NCBI GenBank assembly: GCA_949751835.1
Contig: CATKHK010000118.1
Span: forward strand, 49,469-113,468
Direction of reading: 5' to 3'
Length of the DNA: 64,000 bases
Source: Blepharisma japonicum
Lineage: Eukaryota; Ciliophora; Heterotrichea; Heterotrichida; Blepharismidae
The stretch's first letter is position 1. The number at the start of each line of letters is the position of its first letter. Shown piece after piece: positions 1 through 64,000 of the stretch. The notes under the pieces were generated by a model, which saw nothing but the letters and a program-made list of their open reading frames with translations, ran no database searches and was not told the origin of the DNA. The position numbers were made by a program, and so were the translations under genes.

Positions 1-138
1 TACAATAAAAAATCAGCTCAAATGTTTGGAGATGAAAGGGAAAAATTTATGTGTTCTGTCAGGGAATTATATATAGATCTTAGTAAGAGACTATGAATCT
101 TTAGATCTTCTTTTGAGTTAGAAGATAAAGAATGCTAA
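1..138 (+). pseudogene. 3' end of a small duplicated ORF, cut by window edge
   Basis: Coding-like tail that matches the ORF at 1501-1707 closely over about 100 bases. Relative to that copy it lacks two bases near position 92, so its C-terminus is read in another frame and runs on to a TAA at 136-138. No domain is recognised. It forms the left edge of the tandem duplication that also contains the phosphatase genes. It is either a decayed copy or a variant C-terminus. Confidence 0.35.
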
Positions 139-151
139 GCTAAAAATATGG

Positions 152-1402
152 TTAGTTGAATTTAAGTGCTTTGAGTTGTTTAATAAAGCCTTTGTTTGGA
201 TTAATACATAATCTTTTTGATTTAACCATTCCATATGCAAAATCAAAGCTAGAGTCGGTATACTTCATCAAATAAGCAATAGCGATTGCAGCACTTCTTG
301 AAATTCCCATATAACAGTGTACAAGAACTCTCTGGCCTTCAGATACGGATTGCTCTATAAAATCTAATGCTTCTTCAAGGTTTTGAGTGATGTCTTCTGC
401 TTCGTTATCTTTCAGTTTTAGATGAAAATAGGTGAATCCAGGAAGCAACTCAACATTTTCTTTATCCAAAACTCTTACTATATTTTTTATATGAGCTTCA
501 GCTAGCCACTCTTTGTTTGTTGCTGCCTTAGCACTACCAAGGAATACTTCAGGCCAAACCTCGTCCATGTAATTTTTATACCTAAATCCATTTCAAATGC
601 CTCTTGATATATAGTCTGCTGAAGTATGTAGTATATATTCGCCAATAGGTAAATCGTTTTCGAAATTAGCTTCAAATATCATCTTATAGACCCCAAAAAA
701 GCCTGAGTCTCGTCTTTCAATGGTTCCAGGTCCTCACCTTTTCCCATTCTGAAAATTTCCTGAATATTTTCACCCAGGATACTTATGTCATAAGTTTTTC
801 CCATAGAATCTCCCATTCTGATAAGTCCCAGGGTACTTTGGTCCAAGTCCATTATCTCCAATTAAAAAGTTTCCTTTAAAATCAGGACCGTCCATAAAAA
901 TTTGCTCCCCATAGCCAGATTGTAAATCGTTTTCAAAGTTTCCTTCATAATGAATCTCTCCCTCATCTAAAATTCCATGTCCACATTTTAAATCGTTTTT
1001 TCATTCTCCCTTATATTTATTACCATTCCAATAAGTCATTTCTCCATTCCCATGCTTTTGACCAAATTTCCATTCTCCAACATATATTCCATTTTCTATA
1101 TTGATCATTCTTCCTTCTCCATGCAATTTACCATCTTCTCAAGACCCTTCACAAATGCAATTAAAAGATAGCATAACTCCACATCCAAAAAGATTATTAT
1201 TTTCATCTGTTTCCCCATAGAAAATCTTTTGGTCGCTACAAATAGGTCTAGGTCGTATTGTTCCCTCAAAGTCATCAAGTTTAAAATACATTCCAGACTT
1301 CTCCAATTCTTCAAAAATTTTGCTATGAAGTTGATTTGAAAAAGTGTCTTTGAAGGTCTGAAAATCTGTAAATAGCCTTATCTCGGGTGTTTGATATTGC
1401 AT
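152..1402 (-). CDS. MORN-repeat / dual-specificity phosphatase fusion protein, 416 aa
   Basis: With TGA read as Trp a single frame runs from the ATG at 1402 to TAA at 152. Residues about 86-250 are MORN repeats (YVGEWKFGQKHGNG, YKGEWKNDLKCGHG and similar), a motif that usually tethers proteins to membranes or scaffolds. Residues about 279-416 are a dual-specificity protein phosphatase domain: the P-loop HCYMGISRS has the nucleophile Cys363 and Arg369, and the likely general acid is Asp332 in KLKDNEAED. It should therefore be an active protein phosphatase targeted by its MORN part. The first 85 residues match nothing I know. A second, decayed copy lies at 1737-2815. The MORN plus DUSP pairing is unusual as far as I know. 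The catalytic motif is seen directly; localisation is inference. Confidence 0.85.
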
Positions 1403-1500
1403 AATATTAATTATTTTGATTTTATTTTAAAATCAAAATTTAAGCTAGATCTTTGATATTTGATAAGCCAAGCATTTTTTTATATATTTCAAGATCTAAT

Positions 1501-1707
1501 ATGCTTAAGCATATCAAAGCATACCTCATCAGAGCTTTTTATAAGGCTAAGTGTCTAGAAGTTTCATTTAATAGATTAAAGAATATAACAAAAAAATCAG
1601 CTCAAATGTTTGGAGATGAAAGGGAAATATTTATGTGTTCTGTCATGGAATTATATATAGATCTTTTAGTCAGAGACTATGAATCTTTGGATCGTCTTTT
1701 GAATTAG
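1501..1707 (+). CDS. small hypothetical ORF, 68 aa
   Basis: A 68-codon frame from the ATG at 1501 to TAG at 1707, rich in Lys and Leu and probably helical. The frame stays open upstream to 1453 without another ATG. Its 3' half is repeated at the window start (1-138), inside the tandem duplication. It converges on the decayed phosphatase copy 30 bases downstream. No family recognised. It may be a fragment of a larger gene that was caught up in the duplication. Confidence 0.35.
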   Translation: MLKHIKAYLIRAFYKAKCLEVSFNRLKNITKKSAQMFGDEREIFMCSVMELYIDLLVRDYESLDRLLN

Positions 1708-1736
1708 AAGATAAAGAATGCTAAGCTAAAAAATGG

Positions 1737-2815
1737 TTAGTTGAATTTAAGTGCTTTGAGTTGTTTAATAAAGCCTTTGTTTGGATTAATACATAATCTC
1801 TTTGATTTAACCTTTTCATATGCAAAATCAAAGTTAGATTCGGTATACTTCATCAAATAAGCAATAACGACTGCAGCACTTCTTGAAATTCCCATATAAC
1901 AGTGTACAAGAACTCTCTGGAAATGAGATACGGCTTGCTCTATAAACTCTAATGCTTCTTCTAGGTTTTGAGTGATGTCTTCTGCTTCGTTACCTTTCAG
2001 TTTTAGATGAAAATAGGTGAATCCAGGAAGCAACTCAACATTTTCTTTATCCAAAACTCTTAGTCAAGGGAGAAAGGAGCAAACTATTCTATTAAAATAA
2101 TTATTAATTATACATTAAATTATCTTGAGCCCTTAAACTTTCGTGTAATCAAAAAAGCGGTAATTTTCTCAAAAATTCAGTCTTTCTCTCTATCTTGCTA
2201 TTTCGGATCAAGAATGAGTAAGTATTTTCAACCTGGAGTAAAATGAGGAATATTCATGATTATTCTTTCATATTTAAATCATCTTTATACTCTGGACAGT
2301 CCATAAAAATTTGTTCTCCATAACCAGATTGTAAATCGTTTTCGAAATTTCCTTGGTAATGTGTTTCCCTTCATCTAAAATTCTATATCCACTTTTTAAG
2401 TCACTTTTCACTCTCCATCATCCTTATTTCCGTTCCAATAAGTCATTGTTCCTTTTCCATACTTTTGGCCAAAATTTCACTCACCGATGTATATTCCATT
2501 TTCAGTGTCAACCATTCTCCCTTTTGCTATGCAATTTTCCGCTTTCCCACGATCTTTCACAAATGCATTTAAAAGACAGCATAATTCCATATCCAAAGGG
2601 GCTGATTTTTTCATCGGTTTCTCCATAAAAAGCATTTTGGTCGCAACAAAAAGGTCCTCATCATACAATACCTTCCAGGTCATCAGCTTTAAAATACATT
2701 CCATCCTTTTCTAATTTCTCAAAAATTTTTATCACAAATTCCACTAGAAAAAGCCTCTTTAAACCTCTGAAAATTTATAAATAAGCTTATATCTATCACT
2801 TCTTTATTCCATTAA
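1737..2815 (-). pseudogene. decayed duplicate of the MORN/DUSP phosphatase gene
   Basis: The phosphatase half (about 1737-2063) is nearly identical to 152-480 and keeps HCYMGISRS, but the general-acid Asp of the intact copy is Gly here (KLKGNEAED). Upstream, the part encoding the domain junction is missing and is replaced by about 215 bases of unrelated AT-rich DNA (about 2064-2280). The MORN half (about 2280-2815) has at least two frameshifts, near 2535 and 2405, and lacks a clear start. This is a dead copy of the gene at 152-1402; a short phosphatase fragment could still be transcribed. Confidence 0.8.
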
Positions 2816-2869
2816 TAAATTATCATACTCTTTTAAAAAACCGAGCTTAAGTTAGAATTTTCCATATAA

Positions 2870-3880
2870 ATGGGACCTAAGAAAAAATCAGAAGGCAGCA
2901 AAAAAGACCCAGTCGATGACTCAGTGGAAAAACTTTATCGCGCCTACCGCAAAAATCTTGCTGAGTTTGGGATACCTATGCCTAAGAAATTAGAAGAAAA
3001 ATTTGCTGAGCTCAGAGATGACAAAAATCCAGGGCGACTTATAGATTTGGTAGTCTGAGAAGAAATCGGTCCTGCAGGAGTTCGTGCAATAGCAGATTCA
3101 TTGAGAGATGTAAAATATCAGAACTTAAAATGCATTCGCTTCTGAAAAGCTAATACAGAAGATGAAGGAGTCCGTGCAATTTGTCAGTTTATTATGCTAT
3201 GCCCAACAGTTACAACTTTAGAATTTATGGAATGCAATATTACTCCTCTCAGTTGTGAGTTTATATCTGGGCTTTTATCTCCAGCTGTTGCTATACCAAT
3301 TTTGACATTAAAATTAGATCACAATAACATTGGCAATGAAGGTATGCTAAATTTATCAAGAGGCTTATGTATGAATTCAATTTTAAATACCTTAAGTCTT
3401 ACTTACTGCGGAATTGATGAAGAAGGTGCTAGACCCCTAATGGAAATTTTAATTTATCAAAATTCTGCCTTAAAAGTCCTAGACCTGCAAGGCAATGTTT
3501 TGAGAAACCGAGGGGTCTGCACAATTTTGCATGGACTTCAGGTAAATAAGTCATTAACTTCCCTGAATTTGACTGACAATCAGTTTGGGGAAGATGAAGA
3601 AGTATTGGGGAAAATCCATGACATGCTAGCTAATAATGAGACATTGCTGACTTTAGACTTCAGGTATAATGGGTTTTATGACTCAGGAGCCAAAGCTATA
3701 ATTGAGATGTTTAAAAGCAACCCTCAGCAGAAGCTAAATTCAACGTTATTAGAGCTTATACTCCCACAAAATAAGGTTTCTGAGGAAGTTTTGGAAGAAC
3801 TAACAAGTATTTTGAATAGTAACAAAGGAAGAGGCAAAAAAGGAAAAAAGGGTAAAAAAGGCAAAAAAGGCAAAAAATAA
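2870..3880 (+). CDS. leucine-rich repeat (RNI-type) protein with poly-GKK tail, 336 aa
   Basis: One frame from the ATG at 2870 to TAA at 3880 when two TGA codons (3056 and near 3143) are read as Trp. After a charged N-terminus of about 85 residues come six or so ribonuclease-inhibitor-type leucine-rich repeats (ILTLKLDHNNIGNEG, LKVLDLQGNVLRNRGV, LTSLNLTDNQFGEDE, LLTLDFRYNGFYDSGA). Such repeats form a curved protein-binding surface. The protein ends in a striking GKKGKKGKKGKK tail that is strongly basic and could bind nucleic acid, acidic lipids or tubulin. Similar LRR proteins occur in dynein-regulatory and other ciliary complexes, but no orthology can be claimed from the sequence. Confidence 0.85.
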
Positions 3881-3990
3881 ATAACTTAAGTATGTGAAAG
3901 GATTTAAAATTTTCAATTTTCATGATATTTTTTTTCTCAAAGATTAAGCACTTATTTTAGAAAATATAAGCCATAATTATAATTGTGAAT

Positions 3991-5070
3991 ATGTACAAAA
4001 AAGCAAGCTCTAAGACAGCTGAAAAGCCTAAAATTTCTGTCTCCAGAATAACTCTTCCTCCTAAGCCAGTATTTTATAAAGATTATGAGGCACAAAGTTG
4101 TAAAAATTCTTTTGAAAAATCATCCTCAAATTCAAATTCTATAAGGCACCAAGTATCACCATCGCTTGCATCTTCTAGGTTTGCGAGTTCTCAATACAAT
4201 ACGCCTAGAGATTCCCCACCAATTTCGAATAAATTTACAATTTATAGTGAAAATGTTCAATCCAGCGGGGTTTATAGTGAGGACTTAAGTACTTCTTCTG
4301 ACGGCGAATTCCAAGAAGCTAGAGAGAGTATTAAAAAGCTCGAAAATGAAAATTCACTATTGAAAACTGATCTTGTATATAATAAAGCACAAATAAATAA
4401 ACTTCGTGAAAAAGTGGAGAATTTACGCAAAGAAGCTAGAGAAAAAGACAGCAAGATAGCCCATTTAAATACATTATTAAAAGAAAGCGAAAATAAAATC
4501 TTAACATTTAATGGAATTCAAAATTTAGGGCAGTTCAGCGATAAAGATGAGCAAATTAAAGATTTGAAATACAAATTAAATATGCAGGAAAAGGAACTAA
4601 CAGAAACGTTCTTAAAAGAAAAACAAGAGTTAGAAATCAAAATTATTGAGCTGGATATGCTATATAGAGAAAAAAATAAAAAAGAAATCCAGGCAATTAC
4701 TAATAATTATTTAGAGGAGCAAAATGAAGAATTAAAAAAAATTGAAGACAAATGCTCAATCTTGGAGAAGGAAAACAATGAACTTAAAAATGCTTTTGAA
4801 AACACTTCTATTCAAAGGGTTGCTAAACTTTCTGCACAAATTGAAGCGGAAATCACTCAGCTAAATCAAGTTTTCAAAATGATGGTATCTGATCACAGAG
4901 TAAGCTTGGCTATGCTTATAATTGCAGCCCAAGCTCGCATAAACTCATCCCCTTCTCCGAATGCTACAGTTTCATCTCTTGAAATTTCTTTAAAAGAACT
5001 TTCACATATGAGGACTGCAATGTCAGATCTATATGCAGAAAAATGTGGAAATGCTTGCAAAATACAATAA
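3991..5070 (+). CDS. coiled-coil protein, 359 aa
   Basis: The first ATG is at 3991; the frame opens two codons earlier at a GTG, which is unlikely to be used. Residues 1-100 are Ser-rich and probably disordered. Residues about 105-270 form a long coiled coil rich in Glu and Lys with heptad Leu (IKKLENENSLLKTDL, KINKLREKVENLRKEA-type runs). The last 90 residues are better ordered, with a hydrophobic helix near VSLAMLIIAAQARI. Likely a structural or scaffold protein. Family not recognised. Confidence 0.75.
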   Translation: MYKKASSKTAEKPKISVSRITLPPKPVFYKDYEAQSCKNSFEKSSSNSNSIRHQVSPSLASSRFASSQYNTPRDSPPISNKFTIYSENVQSSGVYSEDLSTSSDGEFQEARESIKKLENENSLLKTDLVYNKAQINKLREKVENLRKEAREKDSKIAHLNTLLKESENKILTFNGIQNLGQFSDKDEQIKDLKYKLNMQEKELTETFLKEKQELEIKIIELDMLYREKNKKEIQAITNNYLEEQNEELKKIEDKCSILEKENNELKNAFENTSIQRVAKLSAQIEAEITQLNQVFKMMVSDHRVSLAMLIIAAQARINSSPSPNATVSSLEISLKELSHMRTAMSDLYAEKCGNACKIQ

Positions 5071-5378
5071 TATTAATATATAAATATATAAATTTATTAA
5101 ATTTGATTTTATAAATATAAAGCAAACACCTTATTTATTTAAAAAATAGGTATATTAATCTTAAAAGATAGTAAAATTTAATAAATTTCTAACTTTTGTT
5201 AGTTCGTTTAGGAACCATCATGTTATTCAATTTTCAAACAAAAATTAAAATATCTGAAGATCCCCAAGCTTAAGTTTCTTTTAAAATTTAGTCTAATAAA
5301 GCAAATTAAGCTCATCATATAAAATAAATCTAATCAGTGATATTAGATTGCCCTTCTTGGGCATATTGCCTATGAGTA
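5071..5378. other. intergenic, AT-rich
   Basis: Very AT-rich spacer without an ORF or RNA gene that I can support. Confidence 0.6.
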
Positions 5379-5712
5379 TTATAAACCCTTCATGATTAAT
5401 AACAAGCATACTGCATCTTCAGGGAATTTATTACGAACCTTCAGTGAGAATTTAAAATTGGATGAATAGTTGAATAAGCCACAAGCGTCATTTAGATATT
5501 TGCTTGCCTTACGAAACTTATGAAATATCGAGGTAACCTTCTCACCTTCAAATGGAAGATTTTCATTTGTATGTTTTTTAGCTAAATTTTGCCTTGACAA
5601 GGAATCTTCTTCGAGGGTAAAGCTTCTGAAAACTCATAAGTGTTGCTGAAGCCGATGGAGCCGAATAGGAAGTGAAAAGCTGAGAATCACTTTATAATGC
5701 AGACCAATTCAT
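5379..5712 (-). pseudogene. coding-like fragment without start codon
   Basis: Reading TGA as Trp, an open frame of about 110 codons runs from just after a TAA near 5713 to a stop at 5379, but has no ATG. Composition looks coding (LPIRLHRLQQHLW, KFRKASKYLNDACGLFNY). No family recognised. It is likely a remnant of a gene, or an exon whose start lies behind an unseen intron. Confidence 0.35.
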
Positions 5713-6172
5713 ATTTATCAGGTTAAAATAGACAAAGTGATAAATATTCAAAGATAATTTTATTGAGAAAATTATTAGATTCAAGAGAAGAACAATTTAA
5801 ATAAGCAAAGAAAATTATCAAAAACTTTAAATGTATTGCAAGTAGAAATAATATCGAAATAAAAATCCAAGGAATGTAATAATTGTAACAAAATATCAAA
5901 GCCTAATTTTAGATGATTTGTCTCTTAAAATATTTATTTTAAATAGCGCAAATAAAAAAATCCTAAAGCTGATTAATTAACTAGGATATCCTGTAATATC
6001 CCATTTACATTTATTCTATCCAATATTCTCATATAACAGTTTCACCTCTTTGCTTATAAAATAACCTTCACCCAAAAATATGCCAGAACAGAAATAAATT
6101 TTTTTGAAATTATCCTTATTCGTTTTTCTATTAATGTATTTAGATCAATTCCTTTATATTTTCAATAAATAT
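5713..6172. other. intergenic, AT-rich
   Basis: AT-rich spacer upstream of the kelch receptor gene; nothing supportable found in it. Confidence 0.55.
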
Positions 6173-9100
6173 ATGCTTGCTTCTTATATTATCCTCTTCT
6201 GTTTTTCATCAGCACTTGGACTAGAAATTTCATGAATTCCAAGCACAAGATCTCCTCCATCTTCAAGGCAATATTCAACTATGGACTATTTCCCATCAAA
6301 TAATTCATTAGTTATTTTTGGAGGATTTGACACAGATTCTTTGACTTCTTATAATGATCTATGAATGTTCAGCTTTACTTCTAATACTTGGCAAATACTC
6401 TCTACAACGGCAAATATCCTTCCAGGTGATTTTTATATAGATCCACGTTACTCTTCAGCTTCTTTTGCAGACGATATTAAAAGCATTTTTTACATATTTG
6501 GAGGAAGAACTTCCAACGGTCCCCAAAATGATTTATGAATGTTTTCTTTGAAATATTTTATGGTATAATTTATGTAGTGAACAAGTGTTACAACAACTGG
6601 ACCTTTTATATACCCACGATACCTTATGGCATATACAAAATATTATGAGCAAAATACCTTAATGTTCGCTATATTTGGCGGTACTGCGACATTTGCTGAG
6701 GATAATAATTTATATGTGTATGAATTATTTAGATTAAATACAACTTCTTTTGCATGGGTAATTATGCCTCAAAATGGAGATGTGCCTCCAAGAATGCATG
6801 GTGCTAATCTTTTATATAAAAACGGATTCTTTTATCTATTAGGAGGGTATAATACAAATTTTGAAAATCCTTGATTTTATGTATATAATGTTGAGGAAAA
6901 AAGGTGAAGCAATATATCGAATAACAGTAGACATTATATAGAAAAAATATACACTCAAAGAACATTAGCCGGATCCGCAATAAATGAAAATTTTATATAT
7001 TTAATTTCTGGCTGGTCAAATTTAAATGAAAATACACTTTCTGATGTGTATCGAGTAGATTTAAACGACCCAAGTTATTCTTGGGAGCTTGAAAACACAA
7101 TTGGAAATTACAAAAAGAGCTCGTTTGCGTTTTCCACAAATGATAGAACAATATATATGTTTGCTGGATATGATAACAAAGACTCCACAAATGATCTAGC
7201 ATTATTAGATTTATCAGTTTCTCCTATCAAAATTACAGCAATTACTGAGCCTTTTTCAGAGCCAAAAGAGCGTATGAAACATACTCTGGAAGTTGTTTCT
7301 GGTAAACTTTATTTATTTGGCGGAGATAGTTATGGAGAAAAATTAAATGATTTGTGGTCTTTTGATTTAAATAAAAATATATGGTCAAATATCAATGTGA
7401 ATGGATCATTGCCTCCAGCAAGATCAGACCATGCGGCTAGTTCACAAGGAAATGTTATGGTAATTTTTGGAGGTAAAGGGCAATCAAATTTATTAAATGA
7501 TATACAAACTTTTAATTTCATCTCAAATACCTGGACTGAGGTTTCTCCATCTACTTCAGCAATGCCAAGCCCCAGATATGGATCTTGTGTTGTTTATTCC
7601 TCCCCATTTATATTTATATATGGTGGCCACACATCTACAGGCTACTCTTCAGAACTATGAAAATTCCATACAGGCACAAACACATATGAATTACTTGGCA
7701 AAGGGCCAATAGAATTAGAGTCGCCACGATGCTCAGCTTCTAACTACACATTTTACGTTATGTTTGGAAAAACAAATAATCAGAGACCTGAAGGGTCAAT
7801 TTATTCTTATGATCTTGTCAGAGATACTTGGACTGTTAATTTTAATGCAAGTTTAGGCAATAAAAAACAGTCAGATGGCCCTGTATTGAAAATAAATCAA
7901 AATATTCTGGTATTTGGAGGACAATCGTGAGGAATAAACCAAGAGCTTGATGTGTTTTCTATCAATCTAGATAGTCAAGAGTACACTGACTATTCAAGCT
8001 TGCCAACTTATACATTTTATTCAGCATTCGCGTATTTTGGGAATAATTTGTATGTCCATGGAGGAGGGTTTTCAACAGGAATTTTCTTAAGGCCAAATGT
8101 TCCTATAAAAGATTTTTTTATGATAAATTTGAATCAAACATGTAAAAATAATGAATGCTTGTGCAGTCCTGGAAGCTATAAATATGAGAATACATGCAAA
8201 GTATGCCCAACTGGTTCTTATTCAAGTATATATAGAGCTTCTTCTTGTGACTTATGCCCTATAGGCACCTATAGTTTTTTTGAGGGTGGTAATACATTCC
8301 AAGAGTGCTACCCATGCGCCGAAGGTACTTATAATGATCTCATTGGACAAGCTGTCTGCAAAATCTGTCCAGTAAATTATGATTGCCCAGTCGGCACTGT
8401 CAAGCCTGCAAATAAAGTATACTCATTAGGAGATGTATCAATTCAGCCTGATTCTTATGATTCATCAAGTGATAAGCAAGACTCTTTAGTTATTATTGCT
8501 GAAGGGTTTTTGATATTTTTTGTGGTAGTTTTTATACTTATTGTGGCCACTTCAAAAAAGGCCAGAAACCATTTAAAAAAATTTGACGTTTACAAGACAC
8601 AGCACAATTACAAAGAAAATAACTACATGATCCTGGTCAAAACAAGGCTCGGAGGATTTTATACAATTGCTTTTTATACATTGGCAGCGTTATTAGTTTT
8701 TATAACTCTAACAACTTATGCATTCGAAAACATCAGTGAGTCTAAAGGGCTAGTTCCTTTAATTACAGCACAAAATGAAGTTTCTTCATTTTCTGCAGAT
8801 TTAACATTTTTAGTGACTTTTTCTGGATATGGAGGCTCTTGTGTGGCTGATGACAATGGGACATGTTCAAGGCTAATATCATTTTACTCAGAAAATATCA
8901 TAGCTGAAAACGAACCTGGAGATTTAAAATGCGTGCTAACTGATAGCCAGTATTGCCGGCTAGGATATTTTTGCAAAGATTGTGTAATAGCCACAGGAGC
9001 TCAATTTAGTATTGTCCTGTCTGAGCAGCTTAGTTATAGCTCAACTATTTATGTGAATATTACATCTTCTTCATCAATTCCAAATGAAATCAGTAGTATC

Positions 9101-9685
9101 CAGCAATCAATTTCAGCTGATTCAGGAAAAATCTTCAGAGGAAACACCCCTACTGAATTTTATTTTTCTATGATTCCTTCAATTTTCAAATCTGAAATTG
9201 ATTCCTGGCCGTCTTTAGCTACAGGATACCATGCTTCTACCGAAAAAGCTATCGAAGGAGGCTCCCAATGCTCAAATGTTGAGCTTATTTCGAACTCTAA
9301 TTTGAAATTAAAGGTAAATTTAGACTTAAGCAATAGTGCACTTATGACAGAAAGGACTTTAGAGCAAACGTGGCTAATGCTGATAAGTAGCCTGCTGGGG
9401 ACTGTTTTTGGGCTGATGGGAACAATAGGGTCAATTATGAGTTGGAACGAGGAAAAATGGGAAAATTTTGTGGAATGACAGGATCAGAAAAACAGTGTAA
9501 ATAAAAGGATTCATAGTAGCAAACATATACAATATGTATGTCAGCCATCTCTAGCACACAAATTAAATGGGACGCGAGAATTTTCTGGATCAAGTGCAGA
9601 CACTGATGAAAATGATCAATTAATTTCGTCAAAAAGAACCTTCAAATTATCCGGAACACTTGGACATCTTTCTTCATTGCAATAA
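6173..9685 (+). CDS. kelch / GCC2-GCC3 transmembrane protein, about 1160 aa
   Basis: Starts at the ATG at 6173 with a signal peptide (MLASYIILFCFSSALGLE), reads through many TGA-Trp codons and ends at TAA 9685. Two 15-nt introns are removed (6426-6440 probable, 6563-6577 certain because it holds an in-frame TAG). Residues about 20-640 are six to eight kelch repeats (IFGGRTSNGPQNDLW, YLFGGDSYGEKLNDLW, VIFGGKGQSNLLNDI), predicting an extracellular beta-propeller. About 649-735 are Cys-rich GCC2/GCC3 (ephrin-receptor-like) modules (CKVCPTGSYSS, CDLCPIGTYS, CYPCAEGTYND). Transmembrane helices follow near 763-785, 817-838 and 1056-1078, with a Cys-containing ectodomain between the last two and a 70-residue cytosolic tail. 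Probably a cell-surface receptor or adhesion protein of a ciliate-expanded class; ligand unknown. Confidence 0.9.
6426..6440 (+). other. probable 15-nt intron
   Basis: GTGATTTTTATATAG. It is 3n and has no in-frame stop, so the frame does not prove it, but removing it restores a clean kelch junction (NILP-DPRYSS) and its shape matches the proven introns. Confidence 0.6.
6563..6577 (+). other. 15-nt intron
   Basis: GTATAATTTATGTAG. Unspliced it carries in-frame TAA and TAG stops; splicing joins KYFM to WTSVTTTG in frame. Confidence 0.92.
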
Positions 9686-9741
9686 TTAAATTTCATAAAA
9701 ATTAAAAATTTCTAAAATTAAATTCAAACTTAACGGAAACA

Positions 9742-10677
9742 ATGGCATCACTTTACACGAGCCCAGAAAAAGTATTTGATCCACTATCAACTCCAGCTCC
9801 AGACACAGTTCAGCGAACGATGAGTGCTTGTATATTTACCAATTCAGACCGCAAGGCTCATCATAGATCACAAAATTCAGAAAGAAGATATACACAAAAT
9901 GCCCAAAATTTTGATGAAATTTTATCTGAAAGTATCCTTTCGGCAAGCTCACAAAAAGAGGACGTAATTGAAGTAAAAGCTGGGAAGCTATTAGATTTTA
10001 AGGAAAACGCTGTTCAGCAGCCTCCTCAGCATCATAGGCAAGGATCACATCAGCGAAAAAGAAGCATTTGTATAGTAGAAGAAATCCCTGCTGACAAATT
10101 AATACAAGAAATAGCTTCTCAAGCCCGAATAAACAGTTATAATAATTCAACTCGTAGTACAAGCAAAGTTCCTAGTGAAGATGGAGGAAGCAACCCAGGA
10201 AGTAGAAATCAAAGTCCAAAATATCATGCAAGACACATCAGCGATGCAGATTCAGTAATTTATATGGGATTTGGTGATGATTTAACCAATTCAAGAATCT
10301 TTGGAAATCAAATAGAAATTAAAAAATCAAATGCGACTATAAATGAAGAAATCACTGTAGTTAGCAAAAATATCAGAGAATTTGCTCAAAATGACGAAAA
10401 TGCTGAAGAAAACCCAGTCAATATGATGAAAAAGTCCAGACAATCATATGAAAGGAATCCTTTGCCAGTTTTAGGAAACACGCCAAGCTCAGTTTATTGC
10501 ACATTTTGCAAGACATATGTACATACTAAAATCGACTTTTTAAGCGGAAAAGTGCCAGGACCGCTTTTAAGGATGGTTTCTTCAGTTTTTGCTTGCTGCC
10601 AGATACCCTCATGGCTGAACACAATGAGAGTCCATAGGTGTCCTAATTGTACTTTAGTGCTAGCTAAGAGTAGGTAA
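9742..10677 (+). CDS. protein with C-terminal LITAF-like zinc ribbon, 311 aa
   Basis: The ATG at 9742 opens a frame to TAA at 10677. Residues 1-245 are low-complexity, rich in Ser, Asn and Gln and presumably disordered. The last 60 residues resemble a LITAF domain: a CxxC knuckle (YCTFCKTYVHT), a central hydrophobic stretch (GPLLRMVSSVFACCQIPSW) and a second knuckle HRCPNCTLVL. LITAF domains insert peripherally into late-endosome/lysosome membranes with zinc bound by the two knuckles. Membrane trafficking is thus the likely site of action. The long disordered head is specific to this protein. Confidence 0.75.
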   Translation: MASLYTSPEKVFDPLSTPAPDTVQRTMSACIFTNSDRKAHHRSQNSERRYTQNAQNFDEILSESILSASSQKEDVIEVKAGKLLDFKENAVQQPPQHHRQGSHQRKRSICIVEEIPADKLIQEIASQARINSYNNSTRSTSKVPSEDGGSNPGSRNQSPKYHARHISDADSVIYMGFGDDLTNSRIFGNQIEIKKSNATINEEITVVSKNIREFAQNDENAEENPVNMMKKSRQSYERNPLPVLGNTPSSVYCTFCKTYVHTKIDFLSGKVPGPLLRMVSSVFACCQIPSWLNTMRVHRCPNCTLVLAKSR

Positions 10678-10799
10678 TTTAATTTAAAACGATTCTTCAA
10701 ACTCCAAAATTTTTCTTTCAACCTTGTCAAATCAATCTTCAAAAAATAAGAATTTATATGAAAAAGGATTTTTTGCATTTTGGAAGGGAAAATTAATTT

Positions 10800-11123
10800 A
10801 TGTGTCTTTCTTTTCTGTGCTGTTATTGAAGAAATAAGAAGAAATCTTCAGCAAAAGTGCCTACAGTAGCACCAATGGTATTTTCACTACAAATGGAGCA
10901 GCAGTCGTCAGATTCCCTTAGTAGCTTAAGAGCAGAAATAAATTCTTTAGGTATTCCTATAGAAAAAGAAAAATATTATCATGAAATAGGAGGAGTTTTG
11001 ATACTAAAACGAGTCTCAGCAAGTGTACAGAACTCAGTGCATATAAAAGAAATTTCAATTGAAATTGAGTCACCTATAAAAGATCGTGTAAAAATGGCTA
11101 GGGAGCGTTTAATGACTTTATAG
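10800..11123 (+). CDS. small hypothetical protein, 107 aa
   Basis: The ATG at 10800 is in frame through one TGA-Trp to TAG at 11123. It begins MCLSFLCCYWRNKKKS: a Cys-rich hydrophobic start followed by basic residues, a pattern typical of S-palmitoylated peripheral membrane proteins (inference). The rest is mixed alpha/beta and charged, with no known domain. It sits 122 bases after the LITAF-like gene on the same strand. Confidence 0.55.
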
Positions 11124-11578
11124 GAAGCAGAAGAGTTAAGGGATGCTAAAAAGAGTAGTAAAATTAGTGAAAATATAATAAAAGATAATAAAATATTTAT
11201 ATTGTATTAAGGGTGATTTTTAGTTAAATTTTATAGTGTTTTGGATAGGAAATTATGGATCATATAAAAAGGAAGTCTTATTCAAAGGGTTTGGAAAATA
11301 TAAGATAATAAATAATATTTTGGTGAAATAAGAGAGAAGTAAAAAGAGGTAGTGAGATTTAAGATCTAGACAAGCCTAAAACAAAACTGAAAATTTTTTA
11401 CTAAAAGCATGGAGCATTAAATAATTATGCTGTATAAAATTTATGCATTATATATAATAAATATAAAAATGATAGCCAGATGTTTTCTAATCATCTGACT
11501 ACACCATTTAAAGGCTCTTAATTTAAATTTTATTATATAATTTCCATATTTAGGGCTTCGTGTTTTAAACAATTAATT
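11124..11578. other. intergenic, AT-rich
   Basis: AT-rich spacer; no ORF with coding character seen. Confidence 0.6.
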
Positions 11579-12331
11579 ATGGCGAAACACAACAATCCCA
11601 CTACAAAATTTGATTGGGAATCGAAATGGCTTACAGGGGAGGAGTACAGCTATATCCTTATGAATATTGATTCCTATTGTGCCGCTTACAATATGCAACG
11701 CTATCCGTCCAGATGCCACCCTATTTCTATATACACGAAGCCACAAAACGGTCTGATTTATTTTGTCAAAGGTTCTTCAGTTGGCTCAGAATTTGGCTTT
11801 CCTCGCGTTGATATCAAAAAAAGATATCGTTGGAAAAAAATGAATTTTACGACTGAACTTCCAAAGCGTCAGCCAATTGTCGTGTATATTGTAGCCTCAG
11901 CTGTAAAAAGTGAAAAATATGTCCCAGGGAACGAAAAGCAAAGCCCTTCATATAGAATGCATGCTGTAATATTAAAAAATGCTAATGAGGATCCGTATAT
12001 TCTTTGCCATATTCGAAAATTAAACAATACTGAAAGTCCACCTAGCCCAGAAACTCCAGTAAAGAAAATAAAAACCAAAAATAACCAAATCGAGAACAAT
12101 GGGTTACACGAGCTTTTAAACGCTGCAAACCAACTAGTGCCTACCATAAAATCAATTCCACTGTGTATCGCTGAAAATGGGACGAAGCCTATGGAGTTTA
12201 AAGATTTTGAAACAGATTATGTGTCATTGTTTAGGAATAGTAGCATAGATAAATTTCCAGCACTTTCTGTATACTTTCAGCCGCTTTTTTATATAGAAAG
12301 TGATAGTGACGAGTATAATTCTGTAGAGTAA
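11579..12331 (+). CDS. CG-1-like (CAMTA-type) candidate DNA-binding protein, 250 aa
   Basis: Uninterrupted frame from the ATG at 11579 to TAA at 12331. Residues about 10-150 can be laid over the CG-1 domain of CAMTA transcription activators in order: an opening KWLTGEEYSYILMN (compare W-L-x-x-x-E-I-x-x-I-L-x-N), a hairpin QNGLIYFV, the basic segment RYRWKKMNF, and a closing SYRMHAVILKN...YILCHIRKL like the CG-1 end. Residues 155-185 hold a basic nuclear-localisation-like run (PVKKIKTKNNQ). No IPT, ankyrin or IQ motifs follow, unlike plant and animal CAMTAs. If correct, this is a short transcription factor. The match is by eye and needs a profile search. Confidence 0.5.
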   Translation: MAKHNNPTTKFDWESKWLTGEEYSYILMNIDSYCAAYNMQRYPSRCHPISIYTKPQNGLIYFVKGSSVGSEFGFPRVDIKKRYRWKKMNFTTELPKRQPIVVYIVASAVKSEKYVPGNEKQSPSYRMHAVILKNANEDPYILCHIRKLNNTESPPSPETPVKKIKTKNNQIENNGLHELLNAANQLVPTIKSIPLCIAENGTKPMEFKDFETDYVSLFRNSSIDKFPALSVYFQPLFYIESDSDEYNSVE

Positions 12332-12419
12332 TACTAATTAGTGAAATCCGAAAATTATGAATTTTTATAAAAATATAAAAATAATTAATTCCCCATGACG
12401 CGCCATAATGTAAATTTAT

Positions 12420-13322
12420 TTATTGCTCTGCTTCATATTTTGGTAATTTTGATAAGCTTTGTGAGCCTTGATAAGTGAAAGAATCGCCTCTAGGTCCTCC
12501 TCTTCAGGCTTGTCTAAGAGAAGATTTTACAGAATCTGTGAGCCCATATACAAAAGCATTGAAAAATCCCGTTAAAGAAATCATTGCTCCTGCAGCAATA
12601 ATTAATGGAAAATATTCTTCTCTTGGGTCAATAAAATCATAAATTCTTTTTATTGTTACAAACACGTGGGAGATAGCTAAAATTCATGGATACAAGCTTA
12701 ATCTTCAGACAAGTGATTTTTTGATAGAAGATTCAGAGTTTTCTCCTAAGCCTTTAAATTGGTGATTGATGTATTTTACTATTTTTCAGTAAGCTCATAC
12801 CATATATATAAAGATTATCCAAATTGGCCCATAAAATAGTAGAATCCTTCATGTGGAATCTACTGTAAAATGATCTTTTCTGGATTTTATTCAACATCAT
12901 CCTTGTGCCATCCCATAGCTTTCTGTAATAAAAGGAGGTATCGACGAAAGAGCTGGTACAAGAAACCCAAATAAAGCAAAATACAATTCGCGATCTTGGA
13001 TTTTTGAGTTTTGATTTATAACTACATCATATAACGCATAAGCCATAACCAGGCTTCACAATGCACTCCCAAGAGCTGTGTACTGTATTAAAAATGCTTG
13101 GAATATACATCAGCCATCAGACTCTCTATATGGCAGCATTAAAGCAACTGAATGAAAAAGGTCGACAATTGACATATATTGCACAAGTCGAAAAGCAAAA
13201 CTTCTAAGCTCTTGAAATGAAAGATAAATGATGATAATAAATAAACAGCCACATATACTTAAAGAGTTGCAGATCATCAGCATCATTTCTACTCCGTCTT
13301 GCTCATCTTCTGAAAGAGCCAT
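12420..13322 (-). CDS. cAMP-receptor-like seven-transmembrane GPCR, 300 aa
   Basis: Frame from the ATG at 13322 to TAA at 12420 with several TGA-Trp codons. Seven hydrophobic segments can be picked out, starting with MLMICNSLSICGCLFIIIIYL. Between helices 4 and 5 lies GWCW, resembling the Cys-Trp of Dictyostelium cAMP-receptor-type (family E) GPCRs; helix 5 follows as WRILLFYGPIWIIFIYMVW. The last helices (LSLYPWILAISHVF, YFPLIIAAGAMISLTGFFNAFVYG) end in a Ser/Lys-rich cytosolic tail. The protein should sit in the plasma membrane and signal through G proteins. The ligand cannot be inferred. It ends 88 bases from the convergent CG-1-like gene. Confidence 0.8.
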
Positions 13323-13460
13323 TTTGGAAATTTAGCTAGCAGTGATAGAATTATTAAATTAATTAATAATTATCGGTTATTTTATTTATTTAGCATAACT
13401 ATTATTGATTTGCAATATTTAAGCTCAATTAAGAAAATTTTTTAATATTGGCTAAATTTC

Positions 13461-14114
13461 CTAAGATATGTTTGAAATATTCATAGATTCTAATATAATT
13501 AAGTCAAAATAAAATTTAAATGGCACATCTTTACGAAAATTTAATATAGCTTGAAGGTCTTGCAAAGTAAAATTTTTATGATGAGTTTCTGGGACTATTT
13601 CTGAATCAATTTCTTTTTGCCTCAAAACACATTTTGCCTTGAATTCTCCTTTTTTCTTGATTTTACTGCCACTTTCAAACTTAAATTCAAAATTTTTTGC
13701 TGAGAACTGATTTTTAAACTCTTTTTCATAATTAGCCAACTGTCTTGTCCTATTGGCTCTTTCTTCTTGCTTTTCTCTAATTTTTTCATATTTTTCATGC
13801 AATTCTTTTCTATCATGTTCTACTCGAAGGTTTTTCTCTCTTTCATTCAGGATTCTGCAAATAATGCTTTTTCTCATAGCAAAGTCTTTAATAAAATTTT
13901 GGCTTTTTGGGCTTTTTGATGATGATTTTTTTAGGTTTTCTGTGGATCGAGCTGTGAAACTAGATTTTTTGATTGGTTTGATAGAGGCTGGAGTTGGCGT
14001 TTTTCGCTTTGGAGAGCTGTCAATTAATAATTTTGATTTTTTTGAAAGCGAAGAAGTTGAGTAGCTTTTTCCTATAGCTCTTAAAATATTTTGAGTATTG
14101 GTGTCATATGACAT
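13461..14114 (-). CDS. basic coiled-coil hypothetical protein, 217 aa
   Basis: ATG at 14114, TAG at 13461, no TGA codons inside. Residues 15-75 are Ser/Lys/Pro-rich and probably disordered; residues about 85-135 form a highly charged helix (EREKNLRVEHDRKELHEKYEKIREKQEERANR) typical of a single alpha-helix or coiled coil. The protein is very basic overall. No family recognised. It lies 27 bases downstream of the EF-hand gene on the same strand. Confidence 0.65.
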   Translation of the reverse strand: MSYDTNTQNILRAIGKSYSTSSLSKKSKLLIDSSPKRKTPTPASIKPIKKSSFTARSTENLKKSSSKSPKSQNFIKDFAMRKSIICRILNEREKNLRVEHDRKELHEKYEKIREKQEERANRTRQLANYEKEFKNQFSAKNFEFKFESGSKIKKKGEFKAKCVLRQKEIDSEIVPETHHKNFTLQDLQAILNFRKDVPFKFYFDLIILESMNISNIS

Positions 14115-14141
14115 ATTTAGACTATTTTATTACAAAAATTT

Positions 14142-15263
14142 TTAATTGATGATTTCTCCTTCATTGCTATAAATAATTTCTTTTTCTTCGTCATCTGATG
14201 ATAACTCCTTTAAATCGTTTTCTTTTATCCACTTTTTCAGCAGCATTTTATTATGGAATTTTCTCTGTTTTCCTTGCTCATATATTTCTTCTTCATCTTT
14301 GAGCACACTAACAAGTCTGTCTATTTCTGGATGGAAAACACCATTAGTTCTTCCTGCTGTTAGGCCGCTATACCTCTGTATATGAGGCTGATAAAAGTCA
14401 TTAGAAAACCATAAATCACCATAATGAGCATTACTTATGCTTTTTTCAATAATTGTTCTAACCGCTTCACTTTGGTTTGCAGCTCTTATAAGCTCTTCTT
14501 TGCTCAGGACTCCATTTCCATCCTCATCAATTGCCATAAATAAATCGTGCAAGCTTTCTCTCAATAATTCCCTTACATGTGCGCTAGGAACACAAAGCTT
14601 TAAAACATTGTAAAATTCATCCTCATCTATATCTCCGCTGCCATCCTCATCACAAATATCAAAAAACACCTCAAGTTTCTCTTGAAAGCTGCTACTCCTA
14701 AACATTTCTAAGCCAACCATCACTTCTCTGGCTTCTATATAGCCATTTCCGTCTTCATCAAAAACCCAGAAAAGACGGTCTATAAGGGTTTGGTCTATTC
14801 CGATGCCAAGACTTGTCATAATATCTTGAAATTGCTGAATATTTATAGATCCTTTATAATTCGCAGTCTGCATCATTAATTTACAATTGTCTAACAGCTT
14901 ATCGACTTCTTTTTTATGATTTGTAATTAATCATTGAATTGTTTTCACTTTAAGTTTGTTTCTTGTTGAGTTTTTTAGCCCTTTCCTCAACAAATAACGG
15001 CGATTTACTGACGTTCCGGGCTCATTTTGTAATATTATTGACATAGTTCCTTTTGTTATTTGTTTACATTTAAGTTTAGGTTGTGGATTTCCAGGGATTT
15101 TTGATACTTTTTTTAGAGATTTTGTGCGTCGAAATACAGGTCTCGGGTCTACATTTAATACTTTGGGAGATGATAGAGCAGGCAAAGATTCTGCCATTTC
15201 AAGAATTTTTGTGCTTGTCCTATGCAAAATTGGTCTTCTATAAGAAGGTTTTATTTTATTCAT
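14142..15263 (-). CDS. EF-hand calcium-binding protein with basic N-terminal extension, 373 aa
   Basis: A TGA-Trp codon near 14940 joins an N-terminal basic region (about 110 residues, KIKPSYRRPILHRTS) to a C-terminal EF-hand domain. Three canonical loops are seen: DEDGNGYIEARE (from residue 169), DEDGSGDIDEDE (205) and DEDGNGVLSKEE (246), after a degenerate first hand near NYKGSINIQQF. The arrangement resembles calcineurin-B/calaxin-like sensors. The last 110 residues are charged. I chose the ATG at 15263 because the ATG at 15308 overlaps the end of the upstream gene, while 15263 leaves a 16-base gap. Ca2+-dependent regulation is expected; the partner is unknown. Confidence 0.8.
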
Positions 15264-15279
15264 TTTTTTATTAAATTTA

Positions 15280-16314
15280 TTAACACATTCCTTTAGGCAG
15301 ATCAGCATTGCTATATTCTATTAAATCCTCAAACAATTTTTCTTCAAAAACTCGGCAGGCATACTCAAAATCACATAAAAGCTCTTTTAAATGTAAATTT
15401 TCTGTGCTTTTTTGACCTCCTAGAAAACAGGTAAATATGCCTCCTGGAAGCTCAAAACAATGGTAAATTTCTCGTTTAAGCTCTTTTTTCTTTTCAAATA
15501 GATTCTCTGATGAGGTAAATTCGCTGAAATCTCGGTTGTTTAGGCTAATTAAGTATTTTAATATAATTGCGGCAGACTGCCTGTAGATTTGTGCAAATTG
15601 GATAGTCTCTTCTGATATTCCAAGGCCTTTAGGAAAGTTTTCTACTTCGATGCTGAGTCATAAAGATTCAACGGTAAATAAATCTCGAGTTAATTCTTCT
15701 ACATCTAATATTTTCATGTGTCCATTTCTTGACGAAAATCTATACAAAATTTTGTTGCATTTCGAAATTTTTCATTTTATTGCTAATTGTGACAAAAATT
15801 CGACTAAATCTTTTATTATGTGATATTCAATCTTGATTTGATGATAGTAATTATTGATATTTTGTGAAACTTGGTGTACTTGAAAAGAATCCTTAGGCGA
15901 AAGGCTTGAAAGCTTCTTTTTTAGTCTATGGAGAGGGTGATAAAGCTCTATTGACGATAAGGTCAATTCGCTTTCACGCGTACTTTGGTAATATTTTCGG
16001 CAAATATTGTAAAAACAAATATCTAAGTTGCAAAAAGGAATTTTTTTGATTAGTTTCTGAATAATTTTTACGATTTTTTTTTTGAGGTTGGATTTTAGGA
16101 TATGTGTTGCAAATCTAGGTTTTAGCTTTATGCAGCTGACCTTCATTAACTGAGTATTTCCTTTTTCAACTTTCTCTATGAGACTGCTTGAGTTGTTTTG
16201 GGAGGGTAGCTGTACATTGGATAAATCTCGAGAAGAATTGAGGCCGTCTTCACTTTTATCGTCAGGCAAAATTCCATTGTAACGAATTTTTGAGGGCGTT
16301 GTAGGGGTTTCCAT
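15280..16314 (-). CDS. hypothetical protein, 344 aa
   Basis: ATG at 16314 to TAA at 15280; two TGA-Trp codons join what look like two ORFs. The first 65 residues are Ser/Pro-rich. The rest is predicted helical with basic stretches (KSNLKKKIVKIIQKLIKKI) and a C-terminal helical half (LGISEETIQFAQIYRQSAAIILKYL). No domain recognised. The last half lacks low complexity and looks folded. Confidence 0.65.
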
Positions 16315-16423
16315 TCTTGAAACTGAAAAAACTATTTTAATAAAAATAATATGTAACAGATTTTAAAAAAATGAATAGAAATAATGAAATTTACTCACTT
16401 AATCAACATTTCTTGTGCAAATC

Positions 16424-17854
16424 TTAGCATATTCCTGCAAATCCGTATCGTTCTTCTTCTATAATTGCTATAACCCCATTAACAGAAATTCCAATCAAGC
16501 TTGCAATTATCATAAATGCTAGCACAAGAATAATTATGGAAGGCCTTCCAACCTTTTTCATAATATTTTTAATAACAAAAAATCCTAAAGCTGATCCACC
16601 AAGTGATATAAAAAATAACCACAGACCATAAGAAATCCCTATAATCCCTCCAATTGAATATTGGAAAAACGATATAGAGGAGCTAAAAAGAATCATTAAA
16701 TTAGAGCATGCTGTTGATACCTCTGGACGGTTTCCTAGATACAGCAGAAAAGGGTTCATTATAAGCCCTCCACCTATTCCGAGTGCTCCAGCAGCAATTC
16801 CTGCTACTAAACTGACAGCTGCTATAATGCTTGCAGATTTTTTATTCCATTTTACATCATAATCATCAAAATCATACCCAGCATCAATTTTCTTTTGAGT
16901 TGCTGTCACTAAACCATTTCCCATATGATATGTAATCAGCATCAAAATAATAAAATAAAATATCAGAAAAATCCAATAGCCAACTCCACATTGGGTAATT
17001 CCAATAATAGAATCCATTCCTTTTCCACCTTTCATAAACGAACCAACCAATACAACTAAATAAATAAGGGCAATAGTCGCTACACTGGGAGGTGGGACCA
17101 TCTTTTTTTCTGACTCTAAAATCAGCTCAAGGGCTGGATTTTTGTCATCTTCAGTCACGTCTTTGTCAAGCACTGAAGTTTCTAATTTTTTATCCTCTAT
17201 CATAGGGTCAATCGCTAAAGCATTTTTGGTGATTATTGTTTCCTTTTTAAAAGCCAAAACTCCTTTTTTGGTAATAGAATACGACAAATATAGCAATAAA
17301 GCTACAAGTAAGCCAATAGTAAGTCAGTCTGGGAAAATCGTATGGAAAATCACCCCAATTGAGGTCCCAGCTAGCAATGGAGCTATAAGAAAGGCCACGA
17401 GCTCATAGTCAATCAGTGGCTTATCCTTTTTAGGGTGCCTTGATGGGATTTTTAAGCCAATTGTCATTAAGCTTCCTCCGAAAATAGCGACCTGAGTATA
17501 CGCTATAGATTTATAGGTATCGAAATAGAAAAATGACTGGAGGATCATAGTGTTTAATGGTCCTCCACCAATCCCAGCTGTGTTTGATAAACCAATAACA
17601 ATAACAGTGAATATTGAGCCTACGATCTCTAGTCCTTGCATAGGAATTAAGTCTTTGTGCTTGCATTCACCATCCTCACACTTTTGATAAGACTCACAAT
17701 CTTTATCGCGCTCGCATTTATCTGATTTGTATAAGAGATTTTCACAAACTCCATCAATGCATTGCTGATTTACATTACAATCGCTACTATCAACACACTG
17801 CTGGGAAATAACGAATTGAAAGCAAAGCAATAAAAAGGCTAAAATTGCTTTCAT
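16424..17854 (-). CDS. TauE/SafE-family anion exporter-like membrane protein, 476 aa
   Basis: ATG at 17854 to TAA at 16424 with one TGA-Trp joining the halves. A signal peptide (MKAILAFLLLCFQFVIS) is followed by a Cys-rich luminal segment of about 45 residues with ten Cys (CVDSSDCNVNQQCIDGVC). Then come two TauE/SafE half-domains with the typical glycine motifs NTAGIGGGPLN and GALGIGGGLIMNP, separated by a charged cytosolic loop of about 55 residues. The family moves sulfite, sulfonates or other organic anions across membranes. The Cys-rich head is typical of protist and plant members. A close tandem paralogue follows at 17973-19397. Confidence 0.9.
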
Positions 17855-17972
17855 TTTATGACGTAATTTACTACTCCTAAAAGATATTATTCAAGTATTA
17901 TCTATTAACTTGAATTTCATTATATGTTATAATCTGAAATTATGCTTTAAAAAATGTTCCAATATTCTTAAA

Positions 17973-19397
17973 TTAGCACATGCTTGAGAATCCATAATAT
18001 TCTTCATCAATAATAGTTGCGATACCTGTAACAAAAATCCCTACTAAGCTTGCAGTAAGCATAAATGCTAATAGTAAAATAATGAGAGAAGGCCTATTTA
18101 TTTTTTTTAAAATTTGTTTGATAACTATGAAACCAAGCAAAGACCCACATAGAGAAGAAACAAATAGCCAAATCCCGTAGTCGATACTTATAATCCCACT
18201 AATACAATATTGTAAAAATGATATTGATGAACTGAATAAAACCATTAAGTTTGAGCATGCTGTAGATATTTCAGGCCGAATTCCAAGGGCAAGCATAAAT
18301 GGGTTCATTATTAAACCTCCTCCTATTCCTAAACTACCAGCTGCAATTCCAGCAGCAAAAGTCACTGATCCAATAATAGTTGCTGATTTTTTATCCCATT
18401 TCGGATCATTTTCATCAAAATCATAGTTTGCCTCAATTCTTTGTTTTGTTTTTACTATTAAATTATTCCCCAAATGATAGGTTATAATCATAAGCACAAT
18501 AAAATAAAAAATCAAAAATATCCAATATCCAGTTGAGCACTGAGAAATCCCTATTATCGAATTCACCCCTTTTCCGCCCTTCACAAATGAAGCCAATAGA
18601 ACAATTGAATAGATCAACCCAATTGTGCATGCAGGACCTACAGGAACTAATTTTTTTTCTTCTTTTATCTGATTTTTCAATAATAAATTTTCTTCTTCTT
18701 TTACCTCTTCAGGCTCTTTATCTAATATTGACACCTCAGGTCCCGCTTCAGGGTTTATGCTTTCAAAACTAATCCTATGTTTTGTTTCTGCTTTATATAT
18801 GCTTATCCCTTTTTTCGCAGTTTTATAAGAAACATACACAAGCAAAATTACCAATAAAACGACAGTTAGTCAGTCAGGAAAAATCAAATGGAAAGCAACA
18901 CCTATAGAAGTCCCTGATAATAAAGGCGCTATTAAATAAGCAACGAGTTCATAATCAAGTAAAGGCCGATCCCTTGTAGGGTGCCTTGCAGGGATTTTTA
19001 AAGCGACTGACATCAAGCTTCCTCCAAAAATAGCAACCTGAGAGAAAGCTACAGCTCTATAGGTATCAAAGCCAAAAAAAACCTGTGTAGTTATTGTGTT
19101 AAGTGGACCTCCTCCAATTCCTGCTGCATTAGATAGGCCAGAAATAAGAATTGTCATGATTGTTCCCATGACTTCTAAACCTTGTATAGGGAAAAGAGAT
19201 TTATGTTCGCATTTTCCATCACTGCAATGGTGAAGACTGCTGCAGTCAACATCTCGCTTGCAAGTTCCAGCAAAAAGGATTTCGCATTGAGTATTAAAGC
19301 ATTGGTAGGGAGCTAAACATTGAGAATGATTGTCACAGGATGTGGTAGATTCTGCTAGTTTTCAGATTGATATAATAAAAAATCATGCAATTCTCAT
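17973..19397 (-). CDS. TauE/SafE-family membrane protein, tandem paralogue, 474 aa
   Basis: ATG at 19397 to TAA at 17973, with TGA-Trp in the signal peptide (MRIAWFFIISIWKLAES) and between the two halves. The same plan as its neighbour: a Cys-rich head (CDNHSQCLAPYQC), first half with NAAGIGGGPLN, a loop rich in Glu and Lys, second half with GSLGIGGGLIMNP. It is clearly homologous along its whole length to 16424-17854 but diverged in the loop and head, so the duplication is not recent. Substrate unknown; the conserved glycines suggest a working transporter. Confidence 0.9.
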
Positions 19398-20098
19398 TGT
19401 ATTAGATCGATTTACCACATTTTATGAAATTTTAAATGTCCAGTAAATTAATATTCGTATTTTTTGAAAAGGGCGACATGATTTTTGAGGTTAAATTCTG
19501 AGCTAAAGTCAGAGAAGATATTACAAAGAATTGGAGGTTTTATTTTAAAATCTAAGAAATAAATTAATAATTTGCGGTTTCTGCATAAAATGATTGTTAT
19601 TAATTGATTTTACTTAAAATGCTTAAAAAGTAATCTCTTCTTGCATTCCTGAGCTGTGAAGATCTGGATAATACATAAAATCACTCATATTTGATATATA
19701 AAACTGAAAAATTATTCATTTATATCTCCAATGCATATAAACTATAAGCATCTTCTTTATAGCTAAAGCATAGCATATTGAAATATTTATCAGATCTTAA
19801 TTGATCTTGATCTATTTAATGTCTTTGTTCTCTCTCTTTATTGCTTGCACAACTCTTTCAATCTTTTTTGCATTCGATTAGACCCTTTATCGCATTTAAT
19901 TATTCTCTTTTCAAGAATAATAGTTTTATTTGCCTTTTATATCTTATTCAAATCTAATATCTAATTCTAGAATCCTTTAATTTTAAAGCTGTTCTAATAC
20001 AATGCAAATGATATTTCAAACAAAAAATTATTACTAGAGATTTTAGAAGTATTTTAAACTTATAACTAGGAATTATCCTTAATCGTAGACGATTAATC
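19398..20098. other. intergenic, AT-rich
   Basis: About 700 AT-rich bases upstream of the transporter pair. Short frames on both strands look like chance; nothing supportable. Confidence 0.55.
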
Positions 20099-20362
20099 TT
20101 ATTTATTTTTTTGATCGAGTTTCTTCTCAACTTGTTTGACGACTTCTTTAAGGTCTTTATTATAGATAGTGTCAATGAATTTCAACTGAGCCTCTTGATC
20201 TGCCTGACGCTTTGACTCTTGTACTTTTGACAGTGCTCCTGCGATCCACATGCCATTGTTTGGATCATATACTGCTGAGTAGCCTTTATTCAAACCTCCA
20301 TAGAACCCGTTTGCAACTCTGCTAAGAATAAATCTTGTTAATGACTCTCTTAAGAATCCCAT
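20099..20362 (-). CDS. small hypothetical protein, 87 aa
   Basis: ATG at 20362 to TAA at 20099, no TGA inside. It starts MGFLRESLTRFILSRV, an amphipathic basic helix with Gly2, then a Gly/Tyr-rich stretch (NGFYGGLNKGYSAVYDP) and a charged C-terminal helix. It could be N-myristoylated or mitochondrial; both are guesses. No family recognised. Confidence 0.55.
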   Translation of the reverse strand: MGFLRESLTRFILSRVANGFYGGLNKGYSAVYDPNNGMWIAGALSKVQESKRQADQEAQLKFIDTIYNKDLKEVVKQVEKKLDQKNK

Positions 20363-20644
20363 TTTATATTTATGGTTCAGATCATATAAAATTATTAGAG
20401 CTTTGCCTCGTAATAGATAAATTGTCTTGGACTTGGAATTTTTAAGATAGCAAGATTTTATATTAGTAAATTTCTGTAATTTATGCTATTTATGCATTTC
20501 ATATAAAAATAATAGTAATTCTTATAAATCTATGGACTTTGTATTACAATTTGCCAAGTTCAAAAAGAAAATTCCTTGATTTCTTATTTTTATTTTAACA
20601 TCAATTAATTTTATTATCAGTAAATCTCAATTTACTCGAATTTA

Positions 20645-21232
20645 TTAAAAAATTAAACACTTGCACGTTTTTTCTTGATTTATCTTGAGCGATTCTTGAT
20701 CCAAAATATCAACCGACCTTATAATTTCTTCTAAAATAGAGTCAACAGGGTTCGAGTTTGCAGAAATCTCATGGAATGATAAATTTCCATTTTGGAGGCA
20801 CCATTCAGCAGCTTCATGATATTGCACAGTTCTTTCTACCTCTAAATCCAGCTTATTCCCTACTACAAGAAGAGGATATCTAGTGAAATCCTTGATACCT
20901 CTTAGAATGGAAAATTCATTTTTTCATGATTCTAAAGCTCTGAAGCTGTTAGTTGAGGTTATGTCATATAATAAAATGCAGCCATCAAAGGATTTATAAA
21001 ACTCAGCTCTGTTTCCAAGCGATGAAAATCTTTCACCACCTTGTGAGCCATTTCAGAGCTTTACAGTGCGAAGTTTCCCTTCAACGCTTAAACGACGAGT
21101 TAGTCAGTCCGCAACACCTGTGAATTTTTTATAACTACCTTGCCCTATGAAAGTATTTTTGCCAACACTGTATAGATTTTACCCTGGGTTGCCTAGGACT
21201 AAGATTTTAATCTCCTTTTTAGATGTTGACAT
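20645..21232 (-). CDS. divergent Rab-like small GTPase, 190 aa
   Basis: ATG at 21232; a 15-nt intron (21168-21182) interrupts the P-loop codons. Spliced, the P-loop reads GNPGVGKNTF, with Asn where GTPases have Ser or Thr. The G3 region is KLWNGSQGGERFSS in place of the usual W-D-T-A-G-Q-E-R-F: the switch-II Asp is Asn and there is an extra residue. G4 is normal (VVGNKLDLE) and G5 is SAN. The C-terminus is CKCLIF, compatible with a CaaX-type prenyl signal. So it is a membrane-anchored Rab/Ras relative with an altered Mg2+/GTP site, possibly a slow or non-hydrolysing switch in vesicle traffic. Family is secure, subfamily is not. Confidence 0.85.
21168..21182 (-). other. 15-nt intron in the GTPase P-loop
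   Basis: GTAAAATCTATACAG on the minus strand. Unspliced it has an in-frame TAA-type break of the P-loop; spliced it gives GNPGVGKNTF. Confidence 0.93.
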
Positions 21233-21556
21233 AATGAAAGATTATAAATTATGGAAAATAAGCAAGGCATTACACAATAGTAAATTCATAAAAATTTCTC
21301 AAAATTAAATTAAACCTTTATTATAATATAAATCACTTAAATTTCTTGTAATATAAGAAATAATTCCAAAATAATCATTAAAATTGATAAAATAATTCAT
21401 AAATCAATTGTAATAAATAATTAATATAACCATATAGAATTTCAAAGCATTTTTCATCATACCAAGAGATTTTATTTTCATTAAGCTCTCTCCATAAATG
21501 GCTTCACTGATAATTTTATTTACTGCTCAAAAGTATCGCACCATAAAAATTATAGA
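21233..21556. other. divergent intergenic region, AT-rich
   Basis: Shared upstream region of the GTPase gene (minus) and the 21557 gene (plus). No motif I can name. Confidence 0.5.
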
Positions 21557-22045
21557 ATGAGTTTTAAAAATAGCCCAAAAGAACAAATCCGGTCATTTAC
21601 ACTGAGTATACCTTCAGTCCTAAACACAAAACCACAAAATGAAATAATTACACAAGTTTCTCGCTCCATTGAGTTTCCTATGCGAAAAATGTCAGAGAAC
21701 ACAAGTCTGCCTTCCATTATAACTGCCAGAAAAAGGATTGAAAGTTTTGATGTATCTTCTGTGCTTTTATATGAAGGGCAAGCATTCAAGCGAAGCAATT
21801 CTTTGAGAAACGTTGCTCCTAATAAAGTCTTGGAGTTTTTACCATATATCTATGCGCAAAATGGGTATGAGAAAACAAAGGAAATGTACACAATGTATTT
21901 TGGTAGGGGATATGAAAATTCTTTGCCTTTGCAGAGGAAGGTCTCTAGCTTAAATATTTTAGGTGAGCTAAGAGAAAGTCGAGCAAAAATGAGGCCAAGT
22001 AAAGAAGATCTCACATACAAAAATAGGTCATTTGATTCTGTATAG
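21557..22045 (+). CDS. hypothetical protein, 162 aa
   Basis: ATG at 21557 to TAG at 22045 with no TGA. Ser/Arg-rich throughout, with a possible short folded stretch near VLEFLPYIYAQNGYEKTKEMY. Many potential phosphorylation sites of the form RxxS. No family recognised. Confidence 0.55.
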   Translation: MSFKNSPKEQIRSFTLSIPSVLNTKPQNEIITQVSRSIEFPMRKMSENTSLPSIITARKRIESFDVSSVLLYEGQAFKRSNSLRNVAPNKVLEFLPYIYAQNGYEKTKEMYTMYFGRGYENSLPLQRKVSSLNILGELRESRAKMRPSKEDLTYKNRSFDSV

Positions 22046-22799
22046 AGTATAAATTGAAGTTCAATAAATTAGTGTTAATAAACATCATCAAGAAATATGG
22101 TCTTAATAAATAATAAAAATAATCATATGTAATAAACATGAATTAATTGTGGATAATTTTTCAATAAAAAGTGAATAAAAAATAATCATCTAAACAAAGA
22201 AAATTAAAATAAAATTAAAACATGCTTAATTAAAATTAAAACTATTTTATTTTTTGATATGAGAGCTGAGCACAGTAAATTACCCCTGTTGGAGAAAATC
22301 ATAATGGAGATTATTCAGATATAATATTAGTTGAAAAATTGAAAAATTGATTTTCCTTTAAGTCATTAAGTCATTAGATAAAATGAATTAATTAATGACA
22401 CATAAAATAATCATTAGCTAACAGAAAAATAGTCTAACAAAATATTTATGAATATTCATCCTGAAAATAATTTATTCAACTTATCTCAGTACTAAAAATT
22501 GTATTTTCACCGTACTAAAGCATGCCAATGAGTTATTTAGTTGAAATCTCCCCTGCTACCATCCATATTTCTGCTAGCATATATCTACGTCATCATATTT
22601 AACGTCTATCAGTTATTCACATGATACCATGGCAAAGCAGCAATTTTCCATTTCATTATTATAGTTTTACTATAAAAATCTATTTATACTGAAGCTATTA
22701 CACAGCCTAGTTTCTCTTTTTAGGCTATAAATGGTTCAGTTCTAATAAAGTTACTGATAAAATTTAATCTTACAAATTAATTATCCGCAAAATGCGTAA
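22046..22799. other. intergenic, AT-rich
   Basis: No coding or RNA feature seen in this 750-base AT-rich stretch. Confidence 0.55.
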
Positions 22800-23183
22800 T
22801 TATAAATCATCAATACAGTCATCTGGAATTTCTCCTACTTCCCAGCTGCTACCCATAATTCCTGAAAATAAAATTTCATTTAATTCATATCGCAGCTTAT
22901 TGTTACATTTTTCTGTTTGAACCATGAACATAGGGTTTATTTCTGTGACACAGTTTTGCCGTTTAAAACAATCCTTTACCATTGAGTCCAAGGAAGGCTG
23001 GGAAATTTCATTTCGCTTGGAATCTTCTGAGGATGAAGACTCGTCATGTGAATCTAATGTTATACTTTGAGGGTCATATGAAGAGGATAAGAAGCAATTC
23101 GTAGGTATTTGAGAGAGGTCAATCGCTTCAAAAAAATCTGAATTGCGATGTCCTCTTGATTTTTCTATATCCATACGGCGCAT
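22800..23183 (-). CDS. hypothetical acidic protein, 127 aa
   Basis: ATG at 23183 to TAA at 22800, no TGA. It has an acidic Ser run (HDESSSSEDSKRNE) and a C-terminal part with regular hydrophobics (KLRYELNEILFSGIMG). No family recognised. Isolated between two AT-rich spacers, so it is supported only by its clean frame and composition. Confidence 0.5.
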   Translation of the reverse strand: MRRMDIEKSRGHRNSDFFEAIDLSQIPTNCFLSSSYDPQSITLDSHDESSSSEDSKRNEISQPSLDSMVKDCFKRQNCVTEINPMFMVQTEKCNNKLRYELNEILFSGIMGSSWEVGEIPDDCIDDL

Positions 23184-24408
23184 TTACAATTTTATTATGA
23201 GATGGATTGATTGTTTGATATAAGAAATATTTTTAATAGTTAAATATTTCAAAAAATAATTATTATGCAAATAGATATGAAAATTTACTTTTCACTTAAA
23301 ATTGGGAGAAATGAAAATGAATAAAATTGTAATTGTGAAAATTCAATGAAATTCAAAAATTTGATTGATTTTTGTGATGTATAACTAAAGATGAATTTAA
23401 CTGACAAAATATAAATTAATTGCAAATTCTGTTTAGAAATTGAGTATTAGCATTATTTTTTATTGTAGTTTTGTTAGTAAGTTTTCGACTTATTATATCT
23501 AAGAAGATTTAAAAAAATATAAATAAATATAACTTAACTGAATATATAGTTTTGGAATTTCTAATAATAATGCTTTTATCTATGAAAAATATCACCTCTT
23601 AATTAATTTATTAAATATCTCTCCATTTAAATTTCTCCAAATATACTGAAAATTCTCTTATCTAATATTGCTTTTAAATTTTTTAAACTATACGATTTAT
23701 CGCTAATGAAGAGAGAAATATGAAAAATGCCACATCTTTAGGCTTTATTAAATATCTCTTCATTTAAATTTCGAAAAATACAGAATACTCTTATCTAAAA
23801 TTTCTTTTAAATTTGTTAATTAATTATCTAGACTTATCATAGAAAATTCAAATTGAAATTTAGAATTTTTTCAGTTATAATGTACTATAAATTCTCATAC
23901 TAAAATTTTAGAAATAGCCATAACTTTGATTATTTTTTTGGTTCATTGAGAATTTTTAATAATAGTTATAACTTCGCACCTCGCTTAGAAATAATTTTAT
24001 CAACTATAAGCGCTCAACAATAAAGAATCAAAATTCAAGACTTTTCATTTGGATAAATTACAATCGATTTGATTTTCTTAAAATTTAGGCTGTCAGAACA
24101 CAATTCCCCAAATTCAATATAAACTTATCTTCATACTTTTAATTATATTTAAGAAATTCTGAGACCTAAAACGTAGAAAAGTGTATATCTCTATAGGGGA
24201 TTTGCATAAACTCGGAATAATTAAATTATCATCTGATTTCGATTATTTCTTTCTAATTAAGATATTTTCAGCATCAATTCAGTCAGTTAAAATAATAGTA
24301 GGCCCAAATAGGCCTTGGAATCAGTATATAGTTCGGTTTTAACGTTCTAGCATTCAGAGATATATGAAATATTTTTATAAGCCATATGGCGAATAATAAT
24401 CATATAAA
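23184..24408. other. long AT-rich intergenic region with an imperfect direct repeat
   Basis: 1.2 kb without a gene. A stretch at about 23581-23700 (including ATTAAATATCTCT-CCATTTAAATTT) recurs imperfectly at about 23719-23835, a period near 138 bases. Function unknown. Confidence 0.6.
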
Positions 24409-25200
24409 ATGAGCGCAATTCTTACCTCATCTCTTGGACTTATGAGGAGAATGCCTCCTTCTGCATGTGAAAAGAACCTCGCTGGTGTCTCTAAATTAAT
24501 TGAAAATGAAGAAATCGTTGATCAAGTCTATCAAAGAGTCGACAAACCTTTAGAGTTAGGAGTCTGCGAAACTACAGGCAACCAATTCATCCTTTGTGAA
24601 TTCAACCGTGATGGTGACTCATACAGATCTCCTTACAGTAACAACTACCAACCTCCTCTTCCAGATAGCCACGGTCCCTCATCAGATCTCCGCCAAATGG
24701 AAATAAAAGCTAATGACATTTTTAGTGAATATCGAAAACTTTACTATGAAGGAGGAACAGCTTCTGCTTACCTATGGGACACAAATCCTAATGAATTCGC
24801 TGGAGCTTTTCTTGTGAAAAAGGATTTAGGACCTTCAGGGATTGTAGAAAAAGGTGCATGGGAGTCTACGAATTTGGTGACTGCAAGATTGTCACCAGAA
24901 AGCAGAACGATAACTTTTGTAATAACAACCACTGTGTTTTTACAGATCACAATTAATGACCCAGTTGCTGGAAGAGTTGAATTAAGTGGAAGTGTTTCAA
25001 GGCAAAACCAAGAGACTTCAGCTGCTAATAGCAATTTGTATGCAGATTCTCATATATATGGAATGATTTTTGCAGTCGAGAACATGGAAAGTAAGCTAAG
25101 AAGTTCGATTGATATGATATATGTCGGAAAAACAAGTGAAATTTTGGATAAGACGAGAAAAGTGGAACCAGAAATAAGAAGCAGATATAAATTAGCTTAA
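24409..25200 (+). CDS. CAPZB: F-actin-capping protein subunit beta, 263 aa
   Basis: Uninterrupted frame from the ATG at 24409 to TAA at 25200, usual family length. Strong family signatures: LMRRMPPSACEKNL near the start, FILCEFNRDGDSYRSPYSN at about 61-79, RKLYYEGGTASAYLWD at about 109-124, and MESKLRSSIDMIYVGKTSEI near the C-terminus. With the alpha subunit it forms the heterodimer that caps actin-filament barbed ends. The C-terminal tentacle that binds actin is present but short and basic. The alpha subunit is not in this window. Confidence 0.97.
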   Translation: MSAILTSSLGLMRRMPPSACEKNLAGVSKLIENEEIVDQVYQRVDKPLELGVCETTGNQFILCEFNRDGDSYRSPYSNNYQPPLPDSHGPSSDLRQMEIKANDIFSEYRKLYYEGGTASAYLWDTNPNEFAGAFLVKKDLGPSGIVEKGAWESTNLVTARLSPESRTITFVITTTVFLQITINDPVAGRVELSGSVSRQNQETSAANSNLYADSHIYGMIFAVENMESKLRSSIDMIYVGKTSEILDKTRKVEPEIRSRYKLA

Positions 25201-25241
25201 AACTTTTAATAATAAACTAGTATTTCAATCAAAACTCTAAA

Positions 25242-25961
25242 TTAGACAATTATTTTATTATTTTCAGGTGAATTTTGAGGACTTTTATTCTGAATTTCCC
25301 ATTCAAAAACCCTTTTCCAGCATCTTTCTTTTAATAAGCATCAAGCCATCACGATAAAAATTAGCACAAAAATAGCTAAAATGGAAATCAATAAATTCAC
25401 AATAACATCTTTTGCGATGTCATCAGATTGGGATTCTTTAATTATTCCTCATATTAAAGCGCCAATTAATATACAGCAACCAATTATAGGTGACCATACT
25501 TTATTTTCTTCTCCGAAGTTTAAGTTTAATGTGTGAGAGTATTTATATTCTATGGAAAATTTTTGGTTACAGCCTTTGCAGCTTTTTTCAATTTTATTAT
25601 CCTTGGAGTTATCAGCAAGCCATTTCTTTATGCATTTCTTGTGAACAAATTTTGATTTTTCCTTGCATAAGCATGGAACAATTAAATCCTTAACATTTGA
25701 AGAGTCCAAGCAAATTCGGCAAAAAATTGAATTATTTTTGATTCTTTTGGATTCTTCAAGGTTTTCTAAACATAAATTAATAGATATCAGGCTTGATCCT
25801 TTTAGCTCATCCATAAGTGGAGAATATACGATTTTTGGATCTGGCTGATCTTGATATGATGTTTTATTTAATTTTGGGCTAGATTTGTGAATTATCTCGG
25901 TGTCTTCGAAGGTAGAATTTTTGGAGTCCTGACCTATTTCTTCAGTGAATCTTGAGCTCAT
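25242..25961 (-). CDS. RING-CH (MARCH-type) membrane E3 ubiquitin ligase, 239 aa
   Basis: ATG at 25961 to TAA at 25242 with two TGA-Trp codons. The C4HC3 RING-CH finger is complete: Cys81, Cys84, Cys97, Cys99, His107, Cys110, Cys128, Cys131 (CRICLDSS ... CLCK ... VHKKCIKKW ... CKGC). Two transmembrane helices follow at about 156-175 and 182-203, as in animal MARCH proteins and fungal Ssm4-like ligases. The protein should recruit an E2 enzyme and ubiquitinate membrane proteins. It converges on the capping-protein gene with a 41-base gap. Confidence 0.9.
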
Positions 25962-26757
25962 TATTATAAAGATACCTAATAAATAGAAATTGAGGATTGA
26001 CTTGAAAGCGAGAATTGATATATAATGAGACTAAGTTCAGAATATTGTATCTGAGAGTCTCATTTGCAATGCTCTGAATTTTTTAAGGGTAATGATCAAT
26101 CTTGTGAAGCCAAACTTTAGGACATAAAATGCTCTATTAGCATCATTATAATAAATATTGGCATTCCTGATCTTACTAAAGATGATAATTAAAGCGAAAT
26201 TAAAATTTTTCTAAAAGATTAATTTGTAAATCTAGAGATAATTTTGGCTATAATTTTACAATTATAAGGTAATTTTATAATATTTTATGAAAATATTGAT
26301 TTATAGGGACTTGATTATGAATTAATGCATGCTAACTTCTCTTTTATTAGTTCATATTCCCTAGTAATATTTATTCCTTCTTTAATCACCAGATATACTA
26401 TAACAGTTGTTCCCCTGAGATTCTTTGTGATATTGATAATTATTTTTTATATTTCTCTAAAAATAACTATTAGAAGTTCAATTACTAGTATTAATTCTTA
26501 ATATTAAAAAAATCAATATATAAATTTTAATTAATTTAAACCTTAAATTTTAATTCAAGTTTTATAACGCATGAGCATATTATATTTATAATGTATGTAA
26601 ATTCAAAATTTCCTTTCTTTTAAATATAATTGGTATTTAAAGACATATAAAAATAAAAAAATCTTTTGATTTTCTCGAAGTTTCCAAAAAAATTATCTTT
26701 TTCTATCTTTCCTATATAAAAAAATTCGATAATTTATTAATAAATTATTATTTGTCT
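25962..26757. other. intergenic, AT-rich
   Basis: About 800 AT-rich bases between divergent genes; no supportable feature. Confidence 0.55.
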
Positions 26758-28104
26758 ATGATCTCTACAATTAACCAACAGCAAGCTGAAGAGAATGAAG
26801 AGTTTTTTGATGCCTTTGAGTCTCCCTTAGAGCTAGAAAAAGCCTCCTCAAGTATACTCTCTCGAGATTCGTTAAGATTTCCACTTGGAAAATCAATAAC
26901 TTCGATATCAGATATAAGAGAATCAAGGTCATTGCACGAAAACGTTTTCCACACAATTGGCCATACTTTTGAAGCACCTAAAATTAGATCTTTTTCGCTT
27001 AAAAGAGGAGTAAGTAAGAATGATTTACCTCTGAAATTGAGATCAGAAATAATTGAGCCAGCTAGTATTTCAAATTTCCACTTAGCCCAAGAGATCAATA
27101 TTGTAGGAGAATCTAAAAATGAAGTCTGAATCCTCAAATTTAGTCAAAATTCTAAACTTCTTGCAATAGCAGGTGACTGTGGTATAATTTCTATCTACGA
27201 TTTCAATATTGATCTTTCCAATAAAAATGAACTTATAAATCCAACCCCATTTCTAATATTTAATCATCATACAGATAAAGTTACCGACCTCAGCTGAAAT
27301 CAGGACGGTCTTTTATTATCATCCTCATTAGATTCCACTGTAAAATTATGGAGAAATTGTGAAAATCCTGTTATGACATTTATGCACCCTTGCCCTGTTC
27401 ATTCTGTCTGTTTTCATCCGACGGTTTCTGGATATTTTGCTTCAGCTGGGCATGATCGTATAATAAGAATTATAAACATTACAACAGGTCAAGTAGAAGC
27501 AAATTATAAGGCTACCAATGATATTTATGTAATTAAATACTCCCCACAAGGAGAATTCCTTGCTGCTGGGTTGTCTCATGGAAAAGTAATTTTTTACCAG
27601 AGCCCCAGCTTTGATTTAAAATTGAGGTTTCATTCTATATTAAAATCCAGAAATCATTCAGGATTTAAACGATTTGGTAAAAAAGTCACAGGGTTAGAAT
27701 TTATGGATAATGATGTAATTCTTATAACGACAAATGACTCAAGATCTAGGCTTTTTCAATATAAAACAGGGAATTTATTACAAAAATACAAAGGGGCGAT
27801 AAACTCTAAACATCCAATTTCAGCAAATTTTTCACCAGATTTTAATCATATTATATGTGGGTCTGATAAAGGGAAATTTGTTTTGTGAAAAACTATGGGA
27901 GAAAATGAAATAAAACACCCTGAAAAAAATAATAATTTCCAAGTTTTTCAAGCAAGGAATGAAAAACTATCTGAATTTTCAATATTTTCTCCAAAAAGAG
28001 TTGTATCATTAGCAAATTCAAAATTTACTGAAAAAGAAGTCCGTGAAGTAATTTTTACAATCGGCTCTCACAAGGCTTTAAAAATCTTTTATCATTTTAA
28101 TTAA
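26758..28104 (+). CDS. WD40-repeat protein resembling WDR44, 448 aa
   Basis: First ATG at 26758; three or more TGA-Trp codons join four apparent ORFs to TAA at 28104. An N-terminal unstructured part of about 120 residues precedes six or seven WD40 repeats. The repeats match WDR44 (rabphilin-11) in order: KVTDLSWNQDGLLLSSSLD, TVKLWRNCENPVMTF, FHPTVSGYFASAGHD, then the hallmark FKRFGKKVTGLEFM and LITTNDSRSRLFQY, and LLQKYKGAINSKHPISANFS. WDR44 binds Rab11 and works in recycling and cilium-directed membrane traffic. The mammalian Rab11-binding region lies N-terminal and is not recognisable here. Confidence 0.85.
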
Positions 28105-28275
28105 AACCATATAAATTTATTTAAAAATAGACCAATTTCATTTTAAGACTGATAAGACACCTGAGCATATTTTTTTAAAAAATGTTAATGTAATAATGCA
28201 CCTGATAATGAGAGCATCAAAATATAATAAATTGCAGTCTTTTTGAACTATTTAATATTTAAATAAAATAAAGAA

Positions 28276-28920
28276 ATGAAATCTCTTCCAAAACTCAAAT
28301 CAGACTTCTCCAACATGATTATGACAGACCGAGCTAAAAATTCTCCGAGATCAGTTGACACACCTCATGAGCGTCTAAGCCTCCGAAGTCCAAGGATCCA
28401 AACTCTCCTCAAATATGACACAAAATTAAAGAAAAAATTAGAAGATTCAGTCCAAGCCAGCATTGAACTAAACAAAAAAGTACCAAAATATGACGCTGTC
28501 AAAAAAAGCATAAAATCCCTACGATCAATGGAAAGTTATCACCTGCCACGATCCAGAACCTTTGAAATCCAAAGAAAAAGAAATAAAAGAATCCCTCACA
28601 TTTTAGAATCGTTAGCTTCTACATGAAAAGGCGAGACTTTAAATAACATACAAATTTGAATGAGGATTCACGAATGTATAGAATCTCCCCCACCAGAAAG
28701 CACAATTTGTGCAAAAATCCCTAAAGAATTAATAAAAAATCTTGCAAAAACTCAGGTCGGGGCAAAATTGCTGAGTGATGCGACACAAAATATGACACAA
28801 GAAAGTTTATACAGTACCGGAAATTATAGAAATATTAAAGAATCGTTGAATCAGAGAGAACTTGCATTACGGAAAAGAGTAAAACTTGAATTATTAAAAG
28901 CAAAGACTCAGTTAGTATAA
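28276..28920 (+). CDS. basic hypothetical protein, 214 aa
   Basis: ATG at 28276 to TAA at 28920 with TGA-Trp codons near 28624 and 28657. Very basic, with predicted helices (KKLEDSVQASIELNKKVPKY, LRKRVKLELLKAKTQLV). No family recognised. Its 3' end overlaps the convergent ankyrin gene by 9 bases. Confidence 0.65.
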
Positions 28921-29565
28921 CTGTTGTCTTAATAAGCATCTCAACAAAAGTGCATTCTTCCTAGCATTCCAATTCTGAATATATAAGGTTTCTACATTAA
29001 GATAATGCAATAAGCTTTCTAGCTCATTCATAGACTTTTCCCTGTCTTTTGTTAGCAGCTTTGGGTGCATTCCTTTAGTCATTAATTCTTTTAAAGTTTG
29101 GCAAGGCAAAATTCCTCGATTATCAGGTTTTATTAATAAATCTCTTAGGCTGTACTTTTCTATTAACTCTTGGGCAAGCTCAATATCTCCTCTAAGTGCG
29201 GCTTTATGTAAAATATTTTCTCCTTGGCCATCTTCTATTCGTAAATTAGCATTCGCTTCATGAAGCATTTCTAAAAGATCTTTTTTGCCGTGTATCACAG
29301 TTAAATGAGCAGGTGTCATTCCATAAGGAGAGCTTATTGAATTCGGGTTGCAATGGCAATCTTTTAAAAAATAATTGAGACACTCTTTTGCACCTTCACT
29401 ACAAGCATAATGAAATGTTGAACAACTTCCCATTAAATAGTTATCTGGACAAAAAGTAGGGTTTGAGTTTAATATATTGATAACTTGTGGAAGATTATCA
29501 GATTGGATTGCACAGCGTAAAGTGTAGAGGATATTAAAATTGAATCTGCTTTCATCGGTGATCAT
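28912..29565 (-). CDS. ankyrin-repeat protein, 217 aa
   Basis: ATG at 29565 to TAA at 28912, no TGA. Four to five ankyrin repeats: LRCAIQSDNLPQVINILNSN, CSTFHYACSEGAKECLNYFL, YGMTPAHLTVIHGKKDLLEML, GENILHKAALRGDIELAQELI. The C-terminal 50 residues are helical and basic. A protein-interaction module with no catalytic part; partner unknown. Confidence 0.85.
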   Translation of the reverse strand: MITDESRFNFNILYTLRCAIQSDNLPQVINILNSNPTFCPDNYLMGSCSTFHYACSEGAKECLNYFLKDCHCNPNSISSPYGMTPAHLTVIHGKKDLLEMLHEANANLRIEDGQGENILHKAALRGDIELAQELIEKYSLRDLLIKPDNRGILPCQTLKELMTKGMHPKLLTKDREKSMNELESLLHYLNVETLYIQNWNARKNALLLRCLLRQQLY

Positions 29566-29714
29566 AGTTTATTTAATTATTTATATTTAGTATATTATTT
29601 TCCTATTTAATTTTAAAAAAGATTATGGAATTTATATTGATGTAATTTAAAATATTCACCTGTCCAAGGTATTTTTTATATAAAATAATCGCTAATCATA
29701 TAAAAACATCTTGA

Positions 29715-32700
29715 TTATACTTTAGGGATAATAGCTATCATTAATTGCAATTTATAAAGTCTTTTAATCTCTCTCGAAAGATAAGGCAAATAATAAAAAA
29801 AATACAAAATCATAGAACATAGCGCATACATTGTCACTGCATAGATAATATAATTCAATTTATCAGATATCTTATTTTCAGAAGACTTGTTAATAATATC
29901 AAAATTTGTAGCCATAGCCTGCTGTATAATTGCATATTCTCTAGTTATTTTCATCATTTCTTCCATTTTATCATCTTCAATATATTTTAATGCTAGAGAG
30001 TCAAATGTCAATAAATTATTCAATCATAGCCCTCCATAGTTATACTGATAATTTGGGGCACTTGAATGCTCATAAAGCTTGGCTTTTAGACTATGAGACA
30101 TATAATGCATATAATTTATAAGCTCGGCATCTGACAGTTTAAATAAATCTACTGATTTATCAAGTTCTGTGTCAGGATTTTCATATATGATACTTTCAGA
30201 AAATATTGTTTGAAGACCGATAGAAGTATTATATATTGCAGATTCTCTTGATCAGAAATTTATAGTTGGGACAAGTGCTCGCCTATGGATATAATTTGTT
30301 AATAATTTAGGTCTTTCATGTAAAAGGTCTTCGCAAGAAGAAAAAAGAACAGCATGAACTGCTATATAATAAACTGCTGTAGTTAGTAAAAATATGCTTA
30401 ATCGCAATATAAACTTTTGGTTTTCTTTAAATTTCAGTTTTTCTTCTGGTTCTTTATTTCTATAGACAGAATCAACTTCATCTTGATTATAATCATTTCC
30501 ATGGATTGAGCAAAGTCTTTCTAAACAGCTTCTTTTCAGCTCGAAATAGGCAGAATGAGTAATTGACTTAATAAAATTTCATAAAACATTATATTTTTTG
30601 CTTATATAAAAAATATAATAAACAAGGATTATTGTACAAAAACCGAGGACACAAATTCCTACTACCATAAGGATAGTTATTGTATTAGAAATTTCTGAAA
30701 TTCTATTAATTTCACACCTCACAAGATTTTTTAAAGAAGAATTTGTCTGCTGGTATACGTTTTCTAGTCCATTTGAAATCAAATATCTCATTTCATCGTC
30801 AAAAGTTTCATTATTTTTAGCTTTTATTACCAATTTATTTGCCTATATGAAAAATACTGTATTAATTTCATCCTGAATTTCATCAAGTAAATTTGTATAT
30901 ATAATCTCTTCTTTATTACTTGCTGTTCATGATGCCATTATATCATTTGATACAATATCAGAACTTGGACAATAGCTTCACTCATGGGCATCATCCCTTA
31001 GAGCTTGATGATAACTAGACATTTCACTAATGGCGTCATTCATTAAATCAAGATTTTCGTTAAAATCAATATTTGTTTGAATACTAAAATAAATTGAACG
31101 AGAAATTTCAGCCATAGACGCCAGTCTATACAGAATAATAGCTAAATCTTTAAAGGAATTAAAAGACTTTGAATGGTTCACTGCTTCTGATATATATACA
31201 GAAATTGCGATATTGGTGGATATAACTATTATCATCTATATATTTTTTACCGAAATAAATAAAATTCATTTAAATCTTTTTAAAGATGTCTCGGATTTTA
31301 CTATGGTAGATTTCCCACGAGCTTAATAAAAATTACTTTTGGCGACTGAAGAAGAGTTGCTTTGTAAAATTGATGCAGTTATTGATCTATCATCAATGTG
31401 GCCGAATTTCTTTTTTTTAGCAATTTCGTCAATTCGGGAAAGTTCAATGGTTTGAGAAATATCAGTGTTTTCTTCACGGGTTAAGTGAACTCGTTTTTTT
31501 ATTGTGGGAGAATCAGTTAGGCCAGGAGGAAGGTCTATATTTGTATTTAAATTATCTGAGTCAAAAAAAGATTCTTGACGTTTAAAATATTCTTGCTGAT
31601 TATAGTCAAGCCCTTTATTTCACTGCTTTATTTCAGTTGGATCAGTAATTAACAAAATATAATGAATTCTAGTTTTTGAATAATTTTTTATACAGTGAAC
31701 TGCAGCTATATCAATTCCATTAGGAGAAATCATTTCCGGCTCATATATCGTCATAGCCTCAAAATTAATTTCTGGGAGAATTTTTTGGATATATTGGCAG
31801 TTGATAGGTATTTTTTTAAAATTTAAATATTCTAAAAAATGTGAGCTATGATGATATATAAACCCATTTTCTGATATAAGTGCAACCTGTCTTAGGGACT
31901 GCACTATTTTTAAAGTTGCCATAAAGTATAAATATCCATTAAATGCAGTCAATTTTATCAACACTTGGCAGTCAACCAAAAAGCCCATTTGATTTAGAAA
32001 AAATAAAGCATTGGGTGTAGGCACTTCAGTTGATTTACAATTTTCAATTCATTCTGTCATATAGTAGCGGTGGGAATCTTGATAAGGGTTAGGGATATAT
32101 TGCCATATTTTATTACCAGTAGCGCTATGAACATTTTCTTCTAATATTTCCGCTGCCTTTTGATTAATATACACAATCTCCCCAAGGTCTTTTTTGCTAG
32201 CTGATATCAGAATAATTCCATTTTCATCATCAAATCTTGTCAATCTCTTTTCACCTTTCGACTTAAAATCAGGATTTTTAAAACTGTTTCGCTTATTCAT
32301 GATTAAATTTCCAAATTGGTGCTCATTAAGTATATTCATTAAGAAAGTGCCATACAACTCAAAAGCTTTAACGTGCTTGTAAGCTATTAAGGACATATAT
32401 TCCTCTTTAAGTTTTTCTATTAATTTTGAAACTTTTTGTGCTAAAGATTCGAGCTTGCTGAGGCGTGGCTTTTTAGATGTAATTTCATTCCATAAGGATA
32501 TTAATAGACAACATAGCTTTTCATCATCTTTTTCAACTTCTTCTAAATCAATTAAATAGAATAAAAAATCAGTTTCTATGCAAAAATTTTCATTTTTATT
32601 GCTATCTAATCATTTTTTAATCCTTCATTCTTGGATAACCCCATCCATACTAGCTTTAGCATGTGTCATTCTAGCAAACTTTATTCTAGCTAACCCTAAA

Positions 32701-33941
32701 TCTTTTATTGTATGAATACAATAATTAACTTCTCAGGCGACCAATAATTTTTCAATAAAAAATATTTGCTTTTTGTAAATTTCAATAAACTCTTCTACTA
32801 CCCTTACATTAAATTTCCCAGTCCTATCAATCAGCATATGCCTCATATTCAGTTCAAAATTATGCTGATTTGATACTTCTTTCGGAGAATTTGCATAACT
32901 TCTTGATAGTTTGCTAATATAATATATGTTTGCAACAAATATTAACGGAAATATTACAATACTAAGCAGCACCACAACCCCTGCATCATCAATTCATAAT
33001 GCTAATAAAAAAAAAGCATCAAAAATTGAAATTCCAAGCATGACGGAAATTTTTAAAGCATCCACAAAAGGGTTAAAATAAGAATTACATGTAAACATAA
33101 GGTAAGATAAAAAGCCTGTAGAAATCATAATATAAAAGTGGTATAAGGTTATGTTAGAAATCCCTGCATAAACATAAATAATAGCTATAGCTGTTTTATG
33201 GCCGAGGACTTTTACATCAATTCCAGTGTCAGCACGTGCTCGGATATTTCGTTCAGCAAATGAGTGGCAAATATCAGCAGTAAAAAGTTCGTGAGTAATT
33301 GCAAAAAAATATAATAAAAATGCATCAATAAGTCCAACTATGCCTCAAAAAACTGAGACCGGCTGCATATTTAAGGTTCCATGAGAGTTATATTCATCTA
33401 TTGATGATTCAGGGTAAAATGAATATTTAATAACAATTAAATTTATCATCAAAGCTGGCAGATATCCAATTGTCGACAAAAATTCTAAAATTTTACCGGA
33501 CAAATAAATCAGGTTTAGAGAGACATTGCGCTTTCAATAACACATCAAAGATGTTACACACAAAGAGATAAAGCCAATTGTAATTAAAAATGAAGATCCA
33601 TAAAAACAATGATGTAAACCTTTCAAATCCCCGCAAATATTGTCGAATCTAAAATAGCTAATAATATACCAGATCAATGAATAACGATCTCACTCAGATA
33701 TTGTCACTCCAGGATGTAAAACTAAGGTTAATAACTGAAGGCAATAAATTGAATTCATTGAAATCTCAAAACTCATTTGAACAGAATATTTCATTTTGTA
33801 TCGGTATTTTGGCTTAAAATAAGCATTAAAAGCTTCAAAAATTGCATCTTTTACTTGAGATCTTAAAGAGCGTGTATGAAGCTTTCTGACTTTATTTCCT
33901 GATAAGTCTTGCACATTGAAATCAGATATAAAATTAACCAT
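29715..33941 (-). CDS. large multi-TM PAS protein (tmcB-like), copy A, about 1393 aa
   Basis: A single frame from the ATG at 33941 to TAA at 29715 once TGA is Trp and three 15-nt introns are removed. Residues 1-350 hold about eight to ten transmembrane helices. A helical linker (about 350-540) leads to a PAS-like domain at about 567-690 (GEIVYINQKAAEILEENV, GNKIWQYIPNPY, FFLNQMGFLVDCQVLI). After a Ser-rich loop come further transmembrane helices (WILFISMIIVISTNIAI and three more) around luminal segments. This plan matches the ciliate-expanded family annotated as tiny-macrocyst-protein-B-like, known from sequence only. PAS domains sense small ligands, light or redox; the signal here is unknown. 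Confidence 0.85.
30843..30857 (-). other. 15-nt intron, copy A intron 3
   Basis: GTATTTTTCATATAG on the minus strand, phase 0, ending in an in-frame TAG. Same place as 35608-35622 in copy B. Confidence 0.93.
31236..31250 (-). other. 15-nt intron, copy A intron 2
   Basis: GTAAAAAATATATAG on the minus strand, phase 0, with in-frame TAG; splicing completes the transmembrane helix WILFIS-MIIVIST. Homologous to 36010-36024. Confidence 0.93.
31322..31336 (-). other. 15-nt intron, copy A intron 1
   Basis: GTAATTTTTATTAAG on the minus strand, containing a stop in frame; splicing gives SSSVAK-TRGKSTIV. Homologous to 36096-36110. Confidence 0.9.
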
Positions 33942-34455
33942 TTTATTTTCATCAAGGAAAAGATAAGATCATAGAGAATTCAGGAATTTATTATTAATCA
34001 GAGAAATAATAGAGGAATAGATAATATGATGGAAGTATTTTTTTATAAAAAGGTCTTCTTATGCGATCAAGGTATTTACTGGAAAATAAAAAGAGCTCTT
34101 TATCAATTTAAAATAAGAAATTCAGCATTAATTAGCCATTCTCTTTATGATTAATTAGGTTTATAATGACTTTTTTAAAAAATTCTAAAATACATAATTT
34201 GATTAAAAATTTTTAGTTATATGCACAAAATAAATAAAATCTTAAAGTGAAGAGAATTTTCAAAAAAATTAAGACTAAGTCTAACTTGGAGAAATAACTC
34301 TTGTCCATATTTTAATAAAAATTATTAGCAAAATGGCTTGAATATTAGCTAAAAGGATTTTAAAAAATAAAATAATCCAAATTATCAGTATTTGTTTTTA
34401 TAAATTTATAATATAAATCGTATTAAAATTATATTCAAAATTATTTTAATATATA
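33942..34455. other. intergenic between the tandem PAS-TM genes
   Basis: 514 AT-rich bases, upstream region of copy A; no motif that I can name. Confidence 0.5.
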
Positions 34456-35607
34456 TTATGCCTTTGAATTTTTCACACTTCCAGGTATTAAATACATAAT
34501 ATCCTGGATTTTCAGCAAATTTTTGACCTCGGTATTGATATATGGTAAATAATATAAAAAAAATAAAAATACTGAAATCAATGAATATGCAACAATTGCA
34601 TATATAATATAATTCAGCTGTCCTATAATTAAATCTTGTGAACTTCCGTCGATTAATTCGAAATTAGTCGTCATTGCTTGTTCTAGAATTTGAATACCAC
34701 TTCCAAACGCTGTTAACTTATATAATGCTCTTTCATCATAATCATCTATATATATTTCCGAATCATGAAGCAAAATATTTGTATATCAATATGAGCCATA
34801 AAGCAAATTTTTATTTATTACAAAATTCCCAGTCTCAAAAAGTTTTTCTAATAATTCATTAGACATAAAACTTATATTTTCTATTAATTGCCGATTTGCA
34901 TCATTAAAATCATGGATCACTATTCTTGCCTTCTCATGAGCATTTTTAAAAAAAGTCATGTTTCCTGTCTTTCCAATAGTTGATAAATTTATATTTGATA
35001 AGATTGCTTCACAGGTCCAGAAATCTATTAAAGGTATCAATGCTCTTCTATTTAAATAATTTCTTAATAAATTTGGCCTTGTAATTAAATAGTCTTCACA
35101 TTTTGGGTACAAGCCAAAATTGACTATAAAAAAATAGATAATGGTGAATGAAGTAAAAATTCCAAGCCTCAGTAAATATCTTTTGCTTATGTTGAATTTT
35201 AATGCAATGAGCGTATTTTTGCTTCGATTATAAGCATCTTGCTCTTCAGTATTATAATCAATCCCATGGACAACTGACAATCTATCCAAGCAAGCTCTTT
35301 TAAGCTCAAAATACGACAAATGGGTTAAATGCTTAATGAACTCTCATAAAGCATTATATTTTCGGCTGATTATAAAAATGAACATCGCTAATATTGAAAA
35401 GCAAACTCCTAATATAATGGCACTGATAATAAATAGCATAGAAATCATTTCACTAATTGTATAAATCATATCAATTTCACACTGAACTAAGCCGCTTATA
35501 GTATTATTAGTAGCAGTATAGAGATTTCCAACCCCATTGATTATAACGAAGTCTACTTCTTTAGGAGAATGTATTAATTTTTCAGCATTGGCTATTATTG
35601 TTTTTGT

Positions 35608-35622
35608 CTATTTATGTTTTAC
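35608..35622 (-). other. 15-nt intron, copy B intron 3
   Basis: GTAAAACATAAATAG on the minus strand with in-frame stops; same site as 30843-30857. Confidence 0.92.
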
Positions 35623-36009
35623 ATTCGAAATATATTCTTGAAGAGCATCATATAAATTTGTTTTTACTATTTTTGGAGAATTATCAAATCTTCATATAGA
35701 AATAAGATTTTCCACCACAACTCTTGAGCTATCACAATAGCTTCATGTTGACAAATTTGATAAAATCCCATTATGAGAAGTGTCTAGCTCTGACAATGAA
35801 ACTTTTATTGGTGCAAGGACTTCATCAATGTATTGCCGCTGCTCTGGTGAATCAATGCAAAAATCTATTTTCCATGCATTTTCTGCTATATGGGCTAAGT
35901 TAAAAAGGATATTTCCAAGATCACTAAATGTGTCTATTGATCTTGAATGGTTAACAGCGTTGGTTATATAAATTGCAATAGCTATATTTGTAGTAATAAC
36001 AACTAAAAC

Positions 36010-36024
36010 CTATATAATATTTAC
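36010..36024 (-). other. 15-nt intron, copy B intron 2
   Basis: GTAAATATTATATAG on the minus strand with in-frame TAG; splicing joins FKLVLFFS to VLVVITT. Confidence 0.93.
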
Positions 36025-36095
36025 AGAAAAAAATAAAACCAACTTAAACTTTTTTAAAATCAATTCGGACTTTTTGACTATGGTTTTTCCATGCG

Positions 36096-36110
36096 CTGCA
36101 TGTTTTTTAC
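36096..36110 (-). other. 15-nt intron, copy B intron 1
   Basis: GTAAAAAACATGCAG on the minus strand. It has no in-frame stop, but its position matches intron 1 of copy A and splicing gives EKK-AHGKTIVKK. Confidence 0.75.
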
Positions 36111-36371
36111 CTTTTTTCTCTGTAGAAGAACTATCATGTGTATAATGAGATGATGACATAGTAATTGATTTTTCTTCACTTGCTCATTTTTCTTTTGGAT
36201 TATCAGATGACCTAAACTTCCCAGTTGATATCTCAGTGCTCATATCACGAGATCCATCTCTATTTAAATTTTTAAAATTAAACCTCACTTTTTCTTTCTC
36301 GGAAAAAGACTTTTCTGAGTGAACTGACTCAAAATGCTCCAATTCAGCAAAAGAGTCTATCTATCTATTAA

Positions 36372-37427
36372 TTATAACGATGCAAGCATCGTTGCAGCCC
36401 TTATGGGCTTTTTAAATTTAAATTTTTGAAATTTCTTGCTCAAATTTTGGTTCAAACGTCTCAATTTTCTGCCCGATTTTCGGCTTAGTTTCCAGCTGCA
36501 TTTTCGGCTTAATTTTTGGCTCGACTTCTTGCTCAATTTCTGGCTCGATTTCTTGCTCAACTTCTGGCTTAATTTCTGGCTCATTTTCTGGCTCAATCTC
36601 TGGCTTGATTTCTGGCTCAATTTCTGTCTCAATTTCTGGCATAATTTCTGGCTCAATTTCTGGCTCAACTTCTGGCTCAATTCCTGTCTCAATTCCTGGC
36701 TCGATTTCTGGCTTGATTTTTGGCTCAATTTCTGTCTCAGCTTATGGCTCAATTTCTTGTTAAATGTCCGGCTAATCTTCTGGTTCAATTTTGACTCAAA
36801 TTTGGGTCCGCCTTTTGGTTTAGTTTTTGGCTTAATTTCCTGCTCAATTTTCGACTCAATTTCTGCCTGAATTTTTGGCCCAAATCTTGGCTCAACATAC
36901 GGCTCAGCATTCAGCTCAGTTTTCGATTCAATTTTTGGCTCAATTTTTGGCTCAATTCCAGGCCCATTTTTAGCCACACATTTTAGTCCTTTGTAGCCTG
37001 TGCAAACTAGCTCCACTTCAATCCTTTTCATGTCTCCTGGCTCAACTAAGATGACCTCCTCATTTCCAAGCACTTCACCTTCCAGTCCACCAATACTTGC
37101 CAGCAATTCTTGCTCACGATCTCTTTCATTACTCTTACTGCCTTCATTGCCCTCGACAATTAGAAGTTCAAGAGCTTGTTCAAAGTCCCCTTCAGTCAGT
37201 TTTAATACTTCTTTCGCTTCGTTTTCTCCAAATCCCAAGTCTTCAAGAATTTGGATGTCCATTTCCAATACATCAGATGCTTCCAATCCATATAGTTCAT
37301 CCTCATAGTCTTCATAATCGCTTAAATAGTCGTAGTGGTAAATTTCATCATCAGAATTCTCAAAACTGCATAACCCTGGGTGTTCAGTCCAGGCAGCCGT
37401 GTTTCTCTTGAACCCTTTTGAATCCAT
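36372..37427 (-). CDS. UBA-domain protein with KLSQ tetrapeptide repeats, inside the insertion, 351 aa
   Basis: ATG at 37427 to TAA at 36372, no TGA. Residues about 30-52 are acidic (YDYLSDYEDYEDELYG). Residues about 53-95 look like a UBA ubiquitin-binding domain: DIQILEDLGFGENEAKEVL followed by EGDFEQALELL, with the GF loop and Ala/Leu pattern of UBA. Then Pro/Glu/Lys repeats (EPKIEPKIE) give way to a long basic tract of KLSQ, KSSQ and similar units encoded by a 12-nt tandem repeat (about 36470-36790), and a basic tail. The clean UBA domain shows that this strand is the coding one. The protein is unlike anything else here. Confidence 0.6.
   Translation of the reverse strand: MDSKGFKRNTAAWTEHPGLCSFENSDDEIYHYDYLSDYEDYEDELYGLEASDVLEMDIQILEDLGFGENEAKEVLKLTEGDFEQALELLIVEGNEGSKSNERDREQELLASIGGLEGEVLGNEEVILVEPGDMKRIEVELVCTGYKGLKCVAKNGPGIEPKIEPKIESKTELNAEPYVEPRFGPKIQAEIESKIEQEIKPKTKPKGGPKFESKLNQKISRTFNKKLSHKLRQKLSQKSSQKSSQELRQELSQKLSQKLSQKLCQKLRQKLSQKSSQRLSQKMSQKLSQKLSKKSSQKLSKKSSQKLSRKCSWKLSRKSGRKLRRLNQNLSKKFQKFKFKKPIRAATMLASL
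36470..36790 (-). repeat. 12-nt tandem repeat array (AAATTGAGCCAG type)
   Basis: About 25 imperfect copies of a 12-base unit. Because the unit is 3n and holds no stop, long stretches stay open in more than one frame: KLSQ in the long ORF, EIEP in a second minus frame, and WLNF on the plus strand. Confidence 0.9.
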
Positions 37428-39820
37428 GAACCTGGTAAATAAAAAAAAAGTTCAGCAAAAGAGTCATTTTTTTCAAAATACTCCAGCTGTAAAATATCAT
37501 TAATTTCTAGCCATGTATCAATTTCTTTTGGATTTGTTATAAGGAGCACAAAGTGTATATCAGTTGATTTAAACCGCCTTATCCCATGAACCAATGCTAT
37601 ATCATTTTCTTTTAAAGAAAGCAGTATAGGCTCAAATAATGGGACTTGTGGTAGAATAATTTCAGGCAAAAAATCAGATAAATAATGATTTCTTATTGAT
37701 TTTGTAGGCTCTGCAATTAATTCAGCAAAACCTTCACTGTAACTATAAATAAGCCCATCTTCAGAAGTCAAAGCTATTTTTCTCGAAGTTTTAACAGCCC
37801 TAAAGGACATCATAAAATAAAGATAATTATTCAGAGCAGTCAGTCTTAATAAAATTTGGCATTCCAATAAGAAACCTTGCTGGTTTAAAAGAAATAAAGA
37901 ATTTGGCTTTTCTACCTGTGGATTTGTGCAGTTTTCAATAAATTGCTTTTCATATTCCACATGGTTTTTAGAGTACGGCAGAGGAATATAGCATGAGATT
38001 TTATTTCCCATAATTTCGAAAATTCTGCCATTTAAAATTTGTGAGCCTACATCATTGATAAATACTATCGAGCCAAAATTATCTTTATTTGCAGAAATCA
38101 AGATATTCCCATTTTGCTCTTCATATTTATTAAGCTTACTTTCATTTCTCATAAAAACATCCACCTGTTTATTTCTTCTGATTTTGTTCAAAATAGTGGA
38201 GCCTTTTTCATATTCTCTTAAAATTGTTTGTAGCAAGCTTCCATATAGCTCAAAAATTCTTTCACTTTTTATCTCAATCATAGAGTTATAGAGATTTTTT
38301 ACCTTAAAAACCAAGTCAGATGCTTCATTCATTAAAATCTCTAATCTAGAGAGCCTTGGTTTATTTGAAGTTACTTCTCCTCAGAGGTCAAGAAGTAAAG
38401 AGCATAAATGTTCATCATGATGGCGGGATACTTCAAGATCTATTAAGTAAAGTAAAAACCTTAAAACTGGGGTTTTGTCTTTGCTCTCATCAAGATATTT
38501 TTTAATCCTCCATTCTTGGATTTCTCCTTCAATACTACCTGACACATTCCCCATTTCTGCCAGCTTTATCCGAGATAAACAGTAATCTTTTATAGTGAAT
38601 GCACAATAATTTACCTCCCATGCAATAAAAAGCTTGTTTACCCTAAATTTCGGGTATTTTTTGACATTTATAAATGCATCAATAGCTATTTTTGCACTCA
38701 GCTGCGACTTATCCATTAAAAATCTCCTCAAATTCAGCTCAAACTCGTGCTGACTATTAGCAAACCCTGAAAAAATTTCTTCATTTATTGTAATTTTTCA
38801 TATTTTCATCAAAAATATCCCAAAAATTAACGGAATCGCGCATATACACAAAACTAAGGTAACAAGTGCATTATCAGTCGCAAAGCCAAATAAGAAGCTT
38901 AAAGCGACTGTAGACATGATAAAAAGCTTGGAAACTTTTATTGAGTTTACCAAAGGGTTGTAATAAGAGTTAAATTTGAAAGTTAAATAAGATAAAATAG
39001 CTGAGGAAACTGCAAAAAATGTTAGGTATCAGGAAACATTTAAGTGGCCAGCAAAAATATATAAAAATACTATAAGGGATTTAAAACAAGTAATTGTGAC
39101 GTCTAAATTTGAGTCAGAGCGTGCTTTAATATTTTTATCAGCGAATGAGTGCCGAATATCTGCTGAAAATAGTTCATAAATCAGAGTAAAAAAAAGCAGA
39201 AAAACAGCAGAAATAATGCCTAGAACTGACCCTAATAACCCTAAATCTAAATCATTAGCTGTAAGTGGCTTATACTCAATAACAGTTATATCATTTTTAA
39301 TAGAGTATTTAGTTACTATTAAAAATAGCATCATAAATGGAACAAAGCCTATTGAAGTCATAAATCCAAGAATTTCACTGGGCAAAAAAACAATAAAATT
39401 TGCAATTTTCCAGCCTCTTGTTTTCATGGCACCCATAGCTAATAACAAAAAAATGCAGACACCTAGAGTCGCTGAACTGATATAAAAAGCGATTTTCATA
39501 AACTTTAATTCGGCTATCAATGAATCAAAGCTAAAATATCCTATAAATCGCCAAAAATACTCATAATTTTTTCAGCCAGAAATATTTATATCATAGTATC
39601 ACAATAGGGAAATTATTTGAAGACAATTTATTGTATTTGTGGAAATTTCAATAACAAATTGTGTAAAAATTTTTGTTTTCAAATCAAATTTTGGCTGGAA
39701 AAAGGTCTCAAGAAAATTGATAATTGTGGATTTAACGGATTCTCAGGGAGAAGTATAGTTTAGTCCTTGTGATCTTGCTGTATAGTTGCTCTTTTTCGAC
39801 AAATCTATCTCGTCCAACAT

Positions 39821-39997
39821 ATTTTTATTGATAATTTTGGAATTTGAGCCATTTGATTAAAAAGTGCATTTTTTAAGATTTACTATCAAATTTAATTGAA
39901 ATTTAGCAGTTATTTTTAGGATAAATATTTTAAAGGTCAGATGATAAAATAAAGTAAAATTGTTCTTATTTACTTATATCCAGTTCATTATTCAGTA
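39821..39997. other. divergent upstream region
   Basis: Short AT-rich region between the copy B start and the small ORF at 39998. Confidence 0.4.
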
Positions 39998-40177
39998 ATG
40001 GCTCAAAAAAAAAATTCTCAGGAAAAATTTGCAGAGTGATTTAGAAAAATCCTTATCTGCTTAAAGCAATAGTCTGAGGTTTGTGGGAATTGGTACTTTG
40101 TAATACCAACTGCCTTGAAAAGGGGTCTCTATAGCAAATTCTGTCCGTCAGCCATTTTAGCTACTATAAATATGTAA
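39998..40177 (+). pseudogene. short ORF interrupted by in-frame TAG
   Basis: An ATG at 39998 opens MAQKKNSQEKFAEWFRKIL and meets TAG at 40070-40072; the same frame then stays open for 34 more codons (SEVCGNWYFVIPTALKRGLY) to TAA at 40175. Both parts look coding. Probably a broken small gene. A GGTACC-like hairpin (TTGGTA...TACCAA near 40090) is short and probably chance. Confidence 0.3.
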
Positions 40178-41109
40178 TTATTCTGGGATGAAAAAGTCTT
40201 TAAAAATTTTAAGTGATATTATTATTACGAAAAATTACTAAATAATATTTTGTAAAATAATTAAATTACGATAAAATATGAAATTAATAAAATTATCTAT
40301 TTTCTAAAGTATATTGATTATCTAGAAAATGTTTATTTTTAAAATAATAGGTAAAAGCTATATTAATATTATTCTCCTATATGCTATGCATTTATACAAT
40401 AATATTTCAATTTAATCAACTTCTGAAACTTTAATGAAATGGTTATGAATTTTATAAAAGTTAATAAAAACTGTCAATATTAAACATTTAAAAAATATCA
40501 AAAATATAAAGCCTTTGCTATAAACTTAATCTCTTCATAACTTAATTAATCTCATATTTAAATAATTTGATACTCTACTTCATGTTTATTAACTATTTCT
40601 ATCTCTTAAGAAGTTCTCAGCTGTATTAGGATGACCTAATGAATTCTATGTATTATTATTTGTTGTACCAATTTCTCACATAAATAATCATCAATTCATA
40701 TAATTGGCATGGCTTTTTTGTTTATATTTTGACTACTTATCTATTGATTCTGATATGAAAGAAGATTGAATATTAATCTGGAATAATTAATTCTTAGTAT
40801 TTTTTAATTTATTAATAAAAATATGAGAGTCAAACTTAATCATTTGTTGGCATTTTATCATAGAAATATCAATAAATCTAATTCTGCATCCCAAGAGAAG
40901 TAGGATTATGAGTCTTTTGCTAAACTGTAATAAAAATAAAAATTACGTTAAATTAAGGTTTTTATCCTTTCCTCTTCTTTCCTACATTAAATAAACTGTA
41001 TAATTTATGGCTGCATTTAATAAAATCGATCCATATTTTGCCTATAATGGGATAATGCCCTGCTGCTCCATTCTTATAAATAAAATCCACTGTAAAACTC
41101 ATTATATCA
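40178..41109. other. intergenic, AT-rich
   Basis: About 930 bases with no supportable gene; upstream region of the EGF-RING gene. Confidence 0.55.
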
Positions 41110-42513
41110 ATGATATTGCTTTTTATCTCAATTGCATTACTCTTTACCCCTAAATTTACTCTCAGCCAAACTCTAATAGATTACGGAATACCCCAAATAA
41201 TTAATCAAGCCAAAACTTGGAATTATTTCAAAATAAATCCACAACAAAATACAAAAATATATGCAAGAATTTGACTACAAATAGTATCAAAACCTCCTGA
41301 CGCTTTTCCAGTTTTAGCTATTAACAATGCCTTTCCAAGCTTTGGAAACGTTGATTTTTCGATAAATGCAACAAAAACTGATTATGAAGGCTGGTACTCA
41401 GGATTACCTTATCAATCTATTTTTCTCCAGTCTATAGAGATTAGGAACGATACTGTTATTGGAGTAGGAAATAACCAATTTTATCAAGGACAAATAACTT
41501 ATAATATTGGCGTCGATACTAGTGATTATATTTTGTGTCCTAAAAATTGCAGTGGGAATGGGGATTGTATTACTTTGGGAAAATGTGTATGCAAATTAGG
41601 GTATATAGGCCCCAGTTGTGATATTAAAGCATATAAAATAAGTAGCAAACCTTATTATATTGAAAATTGTCAAAGTGATGAAGATTACGGATACATAGAT
41701 TTGAAAAATGGTAAAAAGTATATAGTAAGTTCAAGCAAATTCGACTTGAAAATATTATGAAATAATCAAGATTCAGGGGAAATCCTTTTGAATTATGATG
41801 GAAACACGTAACTTTAATACAGTCCTACCTATCTCCCTTCATCAGTTAATAACTGCTCCTCAATGTTCGTCTCTAAATCATCTGTTGCTCAAACACTTCA
41901 GGTTAATAAAAGTGGAAAAGGAAAATATTTATATTTATTATTCTACTACAATAAAGACAACTCCAGTTCCTATATAAATTACACAATTTACTATACAGAG
42001 AAATCTGATTCCTCAAATGAATTTATCCTAATTTATATCATAATTTCTGTTCTTGGAGTTTTTATCCTCCTCTCAACTACTATAATAATTGTTTGAAAAA
42101 AATGAAAAAAAGAACGAGTCAGGATCGCTTTGGAATCCCCTGGGCTATCATCCACATTAGTCAATAAAAACTACCCAGCTATGAAATATCAAGATATTAA
42201 AAATAAAAAAGGGATCGATACTACATGTGCTATATGTTTCGAGGCATTTAAATTGGTTTCTATTGTAAGAAAGCTACGTTGCAACCATTTATTTCATGGA
42301 ACTTGCATTGAGGAGTGGTTTAAAGCAAATAGAGTATTTTTTATATAGACTTGCTGCTTGTGTAAGAGGGATTGTTCAATGACAGAGGAAGGAGAATTTA
42401 ATACTTCAAGCGATGAAATACCTGCTGAGAAAGCAGGGATAAGAGGATTAGCATTGAGAAGAATAAGTATAAGTCATACACAAGATGACTTAAACGTGAG
42501 AGATATTCTATAG
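41110..42513 (+). CDS. EGF-like / transmembrane / RING-H2 protein, 457 aa
   Basis: ATG at 41110 starts a signal peptide (MILLFISIALLFTPKFTLSQ); two 15-nt introns (41808-41822, 42334-42348) and several TGA-Trp codons lie before TAG at 42513. An extracellular region of about 290 residues includes one EGF-like module (CPKNCSGNGDCITLGKCVC then GYIGPSC). One transmembrane helix lies at about 295-320 (FILIYIIISVLGVFILL). The cytosolic part has a RING-H2 finger at about 366-405: CAICFEAF, then LRCNHLFHGTCIEEWF, then TCCLC, whose last Cys pair is completed only after splicing intron 2. This is a membrane-anchored E3 ligase, similar in plan to PA-TM-RING proteins but with a different ectodomain. Confidence 0.88.
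41808..41822 (+). other. 15-nt intron
   Basis: GTAACTTTAATACAG; unspliced it brings TAA into frame, spliced it joins DGNT to PTYLPSS. Confidence 0.92.
42334..42348 (+). other. 15-nt intron within the RING finger
   Basis: GTATTTTTTATATAG with in-frame TAG; splicing completes the RING zinc ligands (KANR-TCCLCKRD). Confidence 0.94.
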
Positions 42514-43815
42514 GTAAGATTAATTATAATTAATATTAAAATTTTTGTTTAATTGATAATTAGAGAATTCATAGCAAGATAAGTTTTTATAATGCGTTTT
42601 GAATAAAAATACTTGAAAATCATAAAACAATTTTTTTGATTGCTTATCGAAAAACGCATGGCTAACTTTATCGTAAAAAAGAATCCTTACGGTGAATTAA
42701 ATATGCTAATTTTATAATACAATATATTTTAAGCGTGATTAAGTTATCATAAAATATTTCAACGGTGATATTTCAGCATTAAGAATTTAGTGCTTAAGTC
42801 CCCCATAGATTCATATTAGTGCTTTAATTGCTTTTCATTTAGCTTTTGATTAATCGCATATCTAAAATTTCTTTGTTATACTCATCAGTGCTTATTTTGA
42901 CCATTTCTTCATCAATTCTAATCAATTTTAACCTTGAACTTATCATCAGCTTCTCTGCCTGAATAAAGGCAATCCATAATATATATTAGCATAATTAAAA
43001 TATAATCAAAAGGAATTTATGATTGTTTTCTATTAAAATGATTCGCTGAATTTTTACTTTAAAAATTACATTTATTTAATATTTGGATTACTTAAATAGA
43101 TATTTTAATATAAAATAATAGGCATAAACATTTTAAAATGGAACTATTTTGTAATAAAATAATCTTAAATTAAGTTGTAATATAAAAATTTAATAAAATT
43201 ATTGAAAAATAAGTTTGATATGTACTCATGAAACTCATTCATATACGCAAATTTACAATAAGTAGAGGGAATTATATATAAGATTACTTTGGCTGTCCTA
43301 AAAATACCATACAATGGCAAATTCATGCATTTTTTATTTAATAAAATAGCTCATATTCTATTTTTGATAAATTAATTTCTATATTTTTTTATCAAGCCTC
43401 CTGAATTTGAAATTTTGTTAATTTAAACCCTGAAGCTAGAAATTCAAGCATAAAAAATTATTTAATGCAGATCATAACTTTTTCAATTTTTGGTGTTGAA
43501 AATAGTAATAAGAGTTTTTATCTAAATTTACTAAACCCAAGATATATTTTAGCATTATAAAGTTCATATCTTCTCTAGATATTAACTTTTACTTTATATT
43601 TTATCTGAATTGGGCATAAAAAAGAAAAATATAGATTAAAATGAAACGGTTAAGTCTGCTTATTTTATTATTCTGCATATAGCTTATAATAATACAAAAA
43701 TTTATTATAATTAATTAGGCCGCTCAATCATGCAATTTATTGTGATATCTATTTGAATTAATAAGACAACTTTATTCAAAAAATCCATTTATTTACTTTT
43801 AAAAAAAAAACAATT
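42514..43815. other. intergenic, AT-rich
   Basis: 1.3 kb without an ORF of coding character. The last 110 bases resemble the region just upstream of the next paralogue (about 44885-44996), so part of the promoter was duplicated with the gene. Confidence 0.55.
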
Positions 43816-44514
43816 ATGGGCTGCGTTTGTTCGAGCCGAGATGCTGATAGCAAGCTGAATGCTGAGGAAAAAATTATTAAAGCTGCTGAAGAAATGCTAG
43901 AAATAGGCAAATTAAAGGTAGATTGATATGATAAAGGCATTACTAGATTTGCAATAGACCATAAGCTGAGCGAAAAAAATTTAAAGCATGCTTATGAAGC
44001 TTTGGATTTATCAACGGAGTTTCTCGAAGACGAAACTTCACCATTGTTAAGATTTTATGAGAATTTTAAATTTATGAAAATGTATGAAATCAGAAAATTA
44101 ACATGCCTAGGTATTTGGCTTGGGAGTGACGATTTGAAGAAAAAGGCATATTGGCTATTTAAAAACTATGACAGAGACTGCTCAAATATGCTAGATGCAT
44201 TAGAAATCAAATATATGCTAGATGATATGATCAGCATAACTATAGCACTTGTTGAATTCGCACAATTTGTTTACCCTCATAAATCAATAATGCTACAAGC
44301 ATACTTAAGAAAGATAAGAAGAAGCAAGGAAATCGTCAAAAAATACTTAATTCTTCTAATGTTTAGAGGAGGGACAGTCCATGAAATCAGTTTAGATAAT
44401 TTTCAGGGATGTTTTAATGATTCAACAATAAAAAAACTGCTTTCAGATCAAGGATTTAGAGAGCTGCTAATGGAATGCAGTGAGCTTCAAGCCAAAGCAA
44501 ATTTAATATGCTAA
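43816..44514 (+). CDS. MGC-anchored single EF-hand protein, family member 1, 232 aa
   Basis: ATG at 43816 to TAA at 44514 with a TGA-Trp near 43925. It begins MGCVCSS, a textbook dual acylation signal (Gly2 myristoylation, Cys3/Cys5 palmitoylation), so it should sit on a membrane. A single canonical EF-hand loop DRDCSNMLDALE starts at Asp119 with ligands at loop positions 1, 3, 5, 9 and 12. Downstream is a conserved segment (ALVEFAQFVYPHKSIML) and a C-terminal motif DQGFRELLMECS shared by all members. No catalytic domain; likely a membrane-bound Ca2+ sensor. First of six tandem relatives up to 51008. The family is not one I recognise. Confidence 0.8.
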
Positions 44515-44996
44515 TAAAAGAAGTTAAAATAATATATAAATAATAAAAATTCGAAATAAATTTTAGATTTCGGTTAGGAGACAAATTTATCTGAATCAAA
44601 AAAATTTGCAATTTTTGAAATATTTTAAATTTGCTCACCCCAGTTAAGAGTGAATAAAAAAGAGCAGAAAGATTTAAATGTTGGAGAAATTAACTTCTTT
44701 ATAATATTTATTGTTTAAATATAATCAAAAATTATTTTACTTAGCTTTTTTAAAAATTTTAACAGCTTAAAATTAAGATTTATCTATTTAATAATATTTT
44801 TTTTTTATTTATTAGGAGCCAATCTTTTCTTTTTTGCTAAGTCTTTTATTTTATTAATATACATATAATTAGACAAAAAATTATTATATTCAAATATGCC
44901 TTTAAATCATATAATTCATCGCTATTTAATATTTTGAATTAATAAGGCAACTTTATTAATAAAATCCATTTATTTCATTTTTTAAATAATTAATAA
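44515..44996. other. intergenic between paralogues
   Basis: AT-rich; its 3' part repeats the sequence upstream of 43816 (for example AATCCATTTATTT before the ATG). Confidence 0.55.
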
Positions 44997-45697
44997 ATGG
45001 GTTGCGTTTGCTCTAGTCGAGACTCTGATAGCATGTTAAATGCTGAGGAAAAATTCATTAAAGCTGCTGAAGAAATGCTAGAAATAGGCAAATTAAAGGT
45101 AGAATGGTACGATAAAGGTATTTCTAGATTTGCAATAGAACAAAAGCTGAGCGAAAAAAATTTTAAACATGCTTATGAAGCTTTGGACTTATCAACTGAA
45201 TTTCTCAACGACAATACTTCACCATTGTTCAGATTTTATGAGAATTTTAAACTCATGAAGGCTACGAAATCAGAAAATTAGCATGCCTAGGTGTTTGGCT
45301 TGGAAATGACGATTGGAAGGAAAAAGCATACTGACTATTTAAAAACTACGATAGGAACTGCTCAAATAGGCTAGATGCCATAGAAATCAGATATATGCTA
45401 GAAGATATGACTAAAATAGCTCTAGCGCTTGTTGAATTCGCACAATTTGTTTACCCTCATAAATCAATAATGCTACAAGCGTACTTAAGAAAACTAAAAA
45501 GAAGCAAAGGATTGCTGAAAAAGTACTTAAAACTTCTAATATTTAGAGGAGAGACAATTCATGAAATCAGTTTCAATGAGTTTCTCGAATGCCTAGCAGA
45601 TTCAACAATAAAAAAATTGATTTCAGATCAAGGATTTAGGGAGCTGCTGATAGAATGCAGCGAGCTTCAAGCTCAAGCAAATTTAGTATGCCAATAA
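44997..45697 (+). pseudogene. MGC-anchored EF-hand protein, member 2, frameshifted
   Basis: Very close to member 1 from the start MGCVCSSRDSDS onward, but one base is missing near 45260 (ATGAAGGCTACGAAATC against ATGAAAATGTATGAAATC). The first frame ends at TAG 45281; the rest stays clean in the next frame to TAA at 45697, including the EF loop DRNCSNRLDAIE and the C-terminal motif DQGFRELLIECS. The downstream frame has not decayed, so this is a very recent mutation, a sequencing error, or a site of ribosomal frameshifting. Confidence 0.75.
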
Positions 45698-47007
45698 TAA
45701 TTAATTCATCTAATGTACGATTAGTAATTCATTTACTTTATCATGATCTACGTTGTCCATTTTAGCATTAATTCTTATACCAATAAATATTAATATTAAA
45801 AATCGAAATAAATTTTGGGTTTTGATTAAGTGAAAAATTTAAAAAATTTGGAAAAATTTTAAATTCACTGACTCCACTAGTAAAAAGAGTGGAAAATTTA
45901 GTTGCTGGAGAAAAAGTCTTTAGGGTATTCTAAATATACTAAAAAAATTATTTCACTTAGCTAATTTTAAAAGTTTTTAAGATTTATTTTAATTTATCAG
46001 CAGTTATCGCCCCTTAAGAAATCAATCTTTTCTTATTTTTATAATTTTTTCATTTTTTCGATTTATAATGCCAGGCAATTCCTGTATTTAATCATCACAA
46101 TCTCCTCAAATACCAAATTAGCCCAACTCTGCTACACTTTCCCAGCCAAATCTTTTATTAAAATCTTCTAATAAGATTTATATATAAACTTGTTTAAAAA
46201 TTAAACCCAGGAGTTATAGATATTTTGTTAATAATTTAATTGTCAAACTATTAGAATGATATGGAAAATTGAACATCTATAGTACGAAATTCTCAAATTT
46301 ATCAATAAAAGAATTTTAGCAAAGAGATAAACTGATAATACTTTAGAAAATTAATTCTTTGGTATAACAAGTATATATTGATAATAATCTTAAAAGATCC
46401 AAATGCTTGCACTTAGCTTTTCATATTTTTATCAGCCTATAAATATATGAAACCATTTTACAATTTTTTGGTCTTGCTGCGCCTTTATTCTTTTTAATAA
46501 AAGTTCAATGTTTAAGCAAGAATAGAAATGAATAGAATAAATAAAATAGATACTCACTTCCCGCGAACAAAATTTTTTTCGCTCAATAAATTTCTTGAAA
46601 AATTAAACCCAAGAGTTAGATTTTTATATAATAATTTAATTGTCAATTATATATATGAATGATATGCAGAATTGAGTACATCTAGCTTGAACATTGTTCA
46701 AGCTGATCGATAAAAGAATTTTAACAAATAAATAAACTGATAATACTTATGGGCAAACATTTGGACCTTTTTAAGATTATTACCTTGATAAAATTGCTAT
46801 ACCAAAGAATTAATTGTCTAAGAGAGTCAACTTTATAATTATTTAGTCATTTTTTTTTATTCTCAATGGAATGCCGTTTTAGGAAAAATTAAGCGCATTT
46901 TTTAACTATAAATAAAAGGGTCTGAAAGCGCACGCTTATTTGATATTCATTGAAAAATACATATCTTTTTGATAATTAATTTTTGCTTAATTATTAAAAA
47001 AAAGCAC
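45698..47007. repeat. intergenic with a direct repeat of about 150 bases
   Basis: About 46195-46345 recurs imperfectly at about 46596-46755 (shared AATTAAACCCA-GAGTTA, TAATTTAATTGTCAA and TCGATAAAAGAATTTTA-like runs), offset about 400 bases. No gene seen. Confidence 0.6.
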
Positions 47008-47706
47008 ATGGGCTGTCTATGTCTTATATCCAGATTCCGATCTTCAGAAGAAGAAAAGATTTTAATAAAGGCAGAAGAGCAAATTATTCTTCCTAAGCTG
47101 ACATGCCGAAGCTTTGATCGAGAAATAAGTCGATATGCATCAGGTGAATATATAAGTCATAAAATATTAGAAGAGACATATGAAGCTCATAATGTTGATA
47201 TTGGATTTTTTAAAGATAAAACAGAACCCAGCTATCATTATTATAAAATTCTGCAAGCAAATGTATTGGGATATCGAGTAGTAACGCTGGTTTTAATTGA
47301 TATTTGGCTTAGCGATGAAGAAATATTTGAGAAGGCATCAAGAATTTATAAAAACTATGATAGAAAATGCTTAAATAAAATTGGCCCTGATCAATTCGAA
47401 GTTATGATTGAAGACATGATTTGTGCGACAGTAAAATTCATTGAATTTGCAAAGAAAATGGAACCAAACAAAATTAATCTATTGGAAGCATATACAAAAA
47501 GATTAAAAAATGGGAAAGAATATTTAAAACAATATTTGATTATATTAATCAAGCAAGGTAAAGAAGAAGAAAAAATCTTCACAGAGCAGGAATTTTTAAA
47601 TGCTATGAAAGACTCGTTTGTACAAAAGCTATGCTCATCATATGGCTTCAGAGAGCTATTGGATTGCTGCAATAGTCTTAGAGTGCAAAGTGGCCGACTA
47701 TTATAA
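47008..47706 (+). CDS. MGC-anchored EF-hand family, member 3, 232 aa
   Basis: The ATG at 47008 gives MGCLCLISRF, restoring the acylation signal; the upstream open frame lacks an ATG. Same length as member 1. The EF loop has decayed to DRKCLNKIGPDQ, so Ca2+ binding is doubtful. The downstream segment (KFIEFAKKMEPNKINLLEAY) and the end motif YGFRELLDCCNSL are kept. Diverged paralogue, probably functional as a membrane-bound scaffold. Confidence 0.75.
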   Translation: MGCLCLISRFRSSEEEKILIKAEEQIILPKLTCRSFDREISRYASGEYISHKILEETYEAHNVDIGFFKDKTEPSYHYYKILQANVLGYRVVTLVLIDIWLSDEEIFEKASRIYKNYDRKCLNKIGPDQFEVMIEDMICATVKFIEFAKKMEPNKINLLEAYTKRLKNGKEYLKQYLIILIKQGKEEEKIFTEQEFLNAMKDSFVQKLCSSYGFRELLDCCNSLRVQSGRLL

Positions 47707-48208
47707 TCACCAATAAAACCATCTAATATTTATTACTAAAAGTCTTAAATATTATTAAAATTGATAATTTTTAGTTTTTTTACAACAAACTGTCCATTTT
47801 TATGCCTATCTAAAATTTCAATAATCTATTAAGTTTATTTAAGTACTATCAAGCTATATACGGATATTAAAATTTAATAAATGCAATTTTTATTCTTGCT
47901 ATTATACTATCAGCTGCTGCCATCATCTAGGTGAATTTCAAAAAATCTACTAAATATGATGAATACGCAATCCTTTTGAAGGTATCAAATATTTTATTTA
48001 TCTAAGATTGCATAATTTTCCTCAAAAAAATTTAAAAAAATTACTTTAATGATTTTTATCCGGTATTTAAAAATTATAAATTTTTATTTATAGTATTTAT
48101 TTCATTTAAATTATAAAAATTTAATAGCAAATTTTAGACTCTTATTGAATCGAATTTCATATCAAATACAAGAGTGAAAAAAATGGATAATTTAATATAA
48201 TATTGAAT
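47707..48208. other. intergenic, AT-rich
   Basis: Nothing supportable seen. Confidence 0.5.
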
Positions 48209-49005
48209 ATGGGTGCACATTTCCTTATACTCGATCTCACCTATGCCAGGAAGAAAGCCTCGTTTATGAAATTAAAAGCTACTTGGCGATACCTAAGGTC
48301 AAAAGTATGGCTTTTGATAAAGAAATCAGCCGGTATGCCTTAGGCCAATTCGTTAGAGAGAAAAAGTTGGAAGAAATTTATACTGAGCTTAATACAATGC
48401 CTCTTTCTTTAAGCTTAAAAAATGCATAAGCTAATCATTTTATAAGAGATTAAGGCTAGGGGCTGCAGGCTACAAATTGTCTATGCTTATATCTGCAGCT
48501 ATTTAGTTTGGCACCAACACTGAAACTGAAAGTGCACTGAACATTTTTAGAAATTATGATAGAAACTGCCAAAATAAACTGGAGCTTGAAGATTTTCGTC
48601 AAATGATTGACGAATTTTTGGAACTCAAGTCAATTTTCGTTAGCATAGCTATTAAGTGTAACCCAGAAAATATGAATATCTTAAAAGCTTATCTTAAAAA
48701 AATTAGGAATGGAAAGGAATATGCAATTGGCTATTTATTATAGGCAGATTAATCTAAATTAAATGAAAATTGAATTAAAAATATTTTTGACTGAAAATAG
48801 GATTTCGACGATTTTTAAAAAACAATAATGATTCCGAGAATGCTATAACTTTACTAATAAATCAAGGAGAGTACTTTACATTAGAGATGTGCATGAAAGC
48901 AATGAAAGATCCTTTAGTTAAAAAATATGCGCATCCTCAGGGTTTAGGGAATTATTGGTAGAATGTAATAGTCTTAGGCTAGAAGCTGAAAAAATGTTTG
49001 GCTAG
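48209..49005 (+). pseudogene. MGC-type EF-hand family, decayed copy
   Basis: The relic begins ATGGGTGCAC at 48209 and ends at TAG 49005. Family pieces can be followed in order but in shifting frames: a part like FDKEISRYALGQ, NYDRNCQNKLELED at the EF loop, YLKKIRNGKEYAIGYLL, and a C-terminal GFRELLVECNSLRLEAE-like end. At least three frameshifts and several stops (TAA near 48427, TAG near 48740). A short insertion lies near 48770-48840. Dead gene. Confidence 0.8.
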
Positions 49006-49479
49006 CATTCTTGATTGGATCAGATTTTTGAAATAGTTTAAATAATTGGAAAAGTAAAAATGGAAATTCTTCACCTGTAAATTATCGGGAATTTGAGTTA
49101 ATCTATGCCATCATAATAGAAACTTCTCTAAATAAATTTTGATTCTATTAAAATTAGAATAGTGTCTGACCTTTAGATTTCATTTTACTATAAATTGATA
49201 GTAAAAAATATATAATTTGGCATATCTCAACTTTATTATCTAGTTTAGCACATTTATGAATATTTATTTTCTATTTTAAATATTTGTAAAATAAAACCTT
49301 AAAATTAAAATTTTTTATTTAATTTATTTCAACATTATATCAGATATATATATCTTCTTAATTTCCCAATTTTTACCTTTACAAATAAATAAAATAATTA
49401 TTTTATACATTCGACATCTATATAATAACAAACCCGTCAAAAACGGATAAATCGCTTACATTTTTAATTTCAAAACGAA
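49006..49479. other. intergenic, AT-rich
   Basis: No feature that I can support. Confidence 0.5.
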
Positions 49480-50157
49480 ATGGGTTGTACCTGTCCTTTA
49501 GGGGAAGCTAGTCATACCAATGAAGAAAACCTTCTTCGCGAAACTGAGCAGTCTTTAGGCTTTGCAAAAATTCATTCAGGAATTTACAACAGAATTATTA
49601 GCGATAACTCCAATTCCAGCCTAATTGCAGAAGAAAAACTAAAAGAAGCATATGCGTCTTTAAGCCTGAGTACCGAATTTTTAGACAGTAAATTGATGCC
49701 AAGCCACTATTTTTATAAATATCTAAGAGCTGGGAAAAGGGATTATAGTATAACTACCTTAGTTTGTGCATCTATATTGCTAGGAGACGCCGAAGATGCA
49801 CAAAAAATCCAAATTTTGTTTAAAAACTACGGCAGGGCTAGTGAAGAAAAACTAGAAAATAATGATATTGATAACTTGGTCGGTGATATGATAAAAGTAA
49901 CAAATGCTATTATAGAAGTAACCAAAAAAATGAACCCAAACCAAATTTTGCTTTTGGAAAGCTACAGGATAGTTCTTAATAGTGGAAGAGAACAATTGAG
50001 AAAATGCTTAAATTTCATTCTTTCGAAGACGAATAAGGAAGAAAATATCAATTTAGAAGGATTAGTTGGGGCTTTTAATGATCCAATCCTTAGAAAAGCA
50101 CTCAATGCTAAAGGATTAAGAGAAGTGCTTCTTCAATCTAGTGCTATTAGTTCGTAA
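49480..50157 (+). CDS. MGC-anchored EF-hand family, member 5, 225 aa
   Basis: ATG at 49480 to TAA at 50157 without TGA. Starts MGCTCPLGEAS (acylation signal). The EF-hand position reads NYGRASEEKLENND and cannot bind Ca2+. Other family blocks remain: LSLSTEFLD, TNAIIEVTKKMNPNQI, KGLREVLLQSS. A full-length diverged paralogue, so the family keeps its membrane anchor even where the Ca2+ site is lost. Confidence 0.75.
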   Translation: MGCTCPLGEASHTNEENLLRETEQSLGFAKIHSGIYNRIISDNSNSSLIAEEKLKEAYASLSLSTEFLDSKLMPSHYFYKYLRAGKRDYSITTLVCASILLGDAEDAQKIQILFKNYGRASEEKLENNDIDNLVGDMIKVTNAIIEVTKKMNPNQILLLESYRIVLNSGREQLRKCLNFILSKTNKEENINLEGLVGAFNDPILRKALNAKGLREVLLQSSAISS

Positions 50158-50297
50158 TATTAGCTTTAATTAAAGTTCCGAATAATCATGAAAAACTTAA
50201 TATTTTAAATAAATTCAGATTTGAATTATTGAAAATTTGTATATTTTTTATGTGTTTTTGGCCATTTTTTAAAGATAAATGCTCAATAAATTTTAGT

Positions 50298-51008
50298 ATG
50301 GGATCAAATTGCAGTTGTGCCGGACGTGAAATAGAAGAAAATATATCTAAGGAGGAGCAGATTCTTCTTGATACCGAACTTTCATTGGGCTTATCAGAGA
50401 TACATGCATTTCATTATGACAAAGACATTGCAAGATATGCTCTTAATGGCCATCTTGATGACAGACTGCTAAGAACTGCCTATGAGTCAATGATGCTTGA
50501 CACCAAATTTTTAGATGAAAAAGATACTCCAGTATATAGATTTTATGACAATTTAGTAGCAAATAAACTAGAAGGCTATGACATAAAAACCCTTTCTTGT
50601 TTAGGAATACTGTTAGGAAAAGGGGAAATTAATAAAAAAGCCGAATTGCTATTCAAAAACTATGATAGGGACTGCTCTAATGAGCTTGATGTCAATGAAG
50701 GCTTAGCGATGTTTAATGATATGATGCAGATTACATCTGCTCTCATCGAGCTGGCTAAGCTCAAATATCCCAGAAAACAAATTATGATTACAAATTACTC
50801 TAGGAAGATAAAAGAAAGTAGGAAAAATTCTTGGACTTATCTACAAATGCTGCTGTTCCAAGGAGGATTAGTAGAAAAATTGTCAATGCAAGACTTCGTA
50901 GCAGCATTTGCAGACCAAACAGTCAAAAATTTATGCTCAGCAGCCGGATTTAGAAAAATATTGCTTGAGATTGAGAGCATAAAGATTAAAAATAATGAAA
51001 ATATATAG
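50298..51008 (+). CDS. MGS-anchored EF-hand family, member 6, 236 aa
   Basis: I chose the ATG at 50298 (MGSNCSCAG, myristoylation Gly2 with Cys5 and Cys7) over the ATG further upstream, because all relatives begin MGC/MGS. TAG at 51008. The EF loop DRDCSNELDVNE is canonical. Family blocks LLFKNYDRDCSN, ALIELAKLKYPRKQIM and AAGFRKILLEIES are present. A probable working Ca2+ sensor. Confidence 0.8.
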   Translation: MGSNCSCAGREIEENISKEEQILLDTELSLGLSEIHAFHYDKDIARYALNGHLDDRLLRTAYESMMLDTKFLDEKDTPVYRFYDNLVANKLEGYDIKTLSCLGILLGKGEINKKAELLFKNYDRDCSNELDVNEGLAMFNDMMQITSALIELAKLKYPRKQIMITNYSRKIKESRKNSWTYLQMLLFQGGLVEKLSMQDFVAAFADQTVKNLCSAAGFRKILLEIESIKIKNNENI

Positions 51009-51094
51009 CATAAAACATTAATATCAATTTTCATAAATAAGAGATTTTCTTAATAAATATTGAGGTTAAATTTTATTGTCTAAGAATTTAATAA

Positions 51095-51514
51095 ATGGCA
51101 GACACATCAGAGCTTCACTTTTACATAATGTGGTTTGCGCTAATAGTAGCGATTTCCTGTTTTTTCTCTCTCAGTATATGTGGAGTACTAAACGGAAAAC
51201 CAGTCAAGATCGGGGTATTTTTACTTATTCTTTTCGCTGGGTCTAATTGGGTCAATGATGTTACAACAATGAAGAATACTCCAAATTTCAACGAGCCAGG
51301 CATCGAGCCAGATAAACTCCTTGAGCTAAAGCATAACTACTCAAAGCTACAGAGGGATGTATATATGGAGTTTATCGAAATGATTAGCCTTTTCCTTATT
51401 TTACTTTTACCTTATTGGCATGAGTCTTATTTGGAAAGGATAAGGTACTTGGAAAAAAGAGTTAAGGAAGAAGAAGAAAATTATGCAAGGCTGATTTCTT
51501 CTAAGACGTCATAA
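51095..51514 (+). CDS. BAP29/BAP31-like ER membrane protein, 139 aa
   Basis: ATG at 51095 to TAA at 51514. Three hydrophobic segments (about 9-29, 37-52, 95-112) and a charged C-terminal coiled coil (ERIRYLEKRVKEEEENYARL). The segment HNYSKLQRDVYMEFIEMISLFLILLL resembles the BAP31 third-helix region, where a KL-x-x-x-QRN-x-Y motif precedes the last membrane helix. BAP31 proteins act as ER sorting and quality-control receptors. The coiled coil is shorter than in animals and no KKXX tail is visible. A decayed copy follows at 51889-52140. Confidence 0.6.
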   Translation: MADTSELHFYIMWFALIVAISCFFSLSICGVLNGKPVKIGVFLLILFAGSNWVNDVTTMKNTPNFNEPGIEPDKLLELKHNYSKLQRDVYMEFIEMISLFLILLLPYWHESYLERIRYLEKRVKEEEENYARLISSKTS

Positions 51515-51888
51515 TTAAGATGATTTAGATATAACACTTCTATATAAATTATTGAATTATTTTTTAACTTAAAATCAATTAAATCTTAAACCAAAAATTT
51601 CCAAAAACTTAAGTATTATCCTCCTTGCGGATGTAATAAATCAAGACGGAAAATTTAAATCGATATGAAATTTCCTAATAGCTATGCTACTGCTATATAC
51701 AGCTATAGTTTTGCCTATAGAATTAGCATTTATTGACGGAAAAACTTACGACGTCTGATGGAAGAAAAATATTATGCAAAAACTTATTAAAGTATATTAT
51801 GACCTTTATAATACTTTTAAAGATTTAAAAATATTGATTTTTATTTTATCATAATCTTTAAAAATCCTTAAAAATTTCATCAGAAGTC

Positions 51889-52140
51889 CACTTTTATATA
51901 ATAATGCTTTCACTGTTTTTGGTAATTCCTACTTTTTCTCCACCAGTTTGGAGTATCCTAAACACCAAATCGCACAAAATTGGTGTAATTTAACGTATTT
52001 TTGTCTCTAGACATGTATAGGCCAAGATGTCACAGCATTGAAGAATGGTCCAAATTTTAATGAGGCAGGTATTGAATCATATAAGATCTATGAATTAAAT
52101 TAAAAACTATTCAAAATTGCAGAAGGATGTATATTTTGTT
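51889..52140 (+). pseudogene. decayed copy of the BAP31-like gene
   Basis: Matches 51115-51370 along its length (for example GGAGTATCCTAAACACCAAATCGCACAAAATTGG-type similarity and the AAGAATG-TCCAAATTT segment) but with stops and frameshifts and no start. It joins directly to a kelch-like fragment at 52143. Confidence 0.75.
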
Positions 52141-52142
52141 TT

Positions 52143-52260
52143 TGAAAAACTAAAATGCTGTGCAAGTATGAAGGACGAGCTTATCTGATGAGTCCACAGG
52201 GGGATATTTATGAAAGTGAATATAAAAATCCATTTATTTAAAAAGTCATAAATGAATGCA
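52143..52260 (+). pseudogene. fragment of the kelch-like gene family
   Basis: AAGTATGAAGGACGAGCTTA and GATATTTATGAAAGTGAATA closely match 53980-54058 of the intact kelch-like gene downstream. Only the 3' part survives, fused to the BAP31-like relic. Confidence 0.65.
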
Positions 52261-52752
52261 AGTTAGGGAGAAAATCCTTTAAGCTTGCTGGCTTTCAGAT
52301 GAATTTTGGAGATAAATTTATTATCGAAAATATGTATGATGTTGGAATCATTATAAATTTGAATTAATGACTAAAAAGATATCAAAAATCTAAGTTTTAA
52401 GATTTGAGATTTAATATTAAATTATTTTAGACTTCTAAGAGGCTGTACTATTTTAGATTTTTGAGAGTTCTTCAATTTCAATGTTCTCAATTGTGATTCT
52501 GTCTTGTTTTAATTCAAAACTTATTGCAGTAATATCTGTTTAAAATGGGTAGAATAATTTAATTTGGAAATAAGAAAAATTACTTGCCTCATTCAAGGAA
52601 TTTATCATAGCTATCGCAAGAAAGTAAGAGCAACAGTTTCCTATGGCAGAGCCAAAAGCACTGTGCTTTATAGCACTCTTAAGGTGTTATCAGCATTGAG
52701 TGATCATTAAAACACCTGCAATTTAATTAAGTAACAAATTTTGGGATCATTC
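52261..52752. other. spacer with coding-like fragments
   Basis: A short open stretch at about 52584-52710 (IYHSYRKKVRATVSYGRAK) looks coding but has no start. Unknown origin. Confidence 0.35.
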
Positions 52753-53082
52753 ATGCATCTAGTTTTTTTAAATAATATCTACGATATAAGTAAAAAACTT
52801 GGCAAGCCTTGTCTATCTAAAATTCAAAAAAAATTTAATAAATCTCCTATATATACAGTCTCCTCCCTCTTTGACGGCGACAAGAAAAGGTCTATAGTAT
52901 TAAGGGCCAGCACAGAGTGCTGGCTGTTAAAGAAATATGATATTCATTTGAGGAATTTTTCGGGGTGGGTTTCAGGCCGGACTAGCTCTACTTTTCTCCC
53001 TATACATAGATGAGATATCAACAGCACAACACTAGCAGGTACTTCTAGTAAACCATCCTACTGCATGAAAAGGCGGAGGTAG
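52753..53082 (+). CDS. doubtful ORF, 109 aa
   Basis: From the first ATG at 52753 to TAG at 53082 with one TGA-Trp. Contains IYDISKKLGKPCLSKIQKK and a Ser/Thr-rich end. No family recognised. It lies in a region full of gene fragments, so it may be a relic too. Confidence 0.3.
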
Positions 53083-53368
53083 TTCCAGAAGTAGGCATAA
53101 TTTACTTCTCTCATACTCTGAGCACTACCACTATTAGGGGTTAAAAGAGTCCTTTGCTGTAAAATCTGGTCAAGGCAATTTGAGTTAATCTCTCCATTAG
53201 ACGAAAAGGAAGTTGAATGGCTTTAGATTTAGCGCCACATGAAGCATGAAGTGAAGCTAGACTGGCTGAGAGTAAAATAATTCCCCTTAATCCCATCTGA
53301 TCGAATTTTCTCGATAAAGCAGACAATAAATATTAAAAATCTGCTTGAGATAGAAACCAATAATAAAA

Positions 53369-54223
53369 ATGAAGCTTTCTCAAAAATTATATGATGATGG
53401 CGATCAAAGCAAGCTTAATTTTTTATTATCTCTGAAAATCAGCTGACCTATTGAATTAACAGTAACTTCACTTATTGATTTTTCACAAACCAAAGCACTT
53501 TTATGGGATATAACGTGATTTGATGAAAATACCTGTATGTGCCCAATACCTGGTAATAAATTATTTTGCTATGGAAATTTACAATTAGTAGGAATTAGGA
53601 ATGATCCTCGAAATTACAGATATGAAATAAGTGGTTTGGCTTTTGTTATTAATGAAGATTTTAGTATAGAAACGTTGAATGAAGGGCCTGCATGCTACGG
53701 ATCTGGAGGTGTTTTTTATGATGGAAGTATTTATGTTTTTGGTGGGCATGTAGAAGCTGGTGTACCTACCTTTATGGCTTCAAAATATAATTTACAAAAA
53801 AATTCTTGAAAAAGACTTGCAAATCTCCCAATTTCAACCTCGTTTTGTTCTTGCACCGAATTTATGGGATTTATATTAATAGGAGGATACAGTAATTCAA
53901 ACCAAAGTTTTGCCTATGATATAGATGGAAATTCTTATTCAGAATTTTTAACCGATTTAAAAGATTATAAAATTCTTTGCAAATATGAAGGCTGTGCTTA
54001 TTTGCTTAATCCAGGTGGAAATATATATGAAAGCGAATATAACAATCCTTTTGCTTGAAAAATTATAAGTAAGTTTGAGATGAATGGAAAAGCCTATAAT
54101 TTAGTGCATTTCCAAATGGTTTATGAGGACTTTTTCTATTTTGTTGACTATGAGTATACAAATTATTATTACTATAGATTTGATTTAATAAACAAAGAAA
54201 TGGATAATAGTGCTTTTGTTTAA
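53369..54223 (+). CDS. kelch-like beta-propeller protein, 284 aa
   Basis: ATG at 53369 to TAA at 54223 through several TGA-Trp codons. Begins MKLSQKLYDDGDQSKLNFLLS. Kelch-type blades follow: FYDGSIYVFGGHVEAG with ASKYNLQKNSWKRLANLP, then GFILIGGYSNSNQSFAYD, then LLNPGGNIYESEY. No signal peptide or membrane helix; cytosolic. A truncated relative starts at 55999 and a fragment lies at 52143, so this is a local family. Confidence 0.75.
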
Positions 54224-54239
54224 TTTCATTAACAATATA

Positions 54240-54665
54240 GAGAAGTAAGCTAAAGGCCTTTATTCCATTCCATAAGCTTCGATGTTTGTTCTCCAGTTAG
54301 AATGTCACAATCCTGTGCTGTGTTGATTCTTCTAGGCAAGTGCTTGTATTTCCAAAAATTTTGTAATTTTTCTAAATCCTGCTCTTGTATCTTCTTTTAG
54401 CAATCTTTCTTCCAGTCTTTGGTGTTATACTCATGCTCCTAACTTACATTGCCAACTTTGTAGTCTTAGAGGAAACATCTGCATAGTTGTTGCCAGAAAA
54501 GGTTCTGCTATATTTTGTGTGCAGACGAAAGTTAAGCTTCTTGCTCTCACTTTTGTTTAGCCTAGCTTCGTAATGCTGACTTCGTAGTACTCCTCCTCTG
54601 GGCAAGCAGAAAGAGTCTGACTGCTTTCCTCTGGAGATTTCAATCAGCACCTGTGAAATTCATAT
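54240..54665 (-). pseudogene. decayed coding region of unknown origin
   Basis: Coding-like minus-strand pieces in different frames: EISRGKQSDSFCLPRGG to about 54444, then pieces ending YKHLPRRINTAQDCDILTG and EQTSKLMEWNKGL with a proper TAG near 54253. Looks less AT-rich than its flanks. Broken by several stops. Family not recognised. Confidence 0.4.
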
Positions 54666-54902
54666 AAGATTTCAAGTATTTGTAAATGCTAATATACTCT
54701 ATTTTGCATCGTTAATATATAATTTATAAGAAAAAAAAAGAGTTTGACTCATACATTTGTATAATTAAATAAGCTATATAAAAATTCATATATAAAATGT
54801 AATTTTAAGCGATTTAATGCATTAATACACACTATGAAACCCGATCACTGTTAGAATATGCACTATTTAATTTTATGTTATTTATGCTCTCTCTCTAGTA
54901 AG
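54666..54902. other. intergenic, AT-rich
   Basis: Nothing supportable. Confidence 0.5.
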
Positions 54903-55616
54903 TTATTCCTTGACAGGAATGGGATTTCCATTCAAAGAATCATCAATGTCAGTGATGACCCATTGTGAATCTTCAAACGGGTTTTTCCCTTCAAAAACAT
55001 TCCAATTAACGAATTTTAAAGTATCACGAATCATATGTTTATATGCTATCATTTTCTCAAATTGGAACTTATGATACTCTATATCAACATTATTATCGCC
55101 TTCAATCAAAATATCATTTTTGTCGAAAAGTGCTAACTTTTTCCTAGAGGCATATAGAACACTCACTTTCAATATAATAAAGCTATCTCCGGAGTATAAA
55201 ATAATGTTTGACACTTTTGCCCTCCTCTTGTCTAATATGCCTTCAAATGGCTTAGAATCAATATTATTTGCTGATCTATCTATGTTAACCCCTACAAGGC
55301 AAGCTGCATTGTGATAAGTCAAATCAGCGCTCTCTTTCTCATTTATAATTTTTATTTTCTGCTCATTCACCTTTATTTCCTGAATTCCACTCTGCAATTT
55401 TCTATAAAGATTTGGCTCCGTTGCATCTTCCAGCCAACTAATATCTTGACTTTCATATGATTTCAGAATTTCATCATAAACATATAGAAAAGAGTCTTTT
55501 TCTTTTAACAATTCACTATTAAATCTGTCAGTAAGTGAAGGCAATTCATATGCTTTAGAGTTGCTGAATTTTCATGGTAAAATTGTTGAGCTGAAAAGCC
55601 TTCGAATGTGTATCAT
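54903..55616 (-). CDS. Tim44/MRPL45-like mitochondrial protein, 237 aa
   Basis: ATG at 55616 to TAA at 54903 with one TGA-Trp. The N-terminus MIHIRRLFSSTILPW has the Arg/Ser-rich amphipathic character of a mitochondrial targeting peptide. The rest resembles a Tim44-like fold: YDEILKSYESQDISWLEDATEPNLYRKL is like the region where family members have a helix ending in T-x-x-L-Y-x-x-L, followed by beta strands (FIILKVSVLYAS, VDIEYHKFQFEKM). Members work in inner-membrane protein import or on the mitoribosome; which one cannot be told. Targeting is well supported, the family moderately. Confidence 0.55.
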
Positions 55617-55998
55617 AATTATTTAGGAAATAATTTTATTGCTATTTATGCTGGATTCACAAAAAATAGATTTTCCTCACAAGGTTAAGTTTTTTAAATA
55701 AAAAACAAATAAACTCTATATTAATTTGACGGAAAATTAAAAATTTGCTATTTTTAAAAGTTCTTATTAATTAATTTTCAATTATTACATTATACTGATA
55801 AACATTTTCTCTATAATAAATTATTCCAGATATAATTATTATCAGTGATTTGTGTAAAACGCTTTCACATTATTATCCAAATTTTTTCGATTCAGATTTT
55901 AAATTTTCTAAAAATTATTATGCATCCAATCACAAATTAAATTTTAGCTTGCCTTTTTTATAATCACAATGGTTATAATATAATAAGTTATAATCGAA
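55617..55998. other. divergent intergenic region, AT-rich
   Basis: Between the mitochondrial-type gene (minus) and the truncated kelch-like gene (plus). No motif seen. Confidence 0.5.
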
Positions 55999-56365
55999 AT
56001 GAAATTAACTCAAAAAAATTATGACAACGGAGACTCTAGCAAATTAAAATATTTATTATCAGTATCTAGTTTTGATCGCAATCATAATCAATTTACTATT
56101 TTTTCACTCATAGACTTTTCAAAGACAAGTTTCAAAATAAATGCTCCCATGAATATTGGTAAAGGTGTTTGCATGTGCCCACTTCCAGATAATCGAATCT
56201 TTTGCTATGGAAAAATGAAAATGATGTATTTTTCTAGCAGGATTCCAGAGATCTGCGGTGATACTTATATTATAAATCAAGATTTAAGCATAGAAATATT
56301 AAATAAGGAGTTGAGTTTAAAAAAAGCTCAGTGAACTTTTTTACCCGAGAATTTTCACGGTTAAA
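55999..56365 (+). pseudogene. truncated kelch-like gene
   Basis: ATG at 55999: MKLTQKNYDNGDSSKLKYLLS aligns with the start of the 53369 gene and similarity continues to about residue 105 (NQDLSIEILNKE). Then the frame enters the inverted-repeat element at 56331 and stops at TAA just after 56360. The 3' two thirds are missing. Confidence 0.7.
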
Positions 56366-56479
56366 GATCAGTAAATGTTTGGGAACTTTTTATAATAAAA
56401 TAGTCCATCGTAGCGAAAAAAGGGGGTAAAAAAGTCAATGGTGCTTTTGCACCGTCATACCTATTGGAAAAAAGTTCAC
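56331..56479. repeat. 149-bp inverted-repeat element
   Basis: GTGAACTTTTTT at 56331-56342 is repeated inverted at 56468-56479. A second inverted match inside is ACTTTTTTACCC (56335-56346) against GGGTAAAAAAGT (56424-56435). A small hairpin GGTGC-TTTT-GCACC lies between. It sits exactly where the kelch-like gene loses homology. No clear target duplication. MITE-like; could also be a recombination scar. Confidence 0.6.
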
Positions 56480-56639
56480 TTGTAGAAAATAGATTAATAG
56501 CAATAAATAATTTGCATTCTGATGATAAAGAATTTATGAATAACTGATTAGGGCTTGAACTTGCATTAGCATAAAATGAGTACTCCAAGGATTAATAATG
56601 GCCAGCATCCCTTTGGAAAATTTTAGGCTATCAAAATTC

Positions 56640-56990
56640 TTATATTTGCTACCTGATGATTTGCTTTATAGATTTTCATAGAAAAAAATCTGAATCAAAT
56701 TTGTCTTTCCTTAACAAGACATAGCCATATATCAGCTCAAATAATTTAATACTATAGTATGCTATTCCTCTACAGAGACTTGCTAAATTGTAAATAATTT
56801 CGACGCATTCATTTAGTCTTTCTTGATTTGCAAATAAATTTATTCTCTGACAATAATTTCTTCGAATCGAGGTCTTAAAACTTCTCTGTAGATCTGGAGA
56901 AGGTTTGGACCTGAATTAAGAAATTCTATTAATGCTTTTCTTCGAAAATCAAGCGCCAGAGCAGCATGCTCTAACTTTGCCATAATCAGT
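56640..56990 (-). pseudogene. gene fragment of unknown family
   Basis: Frame 1 starts MAKLEHAALALDFRRKAL near 56988 and reads to VLRPRFEEIIVRE and a TAA; one frame over it continues INLFANQERLNECVEIIYNL and KLFELIYGYVLLRKD to a stop near 56640. Clearly one former protein with a single frameshift. Family not recognised. It overlaps the end of the primase fragment. Confidence 0.55.
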
Positions 56991-57380
56991 CATATCATTG
57001 ACAAATTCTCTTTTGAGAGTCTCATAGCGGATTTTATTAAGAGTCTTTTTGTTTGGGAGGACTGTTCACACAGCTTCAATATCGAATTTTTCTGGCTTGT
57101 CGTGAATTAACTGATCTTTAAATTTATTTGTGGAGCTGAAACTTTGATGGCAGCAATTGATATCTCCCAGCAAAGTGAAACAAAATTCTCTACTTTCAAA
57201 GTAAGTTTTGTCATAATGTGGATCTTGTTTTTCAAGTTTAGCTCCTGCATTGAGCCATCTGCAAAGTGTGCTACAAGGGAAATAATTTCTATAGTAGTTT
57301 TCTAAAGTTTGTGGGTCTGCTATTAATAAATAAGGCTCATCAGGATTTTCATATTTTCATAATTTCCTTTAGCCAACTCA
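56916..57380 (-). pseudogene. DNA primase small-subunit fragment
   Basis: About 155 codons open with TGA as Trp but no start ATG. The sequence TLENYYRNYFPCSTLCRWLN matches the N-terminal YYRRLFP...RWL region of archaeal/eukaryotic primase small subunits, and FESREFCFTLLGD, QSFSSTNKFKDQL, KFDIEAVWTVLPNK and MTDYGKVRACCSGA follow in the family order. In working primases the catalytic aspartates sit just before MTDY in a FDIDMTDY motif; here it reads EFVNDMTDY, so the motif is shortened and broken. The gene stops soon after. A partial, inactive copy; the functional PRIM1 must lie elsewhere. Confidence 0.75.
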
Positions 57381-57399
57381 TTTGTCAAGATTCCATAAG

Positions 57400-57870
57400 A
57401 TTTTGTGATGGTTATGTATTTTCCTGCTACCCAATTGCTTTCTAGGTCTTTATCAGAGGTGATATTTCTTACTGAGTTTCTGAAAACTGAACGAATTTGT
57501 TTATCTTAAGGGCCCACTTCGATTTCTAAAATTTCATAAGGATCAAAAAATACTTTTATGCCTTTTGGGGAATTGCTAATATTGACTGCTGTCACATAAT
57601 GGCATACCCGAATAAGATTATCAATAACAAGTGGCAAAACCGAGCTCCGAACCTAGTCGCTTTAACTGAAGTGTTTTAGATACTGTTCTTTTCTGCAAAC
57701 AAATAGCGCAAGGACAATCGTGTTTGATCGTCCCTTTTTAGTGACAATGGTGATTCTTTAGTTTCCACGTCCAAAATCTGATACTTAATAAAGTAATATG
57801 TTGAAATTATCACGATTATAAGGACACCCCTGCAAAATAATAAAATGCTATCATTTTTACTGGACAATAC
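57400..57870 (-). pseudogene. two coding fragments, unknown family
   Basis: About 57660-57400 reads LPLVIDNLIRVCHYVTAVNI to EILEIEVGP, an in-frame TAA, then SVFRNSVRNITSDKDLESNW. About 57867-57676 reads a membrane-helix piece LLFCRGVLIIVIISTYYFI followed by KRDDQTRLSLRYLFAEKN. Probably parts of one or two former genes. Not recognised. Confidence 0.4.
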
Positions 57871-57949
57871 TTTATTTTTATATCATCTTTCTCAATATCA
57901 TTATATTTCTTATGATTCTTTTTAAGATTTTATGAACAGCCTAGATTAA

Positions 57950-58620
57950 ATTATCTATACTGCCATTTATTGATTACCATATTCAATCTCTTCAAAATCC
58001 AATAATTTCTATTTTATTTTTTACTGTTTTTGATTTTCCATGTTCTGCTAACAAGTCATTGCTTAATCTCAATAATCTTTTTTAAAAAATGTTTTCTTCT
58101 GAACTGAGATCGCAATGATTCATATTTTTAATCAAATCCTCTGAATTAGTAATGCGTGCTTTTTATCATTTTTAATGTATTTAAATTTTATTGCAAGGTT
58201 TTGACTTTCAGATGATTCTTCTGCTAGTTTATTGTTTAATCACTAAATTCTTTTCTTAATCTCTCATTTTCTATTGCTTTTGCTTCAAGTTCACTAGTTC
58301 AATCTTTAATTTTTTATTTTATAGATTGATTTTCAGTTAAGAGACTGATATTTTTCTCTTTAGCCTGCTCAACATCAGTTTTTAATTCTTTTAAATTATC
58401 CTTCATATTAGAATTTTCTTGAACTATTTGGTTATTTTCTTTTTCAAGTACTTTATTTTTTTGATTTAAAGGATAAAACTCAGTCTCAGCACAGTTTGGT
58501 ATTGTGGAATATATTTATCTGCTCTATAAGCTGCATTTTATTATTTTTAAGACTTTGGACTTCCTTTAAATCGCTTCTTATTATAATTTTTTTATTCCTT
58601 AATCTTAATTATCAATTTTG
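57950..58620 (-). pseudogene. decayed coiled-coil gene
   Basis: A long coiled-coil reading (KVLEKENNQIVQENSNMKDN, KELKTDVEQAKEKNISLL, SELEAKAIENERLRKEFSD) is broken by in-frame TAA codons near 58315 and 58243 and by frameshifts. No start found. Family cannot be named. Confidence 0.5.
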
Positions 58621-58659
58621 TTAGTCTTTTTTGTAATTGGGATTATAATTTTGCCGGGG

Positions 58660-59514
58660 GGCTTGTATTTGTGAATTACGAGGTCGAAAAAGTGAATAAG
58701 AATGGAGCTTTGCAAAATAGCATGCCGATGTACTTAAAGCTCATTAAATGAAAACATGAATTCAAGCAATGCTTATTGATGATTATTATCAGTGCTGAAT
58801 TCATGAACTTGTAGTATCAAAATCTGATCACTAAACTAAAAAAATTAAGGAAAATATTGTTGAGTTTATTCCAAAAAATCAAAATCTCAACCCGGAGATA
58901 CTAAATGATTTGCTGTTACTGCTTGCACATATGAATAGTAAAAATCTTTTCAGATAAAGCCCAGATTGAATATATTTTAATTAAAGAAGTCAATATTATA
59001 GAAACCATGCTTGATTGAGCCTATATTATTAATTCAGGCCCAAGAACAAAAAAATGAGTATTCGCACATTATTTTACCAATAGAAGTTGCTCAATTGATC
59101 CCGCAAGTGCTCTGGCTTCGTAAAAGCAATCTATTAATGCTCCCACATATAAATAATAGTAATTTAAATTATTTGATCGCTCGTGAAATTAGCATAAACA
59201 TTTATTGAATTTCTCTTGACGAAAATGATAACGTCACTCAAAAAACTTTAATTCAATGTCGAGTTGAATCACTTCAGGCACTAATTAAATTACAGGAGAG
59301 ATTAATTGAATTTAATAAACTTAAAGTGGAAATTCAAAAACTCAAATATGAAAGTCTAATATTTGAACAGATTGAGTCAAAAGAAGAAATAGTTAAAAAA
59401 AAGCATTGGCAAATTCTCCAAAGAGCAGCTGATTACCTAGTTAATTATAAAGAGAAGCCAAACAAAGCAATATTGCAAATAAAAAAGAAGCTTATGAGCA
59501 TCAAAAAGCCATAA
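58660..59514 (+). pseudogene. frameshifted coding fragment
   Basis: Begins VNYEVEKVNKNGALQNSMPM with a stop near 58807, resumes IEYILIKEVNIIETMLDWAY near 58960, then shifts to a clean frame from about 59000 (IILPIEVAQLIPQVLWLRKS, one TGA-Trp, RVESLQALIKLQERLIEFNK) to TAA at 59514. The C-terminal part is helical. No known family; probably a dead gene whose last 170 codons are still open. Confidence 0.45.
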
Positions 59515-60402
59515 TCGATATAATCTCTCAGCTCAGATTATCTCTCTAAGCAGTAGTAATTGCTTACCTAGATTTATAAAATAAAAAAACCCCTTTAAAC
59601 CAAAATAGTTTTATTGGCTTTATAATCACTGAAATTATATATTTTGATGGAAACAATATCTTGTCTAATAATGATAAGTCCTTTAAAAACTGTGAAATGT
59701 TAACCTTACGTTTCACCTGCTATTAGATCCTTGAACTGCTGCTACAGGTGAAATGAATGGTGCCGCCACAGAAATGTACTTGGATTTTGAATATGAATAA
59801 GATTATGAAGCAGAGCTTATGAAGTTGAGGATTGAGAATATGAAGAAAAATGCTTAGATGATGCAGAATTGGCATAGATGAAGAAGTTGAAGGAGAAAGA
59901 TAAAGGTCAAGTTGAAGATGAAGATGAAGATGAAAATAACCACAAAAAAAAGGAATTTGAAAGAAATGGAGGGAACAATTTTGAAATATAAGGCGAATTA
60001 ATAGACAGTAAGACAGACGCTATGCTATACTGGCAATGGATTGTGAATATGTACTAATAACAAAATGCAAGCGAAATTTGATTCTTGAATTTAAATTTTG
60101 CTTAAAGCTGATCATCGATAGGCAGAAGTGTTTTAATTGAACAGCACTATATATAAATTTTGACATCAACGCTTTCAAATATGCCTAGAATAAGAAAATT
60201 TATCTGCTAACCCTTATTTATATGAATTATGACATCGTGAGCTAAAAAAATTAATGGTAAGTTCTAATGGAAACAAATTTTCACCTTTAAAGTTCTCGGA
60301 AAAGCGACAATTAAATTGATTTTTCTAACTTCTCTCAAAAAGAATAAACAATTATAATAAAAATCATGATTCAGCAAAGTTCTTTCCTTCTTTATGCCAA
60401 GA
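59515..60402. other. intergenic with acidic simple repeat
   Basis: No intact gene. At about 59830-59940 a GAAGATGAAGAT-type repeat gives an acidic frame with stops. Otherwise AT-rich. Confidence 0.5.
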
Positions 60403-60600
60403 AAACCTAGTTGTCTTTAATTATGATATAAAAATAAAGTAAATTCATTAGTTTTATAAATTATAATTATATACAATATCTCTTTAAGTTCCTATTTCAA
60501 TTGCATGATTTAGGAAAAATAATAAATTTTTCAATAAGATGCACTTATTTTTTTTAACGGGATTATTACAGCTTCTTAAATTTTGAGCCAGATCATATTA
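60403..60600 (+). repeat. direct repeat, copy 1 (copy 2 at 63810-64000)
   Basis: Starts AAACCTAG; shared runs include TTATGATATAAAAAT, AGTAAATTCATTA, TTTTCAATAAGATGCACTTATTTTTT (26 bases, spaced) and CTTCTTAAATTT-like ends. It lies just upstream of the TMCO4-type gene. Confidence 0.8.
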
Positions 60601-60666
60601 TAATTTATTCTTAAAGATCCGATACTGAGAAGCTTCATTGTTGAATTAAAAGTCTATAAATTATAA

Positions 60667-63024
60667 ATGGGATCAAGCAACATTAAAAGCTTTGAGAAAT
60701 GAATAGAAAACAAAGCCTTGTCCCTGCCAATGCCAGAAGATGAACTTTTAGTAGAGTTCTATCAAGCCTCAAGAAAAATTTTTGGCAAAGAAGAAGCATC
60801 AAAAGAAATTTATCATCTTATGAAAGTTTATTGAAATAAACTTTCCTATATTAATTCTGTGAAAATAAGCGAAATTCCTCATAAAGCTTTAGTTAATATT
60901 AAACACATTGCTAATAGTACATCACAGAACTTAGAGGCGATTTTTGAATCCACCGATTACTCTTATTATAAAGCAAAGTCTGATATTGAGAGATTTTTAA
61001 ATAAGCGCATTACTTCAAATGATAAAGAAAGAAATTTGATGTTTGAATGCAAGAAAAAAATGATACTGCACATGAAAGAATTTATTTATGATATTTTCCA
61101 AGTTTCGGCTAATAATGAGGTCGAATTCTTTATGAAAGATATTTTAGAAGAAAAAGAAAAGGCGGAAAATAAGTACCAATGCTGTTTGGATACGCCAAAT
61201 AATAGGGAAGATCGCAGAGATATGATGGAGCTATGCATCTTGGAATTCAAAGAAAATTATAGAGGCTGCGTTGTGAGATCAAAAGTTTTAGATAAGATTA
61301 TTGAGAAATATCTCAAAGAATCTTTGATGGAGAAACTGAAAAATTGTTTAGAAAAGGATTTAAAAAGCTTTGAACCTCTATATCTTTTTGAGTATGATAC
61401 TAATGATGAAATTCAACATAAAAGTGAAAAATGAATAAAAGATTTTGAAAATCATGTTTTAAATAAATATGGTGTGATTTCTGAGGCCTTCAAAAAAGAC
61501 TTTAAAGCCAGCATATATAGTGATATAAAAGAAAAATGAAGAGAAACTATCGCTAATTCTAACATAAATGAAGAATTATTTAAATTTACAAAATATATAA
61601 TCAATGAAATAAGAAAAGGATCAATCAAACTTTTTGATGTAGTTCTTTGCAAAGATGTATCACTAATTAAAGAACTCTTAATTTCATCAATTCCATATAA
61701 GAAAGATAAAGATCGCTGCTTAAGTCTACTATCAGAGCTATCTATATATTTAGACCATCAATTTTATTTCAACTTTAAAGAATCAGAGTCTCCGCAAAGT
61801 CAAAACTTCTTAGAAAATTTATCTATAGAAGGAAGATTTTTCTTTTTAATATGCACGATTCTTGTTATTTCAAGACAGCATTATAAAATTTGTCTAGAAC
61901 TAAAGACTTCCCAAAATAGGGACTTTAATATAAGAAATTTTAGATGGCTTTTAAACATAATAAAAGCATCATTTAAGCTTGAAAAATTTATACCAAATCT
62001 TCAAAGATTTGATAATCCTATGCTTCTGTGCAGCATTATAATAAGCGCAGTAAAAGAAGAGATAAATAGTGAGATCTCTGATAAAACATTTTTATCAAAT
62101 TTAGAAGAGTATTCAAATAATTTAGACCTAAAAGTTGAAGAACAACGAAGAATAAAGCGAGCTCTAGTTAAAGACGTAACATTTACGGTTTCTGGGTTCA
62201 ATTATGAAAATTGTGACAATTTTGGAGAGATTACTAAAATAATTCTGGAAGAAATGGGAACAAAGAAATATGATTTTAAACATTTATTAAATTTGCCTAA
62301 ACAAGGTGCAACATATGAGTATTCTTGGGATCCTGGCAAATGGCCTAAACTTTGCATGAAAATTTTCAAATGAAATTTTGTAAAAAATTATTTTAAGGAT
62401 TCTGACATTAATTTTCGTTCTCCTGAGGATATTGAATCTTGGTATTCTAGAGATGCAGAATCAGTGCCGTTCTTAAATTTTATTCATATTCCTACAGCTC
62501 ACGAAAAATCATTTAAGAGAAAACTACGAAAAAGTAAAAAAAATATCGTTACGAATATCTTAGACAAGTTTTCAGATTGGCTATTTGATTCTTTTAAAAA
62601 ACAATGCAAGTCATGAGGAATTATGCTAGCTAAGATTATTACAAGTGGTGATTTTGAGGACTCAAAAATTAACCTGATAGGATATTCATTAGGCTGCGAT
62701 GTGATATATCATTGCTTAAATTATCTATTCAAAATGAAAAAAACTGAGTTAATTAATAATGTGATTTTATTGGGAGGGGCTTCATCGGTTGATAATGATT
62801 GGAAGAGTTGTAGAAGCATAGTTATGGATAGATTTATTAATGTAAGAAGCACTAACGATGTTCATCTTTACTGGCTTTATCAAATGTCTGAGAATGAAGA
62901 GCCAATTGGGTTGAGGAAAATAAATGTCGATGGGATAGAGGATTATGAGACTGAAGTGAGCCACTTAAATTATAGTGAAAATATGGGTGAAATATTCAAA
63001 AATATTAGATATGAGGGAAGATAA
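60667..63024 (+). CDS. TMCO4/DUF726-type alpha/beta hydrolase, 785 aa
   Basis: ATG at 60667 to TAA at 63024 through many TGA-Trp codons. Starts MGSSNIKS, possibly N-myristoylated. Residues 1-500 are helical and charged and specific to this protein. From about 500 the TMCO4 hydrolase domain follows: FTVSGFNYENCDNFGEI, then YEYSWDPGKWPKL, then the nucleophile elbow INLIGYSLGCDVIYHCL with Ser674, then VILLGGASSVDNDWKSCRSI. Asp731 (RSTNDVHLYW) and His766 (VSHLNY) fit the rest of a catalytic triad. The family's substrate is not established; lipids are likely. The usual TMCO4 membrane helices are not obvious here. Confidence 0.88.
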
Positions 63025-63399
63025 AGGTTTAATATTAAAATTATGAAAATTAATAATGCATTATTGTGAATAAATATCAATGTAAGTCAAATAGAAGAAA
63101 TTATCGCTTTTTATTTATAATTTATATTCGATAAGCTAATAAACCAGTTAATCTGATACTATGAATCATTCAAGCATAAAACTGGCATCCTTTTAATAAT
63201 ATTTGCTGAAAGACTGCAAGAGATAAGACCTGATTGAGAGAAAGATCAGTTAACAATGTATAACAAGCTAGATTATAAGATCTTATATTTTATTTAAATC
63301 AGTCCTTGAAAACTCATTAATCAAAATAAACATCACAACTCTTAATTTATTTCCCAAAACCAAAATTTCACTTATCCAGACTAAAATGAAATTATAAAA
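63025..63399. other. intergenic, AT-rich
   Basis: Nothing supportable. Confidence 0.5.
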
Positions 63400-63817
63400 A
63401 AATGTATCCAAAACTCATAAACTATTCACAAAGCCATGTGACATTAAACTAAGCACAATCAAAAAAATCCTTAGATCTAAAGAAATTGATACTAAGAAGT
63501 TTGAACTTGTTATAGGCACAAACTTGGCTTTCTTAATTGGTGCGTCGGCAATAGTTGACAAAAATAATTTCGAAACTTCCAAAAAAATGACCCTAAACTG
63601 GATTAAATCAATAAAAAAGCTTAAAATATTAGAAATCATCATAGAAAGGTTTAAGAACTGAAGCAAAAGTCCAAGAATTCAGCCTATTATTGCATTTGCT
63701 GAAAAGTTAAAAATCATGAGACTTCGTAAAGAAGATACACTAAGATATAGCTGTTATCTTTTAGCTTTGGCTTGGAAGCCTAATGAAACTTTATGTCAAG
63801 CTAAAACTCAAACCTAG
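63400..63817 (+). CDS. ORF without clear start, about 137 codons
   Basis: Open with one TGA-Trp from about 63407 to TAG at 63815-63817. Coding composition: KLSTIKKILRSKEIDTKKFE, LVIGTNLAFLIGASAIVDK, ERFKNWSKSPRIQPIIAFAE. The first in-frame ATG is only at about 63588, while an ATG at about 63402 lies in another frame, so a frameshift or hidden intron at the 5' end is likely. A decayed version of its last codons seems to precede the repeat at 60403. Family not recognised. Confidence 0.4.
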
Positions 63818-64000
63818 ATTTTGATTATGATATAAAAATGAAGTAAATTCATTAATTTTATAAATTATGTAAGTATACATGATATCTGCTTAACATTCCT
63901 CTTTCAATTTTATGATTAGGAAAATAATCAAATATTTTCAATAAGATGCACTTATTTTTTGGGTAGGATTATTACTTTGAGAAGGCAGCCTCTTAAATTT
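63810..64000 (+). repeat. direct repeat, copy 2, runs to window end
   Basis: Second copy of 60403-60600. By analogy another TMCO4-type gene may begin about 70 bases beyond the window end. Confidence 0.75.

Follow-up and report, generated by a model that had tools for sequence, protein, structure and literature searches.

A TmcB-like gene of Blepharisma japonicum is split by 1.1 kb of DNA that is probably a non-autonomous retroposed element or mRNA copy, placed there by a resident LINE of the RTE/RTE-X type and retained in the soma. The insert lies between the copies of a 15-bp direct repeat, carries an open reading frame (ORF) with a UBA domain, and shows at one end a short tandem repeat beside two hairpins (Table 1; the window is the whole 64-kb stretch of DNA analysed). 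For this reading we infer an RNA intermediate, a partner LINE, and the orientation and fixation of the insertion. The initial annotation had offered two explanations of the locus. It favoured a germline version of the gene that programmed excision would repair, and named as the alternative an insertion accompanied by a long duplication of its target; the alternative is the better supported of the two.

Table 1. Positions of the interrupted gene, its insert and associated features in the window
Feature	Position	Strand	Remarks
Neighbouring paralogue, uninterrupted	29715..33941	-	1,393 aa, three 15-nt introns
Interrupted gene, 3' part	34456..36357	-	contains three 15-nt introns
Left copy of 15-bp direct repeat	36343..36357		exact 15-mer match
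(ATAG)3 tandem tail, 3' end of insert	36356..36368	-	overlaps the 15-bp repeat by 2 nt
Insert, 1,093 bp	36358..37450	-	GC 0.397
Insert ORF, 351 codons	36372..37427	-	acidic N-terminus, UBA (residues 58-89), then a 12-bp repeat (about 45 units)
Two adjacent hairpins, 3' end of insert (ORF sense)	36376..36408	-	from folding of window segments
12-bp tandem repeat tract within insert ORF	36420..36980		in the second part, another frame encodes E-P-E-I repeats
A9 run	37441..37449	+	separated by one base from right repeat copy; in ORF sense, a T9 at the 5' end
Right copy of 15-bp direct repeat	37451..37465		proposed target-site duplication
Interrupted TmcB-like gene, 5' part	37466..39820	-	ATG at 39820

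Structure of the interrupted gene

Joining the flanks through a single 15-mer reproduced the 4,257 bp, divisible by three, that had been reported for the gene after removal of one repeat unit. The joined frame is open, which requires two of its introns, while the third, predicted at position 2602 of that frame, is placed by comparison with the paralogue. The frame described initially as 1419 codons stands, but that figure includes the introns and the stop, and without the three 15-nt introns the product is 1,403 aa long. Left unjoined, the frame of the 5' part runs into the insert and meets a stop at 37322. Neither half of the gene contains a stop or a frameshift, which suggests that the insertion is either recent or tolerated. 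The label PAS given to the gene finds no support in Pfam, which detects no PAS there: the N-terminal half matches only TPR_TmcB (PF25474, the family that we call TmcB-like) at 25.8 bits, slightly under the curated cut-off of 27 bits, whereas the neighbouring paralogue matches the same family of membrane proteins at 49.7 bits. A search of viral_contigs with the N-terminal half gave 16 pattern matches and no confirmed relatives.

Comparison with the neighbour bore out two further claims, that homology continues on both sides of the junction (310 of 783 aligned residues identical upstream, 223 of 602 downstream) and that all three introns are conserved, as they fall in the same alignment columns (872, 896 and 1025) and in the same phases (1, 0 and 0). 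Over the first 60 residues past the junction, identity drops to 8 of 59, and because the junction falls in this poorly conserved linker, homology alone cannot set the breakpoint to the base. With the insert removed, the linker is 106 codons long and that of the neighbour 103; the first intron contributes 5 codons to each count. Between the two genes dN is 0.60 and dS 2.0, a saturated value, and the dN/dS of the pair is therefore only roughly informative.

The perfect 15-bp direct repeat around 1.1 kb was found as first described, with 1,093 bp between its copies, and the 15-mer is present exactly twice in the 64-kb window. A repeat of this kind is not rare per se: when 100 sequences were resampled from the dinucleotide frequencies of the window, complex repeats of at least 15 bp at a spacing of 0.2–6 kb were present at least once in 76 (mean number 1.36). 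The weight falls on position, both copies lying at the gene interruption, where they form a perfect 15-bp duplication at both junctions, in keeping with the variable-length target-site duplication of LINE-mediated (target-primed) insertion. An exact duplication together with a frame-true empty site is not expected of an assembly chimera, which we regard as extremely improbable.

The insert and its open reading frame

The insert is atypical for the window in both GC content and codon usage, which we count in favour of retroposition. Its GC content was matched by none of 3,037 same-length segments elsewhere in the window, and that of its non-repeat part was reached by 4 of 3,099 segments of 460 nt. 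The UBA part of the ORF has a codon-usage score of 0.075, compared with 0.240 ± 0.055 (lowest 0.089) for 29 window ORFs, an uncurated reference hand-picked among long ORFs. Moreover, an off frame of the UBA part scores higher than the ORF frame (0.170), as would not be expected of a typical host gene.

When three frames of the insert were searched against Pfam, the UBA domain alone scored above cut-off (E 1.2e-5, 25.5 bits versus a cut-off of 22.4), with no match to a reverse transcriptase or endonuclease, the two encoded activities that would mark an autonomous RTE-X LINE. NCBIfam gave no match above cut-off, and phmmer against solved structures gave weak matches only, the best of them (E 0.04) to a UBA domain. 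For the UBA part, 15 pattern matches in viral_contigs and 123 in genome_contigs yielded no confirmed relatives, and a literature search found no paper linking a UBA domain, ORF1 and a non-LTR retrotransposon. In 25 units of the 12-bp repeat tract, synonymous/nonsynonymous counts in the ORF frame were 17/28 observed versus 14.4/30.4 expected, with no clear departure from expectation in any frame; the counts therefore give no sign that the ORF has been maintained, which we hold against retroposition.

The ORF fills the insert nearly end to end, with 23 nt before the ATG and 14 nt after the stop. With retrogenes the insert shares an ORF that has no introns and is set, with very little flanking sequence, between target duplications; it differs from them in that, read in ORF sense, it does not end in poly(A). 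The same compactness bears on capture at the DNA level, in which a staggered double-strand break would have taken up a genomic fragment with a small gene, by copying or by ligation, and its 15-nt overhangs would have been filled in. Such an event would carry a complete small ORF and require no LINE partner, and the A9/T9 run could then be ordinary upstream DNA, as a T10 is also present about 185 nt ahead of the ATG of the interrupted gene itself. On the other hand, a captured fragment would have had to end within 23 and 14 nt of the ORF ends, with a tandem tail right at the junction, and a T run of 9 lies within 60 nt of the first in-frame ATG in none of 27 window ORFs (the longest is 7). We consider DNA capture unlikely.

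The ends of the insert and the proposed mechanism

The (ATAG)3 tail is one of two tandem runs in the 64-kb window (period 3–7, at least 3 units, at least 12 nt and at least 3 letters), and it supplies the poly(A) or short tandem repeat that LINE-mediated insertion is expected to leave at one end, beside the duplication. The double hairpin next to it belongs to the 45-nt fold ranked sixth, level with the fifth, in the list of separate folds, with better folds in 10 of 25,582 folding windows, and has the lowest energy among the 16 double-hairpin clusters listed, each by its first window. At the same time, the 118-nt 3' end of the insert does not fold significantly better than shuffled sequences (z -1.39, 24 of 200 shuffles being as good), which counts against retroposition. 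No further copy of the hairpin sequences is present in the window, and a 22-base pattern made from the 3' hairpins had no match in viral_contigs.

A long target duplication, a short tandem 3' tail other than poly(A) and the absence of inverted repeats are shared with LINEs of the RTE/RTE-X (APE) type and with their non-autonomous partners, and the 3' hairpins may be a further common trait; unlike these LINEs, the insert has no reverse transcriptase or endonuclease match and carries a UBA-repeat ORF. Non-A 3' repeats were found in 6 of 6 green-algal RTEX families, and LINEs and SINEs of the stringent type often have a 3' stem-loop, as PMC3747384 reports. LINE and LINE/RTE-X families have copies in the soma of B. 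stoltei (PMC9942856). A scan of 33 window ORF pieces, mostly covering ORFs of 200 aa or more, gave no match to a second copy of the insert or to a partner LINE.

In the mechanism that we propose, an mRNA copy, or a LINE derivative with one ORF, would have entered by target-primed reverse transcription on RTE/RTE-X-type LINE machinery, in the orientation of the UBA ORF (minus strand). The endonuclease would have nicked the plus strand after ...AAAAGAGTC, the freed DNA end would have primed on the (AUAG)n tail of the RNA beside the hairpin pair, and the 15-bp duplication would have arisen from a second, staggered cut; the inserted copy would then have been kept in the somatic genome, leaving the TmcB-like gene split. 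The overlap between tail and repeat is what microhomology priming would give. Against retroposition, the proposed nick site is presumably not a canonical L1 site.

Also against it, the proposed 3' end has no poly(A), and the A9 run is found at the opposite end, in antisense. The run, one base from the right repeat copy, would suit RNA retroposed in the opposite orientation, so that its poly(A) came to lie on the right, or an insertion with 5' inversion of which only the A-tail is plus-oriented, and there are 8 such separate sites in the 64 kb. However, A9/T9 runs are not enriched but fall below shuffle expectation (12 matches versus a shuffle mean of 29), an RNA from the plus strand would carry the UBA ORF in antisense, and neither the tandem tail nor the hairpins at the opposite end would be accounted for. 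We therefore give very little credence to the opposite orientation.

Excision and the apparent somatic character of the window

The window reads as somatic sequence, with Blepharisma-like code and introns (UGA as Trp, 15-nt introns). In eight long window ORFs (16.1 kb), about 15.7 internal eliminated sequences (IESs) would be expected in germline DNA from the published density, with the IES number of PMC9942856 and published genome sizes, and the Poisson probability of finding none is about 1.6e-7, a figure that is overstated because the ORFs were selected for length. Telomere repeats of B. stoltei were not found in the window, which is uninformative.

The insert resembles Blepharisma IESs in that it is bounded by repeats, lies inside coding sequence and restores the frame when removed, and a programmed or partially excised IES would be missing from some or all somatic copies, in which the gene would work; either the 15-bp repeat or TA ends immediately internal to it would serve for excision. 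Joining through one 15-mer is in frame, both halves of the gene are undamaged, and joining at the TA pair 36358/37436, just inside the repeat, would bring back the frame too, leaving a scar of 30 bp. Moreover, 6,566 Blepharisma IESs are flanked by non-TA repeats, and some retroelements in the soma show signs of partial excision (PMC9942856). On the other hand, the segment is present in apparently somatic sequence, its GC of 0.397 compares with 33.3% reported for IESs, and the frame is restored by only 2 of 45 TA pairs near the ends (a raw count, without chance expectation). Terminal inverted repeats, which are common but not universal in Blepharisma IESs, are absent, the ends reading TATCTATC and, reverse-complemented, CTTTTTTT, with different first bases. 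The 15-bp repeat contains no TA, while about three quarters of IESs have a TA-containing terminal direct repeat (PMC9942856). Of the germline form with programmed excision first suggested, the restored frame thus holds, whereas the somatic-type window and the missing TA and inverted repeats leave it weakly supported, and we judge an IES to be unlikely. A combination of the two, in which a LINE-mobilised coding retroposon kept in a somatic gene is excised from a fraction of copies via the TA ends 36358/37436 inside its target duplication, with the frame-true 30-bp scar, seems very unlikely; if true, such a TA-excised retroposon would be a retroelement caught turning into an IES.

Significance

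The somatic genomes of ciliates are generally regarded as cleared of most insertions in genes. A retroposon-like insertion, as the LINE-type end structure of the insert suggests, would be more ordinary than the programmed gene repair first suggested. The retroposition reading predicts specifically what the 3' ends of Blepharisma LINEs should look like. If the insert is indeed a recent retroposon in a gene of somatic-type sequence, then an insert that has no ends suited to excision can remain and disrupt a gene, in agreement with a conjecture in PMC9942856.

The interrupted gene and its frame after joining

The initial annotation had described a perfect 15-bp direct repeat around the insert in a membrane-protein gene, now read as TmcB-like, and this 15-mer indeed occurs exactly twice in the window. 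Joining the flanks through one copy yields 4,257 bp in frame, as had been claimed, and 1,403 aa once three introns are taken out; the proposed conservation of those introns was borne out, with alignment columns and phases equal to those of the uninterrupted neighbouring paralogue for all three. After removal, the linker comes within three codons of the neighbour's in length; at the same time, because the junction lies in this poorly conserved linker, the breakpoint can be placed only roughly from homology alone. In a window like this one, chance alone commonly produces a repeat of this length at some place, and we therefore place weight on the position of the 15-mer, not on its existence. In the unjoined sequence, the 5' part of the gene runs on into the insert as far as a stop codon.

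Coordinates of features in the window
Feature	Position	Strand	Remarks
Interrupted gene	34456-39820	minus	
Neighbouring paralogue	29715-33941	minus	uninterrupted
15-mer copies	36343-36357, 37451-37465		
Insert	36358-37450		1,093 bp
Stop reached by unjoined gene	37322		
TA pair	36358/37436		
12-bp repeat tract	36420-36980		
Perfect hairpin	52906-52924		GCCAGCACAGAGTGCTGGC; strongest 45-nt fold of the window
Tandem duplication around MORN/dual-specificity-phosphatase gene	1-2760		common blocks up to 69 bp; spacings ~1,585 and ~1,408 bp
Tandemly duplicated gene, EF-hand matches below cut-off	43752-45640		spacing ~1,181 bp
Short direct duplication	46196-46750		spacing ~400 bp
Matching blocks of 16, 14, 13 and 26 bp	60420-60553, 63824-63960		3.4 kb apart, either side of a 785-codon DUF726 ORF; possibly a duplicated boundary

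Somatic-type sequence and a possible excision

The window reads as somatic in character. At the published load of 39,799 IESs (germline segments subject to programmed excision; number from part of PMC9942856) on 41 Mb, ~15.7 would be expected in a germline copy of eight long ORFs totalling 16.1 kb, with P(none) ~1.6e-7 under a Poisson model, a figure overstated because the ORFs were chosen for length and assumed IES-free. The window holds ordinary genes of eukaryotic type (F-actin capping protein, WD40, EF-hand, kelch and others). UGA encodes tryptophan, with Trp/Trp pairing in 10 of the 21 paralogue alignment columns that have TGA in either sequence, and introns are 15 nt long in both paralogues; for B. 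stoltei, passages of PMC9942806 give UGA as tryptophan and introns of predominantly 15 and 16 bp. We take the window to be probably Blepharisma DNA.

The insert could possibly be excised as an IES, for example via the TA pair, which would restore the frame with a 30-bp scar. Close to the insert ends, 45 TA pairs were tried, of which two restore the frame; we count this as a possibility, not as evidence. According to parts of PMC9942856, Blepharisma IESs mostly have TA repeats and inverted repeats, unlike the insert, whose 15-mer lacks TA and whose ends lack inverted repeats, although non-TA repeats occur at 6,566 of these IESs.

Ends and content of the insert

Read in ORF sense, the insert has at its 3' end a pair of neighbouring hairpins followed by (ATAG)3. 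This tail reaches 2 nt into the 15-mer and is one of only two tandem runs in 64 kb (period 3-7, at least three units, 12 nt, three letters). The hairpin pair lies within a 45-nt fold that comes sixth, level with the fifth, in the list of separate folds from both strands, and the pair has the lowest energy among the 16 double-hairpin clusters listed, each represented by its first window only; the whole 118-nt 3' end does not fold significantly better than shuffles (z -1.39; 24/200 as good). The opposite end bears T9, which is A9 in plus-strand reading. The window has 8 sites of this kind, and its A9 runs are rarer than in shuffles. Among the 27 window ORFs examined, none has a comparable T run 60 nt or less from the first in-frame ATG.

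A 351-codon ORF occupies the minus strand of the insert. Its start lies 23 nt in from one end and its stop 14 nt short of the other, and it contains a UBA domain that clears the Pfam cut-off and, after this, the long 12-bp repeat tract. Roughly one third into the tract, the reading frame switches: the second part carries on the E-P-K/E-I reading in another frame, with three stops near the switch and host-like codon usage in the E-P-E-I frame (0.269) but not in the ORF frame (-0.079). This switch suggests that the ORF may be frame-shifted or decaying, substitution counts being undecided between readings. Among 3,037 segments of equal length taken from outside the insert, none reached its GC of 0.397; the non-repeat part is less extreme (0.406), since 4 of 3,099 stretches 460 nt long reach that value.

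Retroposition as the favoured reading

Where stringent LINEs insert by target priming, the duplications are long and variable, the 3' tail is a non-A tandem repeat, hairpins lie at the 3' end and inverted repeats are absent; the insert resembles this pattern. Passages of PMC3747384 report non-A 3' repeats in six of the six green-algal RTEX families listed, and describe stem-loops at the 3' ends of stringent LINEs and SINEs. The 2-nt overlap of tail and 15-mer would be consistent with priming through the pairing of two bases. Given this overlap, the end anatomy and the LINE literature, we favour a retroposed non-autonomous element or mRNA copy, its molecular steps being read from anatomy; its unusual composition points more to an element than to an mRNA copy. 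Pfam scans of three insert frames and 30 other window ORF pieces gave no reverse transcriptase or LINE endonuclease match.

In B. stoltei, parts of PMC9942856 place LINE and LINE/RTE-X families in the somatic as well as the germline genome, with some loci apparently partly excised, and conjecture that foreign DNA without suitable excision sites may be retained. Without removal of the insert, the product of the interrupted gene would lack its C-terminal part.
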